A stretch of 64,000 nt of DNA from Firmicutes bacterium HGW-Firmicutes-8. Its GTDB lineage: Bacteria; Bacillota; Thermincolia; Thermincolales; UBA2595. Each line of letters begins with the position of its first letter. Within the stretch, counting starts at the first letter, position 1. A program made the translations under genes and the position numbers. The notes under the pieces are model-generated. The model worked only from the letters and a program-made list of their open reading frames with translations. It ran no database searches and had not been told where the DNA came from. The stretch is taken from contig PGZN01000001.1 of assembly GCA_002840165.1 (NCBI GenBank), positions 1-64,000 of the forward strand. Direction: 5' to 3'. This document shows positions 1 through 64,000 of the stretch, in pieces.

Positions 1-137
1 GTTGTTATATGTTCCGTAAGGCTTTGTAGTAGCCGAAAGGTTGCTGCAGGGTCTGTAGGGATATGTAGCAGCCGGCGGTAGGTTGTTATGGGCTCTTTTC
101 ATATTTGAGGCCAACTGTTTACATATTGCTGTAACTG

Positions 138-432
138 GCGAAAACAGGTCAGATTCCTTCGCTGGGCGTTTCTAGTTGATTCATTGACCGGGAGGGGGCA
201 GGTATATTCCTCCAGGCGGGCTACGATTCAGCCGACCTGGAGATTCACCGATTTGCCACCACTCACGCTGCGCGTTCTACCCCAAGGGCACCGCCATCTC
301 TAAGCGCTAAAGCGCTAAGAGCTGCCATGGTGGGTCGGCTGGGATCAGACTCCGCCCAGAGAAACATACCTGCCCCCTCCCTGGTAATATCGATGGACAA
401 TTGGTCCGCTTCGGAATCTGACCTGTTTTCTC
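138..432. repeat. Long imperfect foldback element (inverted repeat)
   Basis: The left arm (about 138-237) reappears reverse-complemented at about 335-432. The outer 18 bases starting GAAAACAGGTCAG match exactly, an inner GAGGGGGCAGGTAT block matches, and CAGCCGAC near the loop side matches GTCGGCTG. Weaker pairing continues inward (CCACC near 257, GGTGG near 329). Arms of about 100 bp with mismatches and a central stretch of about 100 bp look like a decayed MITE or a large structured RNA. No credible gene is seen in 1-523; an open frame at 327-668 is an accident of this repeat and the neighbouring gene. Confidence 0.6.
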
Positions 433-487
433 GGATTCACAAGCAAATCTGTAGAACGTTGGGCTTAAATATTTCATTCGTGGAGGT

Positions 488-516
488 AAGAAAGCCCGCT
501 TGGATGAACAAGCGGG
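488..516 (-). terminator. Rho-independent terminator of the prohibitin-like gene
   Basis: On the minus strand CCCGCTTG, a 6-base loop and CAAGCGGG form an 8-bp GC-rich stem followed by CTTTCTT. It lies 8 bases beyond the stop codon of the SPFH gene. Confidence 0.75.
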
Positions 517-523
517 GGTTTAC

Positions 524-1375
524 TTATTGGCCTAGGCCTATATTTATGAAGGGCAAGGCGCCACTGCCGGTTACTTGGGGCATTTTGCCGTCCCATTTGT
601 CTACAGCCACTTTTTGCACTTCAATTTCTCTTAGGCGGACCAGTTCGGGGGTAACCTCGGCCTTTTGAATACGGAGTGCTTCTGCTTCTGCTTTGGCTCC
701 GGCAATCTTCTGCTCGGCCTCTATTTTAATTCGCTGCAGGTCACGTTGGGCCTTCAATGCCAGCTGTTCAGCCGTTTGTTTGGATTCGATGGCTCTGTTA
801 AATTCCTCCGAAAATTCGAAGTTAACAATACTGAAGGCATCCACAATAACGTCGGATTTTCTGAGTCTGGTAGTTAATAAATCCTGAATTTCCAGGGCCA
901 CCTGCTGACGCTTCGTAATTAGTTCTTCGGCCGTGTATTTGGCAGTTATAGCCTTTACTGCCTCCTGTACCGCCGGGTCAATTACTTTTGATTCGTAATC
1001 AATCCCAATTTGTTGAAATACCCGGGAAACAGTTTCAGGGTCAACATGATAATTCAGGGCAATCTTTGATGAAATCGTCTGCAAATCCTTGGAAGCAGCA
1101 GCCGCGCTGGTCTCAGACTTTTTGACCTGAACATTAAATACTACAATCTTCTGCACCATCGGTATCCTGAAGTGGAACCCTTCCCCCATAATACCTGAAA
1201 CAGCGCCTAACTGCAGTATTACCCCTCTGTGTCCGGCCGGAACGATAACCCATGGACTCATTGGCCCTAAGATAAGAATGATAATAAAAATCGCCAGACC
1301 GATTTTTACGGCTGTCCCTTTAATAAAATTCATTTTAGGCATTTCTGGTTTCATATTGATAGTCTCCATCCACAA
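524..1375 (-). CDS. Prohibitin/SPFH-domain membrane protein
   Basis: A 283-residue protein with one N-terminal membrane segment (about residues 24-43), then an SPFH/band-7 domain opening with VPAGHRGVILQLG, and an Ala/Glu/Lys-rich coiled-coil stretch (about 190-245, AEQKIAGAKAEAEAL). Order and length fit the bacterial prohibitin/HflC family, which forms oligomers on the inner face of the membrane and often modulates FtsH-type proteases. The frame opens at TTG (1375); ATGs at 1369 and 1354 are also possible, the latter with a GGAG 9 bases upstream. It looks monocistronic and has its own terminator. Confidence 0.85.
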   Translation of the reverse strand: MWMETINMKPEMPKMNFIKGTAVKIGLAIFIIILILGPMSPWVIVPAGHRGVILQLGAVSGIMGEGFHFRIPMVQKIVVFNVQVKKSETSAAAASKDLQTISSKIALNYHVDPETVSRVFQQIGIDYESKVIDPAVQEAVKAITAKYTAEELITKRQQVALEIQDLLTTRLRKSDVIVDAFSIVNFEFSEEFNRAIESKQTAEQLALKAQRDLQRIKIEAEQKIAGAKAEAEALRIQKAEVTPELVRLREIEVQKVAVDKWDGKMPQVTGSGALPFINIGLGQ

Positions 1376-1557
1376 ATAACCCCCATTCTCTGTAATCTCA
1401 ATAACATCAGGAATATCATATCACAATACAACAATATTTTACAGATGAAGATTTCCCCATGTCCGAAATCTATCATCCCCCAGTCCGATGGTGGCCAAAG
1501 GCCGCCGAGTCCAGGGCTATAGCTGCCCTAGCATGGCCCCGGCACCGACCCAGAGGT

Positions 1558-1665
1558 AGAAAAATGACAGTTGGCTAGGCGCCCGGGCCGGCGCAACCGG
1601 AGGTGTACTGGACGTACTCCGAGGATTGCGCCGGCTCGGGCAACGAAGCCAGATGCCATTTTTCT
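1558..1665. repeat. GC-rich imperfect palindrome, about 108 bp
   Basis: AGAAAAATG at 1558 pairs with CATTTTTCT at 1657, GGCT with AGCC, then GCCCGGGCCGGCGCAA with TTGCGCCGGCTCGGGC, and GGAGGTGTAC with GTACTCCG around a TGGAC loop. The whole block can fold into one long hairpin on either strand. It may be a small palindromic mobile repeat; the rest of 1376-1700 shows no gene. Confidence 0.6.
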
Positions 1666-1702
1666 CGGCATGCACAGTTCCACTGAATCCATGGCACAAT
1701 TA

Positions 1703-1740
1703 AGGGGTTATTGATTTTTTTGATAAAATCAATAACCCCT
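1703..1740 (-). terminator. Perfect inverted repeat after the tRNA genes
   Basis: AGGGGTTATTGATTTT at 1703-1718 is mirrored by AAAATCAATAACCCCT at 1725-1740, a 16-bp perfect stem ten bases past tRNA-Glu. The tail (TTAATTG) is only weakly U-rich, so it is either the tRNA operon terminator or a processing hairpin. Confidence 0.5.
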
Positions 1741-1750
1741 AGCTTACAGC

Positions 1751-1826
1751 TGGTGACCCCTACGGGATTCGAACCCGTGTTACCGCCGTGAAAGGGCGGT
1801 GTCTTAAACCGCTTGACCAAGGGGCC
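1751..1826 (-). tRNA. tRNA-Glu (TTC)
   Basis: A full cloverleaf on the minus strand. The acceptor GGCCCCT pairs with AGGGGTC, the anticodon loop is CTTTCAC with anticodon TTC, the T-arm contains GGTTCGAATCC, and CCA is encoded. It is the last of three tRNAs transcribed leftwards. Confidence 0.95.
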
Positions 1827-1899
1827 TTATGGGATATGAGAGGTGAGATGTTGGAGGTGAGATATCTCACTTCTAACTTCCCACTTCACAATTCACAAA

Positions 1900-1974
1900 T
1901 GGTGGGCCCACCAGGGATCGAACCTGGGACCAACCGGTTATGAGCCGGTCGCTCTACCGCTGAGCTATAGGCCC
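1900..1974 (-). tRNA. tRNA with CAT anticodon (Met or Ile2)
   Basis: Minus-strand cloverleaf with acceptor GGGCCTA, D-arm AGCTCAGCGGTAGAGC, anticodon loop CTCATAA, T-arm GGTTCGATCC and encoded CCA. The CAT anticodon fits elongator Met or lysidine-modified Ile2. It lacks the initiator-type anticodon stem, and the two remaining options cannot be separated by eye. Confidence 0.93.
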
Positions 1975-2023
1975 AATTTCAGACCGGTAGGCGGTTAGCC
2001 GCCGATCAATACTTTTTTAGAAA

Positions 2024-2098
2024 TGGCTCCCCGGGTAGGACTCGAACCTACAACCTACCGGTTAACAGCCGGGTGCTCCACCATTGAGCTACCGAGGA
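2024..2098 (-). tRNA. tRNA-Asn (GTT)
   Basis: Minus-strand cloverleaf. The acceptor TCCTCGG pairs with CCGGGGA, the anticodon is GTT in loop CTGTTAA, the T-arm is GGTTCGAGTCC, the discriminator is G and CCA is encoded. It is the first tRNA after the promoter at 2120-2148. Confidence 0.95.
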
Positions 2099-2119
2099 AC
2101 GCTTTAAGTGACAAAATAC

Positions 2120-2148
2120 ATTATACGATAGATTTGAGCCGCGGTCAA
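2120..2148 (-). promoter_or_regulatory. Sigma-A promoter of the tRNA operon
   Basis: On the minus strand TTGACC and TATAAT are separated by exactly 17 bases, placed 22 bases before tRNA-Asn. This is a near-consensus housekeeping promoter. Confidence 0.8.
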
Positions 2149-2223
2149 GGGTATTAAATATTATTTAAACGATTTAGCAGCTGGTTATCTCTGCTATATC
2201 CCCGATACCTTTTTTATGCTCAA

Positions 2224-3324
2224 CTAATCTAAAAAGTCCTTCAGTTTTTTGCTTCTGCTGGGGTGACGCAGTTTACGCAGGGCTTTAGCTTCTATCTGCC
2301 TGATGCGTTCCCTCGTAACGCCAAACTCCTGGCCAACCTCTTCCAGGGTCCTTGACCTGCCGTCATCGAGCCCAAACCTCAGCCGCAGGACCTTCTCTTC
2401 CCGCGGGGTAAGAGTTTCCAAGACCTCTTCCAGCTGCTCTCTCAGCAGGATAAATGAAGCGGCCTCGGCAGGCGCCGGAGCGTCCTGGTCTTCGATAAAG
2501 TCACCGAGGTGGGAATCTTCTTCCTCTCCTATCGGTGTTTCCAAAGAAACGGGTTCCTGGGCGATTTTCATAATCTCCCTGACCCTCTCCACCGGGATAT
2601 CCATTTCATTGGCGATTTCTTCGGGGCTCGGCTCCCGGCCATACTCCTGGAGCAGCTGGCGGGAAACCCTGATCAATTTGTTAATCGTCTCCACCATATG
2701 GACAGGAATCCTGATTGTCCGGGCCTGGTCAGCTATCGCCCTGGTAATTGCCTGCCTGATCCACCAGGTAGCATAAGTGCTGAACTTAAAACCCTTCCTG
2801 AAGTCAAACTTCTCGACGGCTTTAATCAAACCAAGGTTCCCTTCCTGGATTAAATCCAGGAACAGCAGGCCCCGGCCGACGTAACGTTTGGCAATACTGA
2901 CAACCAGTCTCAGGTTAGCCTCGGCCAACCTGCGTTTAGCCTCTTCGTCCCCTTTTTCCATCCTCTTGGCTAGTTCCACCTCTTCTATGGCAGTTAAAAG
3001 GGGGACTCTCCCAATCTCCTTGAGGTACATGCGGACAGGATCGTCTATACCTATACCATCAGGAACAGAAAGGTCGACTTCGATTTCGTCTTCCTCTCCT
3101 TCGGCTTCAATGGTTTCATTGTCGAGGGGTTCCAAGTCCGGTACTTCTTGGACCACATCTATTCCGATACTGGCCAGTTTTTCGTAAATATCGTCAATCT
3201 GCTCAGGATTCAGTTCAACGCCCTGCAGAGTGTTCATTATTTCAGTGTAAGATAGAATCCCGCGTTTTTTGCCTTTCTCAATCAGTTCCTGAACGCCTTC
3301 AATTTCAGTGACATCCTTAGACAT
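2224..3324 (-). CDS. rpoD: RNA polymerase primary sigma factor (sigma A)
   Basis: 366 residues, the usual size for the compact Firmicutes sigma A. Region 1.1 is N-terminal (about 5-70), followed by an acidic linker. Region 1.2 starts at [17 protein letters not shown], region 2 carries [20 protein letters not shown] and the aromatic [14 protein letters not shown], region 3 follows, and region 4 ends with a helix-turn-helix [17 protein letters not shown]. It directs RNA polymerase to -35/-10 promoters such as that at 2120-2148. It follows dnaG by 34 bases, the conserved dnaG-rpoD order, with a strong ribosome site (GGGGGGAGGT) before its ATG. Confidence 0.98.
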
Positions 3325-3358
3325 GTACCTCCCCCCTTTCTTTAGGATGATGTATCTT

Positions 3359-5182
3359 TTAAATCAATTTGGAATATTCCAGGAGAAGCTGATTTCTTAA
3401 ATTCTGATCCCGGTTTCTATCGGCTTCTTCCATCTGTCTGAGCAGGTCTTCCCTTTTTTTGCGAATTTCATCTTCCCTGATAGTCTTTAAGCAGTCCTGA
3501 ATAATCTTCACTTTGTTGTCAGCCGGTGTCTCCTTAGCCATTAACTCACTCAAAACCCCAGCCGAGGCTTCATCCGGCATCCGGTCAAAAAGTGCTGCAG
3601 GTTGATAGTCTAACCCATTTTCGATCATTTCTGCCAACAAGTTTATAATATTAAGGTATTCCTGGTTTGAACAAAAATGAACCCCGACTTCTCCCTTGAT
3701 TTTCGAAAAGACACTTTTATCTTCCAGGATCATAATTAACAGCGTTTCTTCGGCTTTAGACCTCGCATCTTTTTCCTCTTTCTGGGATTTGGCCGGTTGA
3801 GCAAAGTTAGTCTTATTATCCCTTAACCCAGTAATTTTATGCCGCTTTCCCCAGGAATTTCTTGATTTCCGGGCGTTTTTCTCGACTTCTGCCCTAATTG
3901 CGTCAGGACTCAAATGAAGCCTTTTCGCCAATTTCATGATGGCCTCATCTTTTTCGATTTCGTTTGACAGATTAATAATACTTGGTATTACTTCGCTGGC
4001 AATCTTAAATTTTCCTTCTAAAGTGTATATGTCATATTTTTCCAATGCTCTATCGGTTTTGTAATCACTTAGGGACAGCGCCCTTTCATTGACGAGGAGT
4101 AAAAATTGTTCCGGCCCATGGTTCCTGATATAATCATCAGGGTCTTTCCCTTCGGGAATGCTGACAACCCTGACCCGGCAGCCAATATCATCAAGCACCT
4201 GCCAACCCCTCATAGCAGCATTGACCCCGGCGGTATCAGCATCGTAGGCAAAAACTACCTGCCGGGTATAGCGGAGCAGCAGTTTCCCCTGTTCCGGCGT
4301 GAAAGCCGTCCCTAAGGATGCCACCACATTTTCAATTCCCGCCTGATGGCATGATATGACATCCATATAACCTTCAACTATTATTACCTGGTCAAGCCGC
4401 CTGATGCTTTCCAGAGCCTTGTTGATCCCGTATAAGAGATGGCCTTTATTGAAAAGCGGTGTCTCCGGTGAATTGAGGTACTTGGGGAGGCTGTCATCTA
4501 AGACACGGCCGCCGAAGCCGACGACTTTGCCCTGAATGTTCCAGACAGGAAACATTATTCTGTTGCGAAACCTGTCATAGTAACCAGGTGCACCCTTCGT
4601 CTTGGCTAATATAAAACCCATCTGTTCAAGTATTTCTACTGAATACCCTTTTTTTTTCAAGAAATTAATCTGGCTGTCCCAGGAAGGCGGGGCAAAACCA
4701 ATTTGAAATTTATCTGCTGTCTCGGGCGTAACCCCCCTTTGTTCCAGGTAACTTCTGGCTCCCCTGGCAATGTCATGGTTCTTTAAAACATATTGATAAA
4801 AATCCTTGACAAGCTCGTTGAGCTTATAAGCCTGCTCTGTTTTCTTCGCCCTGGCATCCCGTTCCGGGTCGTCTTCCTCAGGGATTGAAATGCCTGACCT
4901 CTCGGCCAGGACTGCAACCGCTTCAGGGAAACTCAGGTTCCCTCTTTTAATCAAAAAGGAAAAGATGTTTCCACCTTCCCCGCACCCAAAACAGCGATAT
5001 ATCTGTTTTTCCTGACTGACCATGAAAGAAGGTGTTTTTTCATTATGAAAAGGGCATAGCCCGACATAATTTCGGCCCTGTTTTTTCAACCTGACATAAT
5101 CGGAAACTATCTCAACTATGTCACTGGAGGCGCGGATTTGTTCTACGATTTCATCCGGAATGTACCTATTCAAACCAATCAC
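3359..5182 (-). CDS. dnaG: DNA primase
   Basis: 607 residues. The N-terminal CHC2 zinc-binding domain shows [11 protein letters not shown] and [10 protein letters not shown] (about 42-72). The catalytic Toprim domain has VEGYMDVI (acidic EGYMD motif) and [11 protein letters not shown] (DxD). A C-terminal helicase-interacting region follows. It makes RNA primers for replication at the fork. It overlaps the end of the upstream DUF188 gene by 17 bases and precedes rpoD, so the three are probably co-transcribed. Confidence 0.97.
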
Positions 5183-5681
5183 CCTTCGTTCCGGAATCTC
5201 TCATTAGTCTTTCGCCAAAGTTTTTTGTTATCCTTCTGATAACTTCTTCAAATCTGTGCCGGTCCTCTGTCGTAAATGCTTTTGGTCCTTTTGTCCTGCC
5301 CCCGCCCCGGCGGATTTTGGCATCGATGTGCCTCTGCAGCAGCAGCCTGTCTATATTCCTGGCTGAGTAAACACTCCCCCGGGATGACATGGGTAGAGCC
5401 CCCTTTGATAAAACGAGGGAAGCCAGGCCGTAGTCACCTGTCACTACAATATCACCGGCAGTTACATTGTTCATTACGGCAATATCAGCCGCCTGGGGGA
5501 TATTGTCCACCGTTATGACCCTAACATCCCCACCTTCGCAGGTCATGTTGTGGGAAATGCTGGCAATGACTAAAACCGGGATTGCTGATTCTTTGGCTAC
5601 CCTAAGTATAATGTCTTTTACCGGGCAGGAATCGGCATCAACTATTATTTTAAAAGTTATCCTACTACTATTCGATGTCAC
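5166..5681 (-). CDS. DUF188 (YaiI/YqxD family) protein
   Basis: 171 residues with the family hallmark IIVDADSCPVK near the N-terminus, VTGDYGLASLVLSKGA in the middle and a basic C-terminal region RRGGGRTKGPKAFTTEDRHRF. The family has a PIN-like fold with conserved Asp residues and is presumed a nuclease, but its substrate is not established. The start is GTG at 5681 with AAGGAAGGAAAA just upstream. It overlaps dnaG, a common neighbour. Confidence 0.9.
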   Translation of the reverse strand: MTSNSSRITFKIIVDADSCPVKDIILRVAKESAIPVLVIASISHNMTCEGGDVRVITVDNIPQAADIAVMNNVTAGDIVVTGDYGLASLVLSKGALPMSSRGSVYSARNIDRLLLQRHIDAKIRRGGGRTKGPKAFTTEDRHRFEEVIRRITKNFGERLMRDSGTKGDWFE

Positions 5682-5776
5682 ATAAAATTTTCCTTCCTTA
5701 AAAACGACAAATTATTTTAATGTTTCGGAAATTCAGTCGAAACATTATCATGCCCATAAATTTACAGTTTATACGA

Positions 5777-6793
5777 TTAATCCAGCCACGGTTTTGGCAG
5801 GAAGTTTTCTGTATATACCTGGAGAGCATACCGGTCAGTCATTCCGGCCACATAATCAGATGCCAGCCTGGCCAGCCGGTGGTCCGGTTCCCTGGCCAGC
5901 AGGTCCCGGGGAAGTAGACCGGGGTTTTCCAGGTAATAAGTGAACAGGCTGTGCAGGACTTTTTTCGCCTTAAACTCCTCTGTTTTGGCGTCTGAACCGA
6001 TATATACATGTTCAAACAGAAAATCCCTCATCTTATTCATCGCATCCCAGACTTCCGGGCTCACTTTTATCACCGGGCTTTCCCAGCTTGACCTGATCAT
6101 GTCCATAACCATCGTGTTTATCCTGACATTATGCCTGTCCCCGAGGACTCTGAGGCAGTCCGGCGGCAGGTCGCTCTGTTTGATAATGCCCCCTCTGATC
6201 GCATCATCGATATCATGGTTGATATAGGCAATCCGGTCAGCAATCTTAACTATACACCCCTCAAGGGTCACCGGGTCCTGTTCGCCGGTGTGGTTTAAAA
6301 TACCGTCTCTCACTTCCCGTGTGAGGTTCATCGGTTCAAGTATATCGACGACCCGCAGGCTCTGTTCATTATGTTTAAAGGTGAGGCCGTGCTCCCCCAG
6401 GATTTCATTTAGGGCCTCCTCACCCGCGTGCCCAAAAGGGGTATGGCCCAGGTCATGTCCTAAGGCCGCCGCTTCAGTTAAATCTTCGTTCAGGCGCAAG
6501 GCTTTGGCGATTGTCCGCGCAATCTGGGCAACCTCCAGCGTATGGGTAAGTCTGGTCCGGTAATGGTCCCCGGACGGGGAAATAAAAACCTGGGTCTTCT
6601 GCTTCAGCCGGCGGAAACTTTTGGAGTGGATAATCCTGTCCCGGTCACGCTGAAATGCCGTCCTGACCGGGCACTGTTCTTCAGAATTCAACCTGCCCTT
6701 GCTGTCTGAACTCATGGCAGCATAGGGGGAGAGCTGTTCCTTTTCCAGTTTTTCGGTTCTTAATCTGATCTGCATATAACCTTCTCCAAGCAT
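5777..6793 (-). CDS. dgt: Deoxyguanosinetriphosphate triphosphohydrolase-like protein
   Basis: 338 residues of the HD superfamily. The metal-binding motifs are visible: H in RTRLTHTLEVAQ, HD in ALGHDLGHTPFGHAGE, and D in RIAYINHDIDDA. These enzymes release tripolyphosphate from dNTPs and adjust nucleotide pools. Proteins of this length are the dGTPase-like type found beside dnaG in many Firmicutes. The better start is the ATG at 6775 (MQIRLRTEK), six codons inside the longest frame. Confidence 0.92.
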   Translation of the reverse strand: MLGEGYMQIRLRTEKLEKEQLSPYAAMSSDSKGRLNSEEQCPVRTAFQRDRDRIIHSKSFRRLKQKTQVFISPSGDHYRTRLTHTLEVAQIARTIAKALRLNEDLTEAAALGHDLGHTPFGHAGEEALNEILGEHGLTFKHNEQSLRVVDILEPMNLTREVRDGILNHTGEQDPVTLEGCIVKIADRIAYINHDIDDAIRGGIIKQSDLPPDCLRVLGDRHNVRINTMVMDMIRSSWESPVIKVSPEVWDAMNKMRDFLFEHVYIGSDAKTEEFKAKKVLHSLFTYYLENPGLLPRDLLAREPDHRLARLASDYVAGMTDRYALQVYTENFLPKPWLD

Positions 6794-6841
6794 AAAAATT
6801 CGGAAGGTTTGCTAAGCAAACCAACCGATTGACTGCTCATT

Positions 6842-7441
6842 TTATCTTTGACGCAACCCCATGGTGGCCTGAGCCAGTTCCGCTACCCGGCGGCCCATTA
6901 CTCCGGCCCTGAGCAAACCGGCCGTGTCTTCCAAAGACGGTCTCTGTGCGCATGCACCCTGATGCCCTGCGTCATCGGCAAAATAACCGTCTCCGATAAC
7001 GGTCATTCCCTGAACCAGCATAATATCGTGAATAGCCTTGACCGTAGTCTCCTGCCCCCCGAAACGGGCAGCCCCGACAGCGACAGCCCCGCCGATTACA
7101 TTAACCAAAACCTTTTCTTTGCGGAGAACCCTGGATTTATCCCAAAATGCCTTCAACTGGGCTGAAACAGTACCGAAATATACCGGGCTGCCGATAATAA
7201 TGCCATCAGCCCGCCTTAACAGGTCAAAGGCCTCGCCAAGGTTGTTTTCCCTGGCGCACGCCCCCTCACAAACCGGGGTACAGTTAATGCAGAAGGGCTG
7301 TTTTATACCGTGCAAAGCGTCAGTAACATGTAAAAGCCTCGTTTCAGCGCCCATCTCATGAGCTGCCTTAAGCGCCGCCAGCAGCAGGCCCGCAGTGTTT
7401 CCTTCCTTTTGCGGGCTGCCGTTTAAACCTATTATCAACAT
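6842..7441 (-). CDS. Flavodoxin-like NADPH-dependent FMN reductase / iron-sulfur flavoprotein
   Basis: About 199 residues from the ATG at 7441, chosen because AAGAGGTG lies 8 bases upstream; the frame itself reaches a TTG at 7465. The FMN phosphate loop GLNGSPQKEGNTAGLL is N-terminal and GSPVYFGTVSAQLKAFWDKS follows in the middle. The Cys-rich stretch FCINCTPVCEGACAREN (four Cys) is the cluster-binding loop typical of iron-sulfur flavoproteins. It probably acts in cytoplasmic electron transfer; the partner is unknown. Confidence 0.85.
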   Translation of the reverse strand: MLIIGLNGSPQKEGNTAGLLLAALKAAHEMGAETRLLHVTDALHGIKQPFCINCTPVCEGACARENNLGEAFDLLRRADGIIIGSPVYFGTVSAQLKAFWDKSRVLRKEKVLVNVIGGAVAVGAARFGGQETTVKAIHDIMLVQGMTVIGDGYFADDAGHQGACAQRPSLEDTAGLLRAGVMGRRVAELAQATMGLRQR

Positions 7442-7494
7442 AACTAAACACCTCTTGTTTATCAAACAGATAGTTTATATATTATTCTCGGTCC

Positions 7495-8067
7495 CTAAAA
7501 ATGTTCCTGCAAGATGAATAACCGCAGGCAGGAATATTCGGGGCCGCTTTTGGACAGTTTGCTGCTCATTAATTTAATTTCCGGCACACTGGCCGGGCAA
7601 TCTTCCAGGACAAGACTCTGCATGATTTCAGGCAGGCCGGGGACTGGTTTTAAGTCTTTGACCCTGCCAAGAGTCAAATGAGGGGAAAAAGGCTTGGTTT
7701 CCGGGGCAAAACCCTGCCCGCCCAAAACCGCTTCAATATCCGAGCGGAGCCGGGTGAGACCTCCACCGGTATCCCTGATTCCGGCCCAGATTACCTTGGC
7801 GTTCCGAATCGACGGGAAAGCACCTAACCCGCTGATGACAAATGTGAATTTCTTATGCCTGGCAGTTACTATTTTTAACCCCTCAGCAATAACTTCCACT
7901 TGAGAGTGCGTAATATCTCCTAAAAACTTTAAGGTGAGGTGGAAATTCCGTTCTTCCACCCATTTTACTTTAGCCGGCCATCCGGCTAGTCCCCTTTGTA
8001 TATCAGCCAGCTCTTTTTTCAGCCCCGCAGGCAGGTCTATGGCCACAAAACAGCGGTATGTATCCAT
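7495..8067 (-). CDS. thpR: RNA 2',3'-cyclic phosphodiesterase (2H phosphoesterase)
   Basis: 190 residues starting MDTYRCFVAIDLP, the usual opening of the LigT/ThpR family. Both catalytic HxT motifs are present: HLTLKFLGD (about 43) and HLTLGRVK (about 130). The enzyme opens 2',3'-cyclic phosphates on RNA. It stands alone between the FMN reductase and a long spacer that shows no gene (8068-8241). Confidence 0.93.
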   Translation of the reverse strand: MDTYRCFVAIDLPAGLKKELADIQRGLAGWPAKVKWVEERNFHLTLKFLGDITHSQVEVIAEGLKIVTARHKKFTFVISGLGAFPSIRNAKVIWAGIRDTGGGLTRLRSDIEAVLGGQGFAPETKPFSPHLTLGRVKDLKPVPGLPEIMQSLVLEDCPASVPEIKLMSSKLSKSGPEYSCLRLFILQEHF

Positions 8068-8241
8068 TTAGTCCTCCTAACACAGGTATAATACTATTTG
8101 CTGTAATCCATATGTATATGCTTCATTTGAATTATCCATCTCCCTTGGGCTGTCCCTCTATAACCTGATACTTATTATATACCGCATTATAAGGCTAAAA
8201 ACCTTTTTTATAAATATTTCGGACATAATTCGGATAAAAAC

Positions 8242-8269
8242 AAAAAACCCCTTCTGTATTTAGAAGGGG
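8242..8269 (-). terminator. Terminator of the NifX-like gene
   Basis: On the minus strand CCCCTTCT, a 6-base loop and AGAAGGGG are followed by six T residues, ending 11 bases past the stop codon. Confidence 0.85.
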
Positions 8270-8279
8270 GAAATAAATT

Positions 8280-8648
8280 CTATCCGTGGTGATGATGGTG
8301 ATAACCGCCGTGATGATTGCATGCAACTCTCCGGGAAACAAATTCGCCCCTGGCAAAAGTTTCGGCAACATCTTTCACAGAACCGGATGCTCCAAATAAA
8401 ACCTTCAACCCCTGAGATTCTAGTCCGTCAATAGCCCCTTGTCCGATACCACCAACTATTACCACCCCAACACCCTGTTTCTTCAACATTTCTGCCAAAC
8501 CTTCATGCATGTGCTGGAGTCCAACGGCTGAAACCGTATCTATACATGCAATCCGGTTGTCACCATCAATTTCAATGATAGCAAAACTGGTACTTTGTCC
8601 GAAATGTTGATTAACCTCCCCGTGATTATCTGGAATTGCGATTTTCAT
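8280..8648 (-). CDS. NifX/NifB-associated dinitrogenase FeMo-cofactor family protein, His-rich tail
   Basis: 122 residues. The RNase H-like NifX fold is marked by MKIAIPDNHGEVNQHFGQS at the N-terminus and GVVIVGGIGQGAIDGL in the middle. It ends in a histidine run (HHGGYHHHHHG), which suggests divalent-metal binding. The family carries metal clusters or metallo-precursors; stand-alone members also occur in non-diazotrophs. The ribosome site AAAAGGAGGAAATAAA is strong. A DUF134 remnant lies directly upstream, a pairing seen for such genes elsewhere. Confidence 0.88.
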   Translation of the reverse strand: MKIAIPDNHGEVNQHFGQSTSFAIIEIDGDNRIACIDTVSAVGLQHMHEGLAEMLKKQGVGVVIVGGIGQGAIDGLESQGLKVLFGASGSVKDVAETFARGEFVSRRVACNHHGGYHHHHHG

Positions 8649-8728
8649 TTTATTTCCTCCTTTTCAGCACATTCATCCTGGTTTAAGTCTTCTAAATCCT
8701 TTAGCCTAATGGCTTCTATTTCCTCTAC
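8645..8728 (-). pseudogene. Remnant of a DUF134 gene
   Basis: Minus-strand codons from 8728 read VEEIEAIRLKDLEDLNQDEC and then AEK before running into the ribosome site and start of the NifX-like gene. This matches the central part of DUF134 putative DNA-binding proteins (EEYEAIRLxDLExLNQEECAE). Both ends are missing. The last codons of the phosphoesterase gene overlap it in another frame, so a deletion probably joined the two. Recognition rests on memory of the family motif. Confidence 0.6.
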
Positions 8729-10145
8729 TAGATGTATTATTCGCAATGGCGCCGTATAATTCAGGGTATACCCTGCGTTCCAGGCTGTATCCGCTCTGCT
8801 GATTTGAAATACGGATAGTGTCTGTATATTTCAGCCTGATTCCATCTTTAGTCCGGTCAAAATGCAAAAGGACAAATGAATAAGGAATTTCTTCTTTTAT
8901 TTTTAAAGCTCCGACTCCTGATGCTCCTGATGTACCGGCATCAATGAATACGGAGTTCTGTTTAGTCTTAATCTTATACTGATGGTCATGCCCTGTTAGA
9001 ACAACAGGAACTTTTCCCCAAAAATTTGCGGCTATATTGGGATTATGGGCAACAACAATATCAGGTCTTCCACCCGAACCATCAATTATCGATTGAAGTT
9101 TTTCTGTGAATTCATCAATTTCGGTCTGCACCGGGGATCTGGTCTTATTACTGAGTGACAAAGGATCACCGATACCGGCTATTTTCAGTCCTTCAATTTT
9201 ATTAATCCCCCCATTAAGGACTGTTACATTAGGAATTTTTTTTAACTCCTGAATGATTGCGGGAGTTTCATGATTGCCGGGAGTAATTATATAAGGCACC
9301 TGTAAGTTGTTGACCCTTCCAATAAAGCTTATTTCCAGGGGTGTTCCAAAATCAGACAGGTCTCCGGAATCTATCACTAGATTAATACCGAACGTTTTGA
9401 CAACCTGGTCAATAAATTCAAAAGCTGCCGGATTATTATGAATGTCGGAAACATGAAGTATTTTTATTTCCCCGTTTCTCGGAGTCATGGCCTGCAGGCT
9501 TTCAACCCGCTGGAAAAGGCCGTTGAGGTTATTGGCAATACCTCTCATCTGCTTACCCCACGTGTTCACCGTCACAAAACTATCCTGAACCAGGTTTATC
9601 ATCCAGGGAGCAGCCTTAATCATTCCCTCATATTGCGGGTACTGGAATTTCCGAATATCAAATGTTTTATAAGTAGTAAAAAGCAAAAGGGAAACCGTGA
9701 CAAGGCCGATTAAACCTCCCAGTAATATTTCTTTGAAGTTTCGCCTCTGGAGAATTATTAGGCCAAATACCCCTCCTCCAAAACTAAGAGCTAATGTCAG
9801 GAAAACAAATCTTCTAATTGCCCCAGTTAAAGCTACTTTAGCCTCTTCAACCAGTTTGTCCTGTTCGGTTCCTCCTGCCAACAACTTTTTAAGTTGGTCC
9901 AAATCGATATTTTCGAGAGAAATATTAACACTTAACGGAGCCTTATGTGTCTTGGCCTTAACCTCACCTAAAGGCGGAACTCTGATCGCTGTATAACCAC
10001 TGTAAGATGTTCGCACAGATAAACTTGCCTGCAGAGCCTGAAGGTGAAAATCAACTCTGGCGAAAAGATTAAGAAAAAGAAATGCTCCAATAATTGCAAA
10101 TACCGGAATCAAAAAATAGTTTGCATATTTCTTCATCAGGCTCAA
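8706..10145 (-). CDS. Membrane-anchored metallophosphoesterase
   Basis: 479 residues. A membrane segment lies at about 9-27, a family-specific external region follows, and two further membrane segments sit at about 112-130 and 140-160. The calcineurin-like domain (about 228-440) has HVSDIHNN, DSGDLSD, GNHETP, VVAHNP and TGHDHQYK, which are the five metal-binding motifs. It should hydrolyse a phosphoester outside or at the membrane; the substrate is unknown. Starts are TTG (10145) or ATG (10136), the latter with AGAAGGG at good spacing. The last eight residues run over a DUF134 remnant, so the native C-terminus may be lost. Confidence 0.85.
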   Translation of the reverse strand: MSLMKKYANYFLIPVFAIIGAFLFLNLFARVDFHLQALQASLSVRTSYSGYTAIRVPPLGEVKAKTHKAPLSVNISLENIDLDQLKKLLAGGTEQDKLVEEAKVALTGAIRRFVFLTLALSFGGGVFGLIILQRRNFKEILLGGLIGLVTVSLLLFTTYKTFDIRKFQYPQYEGMIKAAPWMINLVQDSFVTVNTWGKQMRGIANNLNGLFQRVESLQAMTPRNGEIKILHVSDIHNNPAAFEFIDQVVKTFGINLVIDSGDLSDFGTPLEISFIGRVNNLQVPYIITPGNHETPAIIQELKKIPNVTVLNGGINKIEGLKIAGIGDPLSLSNKTRSPVQTEIDEFTEKLQSIIDGSGGRPDIVVAHNPNIAANFWGKVPVVLTGHDHQYKIKTKQNSVFIDAGTSGASGVGALKIKEEIPYSFVLLHFDRTKDGIRLKYTDTIRISNQQSGYSLERRVYPELYGAIANNTSSRGNRSH

Positions 10146-10305
10146 CCCTTCTACCTTTCATAACCCCGGATCCCTCTGATCTGCAAGATGTTTTCTCCCT
10201 TTTCTACCTGCTCGGCTCATTATAACATACCTAATCAGACAGTTTCCTTATGGAAAGATTGGTAAACCATATCTCAACTCTTCTTAGTTGGGGTCAGTAT
10301 AAAAA

Positions 10306-10334
10306 TTGACAACTTTTAAATCTTATGCTACATT
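10306..10334 (+). promoter_or_regulatory. Promoter of the nikMN-cbiQ-cbiO operon
   Basis: TTGACA and TACATT are spaced by 17 bases, with transcription predicted into the 5' leader of the plus-strand ECF operon. Confidence 0.75.
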
Positions 10335-10345
10335 ATATTTAATAT

Positions 10346-10449
10346 CGAAACTATGAAGGTTTCGTCATGGACATTTTGCGAATCATAAATCAGCCCCATG
10401 AAGGGCAGGAAAAACCCATGAAGGGTTTAAACTTACACCCTTGATGGGT
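10346..10449 (+). promoter_or_regulatory. Array of four short dyads with ATGAA-like centres in the nikMN leader
   Basis: Four short inverted repeats follow one another in the leader: CGAAACTATGAAGGTTTCG (10346-10364), GCCCCATGAAGGGC (10393-10406), AAACCCATGAAGGGTTT (10412-10428) and ACCCTTGATGGGT (10437-10449). The stems differ while the ATGAA centre is kept in three. They lie after the promoter and before the ribosome site (GAGGAGCTG), so they may be RNA hairpins for a leader-binding factor or DNA operators. The same CCATGAAGG core recurs elsewhere in the window. Confidence 0.55.
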
Positions 10450-10475
10450 ATTATTTTGTAGAGGAGCTGATAAAA

Positions 10476-11546
10476 ATGCACATGGCGGATGCTTTAATAT
10501 CACCGGTCGTAGGTGGAACCATGTGGGCTGCTACTGCGGGAGCTGCAGCTTATTCAATTAAAAAAGTCAAAAATGAGATGGATGAAAACAAGATTCCTTT
10601 GATGGGAGTAATGGGGGCTTTTATTTTTGCGGCGCAGATGATAAATTTTACGATTCCCGGAACCGGTTCCAGCGGTCACCTCGGAGGAGGCTTGTTACTT
10701 GCCATTCTACTTGGTCCTTATGCCGGATTTCTTACCATGGCTGCAGTCCTTACTATTCAGGCCTTATTTTTTGCCGATGGAGGTCTTCTGGCATTAGGGT
10801 GCAATATATTTAATCTTGGCTTTTTTTCTTGTTTTATTGCCTATCCGCTGATATATAAACTGATTATCGCCAAAGGGTATACACGCAAACGCATTTGGGG
10901 AGCAGGCATGCTTTCCGCTATTATTGGCCTTCAGCTTGGGGCCTTTGGTGTCGTACTTGAGACTCTGTTATCTGGAAAAACCGAACTGCCTTTTGGCACC
11001 TTCGTGGCGCTGATGCAGCCTATCCATCTGGCCATAGGAGTGGTGGAAGGCTTAGTTGTGGCAGCGGTTGTTTCATTTGTCTGGAAACAAAGACCCGAGA
11101 TTATTGAGAAAGCCGCACTGGGACAGCCTATGGGAAGTCTCTCCATAAAAAAAGTATTAACTGGCCTTGCTATAGCGGCAGTTCTTTTCGGAGGTATTTT
11201 CTCCTGGTTTGCTTCAGCTAATCCTGACGGTCTGGAATGGTCTATGTTCAGGACAGCAGGCGTAGAAGAACTCGAAGCCCCGGACGGAATTCATGAAACC
11301 CTGGCTAAACTCCAGGAAAAGACTGCCTTCCTGCCTGATTATGGCTTCAAAGCACCGGAAACTGCAAGCGAACCTGCCGCCAAAGATGGCGAAGCAGCTG
11401 CTGAAGAAAGCGAAGCATGGCCTGCAGTCAGTGGCGGAACCAGTACAGCAGGCATTGTTGGCGGTGTTTTGACTCTTGCTTTTGCGGCTCTTATTGGGTT
11501 TGCCGTCAGCCTGGTTAAGAAAAAGAAGCCTGATTTAACGGCTTGA
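10476..11546 (+). CDS. nikMN: ECF cobalt/nickel transporter substrate-capture protein, CbiM/NikM with fused CbiN-like tail
   Basis: 356 residues. The N-terminus MHMADALISP supplies the Met-His metal ligand of CbiM/NikM, and the hydrophobic core contains GSSGHLGGGLL and GLLALGCNIFNLGF, typical of the family. After about residue 225 a CbiN/PDGLE-type part follows (ANPDGLEWS, then APDGIHETLAKLQ) with a final membrane segment at about 325-350. It captures Co2+ or Ni2+ at the membrane for import with CbiQ and CbiO. It is the first gene of a three-gene operon; metal choice cannot be read from sequence. Confidence 0.92.
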   Translation: MHMADALISPVVGGTMWAATAGAAAYSIKKVKNEMDENKIPLMGVMGAFIFAAQMINFTIPGTGSSGHLGGGLLLAILLGPYAGFLTMAAVLTIQALFFADGGLLALGCNIFNLGFFSCFIAYPLIYKLIIAKGYTRKRIWGAGMLSAIIGLQLGAFGVVLETLLSGKTELPFGTFVALMQPIHLAIGVVEGLVVAAVVSFVWKQRPEIIEKAALGQPMGSLSIKKVLTGLAIAAVLFGGIFSWFASANPDGLEWSMFRTAGVEELEAPDGIHETLAKLQEKTAFLPDYGFKAPETASEPAAKDGEAAAEESEAWPAVSGGTSTAGIVGGVLTLAFAALIGFAVSLVKKKKPDLTA

Positions 11547-12358
11547 AAACTTCCGAGGCGGGGCTGAATACAACATTTGATATGCGGCTTCTGGACGACA
11601 TGGCCCGCAAGGAAACTGTCATCCATAGGGTACACCCTCTCGTCAAGCTTGTGACCACAGTCATTTATTTGACTGTGGTTGTATCCTTTGGCAGTTATGA
11701 AATTATCGGTCTTCTGCCCCTGCTTTTTTATCCCGTGCTGGTAATTACGCTGGCTGAGCTTCCCATCCGCCCCATATTGAAAAGAATGCTGCTTGCTGCG
11801 CCTTTTGTTATCGGAATAGGCATATTAAACCCGGTGTTTGACCATCAAGTCTTTGTGGTTGGCGGACTAACACTTTCCAGGGGTTGGATTACCTTTTTTT
11901 CCATTGTCCTGAAATGTATTCTGACAGTGAGCGCTGCACTGCTGCTTATTGCCTCCACCGGTATGGATAAGCTGGCATCTGCTCTGCGCATGCTAAAAAT
12001 TCCCCGGTTATTTGTACTGCAGTTACTGTTGACCTACCGGTATATCTCAGTATTGATGGAAGAGGTTACCCGGATTCTGAGGGCATATTCGATGCGGGCT
12101 CCTCAGCAGAAAGGTATTCATCCAAAGGTTTGGGGGTCGCTGACCGGGCAGCTTATCCTGAGGACTTTTGAAAGGGCACAGCGAGTATATCAAGCCATGT
12201 GTTTAAGAGGATTTACAGGTGAGTACAATACAGGAGCACATGAAAGAATTACAGTTCGGGACACAGTATATCTGGTTGTTTGGGGTCTGTTTTTTGCTTT
12301 AGCGAGAATTTACAATATACCTATGTTAATAGGTTCTTTGTTAACGGGAGTGGTATAA
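11543..12358 (+). CDS. cbiQ: ECF transporter transmembrane component CbiQ
   Basis: 271 residues with five or so membrane segments and the EcfT cytosolic coupling signatures near the C-terminus (RAYSMRAP and AMCLRGFTG, both AxRxxG-like). It links CbiO to the NikMN unit. The longest frame begins with TTG at 11543, overlapping the stop of nikMN; an ATG at 11582 (MRLLDDMARKE) is an alternative and fits family N-termini better. It overlaps cbiO by one base (TAATG). Confidence 0.92.
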   Translation: MKTSEAGLNTTFDMRLLDDMARKETVIHRVHPLVKLVTTVIYLTVVVSFGSYEIIGLLPLLFYPVLVITLAELPIRPILKRMLLAAPFVIGIGILNPVFDHQVFVVGGLTLSRGWITFFSIVLKCILTVSAALLLIASTGMDKLASALRMLKIPRLFVLQLLLTYRYISVLMEEVTRILRAYSMRAPQQKGIHPKVWGSLTGQLILRTFERAQRVYQAMCLRGFTGEYNTGAHERITVRDTVYLVVWGLFFALARIYNIPMLIGSLLTGVV

Positions 12359-13113
12359 TGAGTCACCATATGACAGAGGTCAAGGATTTGCATTATGTTT
12401 ATCCGGATGGCCATAAAGCAGTAAACGGTATATCCTTTAAAATACACCATGGAGAATCGGTGGGGATTATTGGGGCAAACGGCGCCGGTAAGTCTACCCT
12501 GCTTATGTTGCTAATGGGAGTTCTTTTCCCGTGCCAGGGAGAAGTTCTGGTGGGAGAAGTCCTGGTAACAAAAAAAACTTTGCCGGGTATCCGGCAAAGA
12601 ATGGGCATGGTTTTTCAGGACCCAGACGACCAGTTGTTTATGACAACGGTTTATGATGATGTAGCCTTTGGGCCGCGCAATTATAATCTGGAAGAAAAAG
12701 AAGTGGAAAAGCGGGTTCTGCAGGCATTGGAGATGGTTGGAATTCTTCATCTGAAAGACAGGGCGCCTTTCAAATTGTCCGGCGGCGAAAAACGCGCGGC
12801 AGCCATTGCATCTGTACTTTCCCTGCAGCCGGATATTCTGGTGATGGATGAGCCAACCTCTGCGCTTGACCCTAAATCCAGGCGGAGGCTGATGAAACTT
12901 CTCGATAGCTTTGAACACACAAAAATCATCACCAGCCACGATTTGGATATGGTCTACGAACTTTGTGACAGATCCATAGTTATTAAAGACGGTGAAATCG
13001 CCGCAGACGGGCCTACATCGAAAATTCTGGTGGATGCTGACTTGATGGATGCCTGTGGGCTGGAGATACCCCTGGCACTGCAAAATTGTCCTGTATGTGG
13101 TCGAAAAAAGTAA
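12358..13113 (+). CDS. cbiO: ECF transporter ATPase CbiO
   Basis: 251 residues from the ATG overlapping the cbiQ stop, with GGGAGTGG as ribosome site. ABC motifs: Walker A GANGAGKST, Q-loop FQDPDDQLF, signature LSGGEKR, Walker B ILVMDEPTSALD and switch His in ITSHDLD. It energises the NikMN-CbiQ importer. It ends with a CxxC (NCPVCGRKK). Convergent with cbiJ, 21 bases apart. Confidence 0.94.
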   Translation: MSHHMTEVKDLHYVYPDGHKAVNGISFKIHHGESVGIIGANGAGKSTLLMLLMGVLFPCQGEVLVGEVLVTKKTLPGIRQRMGMVFQDPDDQLFMTTVYDDVAFGPRNYNLEEKEVEKRVLQALEMVGILHLKDRAPFKLSGGEKRAAAIASVLSLQPDILVMDEPTSALDPKSRRRLMKLLDSFEHTKIITSHDLDMVYELCDRSIVIKDGEIAADGPTSKILVDADLMDACGLEIPLALQNCPVCGRKK

Positions 13114-13134
13114 AACACAACAGACCGCTTTCTG

Positions 13135-13902
13135 TTAATACGGAGAAATCAAAGAAAATACTTGATTATATGTATATACAATGTTTGTATCGTCTTCTTT
13201 CAATTTAGGCCTTTTAATCACAACTACCGGGATCTTTAAGTTTAAGGCAACAGATATTTTATTATCCGTACCGCCGGCATTACCGCTGTCTTTAGTTACT
13301 ATTACAGAAGAATTATACATTTTAAAGGTAGCTTTGTTTATTTCTTTGGAAAATGGTCCCTGCATGGCCACGATATTTTTAGGGGCTATCCCCAGCGATT
13401 GCACCTTTTCAATTACCTGGTGGTCAGGCAGCACGCGGACTATTATACGTTTTCCGGTCATACCGGGATGTTTTAGAAATGACTCCAGGTTATAACTACC
13501 GGTCGTTAAAAAAATTGTGTTACCCAATTCAGCTGCCTTTTCGGCTGCCTCATCCCAGGAATAAACCGGGAAAAGCAGGGGGCTTTCCGGCAGGTCTACT
13601 TCTTCCCTGACAAACCTGACATATTTAATATGGTTTTTCCGGCACAATTCTTTGGCTAATGTAGAAATACCTTCGGGATAAGGATGGGTAGTATCTATGA
13701 CCATCCGGACTGACCCGTTCTTAATTAATTTTTCCAAGCCATCCTTTACCGGCTGTTTTTCAAAAGCCTCTGTCAAAGCATTGCTGATAACCATTCGCGA
13801 ACCATGTTCTACAGCGGTTACCGTAAATACTTCATAACCCTTTGCAGCGAGCAGATAGCTTATTTCTCTCCCTTCTCGCGTTCCCGACAGTACTATAATC
13901 AT
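13135..13902 (-). CDS. cbiJ: Precorrin-6A / cobalt-precorrin-6A reductase
   Basis: 255 residues of the CobK/CbiJ family: N-terminal nucleotide-binding SGTREGREIS, then IDTTHPYPEGIS, FLTTGS, and the C-terminal VTKDSGNAGG. It reduces a corrin-ring precursor with NAD(P)H in cobalamin synthesis. It is the last gene of the minus-strand cbiMNQOJ operon and overlaps the 3' end of cbiO by 71 bases. It is the only corrin-ring enzyme in this window. Confidence 0.92.
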   Translation of the reverse strand: MIIVLSGTREGREISYLLAAKGYEVFTVTAVEHGSRMVISNALTEAFEKQPVKDGLEKLIKNGSVRMVIDTTHPYPEGISTLAKELCRKNHIKYVRFVREEVDLPESPLLFPVYSWDEAAEKAAELGNTIFLTTGSYNLESFLKHPGMTGKRIIVRVLPDHQVIEKVQSLGIAPKNIVAMQGPFSKEINKATFKMYNSSVIVTKDSGNAGGTDNKISVALNLKIPVVVIKRPKLKEDDTNIVYTYNQVFSLISPY

Positions 13903-14764
13903 AGTTTTCTTGTTCCCCTCCGCTTTTGTCGTGGCAATCCATTAGTTTAAGGAGATCCTCCTTGTCCCGTGGTAATGGCATATTCGCAGCAATACATCCT
14001 CTTTCCGCTAATATTTCATATACATCCACTAACCAAGGCTTTTCAAGGTCAGCTCCCCGGATAAGATCATCATTGGTGAAGATACTGTCAGGGGTTCCCT
14101 CTCCGATGACCCGGCCATCACTCAAAATAACTATGTAATCAGCCCAGGAGTATGCCAGGTTTACATCATGGGTTGACAGAATAATCGTTGTGCCATTTCT
14201 GCTGATTTCATTAAATAACTGTACAGTTTGTTTAGCATATTTCGGATCAAGCCACGCAGTCGGTTCGTCACAAATAAGCGCCTGGGGTTCCATGGCCAAT
14301 ATATCCGCAATAGTAACTCTTTTTTTTTGCCCATAACTCAGCATATGGGTAGGTTTATCTTTCAGTTCATTAATCCCGGTAGCAGTCATTGCCTGCTCCA
14401 CCCGGTCCCGGACGGTCTGTTCCGGCAAACCAAGATTCAACGGTCCAAAGGAAATCTCCTGGTAGACACTGGCTGAAAACAGCTGACTGTCCGGGTCCTG
14501 AAATACAATTCCAACGTTTTTTCGTAATTCCAGCAGTGGTTTCCTATCATACCTGATCTCTTTACCGTCAAATCTCACTGTGCCGCTCTGTGGTTTCAAT
14601 ATGCCGTTAAAGTGCAGAAAAAGGGTGGACTTACCCGCTCCATTGGAGCCCAGCACAGCCGTTTTTCGGCCTTTGGGAATCTGTATACATAAATTTCTTA
14701 GGGCTTGGGTCCCATCAGGATAGGCATAGTTAAGATTCTCTGCTTCAAGGATATAATCAGCCAA
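13832..14764 (-). CDS. cbiO: ECF transporter ATPase CbiO (second system)
   Basis: 310 residues. Walker A GSNGAGKST, Q-loop FQDPDSQLF, signature LSYGQKKRV (the usual SGGQ replaced by SYGQ), Walker B ALICDEPTAWLD and switch His STHDVN. A C-terminal extension of about 30 residues runs into cbiJ in another frame and may be junk or a late readthrough. The start is TTG with GGAGGTGGG upstream, overlapping the end of cbiQ. It powers cobalt import with the CbiMNQ proteins encoded just upstream. Confidence 0.93.
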   Translation of the reverse strand: MADYILEAENLNYAYPDGTQALRNLCIQIPKGRKTAVLGSNGAGKSTLFLHFNGILKPQSGTVRFDGKEIRYDRKPLLELRKNVGIVFQDPDSQLFSASVYQEISFGPLNLGLPEQTVRDRVEQAMTATGINELKDKPTHMLSYGQKKRVTIADILAMEPQALICDEPTAWLDPKYAKQTVQLFNEISRNGTTIILSTHDVNLAYSWADYIVILSDGRVIGEGTPDSIFTNDDLIRGADLEKPWLVDVYEILAERGCIAANMPLPRDKEDLLKLMDCHDKSGGEQENYDYSTVGNARRERNKLSARCKGL

Positions 14765-15548
14765 TTTTGCCCACCTCCAGTAAGACCGCTGTTATCAGTA
14801 AGGTGGATTCTATGACAGCAATCAGGATTATATTATTTACAGACACAGTATATTCAGGTGCCAAAACATTTATTTGCCCGGTATAGCCTCTCGACGACAA
14901 AGCAATGAACAGCATCCGGGAACGGTGAAGAGCTTTTACAAATAAGGCGGCAGTCATTTGTCCCAGGGATTTCATGGAAGTTTTCAGGGAAGCATATCCC
15001 CAGCGCGAAGACTGGCTGATATAGATGTCGTCTGCCGTTTCCAGCATAACAAAGATAAACCGGTATACCAGATCAGTCAATTCTATGAAAAGGGAAGGAA
15101 TTTTTAGTTTCCTCATAACAGCCGTCATTTCCACCGCCGGGGTAGTCAGGGAAAGAAAATACAGGCAGGAGACCGCACCCAATGATTTGCAAAACAACCC
15201 TCCGGCCGTTGCCAAACCATTATATGTAAGGCCGACAGTTATTCCCGAGACAGTTATCCCGGCCAGCCATCCAGCGTCCACCCCCTGGGTTGTGACAGAA
15301 ACAGCAATGGTTAATGCTCCGATCAGCAAAAAGGTAAACGGCAGTGACATTAATTTCAAATATATCTTTAGAGGAATACCTGCGCATCCTACTATCGCAG
15401 CAGCCATTAAAATTATCACCAGATATGAAATCACAGGCAGAGAAAAACCAAGACACAGGAACATCGTAATCATGGCAAACCCAGCCTTTTCCAGAGGATG
15501 AACATGGCGCAGACGATTGTTATAGGCAAACCCGTCAATGTTGAGCAT
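14757..15548 (-). CDS. cbiQ: ECF transporter transmembrane component CbiQ (second system)
   Basis: About 263 residues from the ATG at 15548, chosen because GGGGAGAG lies 8 bases upstream and the protein then opens MLNIDGFAYNNRLRHVHP; the frame is open as far as 15638. Hydrophobic segments fill the N-terminal half, and the EcfT coupling motifs SSRWGYASL and LSSRGYTG are C-terminal. It overlaps cbiN by 14 bases and cbiO by 8, a tightly coupled operon. Confidence 0.92.
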   Translation of the reverse strand: MLNIDGFAYNNRLRHVHPLEKAGFAMITMFLCLGFSLPVISYLVIILMAAAIVGCAGIPLKIYLKLMSLPFTFLLIGALTIAVSVTTQGVDAGWLAGITVSGITVGLTYNGLATAGGLFCKSLGAVSCLYFLSLTTPAVEMTAVMRKLKIPSLFIELTDLVYRFIFVMLETADDIYISQSSRWGYASLKTSMKSLGQMTAALFVKALHRSRMLFIALSSRGYTGQINVLAPEYTVSVNNIILIAVIESTLLITAVLLEVGKIG

Positions 15549-15831
15549 TAGAACTGCTCTCTCCCCTGGATTTCTTACCTTTGCTGTAGCCGATGAAATA
15601 ACCGACAAAACCGGCGCCCAGCGCAGCCTGCACAGCAAAAAGCAGGCTTTCTATCTCACCACTGGGAGGCTCCCAGAACGAAGAAAACCATGGCTGATAA
15701 TCCGGGTTAATCTGGGTAATAACTTGTTCTGCCTGCCCGTCAGCGCCGCCGAATTCGGCCCCTTTCTGAACAAAGAAAGGTACTATTGCTAAGATTACAA
15801 CAATCGCTAGAAGAACGAAATTTTTTTTCAT
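15535..15831 (-). CDS. cbiN: Cobalt transport accessory protein CbiN
   Basis: 98 residues with two membrane segments (about 4-21 and 63-82) and the extracytoplasmic loop EFGGADGQAEQVI and PWFSSFWEPPSGEIESLLF that identifies CbiN. It assists CbiM in loading cobalt. It lies two bases after cbiM. Confidence 0.95.
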   Translation of the reverse strand: MKKNFVLLAIVVILAIVPFFVQKGAEFGGADGQAEQVITQINPDYQPWFSSFWEPPSGEIESLLFAVQAALGAGFVGYFIGYSKGKKSRGESSSNAQH

Positions 15832-15833
15832 TG

Positions 15834-16583
15834 CTATACCTCCTCTGTTAGAATTGACAACTCCTTAAGTTCCTGTCTATTATAAACTGTTAAAATATTG
15901 AAGACTATTACTGTTAAAATCCCTTCACTGATTGCCAGCGGTATCTGGGTAACGGCAAACACACCCATAAACTTAATCAATGAAGCGATAACACCGCCCT
16001 GCTGGGCCGGAAAAGCCAAAGCCAGTTGAGCTGATGTGGTAATGTATGTAAGCATGTTCCCCATAGACGCGGCCAGAAATACCGACAACCAAAGAGGCGC
16101 CCCCATTTTTTTCGCAATTCGATAGATGAAATATGAAGCGACCGGACCTACTACCCCCATGGAAAAAGTATTGGCGCCCAGGGTTGTTATGCCTCCATGA
16201 GCGAGTAAAACAGCCTGAAAAATAAGGACAATACATCCTAAAACAGTCATCGCTAAGGGTCCAAACATAATAGCGCCCAGTCCTACACCTGTGGGATGTG
16301 AACAACTGCCGGTAACCGAAGGAATTTTTAAAGATGACAAAACGAAGGCAAAGGCGCCGGCTAATCCCAGCAGCATTTTCAGGCTTGGATTGGTATGAAT
16401 CGTTTTTTGGATGGAACGCAGTCCCATATACAAAAAGGGAATAGTCAGGGCGAACCATATTCCGGCCCAGTTCATTGGCAGGAAGCCTTCCATGATATGC
16501 ATGGCATAGGCGTTTTCCGGAATTATGAACATTACGCCAAAGATATAGATAAACATTAAAACAAACGTTTTCCTGGGTTTCAT
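15834..16583 (-). CDS. cbiM: Cobalt ECF transporter component CbiM
   Basis: About 249 residues from the ATG at 16583, preceded by AGGAGGAAAG. The frame stays open to 16748 but that part lies inside the leader RNA. A signal peptide (MKPRKTFVL to NAYA) precedes [14 protein letters not shown], the mature N-terminus whose Met-His binds Co2+. [16 protein letters not shown] and [14 protein letters not shown] are CbiM core motifs. It is the first gene of cbiMNQOJ, controlled by the composite leader 16625-17126. Confidence 0.95.
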
Positions 16584-16624
16584 AATATCTTTCCTCCTAT
16601 CAATTCTTCTGATGTAATTCCCCA

Positions 16625-16651
16625 AATTAAAAACCCGGTCAATTGACCGGG
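16625..16651 (-). terminator. Intrinsic terminator in the cbiM leader
   Basis: On the minus strand CCCGGTCAATTGACCGGG, a self-complementary hairpin, is followed by TTTTTAATTT. It lies between the structured RNA at 16716-16856 and the cbiM ribosome site, so it can act as an expression platform. Confidence 0.75.
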
Positions 16652-16671
16652 ACGGAATCAAAAAGGATAAA

Positions 16672-16856
16672 CCTAATCTGACCACCTCCCGAAAAAATAA
16701 AATTAGCGGCGCGCCAGAATAGGCCGGTTGCTTATACCGCATCATCATGAATGTAAGTGTTATGCTTTTCCTGGATTACATTCATTCTACAGCCTCAAGC
16801 AGTTTAAAAGAGATGAAACATTTAAGTCTTACCCCTCGGGATAAAACACCTATTCC
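16672..16856 (-). ncRNA. Unassigned structured RNA, candidate riboswitch (copy 1, cbiM leader)
   Basis: Read on the minus strand. P1: GGAATAGG with CCTATTCT. P2: GTTTTATCCC with GGGGTAAGAC. A conserved TTAAAT and a variable stretch follow. P3: ATGTAA with TTACAT. P4: CGGT with ACCG. The segment CGGGAGGTGGTCAGATTAGG (16672-16691) can pair instead with the 3' strand of P1 (CCTATTCTGG), giving a U-rich-tailed alternative hairpin. Two more copies at 26799-27177 keep the pairing with different bases. I do not recognise a named family. Confidence 0.65.
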
Positions 16857-16883
16857 AAAAAATATTCAGTTGTAAACTAAAAC

Positions 16884-16909
16884 ACCCTCTGCACGATTAT
16901 GCAGAGGGT
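16884..16909 (-). promoter_or_regulatory. Stem-loop downstream of the cobalamin riboswitch
   Basis: ACCCTCTGC and GCAGAGGGT form a 9-bp stem around ATAATCGT (minus strand). The same element follows the other two cobalamin riboswitches of the window at equal distance, so it is probably part of the switch (a regulatory stem or weak terminator). Confidence 0.6.
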
Positions 16910-16920
16910 TAAAAAACACT

Positions 16921-17126
16921 AAGGTTCTCTTCCTCCCCATCCATCGTGGGTATCAGCGGCGAGTCTAAGCAAGCAGGTCTCCTGGCTCAAGATCATCACC
17001 TGTTCTGCGCCTTCCCAGATTTCCCAGTGGCATCATGCAGACAGGCTCCCTCTTACAGTGGCGGGACCGCGCCGGACTATAACCGGCTTCCCTTTTCAAT
17101 CCTGTTAAAACAGGATCACTTGCTCC
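16921..17126 (-). promoter_or_regulatory. Cobalamin riboswitch upstream of cbiMNQOJ
   Basis: The minus strand carries the conserved parts in order: AAGGGAAGCCGGT, GCGGTCCCGCCACTGTAA, GATGCCACTGGG, GGGAAGGCGCAG and the B12 box GAGCCAGGAGACCTGC. It should sense cobalamin and turn off cobalt uptake when the cofactor is plentiful. It is followed by a stem-loop and then a second structured RNA before cbiM. Confidence 0.95.
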
Positions 17127-17356
17127 AAACTATTTATTTGAAAATATTGTATCACGAATTCATTCTAATTGTCCAGAAAATTTTGGCTTTATAAGAACTT
17201 GTTCTCAAATTGCCAACAAACACGCATTTTCGCTACGAATAACAAAATTTTATGTGATTCCTTCTTATTATAAAACAATTTTATGTTTTACATAAAGGAT
17301 TTTTCTGGCCAAATATAGAATATAAAAAAAGTGGGATTTGTAACAACATTGAAAGG

Positions 17357-18454
17357 ATGTGTAAAAAGAAAGTGGGTAACAAGAGTGGCATTTTACTGAC
17401 AGGTTTTGTAATCGGGATAGTGGCCTTATTACTGACTAAATTCGGAAATCCGCCGAATATGGGGGTTTGTATTGCCTGTTTTCTCCGGGATACGGTCGGA
17501 GGGCTGGGATTGCACAAGGCCAAATTGGTCCAGTATATCCGCCCTGAGGTGCTGGGTATTGTTTTAGGAGCATTTGGCGTCTCCCTGGGGACAAAGGAAT
17601 TTCGTGCAACCGGAGGTTCAAACAGGATTATCCGCTTTATCCTGGGATTTTTCATGATGATTGGCATGTTGATATTCCTGGGCTGCCCCCTGCGTGTTGC
17701 TTTGCGGTTGGGTGCAGGCGACCTTAATGCGCTGGTGGGTTTTATAGGGTTGTTTGCCGGTGTCGGCGCCGGTACATTCTCTTTAAAATCCGGTTTTAGT
17801 TTGGGAAAAGCTTCTGCCCAACCTAAATGGACAGGATTCATATTACCGGCACTTTCGCTCATGGTTCTGGCATTATTATTCATCAGACCTTCATTTATTT
17901 ATTTTAGTTCAACTGGCCCTGGGTCAATGCATGCTCCTGTCTTATTATCTCTGGCTGCTGGTTTGATTATCGGTATCCTGGCTCAAAGATCACGCTTTTG
18001 TATGGCGGGAGGGATCAGAGACCTCATTTTGTTCCGTAACACCAACCTGATTTTAGGATTCCTCGTGATAATTTTGGTAACATTAGCCGGTAGTTTCGCG
18101 ATGGGTAATTTTAAACTCGGTTTTGCCGCTCAACCCATTGCTCATACCGAAGCCCTCTGGAACTTCCTGGGGCTGGGTCTGGCCGGTTGGAGCGCGGCTT
18201 TGCTGGGGGGTTGCCCTTTAAGACAACTGGTATTGACAGGTCAGGGCAACATGGATTCAGCCATTACGGTTCTGGGCTTAGCGACAGGAGCGGTTATTGC
18301 CCATAATTTTGCCCTGGCCGCCAGTGCCAAAGGAGTACCGGAGTATGGCAAGTATGCTGTTATCATCGGTCTTATCATTGTTTTAGCGGTTAGCCTTACT
18401 GCTTACTTCAAGACTGCGACCGTTGAAGGGAGGGAATCTCATGCAAGTAATTGA
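17357..18454 (+). CDS. yedE: YedE-type selenium/sulfur-compound membrane transporter
   Basis: 365 residues with about ten membrane segments and the YeeE/YedE hallmarks: NPPNMGVCIACFLRDTVGG near the N-terminus, GCPLRVALRLGAGD, RSRFCMAGGIRD and GGCPLRQLVLTGQG. Conserved cysteines line the path in this family. Together with the TusA-like and DUF3343 genes downstream it forms the three-gene set linked to selenium metabolism in many anaerobes. It shares 14 bases with the next gene. Confidence 0.9.
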   Translation: MCKKKVGNKSGILLTGFVIGIVALLLTKFGNPPNMGVCIACFLRDTVGGLGLHKAKLVQYIRPEVLGIVLGAFGVSLGTKEFRATGGSNRIIRFILGFFMMIGMLIFLGCPLRVALRLGAGDLNALVGFIGLFAGVGAGTFSLKSGFSLGKASAQPKWTGFILPALSLMVLALLFIRPSFIYFSSTGPGSMHAPVLLSLAAGLIIGILAQRSRFCMAGGIRDLILFRNTNLILGFLVIILVTLAGSFAMGNFKLGFAAQPIAHTEALWNFLGLGLAGWSAALLGGCPLRQLVLTGQGNMDSAITVLGLATGAVIAHNFALAASAKGVPEYGKYAVIIGLIIVLAVSLTAYFKTATVEGRESHASN

Positions 18455-18650
18455 CGCCCGGGGACTGTCCTGCCCGGAACCGGTTTTACTCACAAAGAAA
18501 AGTATAGATGCAAATGCTCATACGTCGTTCAAGGTGATTGTAGACGATATGGCGACCTGTGAAAACATTACCGCATTGGCAAAAAACCTCGGATGGACGG
18601 TCAGCCATGACAAGACAAACAACCACATCGAAATAACCTTGCAGAAATAA
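18441..18650 (+). CDS. yedF: TusA/YedF-like sulfur carrier protein
   Basis: About 69 residues from the ATG at 18441 with GGGAGGG as ribosome site. The TusA signature DARGLSCPEPVLLTKK supplies the active CPxP cysteine, which carries persulfide or selenium. It overlaps yedE by 14 bases, so the two are translationally coupled. It lacks the C-terminal DsrE-like part of longer YedF proteins. Confidence 0.9.
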   Translation: MQVIDARGLSCPEPVLLTKKSIDANAHTSFKVIVDDMATCENITALAKNLGWTVSHDKTNNHIEITLQK

Positions 18651-18652
18651 TT

Positions 18653-18925
18653 ATGTCAGCAGAAAAATATTGCTATATTACCTTCCCCGGCGTAACGCAT
18701 GTATTAAGGGCAGAAAAACATTTAACTCAAATTTGTGAAGATTTTTTGATTGTCCCCATCCCCAGAGAAATCAGCTCAGATTGCGGAATGTGTATAATGA
18801 TTAAGCCGGAAAAAAAAGACAAAATTATTGAATTACTAACCCAAGCAGGAATTACTTATAAGAGCGCAAACACACTAATAAGGCATAAGCCTAGCTTCTT
18901 AAAAAATTTGTTCAAAAAAACATGA
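18653..18925 (+). CDS. DUF3343 domain protein
   Basis: 90 residues with the pattern ITFPGVTHVLRAEKHL, then VPIPREISSDCGMCIMI, where the CxxC-like pair is the family hallmark. DUF3343 proteins accompany YedE and TusA-like proteins and are thought to take part in selenium or sulfur handling; the reaction is unknown. It ends the operon, two bases after the TusA-like gene, and is followed by a strong terminator. Confidence 0.88.
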   Translation: MSAEKYCYITFPGVTHVLRAEKHLTQICEDFLIVPIPREISSDCGMCIMIKPEKKDKIIELLTQAGITYKSANTLIRHKPSFLKNLFKKT

Positions 18926-18961
18926 AGGTTCACTATAAAATCGAACCTTCATGTTTTTTAT
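18917..18961. terminator. Bidirectional terminator after the yedE operon
   Basis: AACATGAAGGTTC and GAACCTTCATGTT form a 13-bp stem with T-rich sequence on both sides. It serves the plus-strand operon and can also stop minus-strand transcripts from the orphan riboswitch. Its arm contains the CATGAAGGTT motif. Confidence 0.85.
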
Positions 18962-18962
18962 T

Positions 18963-18995
18963 AAAAAAAGGAACGGCTTACTTGACTAAGCCGTT
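18963..18995 (-). terminator. Terminator directly behind the orphan cobalamin riboswitch
   Basis: On the minus strand AACGGCTTA and TAAGCCGTT form a stem followed by CC and seven T residues. No gene lies between it and the riboswitch. Confidence 0.8.
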
Positions 18996-19032
18996 GAAAA
19001 GAGATTAGAGAATAGGTTTAATAAGTTAAAAT

Positions 19033-19057
19033 ACCCTCTGCACGATGTGCAGAGGGT
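19033..19057 (-). promoter_or_regulatory. Stem-loop downstream of the orphan cobalamin riboswitch
   Basis: ACCCTCTGC and GCAGAGGGT form the same stem as at 16884-16909 and 27205-27230, with a slightly shorter loop. Its retention shows this locus was once a full leader of the same design. Confidence 0.55.
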
Positions 19058-19074
19058 ATAAAAACACTACGGTT

Positions 19075-19272
19075 TTCTTCCTCCCCATCCTTCGTGGGTA
19101 CAGGCGGTAAGTTCAAGCAAGCAGGTCTCCTGGCTCAAGGTCATTCCCTGTGCTGCGCCTTCCCGGAATCTCCGGTGACATAATGCAGACAGGCTACCTC
19201 TTACAGTGGCGGGACCGCGCCGGATTTTAACCGGCTTCCCTTTTCAATCCTGCAAAGCAGGATTACTTACTC
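19075..19272 (-). promoter_or_regulatory. Orphan cobalamin riboswitch
   Basis: Minus-strand AAGGGAAGCCGGT, GCGGTCCCGCCACTGTAA, GGGAAGGCGCAG and GAGCCAGGAGACCTGC are intact. The usual GCCACTGG is changed to GTCACCGG. No gene follows: transcription meets a stem-loop, two terminators and then the convergent yedE operon. It looks like a leftover of a lost gene, though a stand-alone regulatory RNA is possible. Confidence 0.88.
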
Positions 19273-19352
19273 TAAATTATTCGTTTAAAATATTGTACCA
19301 TATTATCATAACAAGTTCCAGAATATTTTGCAAATACTAATAACATTTGGCA

Positions 19353-19835
19353 TTAAACATGCCAGACCATCATCCCGATATTGGCTTCTGCTTCTGCTTC
19401 TGCTTCTGCTTCTGCTTCTGCTTCTTCTTTTACAATACCGTTGATTTCTTGACTGAGGACAAATTCATTTACGGTTTTCATTACCTCAGGTGTTATGTCT
19501 AAATAGTCAGATAGCCAATCCCTAAGCTGTTGAATTGTTTCTTCAACAGCTTAGGGATTTGTCCATTGTCATTAACTCCGGGTGTCATTGAAGCAAAAAC
19601 CAGGTCAAACTTATTAAGCCAGCCTTCTTCCTGTAAATCTATTTCTTCCCAAGGCTTGTTTTGGAACTGCATAATTACCGGGTCCGCAGCCTATATCTAA
19701 AATATCTGCGCTATTTATGTAGTCGAAAGTGAATGCAGCATCCTTCGCAGTAAATTTTTGACCATCATGCCATTTTACATTTTCATTAAGTTTTTTTATT
19801 TTTGATTGACCCCAAGATAGATATATATATCTGCA
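19353..19835 (-). pseudogene. Scrambled pseudogene: ABC substrate-binding fragment joined to a methyltransferase fragment
   Basis: Minus-strand codons first read NENVKWHDGQKFTAKDAAFTF, a piece of a nickel/peptide-type binding protein (family 5). They then run directly into DILDIGCGPGN, motif I of a SAM methyltransferase. After a frame change come NKPWEEIDLQEEGWLNKFDL and VFASMTPGVND. After a second frame change follow RDWLSDYLDITPEVMKTVNE and the end MMVWHV. A perfect inverted repeat (about 19516-19555, CCCTAAGCTGTTGAA arms) sits at the second break. The intact counterparts of both families are neighbours at 31795-34128. Confidence 0.7.
19384..19428. repeat. Tandem hexamer GCTTCT, seven units
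   Basis: Seven GCTTCT units in a row encode an alternating Glu-Ala run in the methyltransferase fragment on the minus strand. Slippage expansion in a gene no longer under selection is the simplest reading. Confidence 0.85.
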
Positions 19836-19949
19836 TCCACTATAAAAGCTAATACCTTCTTGGTATTAATTTTGTTGTATATTTTGTTTTTCGACTTTAA
19901 TTTTTAAATTCTTTCTTTCAGAATTGAACTTTTTGAATATTTAAAAACT

Positions 19950-22900
19950 TTAAGTCCTTCTAAACATATAACCCTTAGCAAAAACTGCTACTACAGCCAA
20001 GGCGCCAAGTATACCGAATATAGTCACACCTTTTGAACCACCGGTGCTTCCACTATTGCTTTCAGGCTCAATCTCATATGCCTTTTGTTTAGATTTATGC
20101 GCGGCTTCCGGCCCGGCGCCCACATTGACGGATTCACTGCTGTTTTGCATCGCGACCTGCTCTCTGCCACTGGTGGAAGGTCCTTCACTCAGGGAAGGCT
20201 TGGTCCCGCCTCCCTGGTGCCCCTCCTGCCCGGACATTTTCTGTGCATTCTCCGCAGGCTTGACAGGCTGCGGTTCCGTTGATTGCTGTTCAGGATTAGC
20301 TGCAACCGGAGGAAGAATCAGACTGCCGCTGGTTGCGGAACTGTTAGCGGAACTGTTAGAGGTTGATGAGGATGAAGAGGTAACCGGTCTGGACTGAATC
20401 TGGAGTTGTTTATTTGTTGCTTTGTTAAAGACATCCTTAAATTTTTCTAAAGTATTGTTGTCCAAGGTAGAATAGTTGGCCATCCATTCATTAAACTTCA
20501 GGTTGGCACAGGTATGGTGGCAGCATACCACCCCGTAGTCAACCATGGTCTGCATATAAGTATTACTCAACTGTGTCAGATCTTCATCAGAAGCCTGCCA
20601 CATACCTTTCCGGGCCGCCTCTAAAGCATATCCGATTAAAGACTGCAGGGCATAGGGATCCAGTTGAGAGCGAACTGTCTCATTAAACACGTACGTAGCT
20701 GCAAGGTCATGCCAATTTTTATCACTTATGGCACCCGTTGTAGCGTCAACATAAAATGTATTGCCGAACCACTTAGCCAGGGTTTCTGAACCGGCATAGC
20801 CTTCTTTCAGCATTTCTTCCACAAATTTTGGATTCAAAAGACGGCTGTCCAGTTCTTGAGACACAAACTGCTCAAATGTCTGGATTTTTAACCGATCTGC
20901 TCCTAAACGCGTATTAGCAATATACGCATCCACATCTTTACCTGAAGCCCATTTTGCAGCTAGAGTCAGTCCGCCTAAGTACGAAGCTACATCATCATTA
21001 TCAAGAGCTCCATATGTGGAATCTCTAAGTTGAACTGTCGCTTGGACATTTTTTAACACATTTACGAAAGCCTCTTTACCTGCTTGTCCATAAACAGGAG
21101 TTCCATTTTTATCAGTACCATAAATATACGCTGACCGAGTTAGGTACGTATCTACCAAATCTTCACTTGTGTCCCAACTTTCAGTTGCGCCTATCTTCGC
21201 GGCAAGACCATTCCCATAGGAGCCTGGCGCTTCACTGTATACTCTTGATGCTGCTAGAAATTCTGCATCGTCTGCACTTTTGCCCTGGCTTAAGTATTCA
21301 CTCTTCAATGTCTCATAATGCTTTTTGATATAGTTGTCTTGACCATCATCAGAATTTATTGCTAGTTCTCGAATTGCTTTATCGAGTAGCGTCATTACAT
21401 TGGAGAAAGTATCCCGGAAAAGACTAGAAGCCGTAACAACCACATCAATTCTCGGACGTCCTAAATCTTGGATAGAAGTAATCTTATAACCAGTCACCTT
21501 ACCCGTAGCATCCCACACAGGTTCAGTCCCTAGTAATCTCATGATCATAGCAACACTTTGACCTTTTGTTCGCATTGTCTCGACCGCCCACAAAACAACA
21601 CCAACGGATTCTGGGTAAGAACCATGCTTCGCATAATAAGCAGCCAATAAGTCATCTGCACATTTTTTACCAATTACCCATGCTATTTTATCTGGAGTTT
21701 TACGCGGATCAAAAGACACCAAATTTTTTCCCGTTGGCATTACACTTGGATCTCGCACTGGATCATTACCAGCATTAGGAGGAATATAACCGGCCTTAAG
21801 TGCTAAAAGAAGCATGTCCATTTCTTGTGTGGTATTCTGCAAATTAGCTCGGATCTCCGCTTCCAAAGCGCTGCGGGTTGCCGGATCATAATTCACAATG
21901 GCTTTGACCATGCCTTCAAAAGCGGCTCCTTGAGGCGGCACCCCAAAGGTATGCAAACCTAAAGGAGTTACATCTGCTTCTAAGTCATCCAAATATTGTT
22001 TACATTTTTCTAAAGCTGAATCAAAATTTTTATCGAGATCATCTGCGCTGACCCCAACCTTTTCCCCTACTCCTTCATTTACCACTAATATTTTCACCTT
22101 GTTTTTAATCTTATCTATATCTTCAGCAGGTAAGTTATTCACAACTGCAGTATCATATTCATTAGCTAGATCATGCAGTTCTCTAAGATTACCATAAAGC
22201 TCTGTATTGACTAGAGCTGACGTCAAATGGTCTATCAGTACCGCATACCCTCTTCTTTTGGCTTGAGTTCCTTCGCCAGGGTTATTTACGATATAAGGAT
22301 AAATATTTGGCATATCCCCTTGCACAATATCCGGCCAATCTTCTCCTGATAAGCCGACAGATTTTCCCGGTAACCATTCTGCCGTACCATGGGTTCCCAA
22401 GTGTATTACCGCATCTGATTTAAACTCATGTTGCAACCACCAATAAAAGGCCAAGTATTGGTGGCTGGGAGGTAAAGTTGGTGAATGGGTAATTTTAGTT
22501 ACATCCTCTCCCCACCCTCGCATGGGCTGCGGTCCAAAAAAAACATTACCATTGATAACACCCGGGATAATTATTTGCTCATCCTGTACCATGACTTTTC
22601 CGGGAGCAGATCCCCAATCTTTTTCCACTGCTTCACGCAGCTTGACAGGAAGCTGGTTGTACCAGCTAAGATATTCGTCCAAGCTAATTTTGATGATTCC
22701 AGCTTGGGCAGCAAATTTTTCCAGCTCACCAGGCGCCCAACCGCCAATATTACGTCCTTTGCTAAACATCTCATTAAAAACCTTTTCTTCCGTGATTTCT
22801 CCTTCGCTGCTTAACGAACCATCTTGGTTCACAGTATAATCATTATTTTTTAAAGCCTTTAATATTTCCGTTAAACTCCTTGGTACATTTAAATAAGAAG

Positions 22901-24977
22901 CCCCAATGCCATCTTTACCACCATCATGGTTATAATAAAGAATCGCTACTTTCTTATCCTGATTCTCCATCTTGTGTAGTTTAGCCCAATTTGTCGCTCT
23001 TCCTGCCACCCGTTCTATTCGGTCAGGTAGGGCAACTCTTTTGGAGATAATTGCGCCTGTTGCTTCATCGGCATTTAAAGTCTTTATGCCCCCCATTAAT
23101 ACTGGTTCAATTCGGCCGTCCAGCTCAGGCATGGCTACATTCCAATATATGCTGCTGGAAGTGCCGGCTGGATCACTTTCCCATTTTTCTAAATCACTCG
23201 CATAAATTGGCGCTAAAACAGGTACATTCATTTCTGTAAATAAATCTATGGTACTTTGTTGATTTTTTGAGTCAAAGGCAAAACCCATCGAAAGGATGAA
23301 GGTATCTATTGCCGGTTCTTTCTTCCCGTCTCCATTTAAATCTCTGTAAAAGTAACTACGCACAGAGTCAATTTTTTTACTCGAAGGTGTATATATTAAA
23401 ACAACATTATTACCTTTCTTTTCCAACGATTTTAATAGTTCTGTCGTTAAGTCATAATCACCATCGAGATAAGCAGAATCGTAATCCATAATGCCAACCC
23501 AAGGTGCTGAGGGATCATATCCAGATCGGCTTATATACCAGTTATAATAATCCTCTGGATTTAAAAATGTCCCATTACCCTGGGCATCAGGGTGGTAAGC
23601 GAACGTACCTCTACTCCCAATAGGAGTTAAATCCTCGGCTGTCGTCACATCTCCTTCTCCGTATTTAGAAGCTAAAAATAACAATAATCGCTCACCGTTA
23701 TCTGTACCTCTTGCACTAATATATTTCGTCAGTGTCGTCAAATCGTCCTTATTAATATTTGCTTGGATCGGTAAGTCTTTAACAATATTTATTGCGAAAC
23801 CATCCGTGCAACTTGGGGTATAAATTGCAGGCACCTTCCCATTTTTCCATTCTGCCTCCCAGCTGTCTTTTAAAATAGTACGAAAGTCCTCTGTTCTCGT
23901 ATCTGAAATCATTTGCACTAATACGGCATCTGCATTTTGCACCGCTTGCTGAACTTTAGCCGTATTGGAAGCTAAATCATCTGCAGAAAAAATTCTCAAT
24001 CCAAACTGGTAGGGCGGGTTTCTTTTCTCCGTCAGGTTATGGTAAGCCTCCACAAGCGGTGACACAAGAGGTTTTGAACCTGTAATAATTACCAAATTTG
24101 TCAGGTAACCTTCCTGTACCTTAACCTGACAATCAGCCTTAATATCACTGTCCCCATAACAAGCAGCAGTAACTGTGGTTTCCCCAACGCTCTTGGCTGT
24201 TACTAACCCGTTATCTATTACAGCCACCTCAGGGTAAACGCTTTGCCAAACGATTTCCTGCCCGCCCATAACCTCGCCAAACTGGTCCTTTACTGTAGCC
24301 GTTAAGGTTCTCTCGGAGCCAACCCTTAAACTTAAACTGCTATAATTTAACTTAATTTGATCCGGCTTTGCATTTTCAACCGTAACCTGAAACTCGGCCT
24401 TGATATTACTGTCCAAATAACAAGCGGCAGTAACAGTAGTTTCACCAACGCTTTTAGCTGTTACTAACCCGTTATCAACCGTGGCCACATCTGGATTAAG
24501 ACTATTCCAGGTTAATTCCTGTCCGTTCATGACATCGCCAAACTGGTCGTATACTGCGGCACTTACCGTTCTGGTAGAGCCGACCCTTAAGTTTAAAGTA
24601 CTACAGTCTAACTCAATTTTATCTACCCTTGCCTCTTCAACTGTTATTTCACAATTAGCTTGCAAACCGTAACAGGCTGCTGTAACAGTGGCAGGCCCTT
24701 CATAAACAGCGGTTACCACTCCGGCTTCATCAACAGCGACCACACTATCACTGCTCTGCCATGTCACTTGTTGATTTTCCATAACAGCCCCATACTGGTC
24801 CTTTACTACAACACTTATCTGTTTGTCGGTACGTATTTTCATAACTGCTTTATCGGGTATTAATTCAATACCGGTAACAACACTGTCTTCAGCAGCGTTA
24901 ACTATAGGTGCGATAATACTTAATATTATGGCTAACAAAACCAAGTATGAATATAATCTTCTTTTTTTTCTCAGCAC
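19950..24977 (-). CDS. Secreted, membrane-anchored CobN-like chelatase subunit with Ig-like (Big_2) repeats
   Basis: About 1675 residues from the GTG at 24977 (GGGAGGGAAAAGAA upstream); the frame is open to 25016. A signal peptide (MLRKKRRLYSYLVL to IVNA) is followed by three Big_2-type repeats (about residues 30-300; each has VTWQSS/LTWNSL and GxTTVTAACY). The CobN/magnesium-chelatase H-type body follows (about 310-1500) with MPELDGRIEPVLMGG and [19 protein letters not shown], then a Pro/Ser/Glu-rich linker and a C-terminal membrane anchor ending YMFRRT. The catalytic part is thus outside the cell. No ChlI or ChlD gene lies in this operon; an ExbB/DUF2149 pair is directly upstream. The metal and substrate are unknown. 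Confidence 0.9.
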   Translation of the reverse strand: MLRKKRRLYSYLVLLAIILSIIAPIVNAAEDSVVTGIELIPDKAVMKIRTDKQISVVVKDQYGAVMENQQVTWQSSDSVVAVDEAGVVTAVYEGPATVTAACYGLQANCEITVEEARVDKIELDCSTLNLRVGSTRTVSAAVYDQFGDVMNGQELTWNSLNPDVATVDNGLVTAKSVGETTVTAACYLDSNIKAEFQVTVENAKPDQIKLNYSSLSLRVGSERTLTATVKDQFGEVMGGQEIVWQSVYPEVAVIDNGLVTAKSVGETTVTAACYGDSDIKADCQVKVQEGYLTNLVIITGSKPLVSPLVEAYHNLTEKRNPPYQFGLRIFSADDLASNTAKVQQAVQNADAVLVQMISDTRTEDFRTILKDSWEAEWKNGKVPAIYTPSCTDGFAINIVKDLPIQANINKDDLTTLTKYISARGTDNGERLLLFLASKYGEGDVTTAEDLTPIGSRGTFAYHPDAQGNGTFLNPEDYYNWYISRSGYDPSAPWVGIMDYDSAYLDGDYDLTTELLKSLEKKGNNVVLIYTPSSKKIDSVRSYFYRDLNGDGKKEPAIDTFILSMGFAFDSKNQQSTIDLFTEMNVPVLAPIYASDLEKWESDPAGTSSSIYWNVAMPELDGRIEPVLMGGIKTLNADEATGAIISKRVALPDRIERVAGRATNWAKLHKMENQDKKVAILYYNHDGGKDGIGASYLNVPRSLTEILKALKNNDYTVNQDGSLSSEGEITEEKVFNEMFSKGRNIGGWAPGELEKFAAQAGIIKISLDEYLSWYNQLPVKLREAVEKDWGSAPGKVMVQDEQIIIPGVINGNVFFGPQPMRGWGEDVTKITHSPTLPPSHQYLAFYWWLQHEFKSDAVIHLGTHGTAEWLPGKSVGLSGEDWPDIVQGDMPNIYPYIVNNPGEGTQAKRRGYAVLIDHLTSALVNTELYGNLRELHDLANEYDTAVVNNLPAEDIDKIKNKVKILVVNEGVGEKVGVSADDLDKNFDSALEKCKQYLDDLEADVTPLGLHTFGVPPQGAAFEGMVKAIVNYDPATRSALEAEIRANLQNTTQEMDMLLLALKAGYIPPNAGNDPVRDPSVMPTGKNLVSFDPRKTPDKIAWVIGKKCADDLLAAYYAKHGSYPESVGVVLWAVETMRTKGQSVAMIMRLLGTEPVWDATGKVTGYKITSIQDLGRPRIDVVVTASSLFRDTFSNVMTLLDKAIRELAINSDDGQDNYIKKHYETLKSEYLSQGKSADDAEFLAASRVYSEAPGSYGNGLAAKIGATESWDTSEDLVDTYLTRSAYIYGTDKNGTPVYGQAGKEAFVNVLKNVQATVQLRDSTYGALDNDDVASYLGGLTLAAKWASGKDVDAYIANTRLGADRLKIQTFEQFVSQELDSRLLNPKFVEEMLKEGYAGSETLAKWFGNTFYVDATTGAISDKNWHDLAATYVFNETVRSQLDPYALQSLIGYALEAARKGMWQASDEDLTQLSNTYMQTMVDYGVVCCHHTCANLKFNEWMANYSTLDNNTLEKFKDVFNKATNKQLQIQSRPVTSSSSSTSNSSANSSATSGSLILPPVAANPEQQSTEPQPVKPAENAQKMSGQEGHQGGGTKPSLSEGPSTSGREQVAMQNSSESVNVGAGPEAAHKSKQKAYEIEPESNSGSTGGSKGVTIFGILGALAVVAVFAKGYMFRRT

Positions 24978-25045
24978 TTCTTTTCCCTCCCAGAAAATCG
25001 AATAACAAACTAGCATTTATGTTATTAATTACTATTAGTCGGAAT

Positions 25046-25381
25046 CTATTCAATCATAATCAGCTTGCCTGTCTTGGGATCCTTGTAAACCGTACCCATT
25101 TCCTGATAACCTGAACCGCCTCCCGATTTAACCTGAGGCATTTCTTTCAGTTCTCTCCCCTTTTGGACATTCACTATCTTCTGGATTGCCTGCAGCATCT
25201 GTTGCCTTTCTTTAGGTGTGGATTTGCTGAAAAGGACATTCTGCAGGTTCCAGGAAAGGACCAGGGCCACCATTAACCCACAGGCAAAGACCAGCATAAC
25301 ATCAATGAGGTTGGCGACGCCCCCCAAGGGATCAAGGTCGTCTTCCTGCAGCCGCGACCGTTTTGCTCTCCTGAGCAACAT
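25046..25381 (-). CDS. DUF2149 membrane protein, ExbD/TolR-like partner
   Basis: About 111 residues from the ATG at 25381 (GGGAGGTGAAGGGG upstream). The N-terminal part RLQEDDLDPLGGVANLIDVM is the DUF2149 signature. One membrane segment (about 29-47) follows and the rest is an external domain containing the hydrophilic stretch SGGGSGYQEMGTVYKDP. The topology is like ExbD/TolR, which form the stator partner of ExbB/TolQ. It overlaps the ExbB-like gene by 50 bases and precedes the CobN-like gene by about 70, in the order seen with CobN-like genes of methanogens (established association, recalled). Confidence 0.85.
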   Translation of the reverse strand: MLLRRAKRSRLQEDDLDPLGGVANLIDVMLVFACGLMVALVLSWNLQNVLFSKSTPKERQQMLQAIQKIVNVQKGRELKEMPQVKSGGGSGYQEMGTVYKDPKTGKLIMIE

Positions 25382-26021
25382 CCCCTTCACCTCCCAGAAT
25401 GATTTCCAGTACAATTTCCAAATTACTCAAATCCTCTTCATACCAACGCCTCCTGACCTTGGAAATCAGGTAAGCAATAGCCCCGGCAGCGATACCCACT
25501 ACAGTAGTATCAAAAGCCACAATAACAGCCTGGGACAGGGAATTCAGGTCGCCCTGCCCTAAGCCCGCCAGCCCCGGACCTAGAGGAATCAAAGTACCCA
25601 TCAAACCTAAAACCGGTCCCCATTTGACAATTAGGTCGGTCTTCTCCAGGGTCTTCATGCCCTGAAATTCCAGGCTGTCAAGAATCTCTCTGGCCAAGAG
25701 TCTTTTGTTCCCGGAACAAGGATCAGGACTGGCTATCAGATGGAGCAGCATCTGTTTTTGTCTGACAGGTAATGAACTGTCTGTTACAGCTTTTTGTAAG
25801 TCCTGCAACTGCCAGGAACGGATTCCTCTCATATCCCGGAGTATTTCCAGTAAATTCCCTAGTTTGCTCTTTCTTCTCTTCCTCAACTCTGCGGTGAAGC
25901 TCCCCAGTTCCATGAATGCGAAAACTATAAAAAAGATCAATCCCAAAATATCGGGAATCAAAAAGCTCTGAGAAATTACATGCAAAATTTTGCTGAGGTA
26001 TTCTGAACCCGGAATAACCAC
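25332..26021 (-). CDS. MotA/TolQ/ExbB-family proton channel protein
   Basis: 229 residues. A first membrane segment is at about 20-40, a cytoplasmic region follows, and then the paired segments with the family motif: KWGPVLGLMGTLIPLGPGLAGL and AVIVAFDTTVVGIAAGAIAYL. The GxxGTxxPLG and AFxTTxxG patterns line the proton path in MotA/TolQ/ExbB. It would couple the proton-motive force to the external CobN-like protein through DUF2149. It lies between the DUF2162 gene and DUF2149. Confidence 0.92.
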   Translation of the reverse strand: MVIPGSEYLSKILHVISQSFLIPDILGLIFFIVFAFMELGSFTAELRKRRKSKLGNLLEILRDMRGIRSWQLQDLQKAVTDSSLPVRQKQMLLHLIASPDPCSGNKRLLAREILDSLEFQGMKTLEKTDLIVKWGPVLGLMGTLIPLGPGLAGLGQGDLNSLSQAVIVAFDTTVVGIAAGAIAYLISKVRRRWYEEDLSNLEIVLEIILGGEGDVAQESKTVAAAGRRP

Positions 26022-26037
26022 AAGTTATCACCTTTCT

Positions 26038-26724
26038 TTACTCATGTTTTTTTTGGTACCGGAAATAACCGAGTAAGGTCACCCCGACGAATCCTGTAAC
26101 CACCCATCCCAACAACATGGGCGAAGAAACCTCGATAGGACTCGATTGCATGGTCATGCCCTGGACAAAATTTGGAATGATAAGAGAAAAGGCCAGGGTA
26201 AGCGCTCCCATGAAGAATAACAGTTGATTGAAAACGGTTACGGGCCGGAATTTGGTAAGCTTAATAAGTACTCTGATTCCCAGCGCAACCCCCATGACCA
26301 TTAGAGCAAAAACAACAGCCGTACCGGCGCCCACAATTGATATACCCACACCAGCTATTGGAGCCATCATAATCACCGAAAAAGCCAGGGCAACCAGACA
26401 AAAAGGACACGGCAGAAAACCAAGCCACGCCAGTTTTCCCTTGTTCCTTTCTTCTCCCCAACCGACCGGATCAGATTCCTGAAGCCCTAAGTAAATTAGT
26501 AATATGGCTGCCAATATAGCTCCTACAAAGGTATAGCGGTCAAGAAAATGTACCAGTATTTTCTGGTGTTTGGCAAAGGTTTTTGCCAAAATGAACAATG
26601 CTAACCCGAATATTGAGGAAACCAGGACAACCGCCTTACGGCTCAGCCATGATGTTCCCAAAATAAGTCCGGTTTTTATACTTAAAATTAAGATTGCAGC
26701 CAGGAAACCTGATCTTAACAGCAA
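26038..26724 (-). CDS. DUF2162 family membrane protein (putative transporter)
   Basis: About 228 residues with seven membrane segments. The start is taken as TTG at 26724 because GGGAGGAGGG lies 8 bases upstream and family members begin this way; the frame is open to an ATG at 26766. The family-like N-terminus LILSIKTGLILGTSWLSRKAV and the Cys-containing PCPFCLVALAFS loop (about residue 121) are visible. The last segment region reads MLLGWVVTGFVGVTLLGYF. It is first in the operon DUF2162-exbB-DUF2149-cobN and lies behind a leader of about 650 bases. The function is unproven; a role in metal or tetrapyrrole transport is inferred from neighbours. Confidence 0.85.
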   Translation of the reverse strand: MLLRSGFLAAILILSIKTGLILGTSWLSRKAVVLVSSIFGLALFILAKTFAKHQKILVHFLDRYTFVGAILAAILLIYLGLQESDPVGWGEERNKGKLAWLGFLPCPFCLVALAFSVIMMAPIAGVGISIVGAGTAVVFALMVMGVALGIRVLIKLTKFRPVTVFNQLLFFMGALTLAFSLIIPNFVQGMTMQSSPIEVSSPMLLGWVVTGFVGVTLLGYFRYQKKHE

Positions 26725-26798
26725 GAAATCATCCCTCCTCCCATTTAAATAAGAATACCCTGGCATTGTAAACCAGGGAGCAAAATAAATAATGTTAA

Positions 26799-26971
26799 CC
26801 TACTCTAACACCTCCCCAATACAAAATAACGAGGTTTATTAGAATAGGCTGTTGGTTAAACAGCATCATATATGAATATAAGTTCTTCACCTTAATTTAT
26901 ATTCATTCCGCTGTTTTAGCCAAAATTCTATCGAATTTAAGTTTTACCCCTCAGGGTAAAACACCTATTCC
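26799..26971 (-). ncRNA. Unassigned structured RNA, candidate riboswitch (copy 2, DUF2162 leader)
   Basis: Minus strand. P1 GGAATAGG/CCTATTCT; P2 GTTTTACCC/GGGTAAAAC; conserved TTAAAT and GAATGAA; P3 ATATAA/TTATAT; conserved ATGAT; P4 GCTGTT/AACAGC. Downstream GGGGAGGTGTTAGAGTAGG (26799-26817) can pair with CCTATTCTAA, the 3' strand of P1. This is the promoter-distal of two copies in tandem. Confidence 0.65.
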
Positions 26972-26991
26972 GAAATATTTAATTTTACAAC

Positions 26992-27049
26992 AAAAAAAGC
27001 CTTATCTAATCACCTCCAAAATTATTCAAACCAGGTGTATTAGACAGGC
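26992..27049 (-). terminator. Terminator hairpin that uses the P1 strand of RNA copy 3
   Basis: GCCTGTCTAATACACCT and AGGTGATTAGATAAGGC form a long stem (CTAAT/ATTAG, CACCT/AGGTG and GCCT/AGGC pairs) followed by seven T residues on the minus strand. Its 5' arm contains the 3' strand of P1 of the RNA at 27042-27177, so the two folds exclude each other. Confidence 0.7.
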
Positions 27050-27177
27050 CGACCCGCTGATTTTTCGGATCATTATGGACTCAAGTTAAATTCCTCTTTT
27101 GAGTTCATTCTCCGTCACAGCAAAATATTTTATGAATTCCATTTAAGTTTTACCCCTCAGGGTAAAACACCTATTCC
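27042..27177 (-). ncRNA. Unassigned structured RNA, candidate riboswitch (copy 3, DUF2162 leader)
   Basis: Minus strand. The P1 5' strand GGAATAGG is intact and its partner CCTGTCT is slightly altered. P2 is GTTTTACCC/GGGTAAAAC, then TTAAAT and GAGAATGAA. P3 is ACTCAA/TTGAGT, ATGAT follows, and P4 is GATCCG/CGGGTC. P3 and P4 differ in sequence from copies 1 and 2 yet still pair, direct covariation evidence. It lies between the cobalamin riboswitch and copy 2. Confidence 0.65.
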
Positions 27178-27204
27178 ACAAATATTCAGTTTTTAACACA
27201 ACAT

Positions 27205-27230
27205 GCCCTCCGCACAATTATGCGGAGGGC
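27205..27230 (-). promoter_or_regulatory. Stem-loop downstream of the cobalamin riboswitch (DUF2162 leader)
   Basis: GCCCTCCGC and GCGGAGGGC pair around ATAATTGT. Compared with the stem at 16884-16909, a T-A pair has become C-G at matching positions (CTCTGC to CTCCGC with GCAGAG to GCGGAG), so the pairing is conserved. Confidence 0.6.
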
Positions 27231-27239
27231 AAAAAAAGC

Positions 27240-27448
27240 CAAAAGCTCTCTTCCTCCCCATCCATCGTGGGTAACAGCGGTGAGTTCAAGCAAGCAGGTC
27301 TCCTGGCTTAAGATCATCGCCTGTTCTGCGCCTTCCCGGGTTTCCCCAGTGGCATCATGCAGACAGGCTCCCTCTTACAGTGGCGGGACCGCGCCGGATT
27401 TAAACCGGCTTCCCTTTTCAATCCTGTTAAACAGGATCACTTGCTCCA
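27240..27448 (-). promoter_or_regulatory. Cobalamin riboswitch upstream of the DUF2162-ExbB-DUF2149-CobN operon
   Basis: Minus-strand AAGGGAAGCCGGT, GCGGTCCCGCCACTGTAA, GATGCCACTGGGG, GGGAAGGCGCAG and AAGCCAGGAGACCTGC are all present. It places the secreted CobN operon under cobalamin control. Two unassigned RNAs follow it before the first gene. Confidence 0.95.
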
Positions 27449-27652
27449 GATTATTCTTTTAAAAATATTGTAACATGAATTTGTTTTCATTGTCCAGAAT
27501 ATTTTGGTTTTGGATGCTGTCAAGATTATTTTTTTATATTTCTTCCCGCTTCCGCAGGGGCAGGGGTCATTGCGGCCGACGTTCACCTCGGTCTGACAGC
27601 CTGCCTTTTGGGTCATTAGCTGGCGTTTTAGACATCTGCCGATTTCTTTCAT
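27437..27652 (-). pseudogene. SEC-C motif fragment with lost metal-binding cysteines
   Basis: A 71-codon frame reads TEVNVGRNDPCPCGSGKKYKK, the SEC-C zinc motif found at the end of SecA and other proteins. The expected following Cys-Cys (or Cys-His) is replaced by Ile-Ile, so the zinc site cannot form as usual. The rest of the frame runs into the riboswitch region. It is probably a decayed small SEC-C protein gene. Confidence 0.5.
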
Positions 27653-27781
27653 CTCCTGATACCGTTTTTAAACAAATAATCCGGGCCGTCAATGGACGCT
27701 TCTTACGGCTGTCAACCCTGTTTTTTCCCCATGCATTTAGTTTAGCATAATTGCAACAACGTTTTCAACCTTCTCCAACTT

Positions 27782-27919
27782 CTACTTGAGCCGTAAACCT
27801 TTACAATGACCTGCAGGGCTCCATTGATGCTCATAAACTGGAGCTTCAAGAGCTGCCAGAAAATAGGCGACCAAAACCGGATCAGCCACCTGCAGCAACA
27901 TATTGCCGATGTGGAACAA
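27782..27919 (-). CDS. Small hypothetical protein after the FmdE gene
   Basis: A 45-codon frame starting with TTG at 27919, with AAGGAGAG exactly 7 bases upstream, reads FHIGNMLLQVADPVLVAYFL and then AALEAPVYEHQWSPAGHCKG. It begins 21 bases after the FmdE stop codon. I do not recognise a family; the strong ribosome site argues that it is translated. Confidence 0.45.
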   Translation of the reverse strand: MFHIGNMLLQVADPVLVAYFLAALEAPVYEHQWSPAGHCKGLRLK

Positions 27920-27939
27920 ATGCTGTCTCTCCTTAGTTT

Positions 27940-28551
27940 TTACCACCCTCTGGTATATTCTTCTCCGGCACAAGCTAAACAAACCAGTTTGCCGTTTTTC
28001 ACCCGCATGCGCGGTTCCATGGCGCCCTCGCCGCACTCCTGGCAAATCACGGTATCAAAGAGGCGTGCCTTTTTCGGAAATTCCAAACTGATTTTTTCCA
28101 CCCAACAAAATTCTTCATCAGGTAAATCCATTATCTTTTGGCAATATTCAAGGTGTTTCTGCTGAAAGCGGTCCTCTTCTTCCGGAGCCGCTTCGCCATT
28201 CTTCAGTTTATCCTGAAGCTCCTTATATTCCTGATCCTTGGTTACAGTCCCCGGTTTAACAGCAACTCTCACAGCTTCTCCGGTTTTACGATTACCAAAG
28301 GTATATACCTGCTTGCCATAATCCAGGTAAACCAAATTGCCTTTGCCGATGGTGCACCCGGTCAAGACCTGGATAGCATCAATGCCGCAGGCGTCATTCT
28401 CCACAATGGCCACTAGTTCTTCGTCCCGGGCCCTAGTAACTCCAAGTTCCTTAAGAGCCAATAACGCTACCTTAAAACCTTTTACCAACCCGGGACATGC
28501 ATGCCCGTGAAATTCCACACATTTCTCCCACGGGGTTAATTCTCTGCACAT
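27940..28551 (-). CDS. FmdE-family protein with C-terminal zinc ribbon
   Basis: 203 residues. The FmdE domain shows CVEFHGHACPGLVKGFKVAL at the N-terminus, VENDACGIDAIQVLTGCTIG and NRKTGEAVRV. A C-terminal ribbon has two CxxC pairs (VICQECGEGA and LVCLACAGEE). The family takes its name from an extra gene of molybdenum formylmethanofuran dehydrogenase operons, but its function is not established and it is common in bacteria lacking that enzyme. The conserved Cys and His may hold a metal. It lies downstream of a nickel/peptide importer and a shorter paralogue. Confidence 0.9.
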   Translation of the reverse strand: MCRELTPWEKCVEFHGHACPGLVKGFKVALLALKELGVTRARDEELVAIVENDACGIDAIQVLTGCTIGKGNLVYLDYGKQVYTFGNRKTGEAVRVAVKPGTVTKDQEYKELQDKLKNGEAAPEEEDRFQQKHLEYCQKIMDLPDEEFCWVEKISLEFPKKARLFDTVICQECGEGAMEPRMRVKNGKLVCLACAGEEYTRGW

Positions 28552-28668
28552 TTATACCGTCTCCTTTCATTTTATGAACTTTAATTAATTCCCATTATGA
28601 TTTTACCCGGTTACCAATAGTGTCACAACTATTCTTCATGGCCATATATAAAAAAGTCGGCAGTATCA

Positions 28669-29046
28669 TTAATTATACCATTTACTGTTTTGTTTCAATA
28701 ATCCCCCGTTCAAGTCAATGATTAAACCTTGGCCGGTTAGCGGCTGCAAAGATCTCCGGGCAAAAAAGTATACATGCTTCCCCGTATCTTCAATGAAGAA
28801 ACTCTGCTTGCCAATGGTGCAACCAGTAAGATACTGGATGGCATCCACGGCGCTGGAAGAATTGGCTGCTCCGGCAACATATTCTAAAGAGTTTTCTCTG
28901 GTGATACCTAGCTCTGTCATGGCAATCTTACTGACCCTGTAACCAATGGCCAATTCCGGGCATAAATGTCCGTGGTAATGAACCAGACCCATGAGTTCAT
29001 GAGATACAATAACGGTACCAATCCTCAGGGACTCCGCTTCAAACAT
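28669..29046 (-). CDS. Short FmdE-family protein without zinc ribbon
   Basis: About 125 residues from the ATG at 29046 (GGGGTGAT upstream); the frame is open to 29070. It has LVHYHGHLCPELAIGYRVSK and SSAVDAIQYLTGCTIGKQSF, matching the FmdE core of the gene at 27940. The acidic NDACG of that paralogue is NSSS here and the C-terminal ribbon is absent. The two FmdE genes are separated by 117 bases without a terminator of note. It may be a divergent subunit or a chaperone for the same metal. Confidence 0.87.
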   Translation of the reverse strand: MFEAESLRIGTVIVSHELMGLVHYHGHLCPELAIGYRVSKIAMTELGITRENSLEYVAGAANSSSAVDAIQYLTGCTIGKQSFFIEDTGKHVYFFARRSLQPLTGQGLIIDLNGGLLKQNSKWYN

Positions 29047-29078
29047 ATTAATCACCCCATGTTTTTTCATTAAAAATT

Positions 29079-29116
29079 AAACCATGAAGCCGCTTTTACA
29101 GCAAACCTTCATGGTT
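29079..29116 (-). terminator. Inverted repeat with AACCATGAAGGTT after the ABC operon
   Basis: On the minus strand AACCATGAAG and CTTCATGGTT pair across 17 bases and are followed by TTAATTTTTAA, so it can terminate the importer operon before the short FmdE gene. It contains the recurring AACCATGAAGGTT dyad. Confidence 0.55.
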
Positions 29117-29156
29117 CGTTTGTTGTTTATTTCTACATAAATTAAACAATTCCTGC

Positions 29157-30170
29157 TCAAAGTTTAAATTTTTGGCGGACAAAATGACAGGCTGCCCGGT
29201 GGTCCGGGCCAATTGCTTGCAATTCAGGCTCTGTTACCTTACAAATCTCCGCCGCCCGGGGGCACCGGGGGTGGAACCTGCACCCGGATGGCGGCTTAAC
29301 CGGGTTAGGCGGCTCCCCTCTTAAAATGGCCTGCTTCGAATCCCTCTTTCCCGGGTCCGGCAGGGGAACCGCCGCCAGAAGTGACTGTGTATAGGGATGG
29401 CCTGCCTCCTTTGTTAAGTCTTCAGCCCTGATAACCTCAACAATCCTGCCTGAATACATCACAGCCACCCGGTCGCTGATATACTTGACCGCAGCAAGGT
29501 CATGGGAAATAAAGAGATAAGAAAGGCCGAACCCATCTTTGAGTTCCTTTAGGAGGTTCAATATCTGGGCCTGGATGGATACGTCCAGACTGGCAATTGA
29601 TTCGTCACAGATAATCAGTTTCGGTCTTAAAGCAAGCGCCCTGGCAATCCCGATCCGCTGGCGCTGACCGCCGCTGAACTCGTGAGGGTAACGCTGCAGG
29701 TGCTCCGGATTCAAACCGACAATTTGCAAGAGCTCCCGCACGTTCCTGCGGCGTTCCTTCCTGGTATCTTTACAATAATTGGCCAAAGGTTCACCGATTA
29801 TTTGTTCGACGGTCATACGGGGGTTGAGGGAAGAATAGGCATCCTGAAAAATAATCTGCATATTTTTGCGAAGTTCCCTCAGTTTTCTTCCCTGCCATGC
29901 GGTTACATCCTCGCCTTCAAACAAAATACGTCCTGCCGTGGGTTCCTCAAGTTTCAATACCACACGAGTCAGAGTGCTTTTCCCGCAGCCGCTCTCCCCG
30001 ACCAGCCCCAGGGTTTCCCCTTCCTTGATAAAAAAGGACACCCCGTCAACAGCTCTAATGTTTTCCTGTGGAGAAGAGAGAGAACCGCCTCCTGCCGGAT
30101 AATATTTAACGAGATCGATAATCTCCAACATAGCGGGTTTACAGGTTTCAGTTTGTGCAGGCAAGTTCAC
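29157..30170 (-). CDS. Nickel/oligopeptide-type ABC transporter ATPase (DppF/NikE type)
   Basis: 337 residues. Walker A GESGCGKST, Q-loop FQDAYSSLNPRMTV, signature FSGGQRQR, Walker B LIICDESIASLD and switch His ISHDLA are in order. The C-terminal oligopeptide-type Cys motif follows (GCRFHPRCPRAAEIC). It is the second of two ATPases of the importer and overlaps the first by 23 bases. Substrate may be a nickel or cobalt chelate, inferred from neighbours. Confidence 0.92.
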   Translation of the reverse strand: MNLPAQTETCKPAMLEIIDLVKYYPAGGGSLSSPQENIRAVDGVSFFIKEGETLGLVGESGCGKSTLTRVVLKLEEPTAGRILFEGEDVTAWQGRKLRELRKNMQIIFQDAYSSLNPRMTVEQIIGEPLANYCKDTRKERRRNVRELLQIVGLNPEHLQRYPHEFSGGQRQRIGIARALALRPKLIICDESIASLDVSIQAQILNLLKELKDGFGLSYLFISHDLAAVKYISDRVAVMYSGRIVEVIRAEDLTKEAGHPYTQSLLAAVPLPDPGKRDSKQAILRGEPPNPVKPPSGCRFHPRCPRAAEICKVTEPELQAIGPDHRAACHFVRQKFKL

Positions 30171-31167
30171 GGTAAGATACCTCTTCTTCCTGAATTACGG
30201 TTGATAATGGGTAATTACAGGCCACCCGGTGAGCGGGGGTAATCGCTGTCAACAAGGGCTTTTTTGTGGAACATAATTTGCCTGCCCGGTCACAGCGGGG
30301 GAGGAAAGGACACTGTTCCTTTAGATTGAGCAAACTGGGCGGCTGTCCCTTCACCGGCTTCAGGGTCCCTTCATCCCGGTCCAGGCGCGGGATGGAATTG
30401 AGGAGAGCCCTGGTATAAGGATGCGCCGGGGTTTCAAAAACTGTTGTTATACTGCCGTATTCCATAATCGAGCCCGCGTACATTACCGCTACCTCATCGG
30501 CAAGTTGAGCAATTACCCCGAGGTCATGAGTAATCAAAAGTATACCTGTCCCAAACTCATCCTTGAGCCGCCTCATTTCGGCCAGGATCTGGGCCTGGAT
30601 GGTTACATCAAGGGCCGTTGTAGGCTCATCAGCAATCAAGACCTTCGGGTTTAAGGCCAGGGCAATAGCGATCATGGCCCTCTGCCGCATTCCCCCGCTT
30701 AACTGAAAAGGATACTGTCTCATAACTTTTTCGGGAGCCGGGAGTCCAACCTTGGCCAGCATTTCCACGGCCCTGTTCCAGGCCTCTTCCTTCGTAATAT
30801 CCATGTGGGCCAGGATGGTTTCAATAAACTGCCTGCCAATACTGCGCACAGGGTTAAATGAAGTCATCGGATCCTGAAAAATCATGGCCATTTCCTTACC
30901 CCTGACCCGGCGCATTTCTTCCTTTGGCAGTTGAAGCAAGTTTTTGCCGTTCAAATAGATTACTCCGCCGACAATTTTACCCGGTGTAGGAACAAGCCTT
31001 AGAATGGACAAGGATGTGATACTTTTGCCGCATCCACTCTCCCCGACAAGACCCAAAACCTGGCCTCTTTTCACTTGAAAACTAATACCGTTAACAGCTT
31101 TCACTATCCCCCGGGGTGTATAAAAATGGGTTGACAGGTTTTTTACCCGGAGTGCTGCTTCCTCCAT
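30148..31167 (-). CDS. Nickel/oligopeptide-type ABC transporter ATPase (DppD/NikD type)
   Basis: 339 residues. Walker A GESGCGKSI, Q-loop FQDPMTSFNPVRSI, signature LSGGMRQR, Walker B VLIADEPTTALD and switch His ITHDLG are present, with the C-terminal Cys motif CPFLPRCDRAGKLC that may bind an Fe-S cluster in this family. It pairs with the ATPase at 29157. It follows the GNAT gene in the operon. Confidence 0.92.
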   Translation of the reverse strand: MEEAALRVKNLSTHFYTPRGIVKAVNGISFQVKRGQVLGLVGESGCGKSITSLSILRLVPTPGKIVGGVIYLNGKNLLQLPKEEMRRVRGKEMAMIFQDPMTSFNPVRSIGRQFIETILAHMDITKEEAWNRAVEMLAKVGLPAPEKVMRQYPFQLSGGMRQRAMIAIALALNPKVLIADEPTTALDVTIQAQILAEMRRLKDEFGTGILLITHDLGVIAQLADEVAVMYAGSIMEYGSITTVFETPAHPYTRALLNSIPRLDRDEGTLKPVKGQPPSLLNLKEQCPFLPRCDRAGKLCSTKKPLLTAITPAHRVACNYPLSTVIQEEEVSYRELACTN

Positions 31168-31209
31168 GTTTTCACCATCTTTCCGCCATCTTGTATCTGC
31201 ACTTGTAAT

Positions 31210-31722
31210 TTAAAGATTCTTTTCCATATGCACAGTTTGACTTGGGCCACCTTCATCCAGTCTGGCCTTAAATCCCCGGGACTGCCAGAATTCAAAAGCG
31301 CCTGGTAAATACATATGAGTGTGAAGATACATTAGCTTATATCCAGACCTTTTACAGAATTGTTCAGCCTCTTTCAACAGCAAAGAACCAATGCCGGTTC
31401 TCCGGTATCTCTTATCAACAAAACATTTGGCCAACTCTGCCGTCGCTTTTAAATCATAAAAACCCTTTAGCACCTGAATTCGTCCGTCATACCGGCGCAC
31501 TGCCAGGCTTCCGACAATTTTATCATTTTCAGCAAAAGCGACCAAAAAGGCATTGCCTTGATTTTTGATATAGACCTCTTCAAAATTAAGCAGGTCATAG
31601 TCCCAAGCAGGGTTACTTCCTCTGCCATAAGCCTCTTCAATCATTCTAAAGGCAAATTCCGTGGCAGGCTTAATATCACTGTCTCCCGCGCTCCTTATAA
31701 AAATCCCTGTACATGTTGACAT
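31210..31722 (-). CDS. GNAT-family N-acetyltransferase
   Basis: 170 residues with the acetyl-CoA loop RRTGIGSLLLKEAEQFCKRSG and the C-terminal strand FWQSRGFKARLDEGG, both typical of GNAT enzymes. The substrate is unknown. Its position inside a metal-importer operon suggests modification of a small ligand or detoxification of one, which is inference only. Ribosome site AAAGGAGGGG. Confidence 0.88.
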   Translation of the reverse strand: MSTCTGIFIRSAGDSDIKPATEFAFRMIEEAYGRGSNPAWDYDLLNFEEVYIKNQGNAFLVAFAENDKIVGSLAVRRYDGRIQVLKGFYDLKATAELAKCFVDKRYRRTGIGSLLLKEAEQFCKRSGYKLMYLHTHMYLPGAFEFWQSRGFKARLDEGGPSQTVHMEKNL

Positions 31723-31794
31723 GTAACCCCTCCTTTATCCTCCATATACTGCCGGATTGATTTCAGCCCGCTCGGGAAATCCTGTATGCTTTAA

Positions 31795-33360
31795 TTAAGG
31801 TATGACAGTCACGTCTGAATTCAACATATAAAACTCTGATGGTGATAACACAATACCGTTGACCTTATTGCTGACGGCCATGTTGGTCTTGGGATAAACG
31901 AGGAATGCAAAAGCCGCGTCATTCAGAACAGCTTGTTGAGCCTCTCTGGCAATAGAGTTTCGTTCCCCGGTATCAAAAGCAGTTTTAAGTTTATCTGCCA
32001 GAGCATCAAGATTGGAACTGCTGTATTTTCCGAAGTTTGAACTCGCCCCTGTCCTGAACATGGTTTCCAGAAGATACTGCGGATCGCCGGCGGGAGCAGT
32101 ATTCAAGCTGTAAATACTGGCGTCAAAGTCTCCTTTCAGGGCCTCGCTGATATTTTCCATATTGGCAATATTAATCTTGATGCCAATCTCCTTTAGTTCT
32201 GCCTGGATAGTTTCCAGTAGAACCGGCAGTTCCGGTCGCTTTTTATAGCAAAGAACAGTAAACTCCAATTTCTTCCCGTTTTTCTGGCGTATATTATCAG
32301 GTCCGGGTTTCCACCCGGCATCATCAAAAAGCTTCCCGGCCTCCTCAGGCTGATAAGTATATCCCTTCAGTTCATTACCTCCAAAAGGCAGTACCAACGG
32401 GAAAGGCCCAACTGCTGGGATACCGCTCCCTTTCATCACTTTACTGCCCAGGTCCTCCCTGTTAATGGCCATATTAATAGCCTTTCTTACGTTAATATCA
32501 TCAAGACCCGGTTTCTTTACATTAAAAATAAGCATATGTGTACGAACAGAGGATTCTGACATTACTTGAAAAGCCCCTGTTTTAGTAATAGCTTCCATGC
32601 TTTCTGCAGGAATGTTGTCCGCAACCTGGATTTCTCCTGCCTGTAATGCCATCATCCGGGTATTGCTGTCAGCAATGAATTTGAAGGCAACCTCATCCAA
32701 CTTTGCTTTGTCTTCCCAATAACTGTCATTTCTTTCGACCACTACCTGGACATCTTTAACATATTCCTTTACTTTAAATGGCCCTGTCAGTACCGGTTTC
32801 ATAGTAAACTCTTCACCCATGGTATTTGCTGCGGCTACATCCACTATTACCGCGTAAGGATCAGCTAAAGCAGATATAAATGACGGATTCGGACGTTTGT
32901 TCTTTATCGTTATTTCATTGCCGTTTGCCTCTATTAAAGCAATATCAAGCAACTGAGGCGCTCTTTCATTTATTTGGAGAGTACGTTCCAGAGAAGCCTT
33001 GACCGCTTCACCGGTAACCTTTGTACCGTTATGAAACATGACATTATCCCTGACCTTTATTTTCCAGGTTATATCATCCACTTTTGTCCACGATTCAGCA
33101 AGCCATGGTTCAAAATTCATATCCCTTCCCAATTTTACCAAAGTTTCGCCCATGCCGAATTTTACAACATGCCAGCCATTCCATCCTTTTGCAGGATCCA
33201 GGTTATCGGGCGCGAATGCCATACCGACAGTTAATATTTTGTGTTCATTCTGTCCACTGTTCCCGGCTTTTTCGGAACTCTTTCCACCACAGCCGCTTAC
33301 CATTACCAGTAATAGCAGCGCAATTGTTATAATTGTGATTAAACCTTTTCTCAATTTCAT
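31795..33360 (-). CDS. ABC transporter substrate-binding lipoprotein, nickel/peptide type (family 5)
   Basis: 521 residues with a lipoprotein signal (hydrophobic run, then VSGCGG; Cys about 24). The family-5 core motifs are TVGMAFAPDNLDPAKGWNG, DITWKIKVRDNVMFHNGTKV and FKFIADSNTRMMALQAGEI. NikA-like and DppA-like proteins share this fold. It captures the substrate outside the membrane for the permeases at 35998-37838. It differs from the fragment at 19353, which reads KWHDGQKF at the equivalent place. Confidence 0.92.
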   Translation of the reverse strand: MKLRKGLITIITIALLLLVMVSGCGGKSSEKAGNSGQNEHKILTVGMAFAPDNLDPAKGWNGWHVVKFGMGETLVKLGRDMNFEPWLAESWTKVDDITWKIKVRDNVMFHNGTKVTGEAVKASLERTLQINERAPQLLDIALIEANGNEITIKNKRPNPSFISALADPYAVIVDVAAANTMGEEFTMKPVLTGPFKVKEYVKDVQVVVERNDSYWEDKAKLDEVAFKFIADSNTRMMALQAGEIQVADNIPAESMEAITKTGAFQVMSESSVRTHMLIFNVKKPGLDDINVRKAINMAINREDLGSKVMKGSGIPAVGPFPLVLPFGGNELKGYTYQPEEAGKLFDDAGWKPGPDNIRQKNGKKLEFTVLCYKKRPELPVLLETIQAELKEIGIKINIANMENISEALKGDFDASIYSLNTAPAGDPQYLLETMFRTGASSNFGKYSSSNLDALADKLKTAFDTGERNSIAREAQQAVLNDAAFAFLVYPKTNMAVSNKVNGIVLSPSEFYMLNSDVTVIP

Positions 33361-33378
33361 GTCTGTCCCTCTCCTTTT

Positions 33379-34128
33379 CTATTTTTGAGCACAAACCAGA
33401 AACATCGGGGTGGAACTATACAGTACCTTTTTTACTTCGTCGTAAATTCTGTCTGATATATCAACATCTACAAATACTTTCTGAAAGCCACATTCTAAGA
33501 GCGCCTTTTTATCCCACTCAGGTCTTAACTCATAGCTTAATGGAAGATTTCTCGTTATATTCTCGCACTCTATTTCCTGTTCCCTGGTAACAGTTTTTCG
33601 ATATCCCATCTCTTCTGCCATTTTCAGAGCTTTTTCATATTTTTCTTGCAGTGAAGCATCATTAAGTCTCAGATACCAGTTCGCATCATAGACCAGAACC
33701 TTTCCATTTATTTTTAAAACCCGGCGCCATTCTTGATATACAGTCTGAGGATTGGCAAGTGTCCAAACAAGATTCCTGCAAATTATCAAATCAAAGGTAT
33801 TATCCAAAAAAGGCAGTTTATGAGCATCGGCTTTGACAAGGTGAACGTAAAACCCGGCGTTTTCCGTATTTTTTCTGGCTTCCTGCAGCATATCCTCGGT
33901 ATAGTCAACTGCTGTAACCTGATAACCCAAATCTGACATCAAGATGGCAAAGAAACCGGGACCGGTACCGATATCCAATGCTTCAATATTATCGCCCTGT
34001 CCGGCATGTTCACTAATCAGTTTCTTCCAGGCATCTTTTTTAAAAGAATCTAGTTCTTCCCGTATTGATTGACTGTAACCATTCGCTCTTGTTGTCCAGT
34101 AATTTTCTATCCTTTGTTGAATGACCAC
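33379..34128 (-). CDS. Class I SAM-dependent methyltransferase
   Basis: 249 residues. Motif I is ALDIGTGPGFFAILM (about 50), followed by VTAVDYTEDML, VKADAHKLPF and DLIICRNLVWTL. The N-terminus RIENYWTTRANGYSQSI is typical of small-molecule methyltransferases found with metal-uptake genes. It lies 18 bases upstream of the binding-protein gene. A fragment of a related methyltransferase is fused to a binding-protein fragment at 19353. Methylation of a metallophore or corrinoid precursor is a guess from context. Confidence 0.88.
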   Translation of the reverse strand: MVIQQRIENYWTTRANGYSQSIREELDSFKKDAWKKLISEHAGQGDNIEALDIGTGPGFFAILMSDLGYQVTAVDYTEDMLQEARKNTENAGFYVHLVKADAHKLPFLDNTFDLIICRNLVWTLANPQTVYQEWRRVLKINGKVLVYDANWYLRLNDASLQEKYEKALKMAEEMGYRKTVTREQEIECENITRNLPLSYELRPEWDKKALLECGFQKVFVDVDISDRIYDEVKKVLYSSTPMFLVCAQK

Positions 34129-34177
34129 AAAAATACCTCCAATTGGCTATATTAATGTAAATGTTCAAGCGGCAAGG

Positions 34178-35158
34178 TTAGTGCAGGAGAACCATTAATC
34201 CCAGGGCCAGGCACGTCGCACATTCCCGCACCAACAGCGCCGCCAGGCTCACCTTCCCCCCCAATTTAGGCCCGAAAATGGAAATATTGGTGGGCAGTCC
34301 GCCGCTCCAGAATTCATACAGGTAATGAAGTACCGAAGTAACCAGCAACGCAGTAACTGCCTCTGCCGGAGTGACCAAACCGGCCTGCAAGATGGGGCCG
34401 AGGGTGCCTATGGCGACGATCATGCTCATTACACCGGTAGTAATAACGAAAAGCACAGGGCCAGGCAGGCCCAGACATCTTAAGATAGGGTCAATTTGCC
34501 GCAGTATTTGGTGGACAAGCTCCGTATGCAGCAGGATCGATATCAGAAAGGTGACCGGTATGAAAACCACGGCCAGGCGGCAAAAAGAGGGAATGGTCCG
34601 CCGTGCCTCAGCAATCAGCTTGTCCCGCCAGGATGTATGAACTGTTTCCCTGCTTTGATCAAGCCATTCCTGAGTCCGATCCGGTCGCGGCAGAAGTAAC
34701 CTGCCCAGCAGCAGCCCTACGGCGCTGATCATCAGATTTATACCAAGATAAATTCCCAGGTATATGGCTCCGGTGCGACATCCCAGAGAAGCAATAACCG
34801 CCGGACTGAAGAAAAAAATCGTAAAATATAGTCCGGTGGGTAAAGCAGAAACAAGATAAGAAACCACCACCTCCCGAGCCCTGATTACCCCGGTATTTTT
34901 CAGTTCGGCCAGCATGGTATAGGCGGCAATCCGGTCGACCAGACACAGAGTAAGGGAGGTGGCACAGCCCGCAGGCAAATGGCCCAGCCGAGCCAGGGGG
35001 TGCATTCCCCGGCCCAGGCGGTGCAGAAAAACAGTATTATGAAATAAATTGCCGAGAAAACAGCCCACAAAGATAGAAGGCAATACATTTTTCCACAACT
35101 TCAGGATATCAGGCAAGACATCCAAAATGAGCTGCACTGTCCATCCCCACCTTTCCAT
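34178..35158 (-). CDS. Gate-domain (nucleoside recognition-like) membrane protein
   Basis: 326 residues with about eight membrane segments in two similar halves. The first half shows VGCFLGNLFHNT and HLPAGCATSLTLCLVDR, the second VFIPVTFLISILLHTELV and GVMSMIVAIGTLGPILQAG, matching the Gate domain of nucleoside-recognition and spore-maturation proteins. GTG at 35137 has a better ribosome site (GGTGGGGA) than the ATG at 35158. The solute is unknown; it travels with the DUF4198 gene and the importer. Confidence 0.8.
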   Translation of the reverse strand: MERWGWTVQLILDVLPDILKLWKNVLPSIFVGCFLGNLFHNTVFLHRLGRGMHPLARLGHLPAGCATSLTLCLVDRIAAYTMLAELKNTGVIRAREVVVSYLVSALPTGLYFTIFFFSPAVIASLGCRTGAIYLGIYLGINLMISAVGLLLGRLLLPRPDRTQEWLDQSRETVHTSWRDKLIAEARRTIPSFCRLAVVFIPVTFLISILLHTELVHQILRQIDPILRCLGLPGPVLFVITTGVMSMIVAIGTLGPILQAGLVTPAEAVTALLVTSVLHYLYEFWSGGLPTNISIFGPKLGGKVSLAALLVRECATCLALGLMVLLH

Positions 35159-35179
35159 ATGACTGGCAGGAGTTCAAAA

Positions 35180-35956
35180 CTATTCCGGCTTCCGGCCGGT
35201 TACCAATAGTGTTACCGTCCCCGTAACCGAGCGCTTGTCATGGCTATCAGCCACTTTTTCCGGGAAAGATGTCCGGGCCAGAAACATATACTGTCCCGGT
35301 TCCTGTAAATTGACTGTGGTCACCCCCTTCTCGTCAGTCATGGCGACCGAAGACCGGTATCCATCCGGTCCGTTCCAGGCTATTATCACTTCCTGTCCCG
35401 CTATGGCCTGATTATTCAAAAACACCTCTATTTCCAGGTCACTTCCGGCCTGCCAACCTATCCATTCTCTCGGCCCAATCTCCATAATGGTTCCCACCGG
35501 ATTAATAACTCCTGTCAAGTTATGCCCTACCGGAATAATGGTGCGGTAGACCTGGGTATAAAATACCGACTCGACGGCTCCCGGCCACTCACGCCTGGAG
35601 CCGTGCCGGAACTTACCTTCAATGTCAATTGAATAAAAATCGTCGAGCTGGACGACCACCTGGTAAAGTCCTTCCATTTCAGGAACAAAAGAAAGCACAT
35701 AATAATCAGGGAAACCGTCCTCAATACCCAATTCCTGCTTTTCACCAGCGGGATTGATAACCCACGCCTTTAAACCCTCTTGCCGGCACAAGCCATCGGT
35801 TTGCATGTTATGTCCCCACTTAAGAAATACCTCCGCCTTTTTCCCTGCATGGCCATGGGTACGTGGAAACTCCAGCCATCCCTCATGGCCGTATACAAGT
35901 AAATCTGTGGTATCGCGAAAAGATATGTTAGATAAACAATTTTTCACTTTAATCAC
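35180..35956 (-). CDS. DUF4198 family protein (COG5266-like metal-transport accessory)
   Basis: 258 residues: His-rich N-terminus VYGHEGWLEFPRTHGHAGK, then LKWGHNMQTDGL, a middle strand-rich region, and a C-terminal Ig-like fold with GPDGYRSSVAMTDEKGVTTV. COG5266 proteins are annotated as periplasmic parts of cobalt or nickel uptake. Unusually, no signal peptide is visible from the GTG start (MIKVKNCLSN), so it may be cytoplasmic or the start may be misread. Confidence 0.8.
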   Translation of the reverse strand: MIKVKNCLSNISFRDTTDLLVYGHEGWLEFPRTHGHAGKKAEVFLKWGHNMQTDGLCRQEGLKAWVINPAGEKQELGIEDGFPDYYVLSFVPEMEGLYQVVVQLDDFYSIDIEGKFRHGSRREWPGAVESVFYTQVYRTIIPVGHNLTGVINPVGTIMEIGPREWIGWQAGSDLEIEVFLNNQAIAGQEVIIAWNGPDGYRSSVAMTDEKGVTTVNLQEPGQYMFLARTSFPEKVADSHDKRSVTGTVTLLVTGRKPE

Positions 35957-35997
35957 TCTTTCTTATTAAATTTTATTCTACTCATCAAATTCAATTT

Positions 35998-36897
35998 TTA
36001 AGCCCTTCTGGTCCCCTTTGGGTCAAAAACGTCCCGTAAGCCGTCTCCCAAAAGGTTAAAGGCTAACACAACCACCAGGATGGCTATCCCCGGATAAAGC
36101 ATCAACTGCGGCGCTACCTGCATATAGGGACGGCCGTCATTAAGCATGGCCCCCCACTCGGGGACAGGGGGCTGGGCTCCCAATCCCAGGAATGAAAGAC
36201 CGGAAATGCTGACAATAAGGTGTCCCATGTCCAGAGTAGCAAGTACTATTACAGGTGAAATGATATTCGGCAGGATGTGGCGGAAGATTATTTTGCCGTC
36301 CGTTGTCCCGCAGGCCCTGGCCGCCAGGACATACTCCTTTTCCTTGATGGAAAGCACCATCCCCCGGATGATCCGGGCATATCCCACCCAGTGGACCGCA
36401 GCCAAGGCAATCATGACATTCATGATGCTCGGCCCCAGCATTCCCGCAATGGCCAGGGCCAGGATCAGGCCGGGAAAAGCCAGCAGGATGTCAATCAACC
36501 GCATGATGAGGTTATCAACCTTGCCCCCAACATACCCGGAAACAGTACCCACAAAGATACTGATGGTCATAATGATAAACAGTACAATGAAGGAGGTGGT
36601 GAGTGAAATGCGAATCCCGTAAATTAAACGGGAAAGCACACACCTGCCCAGATGATCGGTACCCAAAGGAAACTGTTTGCCGGGGGCGAGCAACCTCTGG
36701 TTCAAATCTATTTTCAACGGGTCATTTGGCGCCAGGTAAGGGGCAAATATGCCCGCGGCCACTACGCCAAGAATAATAATCAGCCCCAGCATAGCCAGCT
36801 TATCCTTTACCAGCCGGTTAAGAGCGGGCCTGAAAAATCCTTCCGCAGCCCCTTCTTCCCGGTCATCGCAATACGGAATTTGCTCGCTGAGTTCTAT
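35998..36897 (-). CDS. Nickel/oligopeptide-type ABC permease (NikC/DppC type), apparent ATA start
   Basis: About 299 residues if translation begins at ATA (36897), which overlaps the stop of the upstream permease as ATAG and has AAAGGGGGAGA about 7 bases before. The first ATG (36792) is inside the first membrane segment and omits the family-typical EGFFRPALNRLVKDKLAMLG region that is clearly in frame. The core has FPLGTDHLGRCVLSRLIYG and the EAA loop AARACGTTDGKIIFRHILPN. Six membrane segments. It pairs with the permease at 36894. Confidence 0.88.
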   Translation of the reverse strand: MELSEQIPYCDDREEGAAEGFFRPALNRLVKDKLAMLGLIIILGVVAAGIFAPYLAPNDPLKIDLNQRLLAPGKQFPLGTDHLGRCVLSRLIYGIRISLTTSFIVLFIIMTISIFVGTVSGYVGGKVDNLIMRLIDILLAFPGLILALAIAGMLGPSIMNVMIALAAVHWVGYARIIRGMVLSIKEKEYVLAARACGTTDGKIIFRHILPNIISPVIVLATLDMGHLIVSISGLSFLGLGAQPPVPEWGAMLNDGRPYMQVAPQLMLYPGIAILVVVLAFNLLGDGLRDVFDPKGTRRA

Positions 36898-37838
36898 CCT
36901 GATCTCCCCCTTTCCAGGCGAATTCGCGGGTCAAGAAAATGATAAGATATATCTACCGCCAGGTTGGCAAAAACGAAAACAAAAGCCATAAACAGCACAT
37001 ACCCCTGAACCACCGGGTAATCACGGTTAAAAATGGCGTCCACTAAAAACTTTCCCATGCCGGGCCAGGCAAAAACAGTCTCCACAATAACAGTGCCGCC
37101 GAGAAGGTGCCCAAAACTCATCCCGAAGGCGGTAACTACCGGGAGAAGGGCGTTTTTTAAGGCGTTTTGCAAAATTACTACCCGTTCCTTTAAACCTCTG
37201 GCCCGGGCAGCCTGGATATAATCCTGTCCCAGCACCTCCACCATACTGGCCCTAAGAAGCCGGGCATAGGTAGCCGCCATACCTAATCCCAGGGTTAAAG
37301 CAGGCAGCATCCGGTGGCTCCAGCCGCCCCGTCCCATAACTGGAAAAAGCCCCAGCTGAACTGACAAATAATATATTAATAAGAGTCCCAGCCAGAAAGA
37401 AGGAAGAGATGCTCCCAAAAGGGCTACCACCCTGCTCAGGTGATCCATCACGGTATTTTTATATATAGCAGCCAGGATACCCACGGGAAATGATACCGAA
37501 AGCATTACCAGCATCCCGGCCAATGCTAATTCCAATGTAGCGGGAAAACGGTCAATAATCTCCTGGGATACCGGATGCCCCGTCCGGAATGACTGGCCGA
37601 AATCCAAATGAAGGATATTCCACAACCACTTGCCGTACCGGACATACACCGGGTCATTAAGTCCCAGTTCTTCCCGCTGGACCTCTACCGCCTCCAATGT
37701 CGGTTCTACGCCACCGGCCCGCAGGATGATTTCGGCCGGGTCACCCGGGACAAGGTTAATCAGCGCAAAGGTAATTATGGATACACCCAGCATAACGGGA
37801 ATGAGATACATAACACGTTTTATGAGATAGCCTTTCAA
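36894..37838 (-). CDS. Nickel/oligopeptide-type ABC permease (NikB/DppB type)
   Basis: About 314 residues from TTG at 37838, preceded by GGGGGGAGG; the frame is open to 37868. N-terminus LKGYLIKRVMYLIPVMLGVS, then LVPGDPAEIILR, LDFGQSFRTGHPV and the EAA loop AARARGLKERVVILQNAL. It has six membrane segments. It is the first gene of the importer operon, whose leader is the repeat at 37871-38185. It overlaps the NikC-type gene by 4 bases. Confidence 0.92.
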   Translation of the reverse strand: MKGYLIKRVMYLIPVMLGVSIITFALINLVPGDPAEIILRAGGVEPTLEAVEVQREELGLNDPVYVRYGKWLWNILHLDFGQSFRTGHPVSQEIIDRFPATLELALAGMLVMLSVSFPVGILAAIYKNTVMDHLSRVVALLGASLPSFWLGLLLIYYLSVQLGLFPVMGRGGWSHRMLPALTLGLGMAATYARLLRASMVEVLGQDYIQAARARGLKERVVILQNALKNALLPVVTAFGMSFGHLLGGTVIVETVFAWPGMGKFLVDAIFNRDYPVVQGYVLFMAFVFVFANLAVDISYHFLDPRIRLERGRSG

Positions 37839-37870
37839 GTTGCCTCCCCCCTCTCCTCCGGAAAACAATC

Positions 37871-38185
37871 AAAACAAAAAAGAACCATGTAGGCGAATCC
37901 TACTTCTGTTGAATCTCAATAAAACCTTCATGGTCCTAAGCATCCTAAATTTATATATTCTTATACCATACTCCGGAGAAAATAAAAACCATGAAAAATG
38001 TGTCATTTTCCTATCAGACACAAACCTTCATGGTTTTTTCCTAATTTATAATTTTTTATACTGGCTAATTATTTAAATCGAATCAATATCTTCTTGATAT
38101 TGACAGTATTTATATCCTTTATAATTTATTTCGACGGAACTCCAAAAATTCCTTCTTCTTTTTCAGAAAATTTTAAAATGTTTTA
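37871..38185 (-). promoter_or_regulatory. Promoter/leader repeat, copy 1 (importer operon)
   Basis: About 315 bases nearly identical to 54899-55210, both directly upstream of a minus-strand operon. On the minus strand it holds a promoter-like TTGGAG-N16-TATAAA. Hairpin I follows, with outer arms ACCATGAA and TTCATGGT and inner TGTGTC/GACACA. Last comes a terminator-like hairpin II, with arms GGACCATG and CATGGTTC and a TTTTTT tail. Hairpin II pairs fully only as minus-strand RNA (a G-U pair). It contains two CCATGAAGG dyads. Confidence 0.65.
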
Positions 38186-38320
38186 GACAGGATTGTCTTC
38201 CCGCTTCTTCTTGTAAAAACTTCCGAATTTTTAAGTAATATTCAGTAAAATCACCACTTATGCGTTCTCTCGACCGCTTAAGTTCATTTACCTTCGGGTC
38301 CTTGGCCAAATCCCTGGTAA
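38159..38320 (-). pseudogene. Open stretch after the ABC-2 permease, possible gene remnant
   Basis: Minus-strand codons read VKPLPITRDLAKDPKVNELK and continue through GDFTEYYLKIRKFLQEEAGR to a stop near 38159. No ATG, GTG or TTG with a ribosome site opens it. Its last codons (SCLKHFKIF) fall in the leader repeat and resemble the end of the small frame at 55164. It looks protein-like but I do not recognise it. Confidence 0.3.
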
Positions 38321-38332
38321 TCGGAAGAGGCT

Positions 38333-39073
38333 TTACCTGACCCTCCGTACCACTATTACACCGGCGGCAAATAAAACCAAAGAATAGCCGAATAACACCA
38401 ATAACGATACAGCAGGAAAATCATAACCCAAAGCTATCGCCCGTAAAGACTGGCTGGCATGGGTTAAAGGAAGCAGTTCAACGAAATAATGGAAAAGCCG
38501 GGGGAGTTTCTCCGAAGAAAAAAATGTACCGCAGAGAAAAGACATGGGTAAAATGACAAAAGTGGAGAAATTCGACATATCCTCATGAGAATCAATAGTC
38601 ATGGCAGCCACTACCCCTAAAGAAGCAAACAAAAAGCAGGTCAGCAGTACGACTAGAACAAACCAGAAATTGACGGTTATTTTGGCCCCGAAGACATAGG
38701 CCAGTCCCAAAATAATCACGGAAGACAATATCCCGCGCAAGCTGCCTGCAAGTACATTGCCCAGGACAACGGAAAAAGCGCTGATGGGAGCGATTAAGTA
38801 TTCTTCCAGGGTTTTATGGTAAAGCCTGCTCATGTTCAGGGAAGTGCCCACAGAATTGAAGCTGGTATTCATGGCGCTTAAGGCAATAATCCCAGGTACC
38901 ACAAACTGCAGGTAATTACCGCCGTTCATTTGGATACTCCGTCCCAACCCCCATCCAAATGCCACCAGGTAAAGAAAAGGACTGACCATACGGGAAACCA
39001 GAAACTTCCATAATCTTCTTTTTAAGACTACCATTTCACGCCAAAAAACAGTATAAAAATCTATTTTAATCAC
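38333..39073 (-). CDS. ABC-2 type exporter permease (cluster A)
   Basis: 246 residues with six membrane segments of the NodJ/DrrB type: YLVAFGWGLGRSIQ, VPGIIALSAMNTSFNSVG and LPMSFLCGTFFSSEKLPRLF. Its paralogue at 58454 has nearly the same length and the same MSFLCGTFF motif. With the ATPase at 39066 (8-base overlap) it forms an exporter at the 3' end of the cluster A operon. The cargo is unknown. Confidence 0.92.
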   Translation of the reverse strand: MIKIDFYTVFWREMVVLKRRLWKFLVSRMVSPFLYLVAFGWGLGRSIQMNGGNYLQFVVPGIIALSAMNTSFNSVGTSLNMSRLYHKTLEEYLIAPISAFSVVLGNVLAGSLRGILSSVIILGLAYVFGAKITVNFWFVLVVLLTCFLFASLGVVAAMTIDSHEDMSNFSTFVILPMSFLCGTFFSSEKLPRLFHYFVELLPLTHASQSLRAIALGYDFPAVSLLVLFGYSLVLFAAGVIVVRRVR

Positions 39074-39905
39074 CCACCTTACGTCCAGTCAGTTCGACAA
39101 AAACATCTTCCAAATTGGATTCCCGGATAATGACATTCTGCTTGAAACTCCCGACATACTTGAGCGCCTGTTCCCGGTCAGCAAAAAACTTATATTCCGT
39201 ACCCCCCTGGTTGAGGGATTCAACTACAACTTCCCCTACCCTTTTCTTTAATTCTTCCGGTGTACCTAAGGCAATTAACTGCCCACGGTCCATAATACCA
39301 ACCCGGTGGCATAACATTTCGGCTTCTTCTATGTAATGAGTAGTTAAAAGGACGGTCATGCCGTCATTATTCATTCTCCTGATTAAATCCCAGATTCTTC
39401 GCCTGGTTTGGGGATCCAACCCAACAGTCGGCTCATCAAGAAACAATACATGCGGGTAATGCATTAAAGCCCTGGCGATCATCAACCGCCTCCTCATGCC
39501 GCCGGATAACTTCCCAACCAGGTCACCTGCCCGGTCACTGAGTTCGACATAGTCCAATAGTTCCTGAATTCTCTTCCGGCGGTCATCCTTGGGCATTTTA
39601 TGTAGACGCCCGTGGAGTTCCAGGTTTTCCCAGGTCGTCATCTCTATATCAAGGTTCATATGCTGGGGAACAACGCCGATTTCTTTTTTTACATCAAATA
39701 AATCCCGGGTTATCTCATAACCGTTAATAAACGCTTTGCCGCCGGACGGCTTGGTCAGCATGGTGAGCATCCTGATCGTCGTGGTTTTTCCGGCCCCATT
39801 CGGTCCTAACAGGCCGAAAATCTCCCCCTTTTTAATCTCCAGGTTCAAATTGACGACAGCCTTGATTCCGGCGTAGTCTTTGCTTAACTGTTGAAGTTGA
39901 ATCAT
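39066..39905 (-). CDS. ABC-2 type exporter ATPase (cluster A)
   Basis: 279 residues: Walker A GPNGAGKTT, Q-loop VPQHMNLDIEMTTWEN, signature LSGGMRRRLMIARAL, Walker B VLFLDEPTVGLD and switch His LTTHYIEEAE. It is of the DrrA/NodI type, with a C-terminal regulatory domain. The paralogue at 59187 also has 279 residues. Both belong to operons with CobN and ChlID genes. Confidence 0.93.
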   Translation of the reverse strand: MIQLQQLSKDYAGIKAVVNLNLEIKKGEIFGLLGPNGAGKTTTIRMLTMLTKPSGGKAFINGYEITRDLFDVKKEIGVVPQHMNLDIEMTTWENLELHGRLHKMPKDDRRKRIQELLDYVELSDRAGDLVGKLSGGMRRRLMIARALMHYPHVLFLDEPTVGLDPQTRRRIWDLIRRMNNDGMTVLLTTHYIEEAEMLCHRVGIMDRGQLIALGTPEELKKRVGEVVVESLNQGGTEYKFFADREQALKYVGSFKQNVIIRESNLEDVFVELTGRKVGD

Positions 39906-39966
39906 CCGGAAAACACTCCATCCAAAATAGTCATTAAGTACTTAGCCCGATAGTTAACTCTAATCA

Positions 39967-41475
39967 TTACCGGCAGATTACATAAGCTGCCTTGCCGGAC
40001 TTGTCCAGGAGAACCTTGATATTTTGGCCCATGACCGGGCGGAAATCATCACTCTTGCTCACTTTGGTAAAGGAATCGCCGTTATTAGTGGAAACATAAA
40101 TATACTTAGCCGTGGAAATCGTACTGTTCTCCAGTTTCTCTTCCAGATTTAGTTTCCATGTAGTAGAGGTGCTAACAGTTACAGATGTCAGTTTACCTTC
40201 TTTTATTTTATCGGTCACAATGATATAACAGGCATTACCCGCCTCAATATAGTCCAGGACCTCGCCTTTCTTAATTTCTCCCAAAGAGATTTTCTTGGCC
40301 CCGCGGAAAATTTTCACTCTCTTGCCCTGTAAATTGATTGTACCAGATTTGCCCGGCCAAAGGCCATCGCTACGGAGGATAATTTTTTCATTAGAAACTT
40401 CGACCCCCTGCACCAGGCCGGTTGTATAAGAAGTACATAAAACATATGCCGCCTGACCGCTGCCGTCAAGGATCACTTTTATTGACTCATATGTTCCCAA
40501 ACTGCTGAGACTGCTGTCAGCAAAATTTTTCTTGATTACCGCGTTGGCCACGGAAACGGTCTGGCTTGAGGCGCTCAAAGTGAGGGTTTTCTTTGCGGCA
40601 TCCTTACTCTTAACAGTGGTATCCTTAATGTCACCGGGATCGGTCAGGACCTTTAAATGTAATACCTTATCCCCTTTCTCAATAACCCTTACACGCAAAC
40701 CGTAGTAATTGTCCGGGTCAATTTCACTGTTTGTTACCGGAAGCGTAACGGTATTATCACCGGCAAGCCTGATGGAAACATAATCCATATTCAGGCCGGT
40801 ATACAGCGGGGTACCGGTAACAGTCCCTTCATACTTCTTGACCCCGAGTCTCTTCTCCAGGAAACTCCCATCCTCTTCCCAGTACCCTCTTCTACCGTTA
40901 ACCAGAGGCTTTGTATCCAAAGCCCGCTCAATAATCTGAAACACCTCTCCACGGGTGGCAGGCTCAGTCGAATCTGCTATATCGACATTATCCAGCAGGC
41001 CCAACTGTGCCGCCTTAGTGATATAGTTGACGGGCCAGTCCCCCTGAACAGTGGGTCCGTAACCTAAAAGCCGGACAGCTATTGCTAACGCTTCAGTATA
41101 GGAGACGTTTTCCTCAGGTTTAAATGTCTCATTCGGGTAGCCGGAAATAATATCATAAGTAACAGCCAGGTTAATATGGCCGGAAGCCCAGTGCCAGGCA
41201 GGCACATCCTTGAAATTTGTCTTACCCTTCGCGGTCACGGCAACAGGCCCTAGGCCAAGCGCGCTTACAGCAAGAGTAGCATACTCTGCCCTGGTAATAG
41301 ACTGGCCTGGCATGAAATCGGTACCGTACTCGTCAGTATAGCCTCTGACAATACCCAGGGCCTGCAGCCTGCTGAAGTCCTGTACGGAATCAGCCCCATA
41401 AGCGGCAGGAAGTATTAGGTTAAACAAAAAAATGACCGTTATTATAAATGAAATCCTCTGCCAATGTTTTTTCAT
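39967..41475 (-). CDS. S-layer homology (SLH) domain surface protein
   Basis: 502 residues. A signal peptide (MKKHWQRISFIITVIFLFNL to AAYGA) is followed by three SLH repeats (about 30-195: LGIVRGYTDEYG with TRAEYATLAV, YDIISGYPNETFKPEENVSY, and LLDNVDIADSTEPATRGEVF). The remainder is strand-rich and unrecognised. SLH repeats anchor proteins to cell-wall polymers. Its place between ChlI and the exporter genes suggests a surface role in the same pathway. Confidence 0.88.
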   Translation of the reverse strand: MKKHWQRISFIITVIFLFNLILPAAYGADSVQDFSRLQALGIVRGYTDEYGTDFMPGQSITRAEYATLAVSALGLGPVAVTAKGKTNFKDVPAWHWASGHINLAVTYDIISGYPNETFKPEENVSYTEALAIAVRLLGYGPTVQGDWPVNYITKAAQLGLLDNVDIADSTEPATRGEVFQIIERALDTKPLVNGRRGYWEEDGSFLEKRLGVKKYEGTVTGTPLYTGLNMDYVSIRLAGDNTVTLPVTNSEIDPDNYYGLRVRVIEKGDKVLHLKVLTDPGDIKDTTVKSKDAAKKTLTLSASSQTVSVANAVIKKNFADSSLSSLGTYESIKVILDGSGQAAYVLCTSYTTGLVQGVEVSNEKIILRSDGLWPGKSGTINLQGKRVKIFRGAKKISLGEIKKGEVLDYIEAGNACYIIVTDKIKEGKLTSVTVSTSTTWKLNLEEKLENSTISTAKYIYVSTNNGDSFTKVSKSDDFRPVMGQNIKVLLDKSGKAAYVICR

Positions 41476-41513
41476 TTTAGTCTCACTCCTCTTTGGTAAT
41501 CGTCTCAGATATA

Positions 41514-42584
41514 TTATTTAACGGCATGGGTATGACTATGGACGTGGCTGTGTTTGAACCCGGCCATTACACCCTGCAGTTTCTGCCGGTCAACGGCCAG
41601 TTCCTGGAAGGGCTTACGGCGCATGCGGTGGAGCAGGGCCAGGTCTACCGATTGGCGTACGTCCTCTTCACTGACTTCCTCCCGGCCGTTAAATGCCGCC
41701 ATGGTCTTCGCCGCCTTCATCATAATCAGATCGGCCCGGTGGCCGTCCACCCCCATCTCTATGGCAATCCCGGCTATCAAAAAGAGCATCTCGTCAGAAA
41801 TCTGTACTTTGGGCAGGAGGGCTTTAGCCTCAATAATTTGCCGGCGGAGTTTATCCTGTTCTGCTTCCCACCGGTCAGCAAAACCTTCCGGGTCTTCTTC
41901 AAAGGCGGCCCGCCGCTTGACCACTTCCACCCTCAGGGCAGGGTCAATAATCCCGGTGATATTCACACAAAAACCGAAACGGTCCAGAAGCTGTGGTCTC
42001 AGTTCACCTTCCTCCGGGTTCATGGTCCCTACCAGGATGAAGTTGGCCGGGTGGATAAAAGATACCCCCTCCCGCTCCACGGTATTGACCCCCATGGCCG
42101 CTGAGTCCAAAAGCACATCGACAATATGGTCATCCAGCAGGTTAACTTCATCGACATAGAGAATGCCCCGGTTAGCCTGGGCCAGAACCCCCGGTTCAAA
42201 CCGTTTTTCTCCTTTTTTTATGGCCTGTTCAATATCAAGTGTCCCCACTACCCGGTCTTCAGTGGCCGAAACAGGTAAATCCACCACCCGCATTTTTCGC
42301 TGCGCCCGCGGTAAAGTCTCCCCATTAGCCAACCGTTCCCGGCAGTTCATACACATGGTGGTTATATCATCAGGGTCACACCCGTAAAGGCAGTCCGCGA
42401 CCACCTCGATTTCCGGCAGTAAGGCTGCCAGTGCCCTTACCGCAGTAGACTTGGCGGTCCCTTTTTCACCGCGGATCAATATCCCGGAAAGCTTGGGGTT
42501 AATTGCATTAAGCAGCAGTCCTTTTTTCATTTCTTCCTGCCCGACTATGGCAGCAAAAGGATAAATCTTTTTCAGTTCACTCAT
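41514..42584 (-). CDS. ChlI/BchI-type AAA+ chelatase subunit with Cys4 insertion and His-rich tail (cluster A)
   Basis: About 356 residues from the ATG at 42584; a GTG at 42596 is the alternative start. Walker [10 protein letters not shown], Walker [15 protein letters not shown], sensor 1 [25 protein letters not shown]-x3-C-x8-C-x2-C insertion (Cys about 69, 73, 82, 85 counted from the GTG) lies before [20 protein letters not shown]. The tail [14 protein letters not shown] is His-rich. It should form the ATP-driven ring of a CobN chelatase with the ChlID protein at 42616. Confidence 0.93.
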
Positions 42585-42615
42585 CTTTATTTCCACCTTC
42601 CGTATTGTTTACTCT

Positions 42616-44676
42616 TCACTCACTGCTCTGCCTCACCGCCTGAACCAGGGTATCGGCTTTCAGGTCATCGATTTTATAGTACTCCGCCTCGAGGCCATGG
42701 GCTAATTCCCGGGCCAGCCCAAAAGTGAGGAAACCTTTCTTTTCAACATCGATGACTAGGGTCTTGATCCTTTCCTCTTCCCGGATGATTTCAGCAGCCC
42801 GCAGCGCCTCTTTTAAGGGTTTATCTGAACCGATACTTACATTCCCCTTCCCATCAGAGATGATTATCAGCAGGGGTGAAATATTGGGATCTTTCAGAAG
42901 TTGAGTTTTGGCTACTTCATAAGCTTTAGCCAGTCCGGCGGATAATGGTGTCTTCCCGCCGGTAGGCAGTTCCTCAAGGAGTTTATGGGCCATCTCTACA
43001 CTGTTGGTAGGTGGCAGAATCACTTCAGCAGTATTCCCTTTAAAAGCGACCATACCGATCCGGTCCCTTTTCTGGTAAGCATCAAGCAGTAAGGATAAAA
43101 TCGCGCCCTTGGTCTCGACCATGCGCTGCTGGGCCCCCATTGACCCACTGGCATCAACCACAAATAGCAGGAAGTTGCCGATGCGCTTTTCACGTACTTT
43201 TTCCCGGATGTCGCCGGTCTCAATGGCGATGGCTACCTGTTCGCGCCGCCGGTGTACCTGGTACGGGGCTGCCGCCCGCAATGTGGCGTCAAAGGCCAGG
43301 TCGTCATTTTTCCTCTGCATAGTACTGCGGACGTACCGCCCTGCCTTTGAGGCGGTCTTTGTATGTGATCGCCGGCCGGAGCCTTTCCGTAGAATCCGGT
43401 CCCGCTCGTGGGTTATCCTCTTGACCTGAAACGGCTGCCCGACGGCAAAAACAATTTCCTGCGGTGCCGCGGGCGGCGGAGTATTTTGTTCCTGCTCATT
43501 TTGCTCCTGCTCATCCCGGTCCTCTTCCTCCTGCTCCTCCATATCGGAATCCGCCTGTTCAGGAGGAGGCGGCGCCTGCTCGGGTTCAGGTTGTTCCTGA
43601 GGCTCTTCTTCCTGGTTTTCTTCTTCATTTTCCTGTTCCGGCGATTCCGGTTCTTCTTGTTCTTCCTCGGGAGGTTCGGGCTGTTCCGGCGGTGGCGGAG
43701 GCGCCTGCCGGACCCGGTGGAACAAGACCAGGTCTGCAGCCTCGTAAACGTCCTGTTCCATTGCCTCCTCCCGCCCGTGCCAAGCCGCAATGGTCCGGGC
43801 GGCTACTTCCATAATGATGTCGGCCCGGTGCCCGGCGACAAAAGCCTCCATACTTAGCTTGGCAATTAAGTCAAGCAGTCCCGGAGTTATGGTTACTTTG
43901 GGCAGGAGTTGACGGGCAGCGGTTATCCTATCTCTTACAGCCTGTTCTTCAGCAGCCCACTGGGTAATAAAGCCCATGGGATCGGCATCAAAGGCCTCCC
44001 GCCGCTTGGCGATTTCCACCCGCTCCCCGGGGTCCCTGACCCCCTCCACTTCCACACAGAGCCCGAAACGGTCTATCAACTGCGGACGCAAATCCCCCTC
44101 TTCAGGGTTCATGGTGCCCACGAGGATAAACTCTGCCGGATGGACGTAGGAAACGCTCTCCCTCTCCACCACATTTAACCCCATGGCAGCCGCATCCAAA
44201 AGTACATCCACAATATGGTCATCCAATAGGTTGACTTCATCCATATAAATAATCCCCCGGTTGGCCTGGGCCAGGATTCCCGGTTCGAACCGGCGCATCC
44301 CGTGTTTGATAGCGTGTTCGAAATCCAGGCTTCCCACTACCCGGTCTTCCGTAGCCGAAACCGGCAGATCGATAACCTGTACCTGCCGTGAGGTTGTCTC
44401 CAGCTTTTCCCCGGCTGCCAGCCGGGCCTGGCACCGGTCACAAAGCCGGGTAATATTTTTAGGATCACAGTTAAACGGGCAGCCCATCACTACTTCTATC
44501 TCCGGCAGCAGGGCCGCCAACGCCCGGACCGCGGTAGATTTGGCCGTCCCTTTTTCACCGCGTACCAGGATGCCTCCCAGCCGCGGGTTGATAGCATTTA
44601 AAACCAGTCCTTTTTTCATCTTTTCCTGTCCGGTAATAGCTGAGAAGGGGTAAACCACCCGCTGAAATTTACTCAT
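42616..44676 (-). CDS. ChlID-type fusion: AAA+ plus integrin-I (VWA) chelatase subunit (cluster A)
   Basis: About 686 residues from the ATG at 44676 (GGGAAGGAGAG upstream), overlapping the cobN stop by 8 bases. The N-terminal AAA+ half has GEKGTAKST and [13 protein letters not shown], with a Cys4 insertion [18 protein letters not shown] Pro/Glu/Gln-rich linker follows (about 335-420). The C-terminal VWA domain carries the MIDAS motif [15 protein letters not shown]. This is the bridging subunit between the ATPase ring and CobN. Confidence 0.94.
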
Positions 44677-47600
44677 TGACACTCTCCTTCCCACGGAGCT
44701 TCTCACGAATTTCCTTCATTTTCGCACCCCAGTCCTCAACTTCATCCATGTTCATAATATCAATAGCGCCACCCTGGAACTCTCCTTCCACATCACCCAT
44801 CAGTTCCTCCATCCAGCCTTCGATTTCCAAATACGCTTCCTGCAGGCCTTCCAGCACTTCCGGGTCAGCATCCCACAATTGACGCTGGTTGGCTTCCAGC
44901 AATCGCCGGCCGATCTCCTCAAGCGCCCAGGGATTTTTTTCCGCAAACCATTTTCTCATTTCTTCATCCAGGATATATGTACGGGTAATGTCATCAAATA
45001 CCCAGTCATCGACCTGCCGGGTGGTCGCCTCCCAGCCGTAAACCCGCCCGATCCGTTTGGAGATGTCTGACGCCCCTTTATACCCGTGGCGTTTCATCCC
45101 CTCGATCCATTTCGGGTTAAGGAGTTTGGTCCGCACCACCCGGTTGATTTCCTCTGCCAAATCAGTTACTTTCGCGCGAGCCGGATCACGGGTGTCTCCG
45201 TAGTAGGTCTTGACCTCCCGCCCGGACACTGCCTTCGCTGCGGCGGTCAGCCCGCCGTAATAGGAATAGTAACAGCAGCAGCCAAAAAGGTCATACTCAT
45301 CAGTGGCTGTCTTGTTAAAGGTCAGGTCAACACTCTTCAACTGGTTGATAAACTGTTGGTGGGCTTCCTGGCCGTAATTCCCTTTTCCGTAAGCATACCC
45401 GCTCCAGTAAACATAAATGTCGGCCAGGTCCTGCTCCTCTTTCCACGCGCTGGCGTACACCGCCAAATTTACCCCGGACCCGTAAGTCCCGGGCCGCGAA
45501 CCGAAAATACGGGCGGTGGCCCGGCGCCAGGCCGCTTCATCAGTGGGCTTTTCCTGCCCCAACTGTTCCAGAGCATGCTTCCGGATAAAATTCATCTCTA
45601 AAGGTTCATCCTGGTCGGCTACGACCTGGATGGCCTCATCCAGGTATTCTATGATACTGGGAAAACAATCCCGCGTTACCCCGCCGATCCGCAGGGTCAC
45701 ATCAATCCTGGGCCGGTTGAGTTCTTCCAGGGGGATAATGCGAAATCCCTTTACCTGCCCACTGGACAGCCACTTCGGCTCCACTCCCAAAAGATAGAGG
45801 ATTTGCGAAACCTGCTCCCCATCCGTCCACATGACATCACTCCCGAAAAGCACCATCGCACAGTTTTCCGGGAACCGTCCGGTATCAGCGGTATGTTTTT
45901 CCACCAAGGCGTTGGCCAGACTCCGGCCCACCCGCCAGGCCGCTTTGGTCGGGATTTTGTGCGGATCAAGAGAGTAAAAGTTTCTCCCGGTGGGCAGTAT
46001 ATCCACTCTTCCCCTGGTAATCAGCCCGGAAGGACCGCTTTCAATATAACCCCCATCAAACCCGTGCAGCAGGCTGTCAATTTCCTTTGAAGCCTCAATT
46101 CTTTCGTTCAGGTCAAGCACTTTTTCCCGCAATTCAGCCAGTTTAACAACTGCTTCCAAATTAACCAACCTATCTCCCAGGATTTCTCCGGCTAGCTGGT
46201 CAAGCTCCGTGTCTGAGCCATTTCCATACGCCAAAAACCGGCGGATAAATTCTTTCGTATAACCCTGGGCCTCAACCAGCAGTTCACCATATGTTTTACC
46301 AAAGCCCTGGTACCATTCCCCCGGGTTTTCCATGACCAGGTCATAGTCCAATCCCATCAATTCACAAACCACCCGGCGCAGGGAAGTATCCTCCCCGAAA
46401 TCATGCCTGAGGATGCTGTTAATGAATTCCATACGCCTTTCTCCGGTGGGAATATCCCCGAAAATATGCAGGCCGTCCTGAACCTGGCTGTCCCGCAAGC
46501 GCGTAAGTACCTCATGGGCCCTTTTCACCACCTGGTCAAAATTCCGGTGTCCCTGGAGATTAACTTCCCTTTCCAGGTTCGCCTCTTTGATCTTATCCAT
46601 AATCAGGTGCTCCAGGGCATGGGCCCGCGCCGGGTCTCTTCCTTGTACCTCATTATACTCCCCTAAAAACTGTTCGAGTTCCCTTAACTGCTCATAGGTC
46701 CCGCTTTCAGTCATTACTGTCTGCATATGGTCAACCAAAGTCGCATAGCTGCGCCGCTTGGCAATTGTCCCCTCCGGTGGGTTATCCGCATTGTAGATAT
46801 ACAGGTGAGGGACCGTGCCGAGTCCAATTTCGGGGAAGCAGGAATCCGAAAGGCCTACCGATTTGCCCGGCAGGAATTCGAGATTGCCGTGGGTGCCAAC
46901 GTGGACGATAGCATCCGCGCCCCAAACTTCTTCCCAGTAGCGGTAGGTAGCCACATACTGGTGGGTCGGCGGGCACTGGGGGTCATGGAGGATCTTGCAA
47001 ACCTGGCCGTCACATCTCGCCCCGGCACAGCCCCGTTTGGGCTGGACGCCGACCACCACATTGCCGTACCGGACCCCGGTCACCACAATCTTGCCCTCAT
47101 AAACCATGGCAGCCGGGACCCCATTTATCTCTTCCCCGGGAGGATTGCCCCAGGTTTCAATCATGCTCTGCTTTACTGCAGGACTAAATGTTTCAAACCA
47201 CTCCAGGTATTGCTCCCTGGTTACATAACTTAAAACCCCGCCTTTTTTGATAATTTCATCTATAGGGGTCCAGCGGAAATCAGAGATCGCTTTTCTCTCC
47301 ATAATGGTATTGATCATTTCCTCGCCACTGGCTGGGAGGTTTTCAATGGTATAACCCTCCTGCTGCATCCGGTGCATGATTCTTACAACACTCTCCAGGG
47401 TATCCAGATTCGTTCCTGCGCCTACGTTTGCTTCAACCCCGGCACAGGGATTGTTATTTAAAATAAAAACGACTTTCCGCTCAGACCTTTGCTTGCGCCT
47501 CAGTTTTATCCATTTTTGAACCCTCCGGGCAAGATACTGTACCCGTTGGAGAATCGGCCGGTACTTTTCTATGGTAACTCCGGTGGTTTCATCACCGGAC

Positions 47601-48574
47601 CTGGTAGTACATCCTACCACAATCGGTTCAATGACCCCGTTGAACTCCGGCATCGCCACCGACATAACCAGGCTGGGCCCGGCCAGTCCATAGGTATCAG
47701 CCCTCCATTCTTTTTCCGTTTTCGAATAAACAAGCAGAGCATTGAAAACCGGGATATCCAGCTCTTTCAGCAGTTCATTACCCGCTCCCGGCCTTCCTTG
47801 CTCCGACCCCTCCGGTATGGTTACCAGGAAGAAAGACTGCAGATTGACCAAGGCATCGATTACCGGTTTACCGTCCCGGAAAAAGAAATTCCGGAAAACC
47901 GCGTCATTGCCCATGGCCCCCAGTTCGTTCTCCCGCCAGCCGTGGGAAAATACAGGAATCCCGTTGATTCCCCGCCGGGCAAATTCCTGGATCAGAGCAT
48001 CAACCACTTCATTATTCCCATTAACCCACTGGGAACGGTAGAACAAAATGCCTACAGAAGGCCAATCCGGCCGGTAGTTTTGGTGCCAGTGATAAAATTC
48101 TTCAATTGTGGAAAAATACGATTCAGCTCCCGGATAGTAGATACCCTGCCAGGGCACTTCTTCCGGAGGACCTGCTTCCACCTCTAGGCCGTGGACTTCC
48201 CGGGCGATGTATTTCAAGGCATTTTTAGAATTTTCCGTACCCCCGATGGTCAGGTACCGGTGGACAGTCGCCGCAATCTCCGGATGAACCGTCGAATAAG
48301 TCCATACCGATGGGTCATAGCCAAACGCGACGGTAGGCACCACTTTTCTGATCTCTTCAATATGGGGCACAAGCTCATCCCATACCTCATTCGTCGAAGG
48401 AAAGAGGAGCAGGACATCGGCCTCCTGGCGTAAATAGGCTAAAAAGGCCTCTCTTGCCGTGATATCTTCCAGGTCCCGCATGGAACGCAGGTTTAACTCC
48501 AGCCATTCCAGCTCCCTCCCGGCCTGAGCCATGGGCGGAATGTAACTCCCCCACATAATAGAACCAATTTTCAT
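44669..48574 (-). CDS. cobN: CobN-like large chelatase subunit (cluster A)
   Basis: 1301 residues without signal peptide. Conserved blocks include [57 protein letters not shown] and [14 protein letters not shown]. CobN/ChlH proteins bind the tetrapyrrole and insert the metal, driven by ChlI and ChlD. Here it is followed by its own ChlID and ChlI genes and preceded by ECF transporter genes. CobN proper belongs to aerobic cobalamin synthesis, not expected in this organism, so the metal and ring are open. Ribosome site AAAGGAGC. Confidence 0.94.
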
Positions 48575-48591
48575 TGAATAAGCTCCTTTCT

Positions 48592-50280
48592 TTAACCTAC
48601 TAACAATTCTTTCAGTTCGTCAACGGTAAAAGCAGGGGTTAGGCCTAGGCCCTGACTGATCAACAGCGATTGCGGGGGCTTTAAAGCGGCCCGGGTCAGA
48701 ATTTCCGGGCTGCTGAAGATGGCCCGCGGGTCGCCGTCAGCAATAATGTGGCCTCCATTCATGACAACCACCCTGGTAGCATACTTAATCACGGTTTCCA
48801 CGTCATGGGTACAAAATACCAGCGTACCCCGGGCATGAAATTTACTTAAAAAGTCCATCATGGCATCAATATGCATTTTATCCTGACCTGTAGTCGGTTC
48901 GTCTAAAAGAATTAACCGCGGCTGCATGGCTAAAACAGAAGCCACCGCCGTCCTCAGCCGCTGTCCCTTACTCAAGGCCATAGGGGAATCTTCGGCTAAA
49001 TCCGTAATGGTCATGGCTGACAAGGCTTTCGTTCTCCGCAGTTCGATTTCTTGTGAAGAGAGCTTCAGGTTCCGGGGACCAAATTCAACCTCATCCCTTA
49101 CCGTATCGCAAAAAAGCATCAGGTCGGGATTTTGAAAAACAATCCCCACTTGACCTGCTAAAAAACAAGGGTCCTTTGTACGAATATTCTCCCCTAAAAC
49201 CTCCACGGCGCCTGAACCTGGTTTCAGGATTGCCGCCAAATGCAGCAGCAGGGTTGACTTCCCGGAACCGTTGTTGCCCATCAGGGCCACCCGCTCCCCT
49301 TCCTGGACCTTCAGATCTACGCCTTTTAGAGCTTCTCCCCTGGAGGGATCATATGTATAGCGAAGTTCCTTTATTTTAACAACCACTTCCCCCACCCTTT
49401 TTCTCTCTCCCTTAGCTGGCGGCGTCCTTACCGGCTGATCCGGTTTGTTAGAGGTAAATACATTTTTCAGTTTTTTGACAGCCTCAACAGCAACCAGAGG
49501 AGGCTCCGGTATTTTAAGATCAGCAAATAACTGCACTACTTCAGGGACCCGCAAACCATAGCGGTGAAAAATAGCTACATCCCGTAATGCCTGGCGGATT
49601 GGCTGATCCATGACCACCTGGCCCTCGTTCATAATAATAATGCGGTCCGCTAAATGGGCTACTTCATGAATCCGATGCTCCACCAAGATAATAGTAGTAC
49701 CAAGAGAAGTATTGAGTTCCTTGATTACGTTAAGGACCTCATCTGCTCCTACCGGATCTAATTGACTGATGGGTTCATCAAGGGCCAATACCTTTGGCTG
49801 CATGGCCATCATCGAAGCTATGGCCACCCGTTGTTTCTGCCCTCCGGATAACTCATTGGTCCCGGCCTGGTAGAGGTCGACCATTTTCACCCGCTGAAGA
49901 GCTTCCTGAATGCGCCGGCCAATTTCTTCCCGGGGGAGCCCAAGGTTTTCCGGGCCAAAAGCGACTTCATCTTCTACGACCGTAGCAAATAACTGGTCAT
50001 CCGGATTTTGAAACACCAGGCCGACCTGCTGGGTTAATTTCCGCATATCAGTTTTCAAAGTATCAATACCGTTGATAATTACCTGACCGGTTAATTTCCC
50101 TCCCGATTGATGCGGAATCAGGCCGTTGAATAGTTTTAACAGAGTACTCTTACCACAGCCCGTCGGTCCGGTCAGGAGAATAAATTCACCCGGCCTGACA
50201 GTCAGATTAATGTCCTGCAAAGTAGGTCTCTCCCTACCCGGATAAGCAAAAAACACATTCTTTAAAGTTATACCTTCCAA
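48592..50280 (-). CDS. Double-ATPase ECF transporter subunit (EcfA-EcfA' fusion)
   Basis: About 562 residues from a TTG at 50280 (LEGITLKNVFFAYPG); the frame is open to 50364 but then overlaps the EcfT gene. The two ABC modules are: first GPTGCGKST, FQNPDDQLFATVV, LSGGQKQRVA, LALDEPISQLD; second GNNGSGKST, FQNPDLMLFCDTV, LSKGQRLRTA, LILLDEPTTGQD. Such fusions serve ECF importers together with EcfT (50306) and an S component (51227). It precedes cobN by 17 bases. Confidence 0.93.
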   Translation of the reverse strand: MEGITLKNVFFAYPGRERPTLQDINLTVRPGEFILLTGPTGCGKSTLLKLFNGLIPHQSGGKLTGQVIINGIDTLKTDMRKLTQQVGLVFQNPDDQLFATVVEDEVAFGPENLGLPREEIGRRIQEALQRVKMVDLYQAGTNELSGGQKQRVAIASMMAMQPKVLALDEPISQLDPVGADEVLNVIKELNTSLGTTIILVEHRIHEVAHLADRIIIMNEGQVVMDQPIRQALRDVAIFHRYGLRVPEVVQLFADLKIPEPPLVAVEAVKKLKNVFTSNKPDQPVRTPPAKGERKRVGEVVVKIKELRYTYDPSRGEALKGVDLKVQEGERVALMGNNGSGKSTLLLHLAAILKPGSGAVEVLGENIRTKDPCFLAGQVGIVFQNPDLMLFCDTVRDEVEFGPRNLKLSSQEIELRRTKALSAMTITDLAEDSPMALSKGQRLRTAVASVLAMQPRLILLDEPTTGQDKMHIDAMMDFLSKFHARGTLVFCTHDVETVIKYATRVVVMNGGHIIADGDPRAIFSSPEILTRAALKPPQSLLISQGLGLTPAFTVDELKELLVG

Positions 50281-50305
50281 ATAACAATCACCCGCTTTGC
50301 TCTTT

Positions 50306-51205
50306 TTATAACCAGTTTTTAGCCAGACCGTAGAGTTCCCGCAGGAAAGGCGTATAATAGACACCGTTGAAGTACAGCAGGTAAACCACTTTCACAGCTA
50401 CTATCCCAACCAGGAATACAGTCCCTCCCCAAAGGACTCCCCTGTCCATGTATGAATATTCCAGGCCCCGCCAGTAAGTTCGTTCCTCCGGATTTACCCT
50501 GAAGCCCCTGCTTTCCGCAGAGACCGCCAGGGTACCGGCCCGCCGGAGACAGTTGGCCAAGATAGGTTTAAGGGTATATAAACTGGTCCTGATTAACTTT
50601 ATCCAATTGCTGGATTTTAACGGCCGGTAGCCGCGCAGCCTCTGGACCGTCAATACTGTCCGCACCTCGTTCATCACCAAGGGTAAAAACCTTACAGCAG
50701 TTACCGTCATAAAAGACACCTCATAAGGGACTTTGAAATGAATCAGGCCCAATAAGAGGTCCCTGGGCTGGGTTGTCCAACTGAGCAGGAGTCCAAGGGT
50801 CAGCATCGAGGCAAAACGCAGCGCCTGAACTGCCCCGTAAGTAAATCCTTGTTTATAAACAAACAGTCCCCCGGTAAGTTCCCCTATCACCGGCCATTTC
50901 GGGTGGATAATTACAAATAAGACCGTACGCGGCAGTTTTGAATAAAACAGGGCCTGGCTGAACATCGTCCCCCACACGGCCAGCAGGACAAGAACCGCCA
51001 GAATCTTCAGATTCTTTGCCGGGAGCCGGGCCGATAAGGCTGCCGCGCTGACAAAAACGAAGAGCAGCAGTAAAGACTTCGGGTTGTCGAGAAAAATTAC
51101 CAGGACAGAAGTGGCAAGCAGCAGAAATATTTTCACCCTGGCATCGAGTTGGTGGATGAAGGTCGCATTTACAGTCGGCCGGATCATCCTCTGGGCTATA
51201 GACAA
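50306..51205 (-). CDS. ECF transporter transmembrane coupling protein EcfT (CbiQ family)
   Basis: 299 residues: N-terminal VNATFIHQLDARVKIFLLL, several membrane segments, and the C-terminal coupling motifs VQRLRGYRPLKS and VSAESRGFRVN. A further C-terminal membrane segment (about 255-280) is unusual for the family. It couples the double ATPase to the S-like protein encoded just upstream. No CbiM-type gene is present in this cluster, so the substrate is probably not a free metal ion (inference). Confidence 0.9.
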   Translation of the reverse strand: MSIAQRMIRPTVNATFIHQLDARVKIFLLLATSVLVIFLDNPKSLLLLFVFVSAAALSARLPAKNLKILAVLVLLAVWGTMFSQALFYSKLPRTVLFVIIHPKWPVIGELTGGLFVYKQGFTYGAVQALRFASMLTLGLLLSWTTQPRDLLLGLIHFKVPYEVSFMTVTAVRFLPLVMNEVRTVLTVQRLRGYRPLKSSNWIKLIRTSLYTLKPILANCLRRAGTLAVSAESRGFRVNPEERTYWRGLEYSYMDRGVLWGGTVFLVGIVAVKVVYLLYFNGVYYTPFLRELYGLAKNWL

Positions 51206-51226
51206 TTTAAACTCCTCCTTTCCAGC

Positions 51227-52909
51227 TTAATCAATGGCAACCTTTTTCAACTGACGTCCCAGCAGCACTCCGAATACTGTGCCGATAGCAGTGTAAAGAA
51301 AACCGTCAATTAAAACATAGGTCAGGATATACCAATCAGCGTAATAGAGCCGGTATAAGAAAATAGTAATCTGGAAATTCACAAAGGCTGACGCCGCATC
51401 AGCCAAACCGCACCCCAGAGAGATAACCAAGGCCGCCGGCCAGATATCCGCCCGGCCTGCCTGGCTCAATTTGCGCGAGACCCAACTGGATCTGGTAATA
51501 CCAAAGATAAACAGCATAACTTCCAGCAGGATACCCGATGTACTGTAAAACATAATGGTAACCGGGCTAAAATGCCCCAGGATAACCCCGCTCAACAGCA
51601 TCCGCATCACAGTCGCCAGCAGGACCGTCCCCGGCTGGGGAATCAGGAGTACTAAAGAAACCAGAAGCATATACAGGATTATTTCATTAAAAAGGCCGGT
51701 GATCAAAAAACTGAAAGGGCCGAAAATGGCGTGACTGAGATCCCACAAAATAGTCCCGGGGATATTTACCGTAACGAAGGTCGCTGTCCCGAACAAAGCA
51801 ATCACAATCAGCCACCTGGTTTTAAAACGGTCAAAAAATGCCTGCTTGCGAAAATTAATGATCCCAAATGTCCCGGCAATTAAAACAAAAGCGGAAACCG
51901 TAATAACAGCCGGCAAAAAGTCACGTGCCACAACCTGGACCGGTAAATCTTTGACCTGTAAAACGGCATCACTGCCCAACAATTTCACAGTAGTCCGCAA
52001 AGTAAATTTCCCCGTCGGGATAGTCCCCTCTTCACCGTAAATAGGCAGTGGAATAAGTGTTTCCGACTTCCCGGGCACCTTCACCATGGCATAAATCCTG
52101 TCTTGTTCGTCTTTGCTCAGATTCTCGGCATTGGGTGGGCGAAACCCGGCAACCGGTTTTTTCGTCTCGGGATTTAATAACTGGGCAGTGATCAGCAGAG
52201 AAGCCGCTTCCGCATTTTTATTGGCAACCTTTACCGCCATATGGGCAATAGGGTGTTCCGCCGCAGTACTTTCCGTCCCCGCCCCTGTTATGACCCGCTT
52301 ATAGTAATTACTTGAGGAACTGCTCTTGAGCGCTAAGGTATTGCGCTGGTAGCGGGGGTCAACCTTCCCGTATTCATCAGTAGGGAGTAAAATCTCCGAA
52401 ATTTTCACAAAATCCGCCGCTTCCCGGCGCGTAGCCAGTTTAACCGGTAATTCCAGTTTTTGTTCTTTTCCGTTGCTTTTAACTTTTGCCGCTACCCGGT
52501 ACTCCCCGGCCGGAATGTCCGAACTGATTCGGACAGGGATTAAATCAAACCAGTTTTCATACTTCACCGCCAGAGTACAGGCGGTAGTCAGTATGTAGCT
52601 ATCCCCCGTTTGGGTCATTTTCCATGATGATGATAAGTCAACAGGCTTGAACTCCTTAGGCAAACTTATTTCCATGTCGACATTTTGTTCTTCATCAGTC
52701 TGATTTTCTACCATAATATAAGCGGAAATCTCACTGCCGGCAATAGCCAGCCCCTGCTTACCGCCCTTACTGAAAGGAATCTGTATTTTGACCGCAACCG
52801 GATCCCCGGCCTGAGCCGGGGATTCGGCCGGTATGATCAGCCCTGCCAGGATAAAACTTATGAAAAACAAAAACGTCAACAACCCGGTCCATACTCTTTT
52901 TGTTTTCAC
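51227..52909 (-). CDS. Membrane protein with external Ig-like part and ECF-S-like C-terminal domain
   Basis: 560 residues. A signal or anchor segment (about 7-27) is followed by an external region of about 300 residues of beta-sandwich type (QNVDMEISLPKEF, AGEYRVAAKVKSNGKEQKLE). The C-terminal part (about 330-560) has six membrane segments, with NEIILYMLLVSLVLLIPQPG and GCGLADAASAFVNF resembling S components of the YkoE kind. It is directly upstream of EcfT and the double ATPase, where the S component is expected. An S protein with a large external domain is not a form I know. Confidence 0.75.
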   Translation of the reverse strand: MKTKRVWTGLLTFLFFISFILAGLIIPAESPAQAGDPVAVKIQIPFSKGGKQGLAIAGSEISAYIMVENQTDEEQNVDMEISLPKEFKPVDLSSSWKMTQTGDSYILTTACTLAVKYENWFDLIPVRISSDIPAGEYRVAAKVKSNGKEQKLELPVKLATRREAADFVKISEILLPTDEYGKVDPRYQRNTLALKSSSSSNYYKRVITGAGTESTAAEHPIAHMAVKVANKNAEAASLLITAQLLNPETKKPVAGFRPPNAENLSKDEQDRIYAMVKVPGKSETLIPLPIYGEEGTIPTGKFTLRTTVKLLGSDAVLQVKDLPVQVVARDFLPAVITVSAFVLIAGTFGIINFRKQAFFDRFKTRWLIVIALFGTATFVTVNIPGTILWDLSHAIFGPFSFLITGLFNEIILYMLLVSLVLLIPQPGTVLLATVMRMLLSGVILGHFSPVTIMFYSTSGILLEVMLFIFGITRSSWVSRKLSQAGRADIWPAALVISLGCGLADAASAFVNFQITIFLYRLYYADWYILTYVLIDGFLYTAIGTVFGVLLGRQLKKVAID

Positions 52910-53012
52910 CTCGACCCCCCTGTCTCAAACAAACAATTATATACTGCACCCCCTTCCGCAGTCCCTCCTGTTTCGGAACTGCGGGAGGAGGTTAGGCAAA
53001 TAAATGGAAATG

Positions 53013-54830
53013 TTATCTCTTTAAAATATGGACCTTGTATTCACCGGCAACACTGGCCCCGTCGCTTAACCGCACGACAGTTTCCAGGGCAACAATATAC
53101 TTGCCGTTGGGAGAGATATCGGCGGAAACCATGGGCCCTTTGGTTTTCGACTTGTACACATAAAATACTTTCTTATCAATGCCGCCTTCGATATTATTGT
53201 CAATAACGCAAACCCCATGCGCCTCCAGGTCATGAGTATTCACATTGTTCATGACAGGTATCGCCACATAGCGCCCGTCCGCGGAAATCCCGGGTCTTCT
53301 GGGATAACCGTCGCTCTTCCACTTCCAGAGGATATTTCCTTTCAGGTCATAAGCGAAAACACAGCAGGAATTCGGATGCTCGGCGGGAGCTACCTGACCT
53401 GAGACACAGGTATAGGTGTTGCCGATGCTGAAAATAACCTGGTTATTGTGAATATAAGTATCGTTCGCGGAACCGTAAATCCAAACCCCGCTGACTTTTC
53501 TGGGGGTGGAAATAGCCTTTGTCCAAAGCACTTTGCCTTTATCATTAAACAAAAATCCCCTGCCGTCACTCATTAAGGCAGATAAATACTTGCCGTTGGG
53601 CGACAGGCTGGGGCTGTACCAGAACCTTGCCGCCATTTGAGGAAGCGCCTTAAAAGTGTAGCTCCATTTTTTCTCCCCATTGTCTCCATTCAAAAAATAA
53701 ATGGCGCCGCTGGGATACTTATATGTTTTATTACCAAAAGTCCCTGTACTGAAGGCGACACTCTTACCGTCGGGAGTGATGTCAATCCAATACGACCCTA
53801 CATCCATCAATTCCTTCTCCGGAAACTTCCAATTGACTTTCCCGGTTGAACCGTTGAGCGAATATACCCGGGTCCAGTAATCATAGTTTGTGGAAGAGTG
53901 TTTATACGACCGGTAAGCGACAAAGTATAACCGGCCTTTGTTGTCTTCCAGAATTCTCTTAACCGCAGGGTAGCTCTCGGTCTTCAGTTCATTACCCAAT
54001 TCATCCGCGGTCCTGAACTTCCAGAGTTCTTTCCCGGAAGGAATTTCAAAACAGTACAGGTAACCGTCAGGACTCTGCTCACCGACATACAGGCGCTTCC
54101 CGTCTACGGAAAAGGCCAGTGCGGTGATGCTGCCGATGCCCATGTCCTTGGTAAAAATCACCTCATCGGAGGCCATATCAATAACCCTGATATAACCCTT
54201 TTCGGAACCCACTACAGCATATTTGCTGTTCGGCGAAAACTTAACCTCTCCTCTGGCCAGCATGGTTGTCTTAGTGATCGGACCCGGATCCACATCCTCC
54301 AGTTTGATTTCCTTGGATAATTTAAAACCAACGCTGCTTCCACCGGACCTGGTAATAGTTACAGTATGAGCAGAACCATTCCAATCAACTTTAGCCCCCA
54401 GCGCTTCGCTGACAAAACGTACAGGCACTAGGGTACGGCCATTTAGAATCTTGGCAGGAACATCCAGCTTGACGCTTTTACCGCTTTTAAGGGCAGTGGT
54501 ATTACCGATGACAAGCTTGATTTGGGTACTTCCCTTGACTGCCGTTACCGTCCTGGTTTTTTCATCCCAGCCCACTTCAACGTCCAATGCTTCAAATATA
54601 GTCCGCAGGGGTACCAGGGTACGGCCCTTTTCAATCACAGGCTTTACATCCATGGACAGCGTTTTTCCATCAACCATCACTTTTACTTCGGCAGCCTGAG
54701 CCGGGTTGGCCAAGCTGAAAGAAAAAAATAAATTTGCCAACAGAAAAAACACGAAAACAACAGAGATAGATTTCCTTTTTAACAAAACAACCATCCTCCT
54801 AATTTTTTGTAATCCTAATTTTTCTAACAT
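53013..54830 (-). CDS. Secreted protein with copper amine oxidase-type N-domain and beta-propeller
   Basis: 605 residues. A signal peptide precedes two copies of the copper amine oxidase N-terminal-like motif (KGRTLVPLRTIFEALDVEV and NGRTLVPVRFVSEALGAKV). A propeller of PQQ/WD-like blades follows (TALAFSVDGKRLYVGEQ, YSPSLSPNGKYLSAL, SADISPNGKYIVALE). The amine oxidase-type motif is a wall-associated stalk in many Clostridia and implies no oxidase activity. It is the first gene of cluster A, behind the leader at 54899-55210, and could be a surface receptor for the imported compound (inference). Confidence 0.85.
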   Translation of the reverse strand: MLEKLGLQKIRRMVVLLKRKSISVVFVFFLLANLFFSFSLANPAQAAEVKVMVDGKTLSMDVKPVIEKGRTLVPLRTIFEALDVEVGWDEKTRTVTAVKGSTQIKLVIGNTTALKSGKSVKLDVPAKILNGRTLVPVRFVSEALGAKVDWNGSAHTVTITRSGGSSVGFKLSKEIKLEDVDPGPITKTTMLARGEVKFSPNSKYAVVGSEKGYIRVIDMASDEVIFTKDMGIGSITALAFSVDGKRLYVGEQSPDGYLYCFEIPSGKELWKFRTADELGNELKTESYPAVKRILEDNKGRLYFVAYRSYKHSSTNYDYWTRVYSLNGSTGKVNWKFPEKELMDVGSYWIDITPDGKSVAFSTGTFGNKTYKYPSGAIYFLNGDNGEKKWSYTFKALPQMAARFWYSPSLSPNGKYLSALMSDGRGFLFNDKGKVLWTKAISTPRKVSGVWIYGSANDTYIHNNQVIFSIGNTYTCVSGQVAPAEHPNSCCVFAYDLKGNILWKWKSDGYPRRPGISADGRYVAIPVMNNVNTHDLEAHGVCVIDNNIEGGIDKKVFYVYKSKTKGPMVSADISPNGKYIVALETVVRLSDGASVAGEYKVHILKR

Positions 54831-54898
54831 TCACCGCCTGGCATAAACTGTATTTCCAACCACCACCTTAATAATTATAAAGGAATCATTTATCAGGC

Positions 54899-55210
54899 TA
54901 AACAAAAAAGACCATGCAGGTGAATCCCACTTCTGTGGGATTCACCTGCATGGTCCTAATCATCCTATATTTTTATATTCTTTTACCATACTCCAAAGAA
55001 AACAAAAACCATGAAAAATCGTGCCATTCTCCTATCAGACACAAACCTTCATGGTTTTTTCCTAATTTATAATTTTTCATACCGGTTAATTACTTAAATC
55101 GAACCAATATCTTCTTGATATTGATAATATTTATAGCCTTTATAATTTTTTATTCGACGGAACTCAAAAAATTCCTTCTTCTTTTTCAGAAATTTTAAAA
55201 TTTTTAAGGT
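54899..55210 (-). promoter_or_regulatory. Promoter/leader repeat, copy 2 (cluster A)
   Basis: Near-duplicate of 37871-38185. On the minus strand TTGAGT-N17-TATAAA gives a promoter. Hairpin I keeps the outer ACCATGAA/TTCATGGT arms; inside, TGTGTC now faces GGCACG, so A-U pairs became G-U pairs and pairing is preserved. Hairpin II is a perfect 21-bp terminator stem (54910-54955, arms beginning GACCATGCAGGTG) followed by TTTTTTG. It lies about 70 bases before the propeller gene. Confidence 0.7.
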
Positions 55211-55355
55211 TGCTTAAACAGGTAACCCTTCCCTGAAGCAAATTGGTAACTGTTTTTCCCTCCTTATCATTCTTTGGCTCCGGCTCGTTCATGCTATCAT
55301 TTTGACAACTGTCTTCCAGGCTGTTAATTTTGCGTTCAATCCAAAATCCCGGCAA
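55164..55355 (-). CDS. Small hypothetical open frame
   Basis: 63 codons reading WIERKINSLEDSCQNDSMNE, hydrophilic, ending KNFKISEKEEGIF inside the leader repeat. No strong ribosome site is evident. The end resembles the remnant near 38159, so both may derive from one older gene next to the leader. It may not be expressed. Confidence 0.25.
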   Translation of the reverse strand: MPGFWIERKINSLEDSCQNDSMNEPEPKNDKEGKTVTNLLQGRVTCLSNLKNFKISEKEEGIF

Positions 55356-55404
55356 TTATATACCTCCCACCTGTAACCTCAGGTATTCCTGTAACTTTTT
55401 GTCA

Positions 55405-56529
55405 TTACCTAGTTGCATCACCTTGCGCTGCAAAAGACAAGGCCCTTATGATTTGGACAACCAGCTTTGCCCATGCCTGAACATAATCTTGAAGTTTTGG
55501 TCCGGCAATCAGCAGCGGTTGCACGCCAAACTTACCGGCAACCAGCGCCAATAATTCATTACCGGCCTGCATGACTTCCTCTCCCGACAATAATTCCCAC
55601 AAGAATTGATCCAGCAAATGTACATATAAGGACGTATAAGTCACCAACTGCCGGTCAGTATCTATCTTATATAAATACTCTAAAAACTGCGGTTTTATAA
55701 CATTTCCAATGTTGTCCGTCACATATTCCTGCCATAGTGTTTCTTCTCTTAAACCAAAGCGTTTCATGCGCCGCAATACACTGTGCTGTAGCATAGGCGA
55801 CAACCCGGTTTGCCGCAGCAGGGCTTCTTTGACAGCCTTCTTAACCGCACAGCCAATGAGCTCGCCTAACTTGGAATGCTTGCCGGCGCTCTCAAAATAT
55901 AGGTCCGAAGCCGGATTGGTAATCACAATGGTTTGGTCTGTTCCTGACCCTGTCGCCAATCCGCTGGAATAATTGCTGCCGGCCATAAGTTCCTGCAGCG
56001 CCGCTGTTTTAGCTTCCGTACAGGTAACCAGCGCTCTGGCCAATATGCCCGGCGGCATATCGGCGTCAATCACCAGCATGATATTAATGGTTCCCGGTTT
56101 ACAGAGCCAGCTTTTCTCAATAGGTTGAAAATGTGTTGCCGGATCACCCACGCGGCCGCCATTGACTTCCACCCCACCGGTCACTATTGCGGTTACTGTC
56201 AGGTTTTCATAGCTTTCCGATTGAATAGCCACGTTTTCCATAAGGGCGGCAGTCCCCATACCGGACACTGTGTCCGGCTCCAGCCCGACTTCCCTGGCTA
56301 TTATACGCATATGCTCCTCATAGGTGGGGGCGCGCAAAACAAAATCCATCCCTGTGCCGGAGTCGCTGTTATGATTAAAAACCGCCGTGAGGTTTTCATG
56401 GTATCCTCCTTTCAACAGGGATGTGCTAAGAACTTTGCGCGGCTGTTCAAACATCACAACGATACTTTTATTACTGCTGTCATGGTAAACAAAGTCACCT
56501 GTCGACAATGTATGCAGTTTCAATTTCAT
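55405..56529 (-). CDS. cbiZ: Adenosylcobinamide amidohydrolase (CbiZ family) with C-terminal extension
   Basis: 374 residues. The CbiZ core spans about 1-230: LSTSLLKGGYHENLTAVFNH, GTAALMENVAIQSESYENLT, TAIVTGGVEVNGGRVGDPA and GTINIMLVIDADMPPG, TEAKTAALQELMAGSNYSSG, GSGTDQTIVITNPAS. The last 120 residues are not part of the usual core and I do not recognise them. CbiZ removes the aminopropanol arm of cobinamide so that scavenged corrinoids can be rebuilt. It is last in the cluster B gene series. Confidence 0.9.
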   Translation of the reverse strand: MKLKLHTLSTGDFVYHDSSNKSIVVMFEQPRKVLSTSLLKGGYHENLTAVFNHNSDSGTGMDFVLRAPTYEEHMRIIAREVGLEPDTVSGMGTAALMENVAIQSESYENLTVTAIVTGGVEVNGGRVGDPATHFQPIEKSWLCKPGTINIMLVIDADMPPGILARALVTCTEAKTAALQELMAGSNYSSGLATGSGTDQTIVITNPASDLYFESAGKHSKLGELIGCAVKKAVKEALLRQTGLSPMLQHSVLRRMKRFGLREETLWQEYVTDNIGNVIKPQFLEYLYKIDTDRQLVTYTSLYVHLLDQFLWELLSGEEVMQAGNELLALVAGKFGVQPLLIAGPKLQDYVQAWAKLVVQIIRALSFAAQGDATR

Positions 56530-56563
56530 TTCCCTTCCCTCACTATCCTCCGATATTAATCAT

Positions 56564-57331
56564 CTACACAGCAACAACGGAAAATTGTCTTGATATTGTA
56601 CATTGTTTACCGAGATCCCAATCAAAGAGCAGGATCGCCTGTTCCCGGCTGCTGTAAGTAAATTGTGTCTTTCCGCCGACGACTACGGCGCTTTCCGCTT
56701 TACTCAAGTCCAGATTTTCGTAGCTGCCGGTCTGATTGCAAACCCAGACCGGCAGCTCAGCAGTCTGCGAACACCTCTCCCAACAGTCCCCCGGCCCGTG
56801 TTCTCCCGACGGCGGCCAGGCCGCTAGGACCACGATTACCTCCGCACCTTTCTCCTTAAGGCCCTGAGAATTTTCCATAAACCAGGAATCTGCGCAAATA
56901 AGCACTCCCGCCGTGATATCCCGGCAATTAACCGGAGCTAACTGATTTCCGGTAGTTACCCACACTTCTGCTCCTACCCCGTGAGTATGCATTTTACGGT
57001 GGCGGCCCAAAACTTCCCCTGTTGGTCCGATCACCAGACAGCTGTTATAAAATTTCCCTGTAGCAGCATCCTTCTCCGCGCATCCTAAAAATGTGGTTAA
57101 TCCATGCCGGGCAGCCAGTTGGCACAGAACCTGCATTGATTCGCCAGGCTGAACCGGGATTTCTACAGGTTCGTCATTTTTGGCAAAGAAATAGCCCTGT
57201 AATGCCATTTCCGGAGTGACAATCCAGTTTGCTCCCTGCTCGGCTGCCAAAGATATGGCATGTCTGAGTGCCGATATATTTTCTTTTTCCGGACCACCGC
57301 TCAAGTTCAAGTGCAACAATGCTATTTTCAT
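56564..57331 (-). CDS. Carbon-nitrogen hydrolase (nitrilase superfamily amidase)
   Basis: 255 residues with the catalytic triad in place: Glu in WIVTPEMALQGYFF, Lys in GRHRKMHTHG and Cys in LICADSWFMENS. Such enzymes cleave amides or nitriles. It sits between ChlI and cbiZ, 35 bases before the latter, so an amide on a corrinoid or related ring is a possible substrate (inference). Confidence 0.88.
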   Translation of the reverse strand: MKIALLHLNLSGGPEKENISALRHAISLAAEQGANWIVTPEMALQGYFFAKNDEPVEIPVQPGESMQVLCQLAARHGLTTFLGCAEKDAATGKFYNSCLVIGPTGEVLGRHRKMHTHGVGAEVWVTTGNQLAPVNCRDITAGVLICADSWFMENSQGLKEKGAEVIVVLAAWPPSGEHGPGDCWERCSQTAELPVWVCNQTGSYENLDLSKAESAVVVGGKTQFTYSSREQAILLFDWDLGKQCTISRQFSVVAV

Positions 57332-57388
57332 TTATTTCATCACTCCTGTCCCATTACCATGTTCGACTATTTTTATATTACCCGTAAC

Positions 57389-58432
57389 TTATCTGCCGCT
57401 TCCGGCATCTCCGATTATTTCCTCAACTTTGGTAAAATCCATGATCCCTTCTTCAAATGGTCTCCTTCTCATTCTGTGAGGAAGCACCAGTTCAGCAGCT
57501 TCCAACATGTCGCTCTCCCTTACGTCTTCCCGTGAATTATAGGCTGCTATCGTCATAGCCGTTTTGATCATGCCGATATCGGCCCGGTGCCCGTCTACAC
57601 CCATTTCAATCGATATTTTTGCTGCCAGTTCGAGGATTTTATCATTGTAGCGAACTTGTCTCAGCATCTGTTCGGCTCCGGAAATTTTATCACATAGCTC
57701 CTTCTGCAGCTCTTCATAATTTTGGCTGAATGCCGCAGGGTCGTTTTCGAATTCCAGCCTTCTTCTAATTACTTCGACCCTTTTGGCAACATCTTTTTCT
57801 CCGGCCACATCCACAACCAGACCAAACCGGTCCAGCAGCTGCGGCCTTAAATCCCCTTCTTCCGGGTTCATAGTGCCAACCAGGATGAATCTTGCCGGAT
57901 GGGAAAAGGAAACTCCTTCACGTTCGATATTATTGACACCCATCGCGGCTGAATCCAGCAGCACATCCACCACATGGTCGTCCAGAAGGTTGACCTCATC
58001 TACATAAAGGATGTTCCTGTTAGCCTGAGCCAGGATACCGGGTTCAAACTTTTTTTCGCCTTTTTTTATGGCATGCTCTATATCAAGTGTCCCCACGACC
58101 CTGTCCTCGGTAGCGCTAACAGGCAGGTCAATAACCTTCATTTTGGACAGAATAACGTCTAATTTGGTGCCTTTGTTCTTTTTTTCCGCACAACTGCTGC
58201 ACATCAAGCCTGTATCCGCCGGATCACATCCGAAAACACACCCTTCCACCTGCTCCCATTCAGGCAGTAATTCTGCCAGAGCCCGGACAGCTGTTGACTT
58301 GGCGGTGCCTTTTTCCCCCCTGATCAGGACTCCTCCCAGTAATGGGTTGATAATATTTAATATGAGTGCTGTTTTCATTTTCTCCTGACCCACGATAGCC
58401 GTGAATGGATAGTTTTTATTTGCATGTTCCAT
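57389..58432 (-). CDS. ChlI/BchI-type AAA+ chelatase subunit with Cys4 insertion (cluster B)
   Basis: 347 residues. Walker [10 protein letters not shown], insertion [17 protein letters not shown] (C-x3-C-x8-C-x2-C), [15 protein letters not shown], Walker [14 protein letters not shown], sensor [21 protein letters not shown]. It has the same architecture as the protein at 41514 but lacks the His-rich tail. It lies after the ABC-2 pair rather than next to ChlID. Confidence 0.93.
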
Positions 58433-58453
58433 CAGATTGTACCCCTTTCATGC

Positions 58454-59185
58454 TTATTCAGCCTTTTTACAAATCGTCACTCCGATAATAAGGAAAATAA
58501 TTAGATAAACTATAAGTATTGCCGGGTGCAGGAGCATGCTTTGCATATCTTCACCCTTGTTTCTTAAAGCAAGGCTTGTTTGTGTCAGCGGTAAGATCCA
58601 GATAAATTCCTTCAGTACCACAGGCATTTTATCTAATGGGAAAAAAGTTCCGCAAAGAAAAGACATTGGAGTGATAATGAAGTTTGTAAATTTTGCCATA
58701 TCCCCGTGGGAATTAATAATAAGTCCGACTGAAAAGCCTAAAGCCGAAAAAACAAAACAATTCAGCAGAGTTATCATGATAAAATAGAAATCAAGTTTAA
58801 GCCCAGCCTTAAAAACTATTGCCAGTAAAACAATAATAAAAGCTGAATAGAGTCCTCTAAAAGCGCTGGCTGTTATCTTCCCTGCCGCATAAACTAACAT
58901 GCTCACTGGGGAAACCATAAACTCTTCGAAAGTTTTAGAATAAAGCCTGGCAATATTAATATCATTAGCCACAGTGCCGAAACTCAAGTTCATGGTTGTA
59001 AGTGCTATGATGCCAGGAATAACAAAATCTATATAAGCACCTCCGCCAACTTTTATCCCACTGCCGAGTCCCCACCCAAACACAATCAGATATAAAACAG
59101 GCCCAATCATGGAACCGGTAGTAACGCTCCAGAATTTTCCTTTAAAAAGCACATACTCCTGCCATAATATAGCCATGAACTGCAT
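58454..59185 (-). CDS. ABC-2 type exporter permease (cluster B)
   Basis: 243 residues, six membrane segments: VLYLIVFGWGLGSGIKVGG, FVIPGIIALTTMNLSFGTVA and ITPMSFLCGTFFPLDKMPVV. It is a clear paralogue of the permease at 38333. One base separates it from the ATPase gene. Confidence 0.92.
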   Translation of the reverse strand: MQFMAILWQEYVLFKGKFWSVTTGSMIGPVLYLIVFGWGLGSGIKVGGGAYIDFVIPGIIALTTMNLSFGTVANDINIARLYSKTFEEFMVSPVSMLVYAAGKITASAFRGLYSAFIIVLLAIVFKAGLKLDFYFIMITLLNCFVFSALGFSVGLIINSHGDMAKFTNFIITPMSFLCGTFFPLDKMPVVLKEFIWILPLTQTSLALRNKGEDMQSMLLHPAILIVYLIIFLIIGVTICKKAE

Positions 59186-59186
59186 A

Positions 59187-60026
59187 TCAGTTTTCCACCT
59201 TTCGATTGGTCAGTTTGATGAATGTATCTTCCAGATTAGCCGGTCGTATGTTTACACTGCCATCCATTCCTGCCGCACTGTCGATTGCTTCCTGCCTGGT
59301 ATTAAAAAACCTGCTCCTGGTCTCGCCGTTTTCAAAGTATTCCAGGACGAATTCCCCGTTTTTTTTGATGAGTTTTTGCGGGGTATCCAGTTCAATAAGC
59401 TTTCCGCTGTTCATCAGCCCAACTCTGCTGCACAGTATTTCCGCTTCCTCTATGTAATGGGTTGTAAGTACCACCGTTAAGCCGTTCTTATTCAATCCCT
59501 TCATCAGGTCCCACATTTTCCGCCTTACAGCAGGATCAAGCCCCACGGTGGGTTCATCCATAAGCAGTATTTCCGGTTCATGCATCAGTGCCCGGGCGAT
59601 CATCAGCTTCCTTTTCATACCCCCCGAAAAAGTTCTGACCATTTCTTTTGCCCTGTCAGATAAACCGGTAAATTCCAAAAGCTCTTCGATCCGTTTCCGG
59701 CGGATGTCTTTTTTTAAACCATAAAGGAAGCCATGGAGCTCAAGGTTTTGCCAGGCTGTCATTTCGCCTTCCAGATTCAAATGCTGCGAAACAACCCCGA
59801 TCTTTGCCTTTACCTCTGTCACGTTCCTGTCCATCTTCCGGCCATCAATCAAAATTGATCCGCTCGTAGGCGCAGTCAATGTGTTTAACATCCTGATGGT
59901 GGTGGTTTTCCCAGCTCCATTGGGTCCTAACAATCCAAAGAACTCGCCTTTTCCAATTTCAAAGTTCAGATTGTCTACTGCAGTGATGGTTCCATAGACC
60001 TTTGTCAGGTTTTCAAAAACTATCAA
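59187..60026 (-). CDS. ABC-2 type exporter ATPase (cluster B)
   Basis: 279 residues: Walker A GPNGAGKTT, Q-loop VSQHLNLEGEMTAWQN, signature FSGGMKRKLMIARAL, Walker B ILLMDEPTVGLD, switch His LTTHYIEEAE. It equals the cluster A ATPase in length and motif order. It lies directly between ChlID and the permease, tying the exporter to the chelatase genes. Confidence 0.93.
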   Translation of the reverse strand: MIVFENLTKVYGTITAVDNLNFEIGKGEFFGLLGPNGAGKTTTIRMLNTLTAPTSGSILIDGRKMDRNVTEVKAKIGVVSQHLNLEGEMTAWQNLELHGFLYGLKKDIRRKRIEELLEFTGLSDRAKEMVRTFSGGMKRKLMIARALMHEPEILLMDEPTVGLDPAVRRKMWDLMKGLNKNGLTVVLTTHYIEEAEILCSRVGLMNSGKLIELDTPQKLIKKNGEFVLEYFENGETRSRFFNTRQEAIDSAAGMDGSVNIRPANLEDTFIKLTNRKVEN

Positions 60027-60080
60027 TATTTCTTCCTCCTTTTTAAGATTGTCTTAATCAGCATTATGCAGGTTAAGATA

Positions 60081-62027
60081 TTAAACAGACATAGATAGCG
60101 CAGTTACTATGCTTTCGGCTTCTAAATCTTCTATGCGAAAATGATCTGCATGCATGGCATCTGCGATTTTATCAGCCAGGTCCAGTCTTATGAAGTCGCA
60201 ATCGGTATTAATAACGATGGACTTTATACCTTCTGCTGCAAATTTCCCTGCTGCTTTTACGGCTTCATCAAACGCGTTTAACCCGCTACAGGCAAAATTT
60301 GCTCTGCCATCCGAAACCAGTACGACAACGGGTATAATGTCAGGGTCTTTAACTTTTGCTGCTTTTAGGACGTCATAAGCCATGTTCAATCCTTCTGCAA
60401 GTGGTGTTCTTCCGCCTGTCGGCATGTCTTGCAGCCGTTTTTGCGCAAGCTCTACGCTACGGGTAATGCCCAGCAGCAGCTCCGCGGATTTCTTGCGAAA
60501 AGCGATCAGTCCAACCTTATCTCTCTTTTGGTAGGCATCGGTAAGCAAAGACAGTATCGCCCCCTTAACCGCCTTCATCCGCTTATTGGCACCCATAGAG
60601 CCGCTTGCATCCACCACAAAAAGTATCGTATTGCCCGTGCGCTTTTCGCGGACTTTGAGTCGTATGTCACCCGTTTGCAGGGCAACCGCCATGCCGTTTT
60701 TGTCCCTGCTGCGCTGGAAGGGTGCAGCAGCACGCAGCGTTGCATCAAACGCAATGTCCTGTATTGAGCTTTCCCTTGGGAATTTGTATTTTACATACCT
60801 TCCCTGCATTGAACTGGTTTTAACCAGGCTGCGTTTTCCGCTGCCTTTACGTAAGATCCTCTCCTGGTCATCCATTATCCATGGTTTGACCATAAAAATC
60901 TGCCCCGGTTCATCGATTTGTTCGTCATCATTACCATCCGCATTGCTTTGATCGGGTGCTTCCGGCTTATCTTGCGGCAGAATGTCCTCCGAATCCTTTT
61001 GTTGTTCTCCTTCCGCTTGACTTTCCGGTTCGGACGGCGGGTTGTCCTGCAACTGCTGCCCGTCATCCGAATTGTCTTCCGTTTCAGTTGGTGAGTTGTC
61101 ATTTGTCTGCTGCTGTTCTTCCTGCTGTTCTTCCTCTAGAGGCTCCTGTTCCGGAGGCTGGCTCAAGGGTTCATCCGGAATATCCCTGATCCTGTGAGGC
61201 AGCGCATATTCGGCTGCTTCGCGGATGTCTTTAGCATTCAACGCGATCCTGCCGTCTAAAGCAACTATAGCCTTGGCAGTTTCAACTATCACCAGTTCCG
61301 CTCTATGACCAGCGCAGTTACCTTCCTTGGCTATAGATGCTGCCAGCTGCATTGCGTTATCCGTGACCACAACGTTTTTTAGAGCCTCACGGGCACACTT
61401 TATCCGCTTGTTTTCTGCTATCGTTTCCTTCGCCCATTTGTTAACATATGCCTTGGGGTCGCGTTCAAACTCCAGCCTGCGCCGTATTATCTCTGCCCGC
61501 TCCCGGGTATCTTCTTCACCCTTAACCTCAACATATAATCCAAATCTATCCAGAAACTGTGCTCTTAGCTTGCCTTCTTCCGGGTTCATGCTGCCAACTA
61601 GCACAAATCTGGACGGGTGGCGGCAGGAAATCCCTTCACGCTCCACTACGTTGACTCCGGAAGCCGCCACTTCCAGCAAACTGTTTACTATGTGGTCGCT
61701 TAACAGGTTCACCTCATCGACATAAAGCATATTTCCGTGGGCCTTCTTTAAAATGCCGACTTCGAAGCGCTTTATGCCATGTTTTATAGCACTTTCCAAA
61801 TCTATCGCGCCAACCAGCCTGTCCTCTGTGGTATTGAGCGGCAATTCCACAACTTCCAGATCATCGATCATGGCTGCCAGTCCCCTTACCAGAGTTGATT
61901 TGGCCGTACCCTTTTCTCCGCTTATCAGCAGGCCGCCAATCCTTGGATTGACTACATTCCACATCAGTGCTTTCTTTATCTTCTCCTGCCCCAAAACAGC
62001 CGGAAAAGGAAACACTATATTTTTCAT
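60081..62027 (-). CDS. ChlID-type fusion: AAA+ plus VWA chelatase subunit (cluster B)
   Basis: 648 residues. The AAA+ half has GEKGTAKST and [13 protein letters not shown] but lacks the Cys4 insertion found in the other three AAA+ modules. An acidic Gln/Glu/Pro-rich linker follows (about 295-375), then the VWA domain with [20 protein letters not shown]. It lies 26 bases after cobN. Its partner ATPase is probably the ChlI at 57389. Confidence 0.94.
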   Translation of the reverse strand: MKNIVFPFPAVLGQEKIKKALMWNVVNPRIGGLLISGEKGTAKSTLVRGLAAMIDDLEVVELPLNTTEDRLVGAIDLESAIKHGIKRFEVGILKKAHGNMLYVDEVNLLSDHIVNSLLEVAASGVNVVEREGISCRHPSRFVLVGSMNPEEGKLRAQFLDRFGLYVEVKGEEDTRERAEIIRRRLEFERDPKAYVNKWAKETIAENKRIKCAREALKNVVVTDNAMQLAASIAKEGNCAGHRAELVIVETAKAIVALDGRIALNAKDIREAAEYALPHRIRDIPDEPLSQPPEQEPLEEEQQEEQQQTNDNSPTETEDNSDDGQQLQDNPPSEPESQAEGEQQKDSEDILPQDKPEAPDQSNADGNDDEQIDEPGQIFMVKPWIMDDQERILRKGSGKRSLVKTSSMQGRYVKYKFPRESSIQDIAFDATLRAAAPFQRSRDKNGMAVALQTGDIRLKVREKRTGNTILFVVDASGSMGANKRMKAVKGAILSLLTDAYQKRDKVGLIAFRKKSAELLLGITRSVELAQKRLQDMPTGGRTPLAEGLNMAYDVLKAAKVKDPDIIPVVVLVSDGRANFACSGLNAFDEAVKAAGKFAAEGIKSIVINTDCDFIRLDLADKIADAMHADHFRIEDLEAESIVTALSMSV

Positions 62028-62053
62028 AAATCAAGAGTCCTCCCCAGAGTTAA

Positions 62054-64000
62054 TTACAGGATATCCTCAATGCTGCCTTCCATCTCCAGATATATCTCCT
62101 TGAGCCGTTCGACATTTTCTTCTGATGCGTTCCACATACCCCGCTGGTTAGCTTCAAGCAATCTTTCTGCTATATTATGTAAAGCCCATGGGTTAACTTC
62201 ACGCATCCAGTCAGCAGTATCCTTGTCGAAGGCATATCTTTCTGCGATACGGTCGTACATCCAGTCGTCAATTACATCGGTGGTTGCATCCCAGCCGAAG
62301 GTAATGTCAACCATTTTGGAAACCTCCATGGCGCCTTTATAGCCGTGGCGTTTCATGCCTTCCACCCACTTGGGATTGTTGATTCTGGCGCGCATTACCC
62401 GTGAAGCCTCCTCATGAATTGAAAGCGTCTCTATGTGATCGGTATCGGCTGTACAGGGGATATATGCCGGTTTCTGCTTACCACTGTGCGTAGTTATGGC
62501 TGAAACCAAGCCTCCAAAATAGTTGTAAAAATCATCGCTGTCGAGCATATCGCTTTCTCTTGCCGATACGTTCTTGACGGCTACGTTTGTCCTGGTCATT
62601 CTGCGGGCAAATACTTCGGGGACTTTTTCACCATGGAGTTTTTTTCCGTAAACGTGGCTGCCCCAATTTGTATATACCTGTCCTAAGTCGTTCACAGTCT
62701 GCCATTTTTTGCTGTTTACCACCTGATTGACGCCTGCCCCGTATGTGCCCGGAGGATCACCGAAGATGCGCATCGTCGAGCGTTCGAATGCCTGCTCACG
62801 CTCCATGCCCTGCTCCATAAGTTCAGCCACTTCCTCGCTTACGTGCTTGCGTACAAAATTAATATCGTGAGGTTCATCAAGCGATGCCACCAGATTGACC
62901 GCATCTTCTACTCTTTCTATTAAGTTGGGAAATGCATCCCTGAACAGACCAGTGATGCGAAGTGTCACGTCTATCCTGGGGCGCCCGAGTTCTTCCATCG
63001 GAATCACTTCCGCGCCCACAACCCGGTCACTGCTGCCCAGCCAAACCGGACGCACGCCAAGCAGATACAGGATCTCTGCAATATCGTCTCCGTAATTCCT
63101 CATCGCTTCCGTTGCCCAAACGAGTATAGCAACGCTTTCCGGGCAGCTTCCCTCATCTTTTATGTACCTTTCAATCAGTTGTTTCCCTAGAGTTTTACCA
63201 ACTTCCCATGCCGAGCGGGATGGCATTGCGCCCGGATCTACCGAATAGAAATTCCTGCCGGTAGGCAGAAGCCTGGCATTTCCTCTTGTGGGTTGTCCGG
63301 ACGGACCTGGGGGAATGAACTTGCCGTTTGTTCCGCCGATAAGATTATCCAATTCATCAGATATGCCCTGCACGCGTGGTTTAACAAAGGTGCATACGAA
63401 ATTGAGGCACTGCTTAAGACGCTTGGTGCTGTTTTTACTGTCGACTGCAAACCTCCCAATTATATCGCTTATAGTGGTGTCTTCAAAGTCCGTCTTTTCA
63501 AGTTCAAGAAAAATACGCCTGCCTATATCGTCCACCTCGGCAAGCAGGATTCCGTTTGATTTTCCATCATCCGTCATCTTTTCCGGTGCCGCCAGAAGCT
63601 CCTCAAAATCCAGGCCCAGCATATCACATATACCCTCACGCAGCGAAGCTACTTCGGCATTCCTTACACGAACCAGCATTTTCAGCATGTTTCTGAACCT
63701 ATCGCCTTCCGGAGGTTTTCCGAATATATGCAGCCCATCTGCTATCTCGCATGCCTGAATCTTGCTGGTCCAGGAATGAAGGCGTTCTATACAGCCGTCG
63801 ATATCGGAATCTGCCTCTTCCTGGGAAATACCGATGTCATCATTCAGCTTCATCCTGATCGCCAGATCCCAAATCTGTTTTTGTATAATCGGAAGCTTCT
63901 TCACATCAACCCTTTTTATATGGTAATACTGGCGCATCAACTCATCCATTTCGGTGAGCTCGTCATAAGTACCGCTCTCCACCATCGAAGGTACCATATA
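62054..64000 (-). CDS. cobN: CobN-like large chelatase subunit (cluster B), N-terminus beyond the window
   Basis: The C-terminal 648 or so residues are present; the frame continues past the right edge. Blocks shared with the cluster A CobN include [70 protein letters not shown] and [20 protein letters not shown]. It ends with [20 protein letters not shown]. No membrane anchor is at the C-terminus, so it is cytoplasmic. It heads the visible part of cluster B. Confidence 0.93.
   Translation of the reverse strand, partial: YMVPSMVESGTYDELTEMDELMRQYYHIKRVDVKKLPIIQKQIWDLAIRMKLNDDIGISQEEADSDIDGCIERLHSWTSKIQACEIADGLHIFGKPPEGDRFRNMLKMLVRVRNAEVASLREGICDMLGLDFEELLAAPEKMTDDGKSNGILLAEVDDIGRRIFLELEKTDFEDTTISDIIGRFAVDSKNSTKRLKQCLNFVCTFVKPRVQGISDELDNLIGGTNGKFIPPGPSGQPTRGNARLLPTGRNFYSVDPGAMPSRSAWEVGKTLGKQLIERYIKDEGSCPESVAILVWATEAMRNYGDDIAEILYLLGVRPVWLGSSDRVVGAEVIPMEELGRPRIDVTLRITGLFRDAFPNLIERVEDAVNLVASLDEPHDINFVRKHVSEEVAELMEQGMEREQAFERSTMRIFGDPPGTYGAGVNQVVNSKKWQTVNDLGQVYTNWGSHVYGKKLHGEKVPEVFARRMTRTNVAVKNVSARESDMLDSDDFYNYFGGLVSAITTHSGKQKPAYIPCTADTDHIETLSIHEEASRVMRARINNPKWVEGMKRHGYKGAMEVSKMVDITFGWDATTDVIDDWMYDRIAERYAFDKDTADWMREVNPWALHNIAERLLEANQRGMWNASEENVERLKEIYLEMEGSIEDIL

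Follow-up and report, generated by a model that had tools for sequence, protein, structure and literature searches.

The window analysed here is a stretch of 64,000 nucleotides (contig PGZN01000001.1, positions 1 to 64,000) from Firmicutes bacterium HGW-Firmicutes-8. Its minus strand carries three RNAs with a common fold (27177-27039, 26971-26838 and 16856-16713), referred to here as copies A, B and C of RNA X. Copies A and B are followed by genes for a DUF2162 protein, an ExbB-like protein and CobN, in that order, and copy C by the gene for CbiM. In both places a canonical cobalamin riboswitch, missed in the first-pass annotation of this DNA, comes first, so that the reading becomes that of a two-input device. 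The features are given below with the scores of two covariance models, R1, built from a five-copy alignment, and R2, built from RNA X sequences only.

27276..27459, minus strand: aptamer of a canonical cobalamin riboswitch (RF00174), first element ahead of copies A and B (cmscan 129.6 bits, E 2.8e-32)
27205..27230, minus strand: terminator hairpin of this canonical riboswitch (GCCCTCCGC..GCGGAGGGC; from the sequence)
27039..27177, minus strand: RNA X copy A, putative reduced cobalamin-derived aptamer (R1 120.8 bits, R2 105.5 bits)
26999..27050, minus strand: terminator hairpin of copy A, its 5' arm including the P1 3' strand, then T7 at 26998-26992 (fold)
26838..26971, minus strand: RNA X copy B, putative reduced cobalamin-derived aptamer (R1 126 bits, R2 104.6 bits)
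26797..26850, minus strand: hairpin H of copy B, with CCTATTC in common with P1, sequestering GGGGAGG (fold, z = -5.1 against dinucleotide shuffles)
26758..26780, minus strand: second terminator of copy B (CTCCCTGG..CCAGGG and a T-rich stretch; scan)
26038..26766, minus strand: DUF2162 predicted transporter, first gene after copies A and B (Pfam PF09930, E 1.7e-49)
25332..26021, minus strand: MotA/TolQ/ExbB-like protein (Pfam PF01618, E 1.1e-7)
19950..25016, minus strand: CobN-like chelatase large subunit with N-terminal Ig-like domains (Pfam PF02514, 1031.6 bits, and Big_2)
16955..17138, minus strand: aptamer of a canonical cobalamin riboswitch (RF00174), partner of copy C (124.3 bits)
16713..16856, minus strand: RNA X copy C, putative reduced cobalamin-derived aptamer (R1 135.3 bits, R2 105.3 bits)
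16671..16725, minus strand: hairpin H of copy C, with CCTATTC in common with P1, sequestering GGGAGG (fold, z = -2.9)
16634..16652, minus strand: second terminator of copy C (TCCCGGTC..GACCGGG and T5; scan)
15834..16583, minus strand: CbiM, component of a cobalt ECF transporter, first gene after copy C (PF01891, E 3.1e-55; TIGR00123 above its cut-off)

The 5' block of RNA X (GGAATAGGTGTTTT..GGGGTAA.ACTTAAAT) was found as an exact pattern in exactly four places of this genome, all on one contig, and the reversed-pattern control gave no match in it. Three of these are the minus-strand copies which the first-pass annotation had recognised, and the fourth, copy D, lies about 21 kb past the end of the window (C50:85427-85463, start at 85463). 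The block also occurs in one genome from a different family of the same order, and R1 yields more matches within the family and the phylum. The five-copy alignment folds into P1, a P2 of 9 bp and a long interrupted arm, P6a/P6b/P6c. The helices originally named P3 and P4, which correspond to P6c and P6b, do change on both sides in the alignment as claimed; the motif CCTATTC, described as common to all three copies, is present in copies B and C and reads CCTGTC in copy A.

Covariance models were adopted for the search because a loose 16-base pattern, run over relatives, gave mostly chance matches. With duplicates and false matches taken out, this approach, already proposed in the first-pass annotation, identified 33 distinct homologues, which come from at least ten families of the phylum. 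Among 399 genomes sampled evenly across the phylum, R1 matched 22; one of these matches (L045, 31 bits), which has neither P1 nor the core, was rejected as chance. In a single pattern scan covering 84,980 named genomes, 11 loci turned up; their hosts are Desulfofundulus species, a Desulfovirgula MAG, Thermoanaerobacteraceae and other Firmicutes/Clostridia MAGs. Candidates L050, L104-L106, L108, L111, L112 and L115 (about 35-49 bits with R1/R2, about 165-175 nt) proved to be canonical cobalamin riboswitches.

Standard pairs fill 91.0% of the pair cells of the 33 homologues, compared to a mean of 72.6% in shuffles, none of 500 reaching the observed value, and 36-51% in slid-partner controls; fitting the alignment to R1 favours the structure, but both kinds of control are nonetheless far below. 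Two-sided compensatory changes are seen in 27 of the 36 base pairs, including eight of nine in P2 and nine of ten in P6c. P2 spans 22 nt in 27 homologues and 21 nt in five of the 33, with a loop of the form C-YGRG-G, and the P2 helices of the upstream partners (few of which were measurable by script) differ from it in length and loop. In the P6 internal loop conserved unpaired positions occur on both strands, one G and one A in the 5' strand and AUG in the 3' strand; also conserved and unpaired in the 33 sequences are the GA of L2 and UUAAA. That both P2 and P6c keep a fixed length points to a possible new docking contact between P2 and P6.

The window copies have no match to any Rfam family even at E<=10, in line with the original remark that no known class could be matched to them, but their kinship can be recognised through homologues elsewhere. 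RF00174, with a gathering cut-off of 31.5 bits, matches homologue L030 at 59 bits (E 1.7e-14), with the P3 and P5 positions deleted, and homologue L035 at 32.7 bits; only these two pass the cut-off. In the L030 alignment P1, P2, UUAAA, the P4 T-loop hairpin, ACUGU, GAGCCAG and the P1 3' strand are all in register with the family model, P3 is partly deleted, and the P5/L5 stretch has shrunk from ten model positions to 3 nt. Reciprocally, canonical cobalamin riboswitches score up to 49 bits with R2, against 78-125 for the 33 RNA X sequences themselves. On the strength of these matches in both directions RNA X is a derived cobalamin riboswitch, the intermediates showing its descent from RF00174. 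No other Rfam family, the NiCo riboswitch included, gives a gathering-score match to RNA X, and no earlier description was found in Rfam or the searchable open-access literature.

The scaffold kept from the ancestor comprises P1, P2, UUAAA, P6 and GAUGA, with P4 in intermediates, whereas the B12 box, P3 and both halves of the kissing loop (P5/L5 and L13) are missing. The B12 box (AGCCAGGAGACC) was found by a strict motif in none of the 33 RNA X sequences against 30 of the 33 upstream partners, the latter count being a lower bound. The L5 loop (UCCCGC), kissing partner of L13, is likewise absent; three matches to UCCCGC in RNA X derive from P2 or stem sequence and were not accepted as L5. The P4 T-loop hairpin (CCGGUGNAAAUCCGG) is found in the L030, L029, L038 and L040 types and is degenerate or forms no hairpin in the window copies. 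The sequences can be arranged in a series from canonical RNAs, via intermediates without P3/P5 but with P4 (L029, L030, L038, L040), to the window type with reduced P4.

A complete RF00174 riboswitch is located directly upstream of RNA X in all 33 cases, copy B coming after copy A. The gap between the two elements is about 70-200 nt, mostly near 100, in the loci with listed coordinates. In the HGW-Firmicutes-8 genome three of the ten RF00174 members above or near the cut-off are the partners of the four RNA X copies. Canonical-canonical doublets exist as well, and are a plausible source of RNA X. That RNA X never occurs alone does not hold, since a divergent one beyond the 33, L114 in G013, and an identical sequence in the sister genome G059 are solitary; L114 has a promoter-like sequence ahead and cbiMNQO after it. 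In the leader of copies A and B, TGGGGAGG (27260-27253), upstream of the canonical terminator hairpin, can pair with the CCCTCC arm of the latter. Another candidate in the same genome, L109 (G000:C50:74380-74546; RF00174, 31.3 bits), was rejected as RNA X; it is a decayed canonical riboswitch, directly upstream of an intact one and ahead of a large putative surface protein.

RNA X is a conserved aptamer with a mutually exclusive expression platform, as had been recognised from the sharing of the P1 3' strand by both folds. This strand doubles as the 5' arm either of an intrinsic terminator or of a hairpin in which an antiterminator is sequestered. At least five of the seven bases of CCUAUUC pair downstream in 28 of the 33 loci, and the resulting hairpin has a mean z of -2.7 against dinucleotide shuffles (z<-1.5 in 24 of 33). 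In many loci it closes in a T-run and is a terminator (G009: GGCCTATTCTAATACACC..GGAGGTGATTAGATTAGGCCGTTTTT). Just outside P1 are bases that the aptamer mostly leaves unpaired; they covary with the 3' end of the hairpin (CGG/CCG, CAG/CTG, AGG/CCT, ATG/CAT). Downstream of the hairpin that involves the initially described GGAGGTG..AGG segment, copies B and C also carry a second terminator, as do many other loci. The 5' arm of this second terminator (CTCCC, TTCCCC, TCCCGG) complements the GGGGAGG of the first hairpin, and in copy B it complements TTGGGGAG of hairpin H; GGGGAGG can therefore be read as an antiterminator. Most loci have either a T-run terminator on the P1 strand or GGGGAG and a second terminator complementary to it. 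By computed energy the hairpin state is the lower one in 24 of 35 loci; in Desulfofundulus-type loci the hairpin z-scores are weak and the P1 states are computed to be more stable.

Since formation of P1 means read-through in both layouts, an ON sign is predicted for RNA X, as in the first-pass annotation, in contrast to the upstream riboswitch, for which OFF is usual. The canonical OFF mechanism, by P13 and the kissing loop, was rejected for RNA X, as L5 and L13 are missing.

Nearly all targets of RNA X are genes for cobalt (CbiJ/CbiMNQO) or corrinoid uptake. CbiM or CbiJ-CbiM follows most RNA X copies, SLH/DUF4430 proteins with an ECF transporter follow five, and BtuF-FecCD-type transporters follow several, with CobN next in two cases. 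The exceptions are L034 (L073) and L061, in Desulfofundulus-type genomes, where an HD/GGDEF-like reading frame follows; in no other context is an obvious cobalt or corrinoid gene missing.

We propose that RNA X arose in tandem as a paralogue of the cobalamin riboswitch, that the B12 box, the P3 helix and both partners of the kissing loop (P5/L5 and L13) were lost from it, that it was rewired from OFF to ON, and that it senses a ligand Y, a reading which we regard as reasonably probable. Without ligand, the P1 3' strand (CCUAUUC) would pair downstream with AGAUUAGG, giving an intrinsic terminator directly or, in the other layout, a hairpin in which GGGGAGG is sequestered and the second terminator is free to form. 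Binding of Y would stabilise P1 and the reduced aptamer, the hairpin could not close, and transcription would continue. The tandem leader would then act as a 'NOT AdoCbl AND Y' gate for cobalt and corrinoid uptake genes. As Y we would first suspect an incomplete or precursor corrinoid or tetrapyrrole whose presence signals cobalt demand; such a compound, or another cobalt-status signal, would fit the targets. We see about an even chance that RNA X is a new class responding to a tetrapyrrole, a corrinoid precursor or a metabolite that reports cobalt status, formed by in-place duplication, kissing-loop deletion and sign inversion, and working in a two-input gate. Three points speak against the proposal: little of the canonical pocket is left in the window copies, as the P4 T-loop is reduced or lost there too; the Desulfofundulus-type loci agree with it less well; and the near-obligate tandem could mean that RNA X helps the first riboswitch instead of sensing.

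The homology with cobalamin riboswitches, the control of cobalt and corrinoid genes and the retention of P4 and GAGCCAG in intermediates would also agree with a second corrinoid sensor that still binds AdoCbl or another complete cobamide through its reduced pocket, giving a pseudo-cooperative or band-pass response; AdoCbl doublets are known and have been read as pseudo-cooperative (PMC9481103). This is rather unlikely in our judgement, as RNA X has neither the B12 box nor the L5-L13 kissing loop needed by corrinoid riboswitches (PMC10653944). AdoCbl in particular is an unlikely Y, because one ligand acting on two switches of opposite predicted sign would cancel out, and because the solitary RNA X ahead of cbiMNQO would put cobalt import under positive feedback.

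The near-obligate tandem at about 70-200 nt and the loss of ancestral pocket elements would agree with a ligand-free RNA X, which would then be either a constitutive attenuator, its P1/terminator balance determining how leaky the first riboswitch is, or an additional expression platform for the upstream aptamer. We consider this improbable, given that unpaired UUAAA, AUGA and the L2 loop are conserved over 33 distant sequences, that every helix is maintained, most of them through compensatory changes, and that the solitary RNA X has a promoter-like sequence of its own. A wholly new riboswitch class without kinship to cobalamin riboswitches, as suggested in the first-pass annotation, would agree with the lack of Rfam matches of the window copies, but is rejected as hardly credible in view of the direct RF00174 matches to intermediates and the reciprocal matches of the RNA X model to canonical riboswitches.

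With the class I (AdoCbl) riboswitch RF00174 our preferred tandem-born paralogue shares P1, P2, UUAAA as J2/3, P6 with its ACUG/CAG base and GAUGA internal loop, the P4 T-loop hairpin in intermediates, and gene contexts, besides the homology by covariance model. It differs in lacking P3 (AGGGAA/GACC), P5/L5, P13/L13 and the B12 box, in its fixed-length P2 with YGRG loop, in that P1 itself competes with the terminator, and in the predicted ON sign. The cobT corrinoid riboswitch of Alkalihalobacillus halodurans, the first activating one reported, responds to cobinamide and requires its kissing loop (PMC10653944). It resembles RNA X as a relative of corrinoid riboswitches that activates by transcription antitermination (predicted for RNA X), but it retains L5/L13 and has P13 as antiterminator, whereas RNA X uses P1 without a kissing loop. 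Tandems of TPP and HMP-PP riboswitches (thiS) are NOT A AND B gates in which the second, ON switch has the precursor as ligand (PMC6478431, PMC9481103), and like the predicted RNA X arrangement they place an OFF switch for the end product before an ON switch with its own terminator (PMC6478431). However, about 70% of HMP-PP riboswitches lie outside tandems, and none is derived from the TPP aptamer in that work (PMC6478431), while RNA X is in tandem in nearly all loci and appears to descend from its partner. Some of the 26 AdoCbl doublets counted as pseudo-cooperative in a 2022 survey (PMC9481103) may be RNA X of the intermediate type.

Variants with changed ligands (ykkC/PRPP/ppGpp, guanine, SAM-spermidine) kept their core architecture. 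RNA X has likewise diverged from a known scaffold, presumably with new specificity, but has deleted whole helices. As a rule, riboswitch classes come to light with no visible trace of their history. In this case ancestor and descendant stand about 100 nt apart in one leader, and intermediates survive in other genomes, so that the path of aptamer remodelling and predicted sign inversion is readable and testable. In many anaerobes RNA X comes after an ordinary B12 switch in the leaders of genes for uptake of cobalt or B12; it has lost the parts that grip B12, appears to be wired for ON and probably senses a different molecule. Should Y be a corrin precursor or a signal of cobalt status, this would explain how anaerobes that produce corrinoids adjust cobalt import to corrin synthesis, and a distinct ligand, if shown, would make RNA X a new riboswitch class.

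Some further observations concern individual loci. A third canonical cobalamin riboswitch in the window (19103-19285, minus strand) has a terminator and no RNA X after it; downstream, TTAAACCTATTCTCTAATC looks like a remnant of an RNA X 3' end, gene fragments lie beside the riboswitch (19300-19900), and the locus seems decayed. Loci L096-L103, in the class of G239 and in CbiM context, form a further RNA X subtype that scores only about 37-55 bits with R2; it has a GGGGAGG/CTCCCCGG antiterminator and a second terminator. The CobN-like protein encoded at 19950-25016 (minus strand) starts with a signal-peptide-like stretch, carries Ig-like (Big_2) domains and has a hydrophobic segment in its C-terminal part. 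Together with the ExbB-like and DUF2162 proteins it possibly forms an outward-facing system for handling corrinoids or metal chelates, controlled by AdoCbl and RNA X. At L018, L019, L067, L076 and L077 large S-layer-anchored DUF4430 proteins are encoded next to EcfT/EcfA, some of them with cyclase-like or Ig-like domains; their domain make-up recalls that of intrinsic factor and transcobalamin, and they are candidate corrinoid-binding surface proteins.
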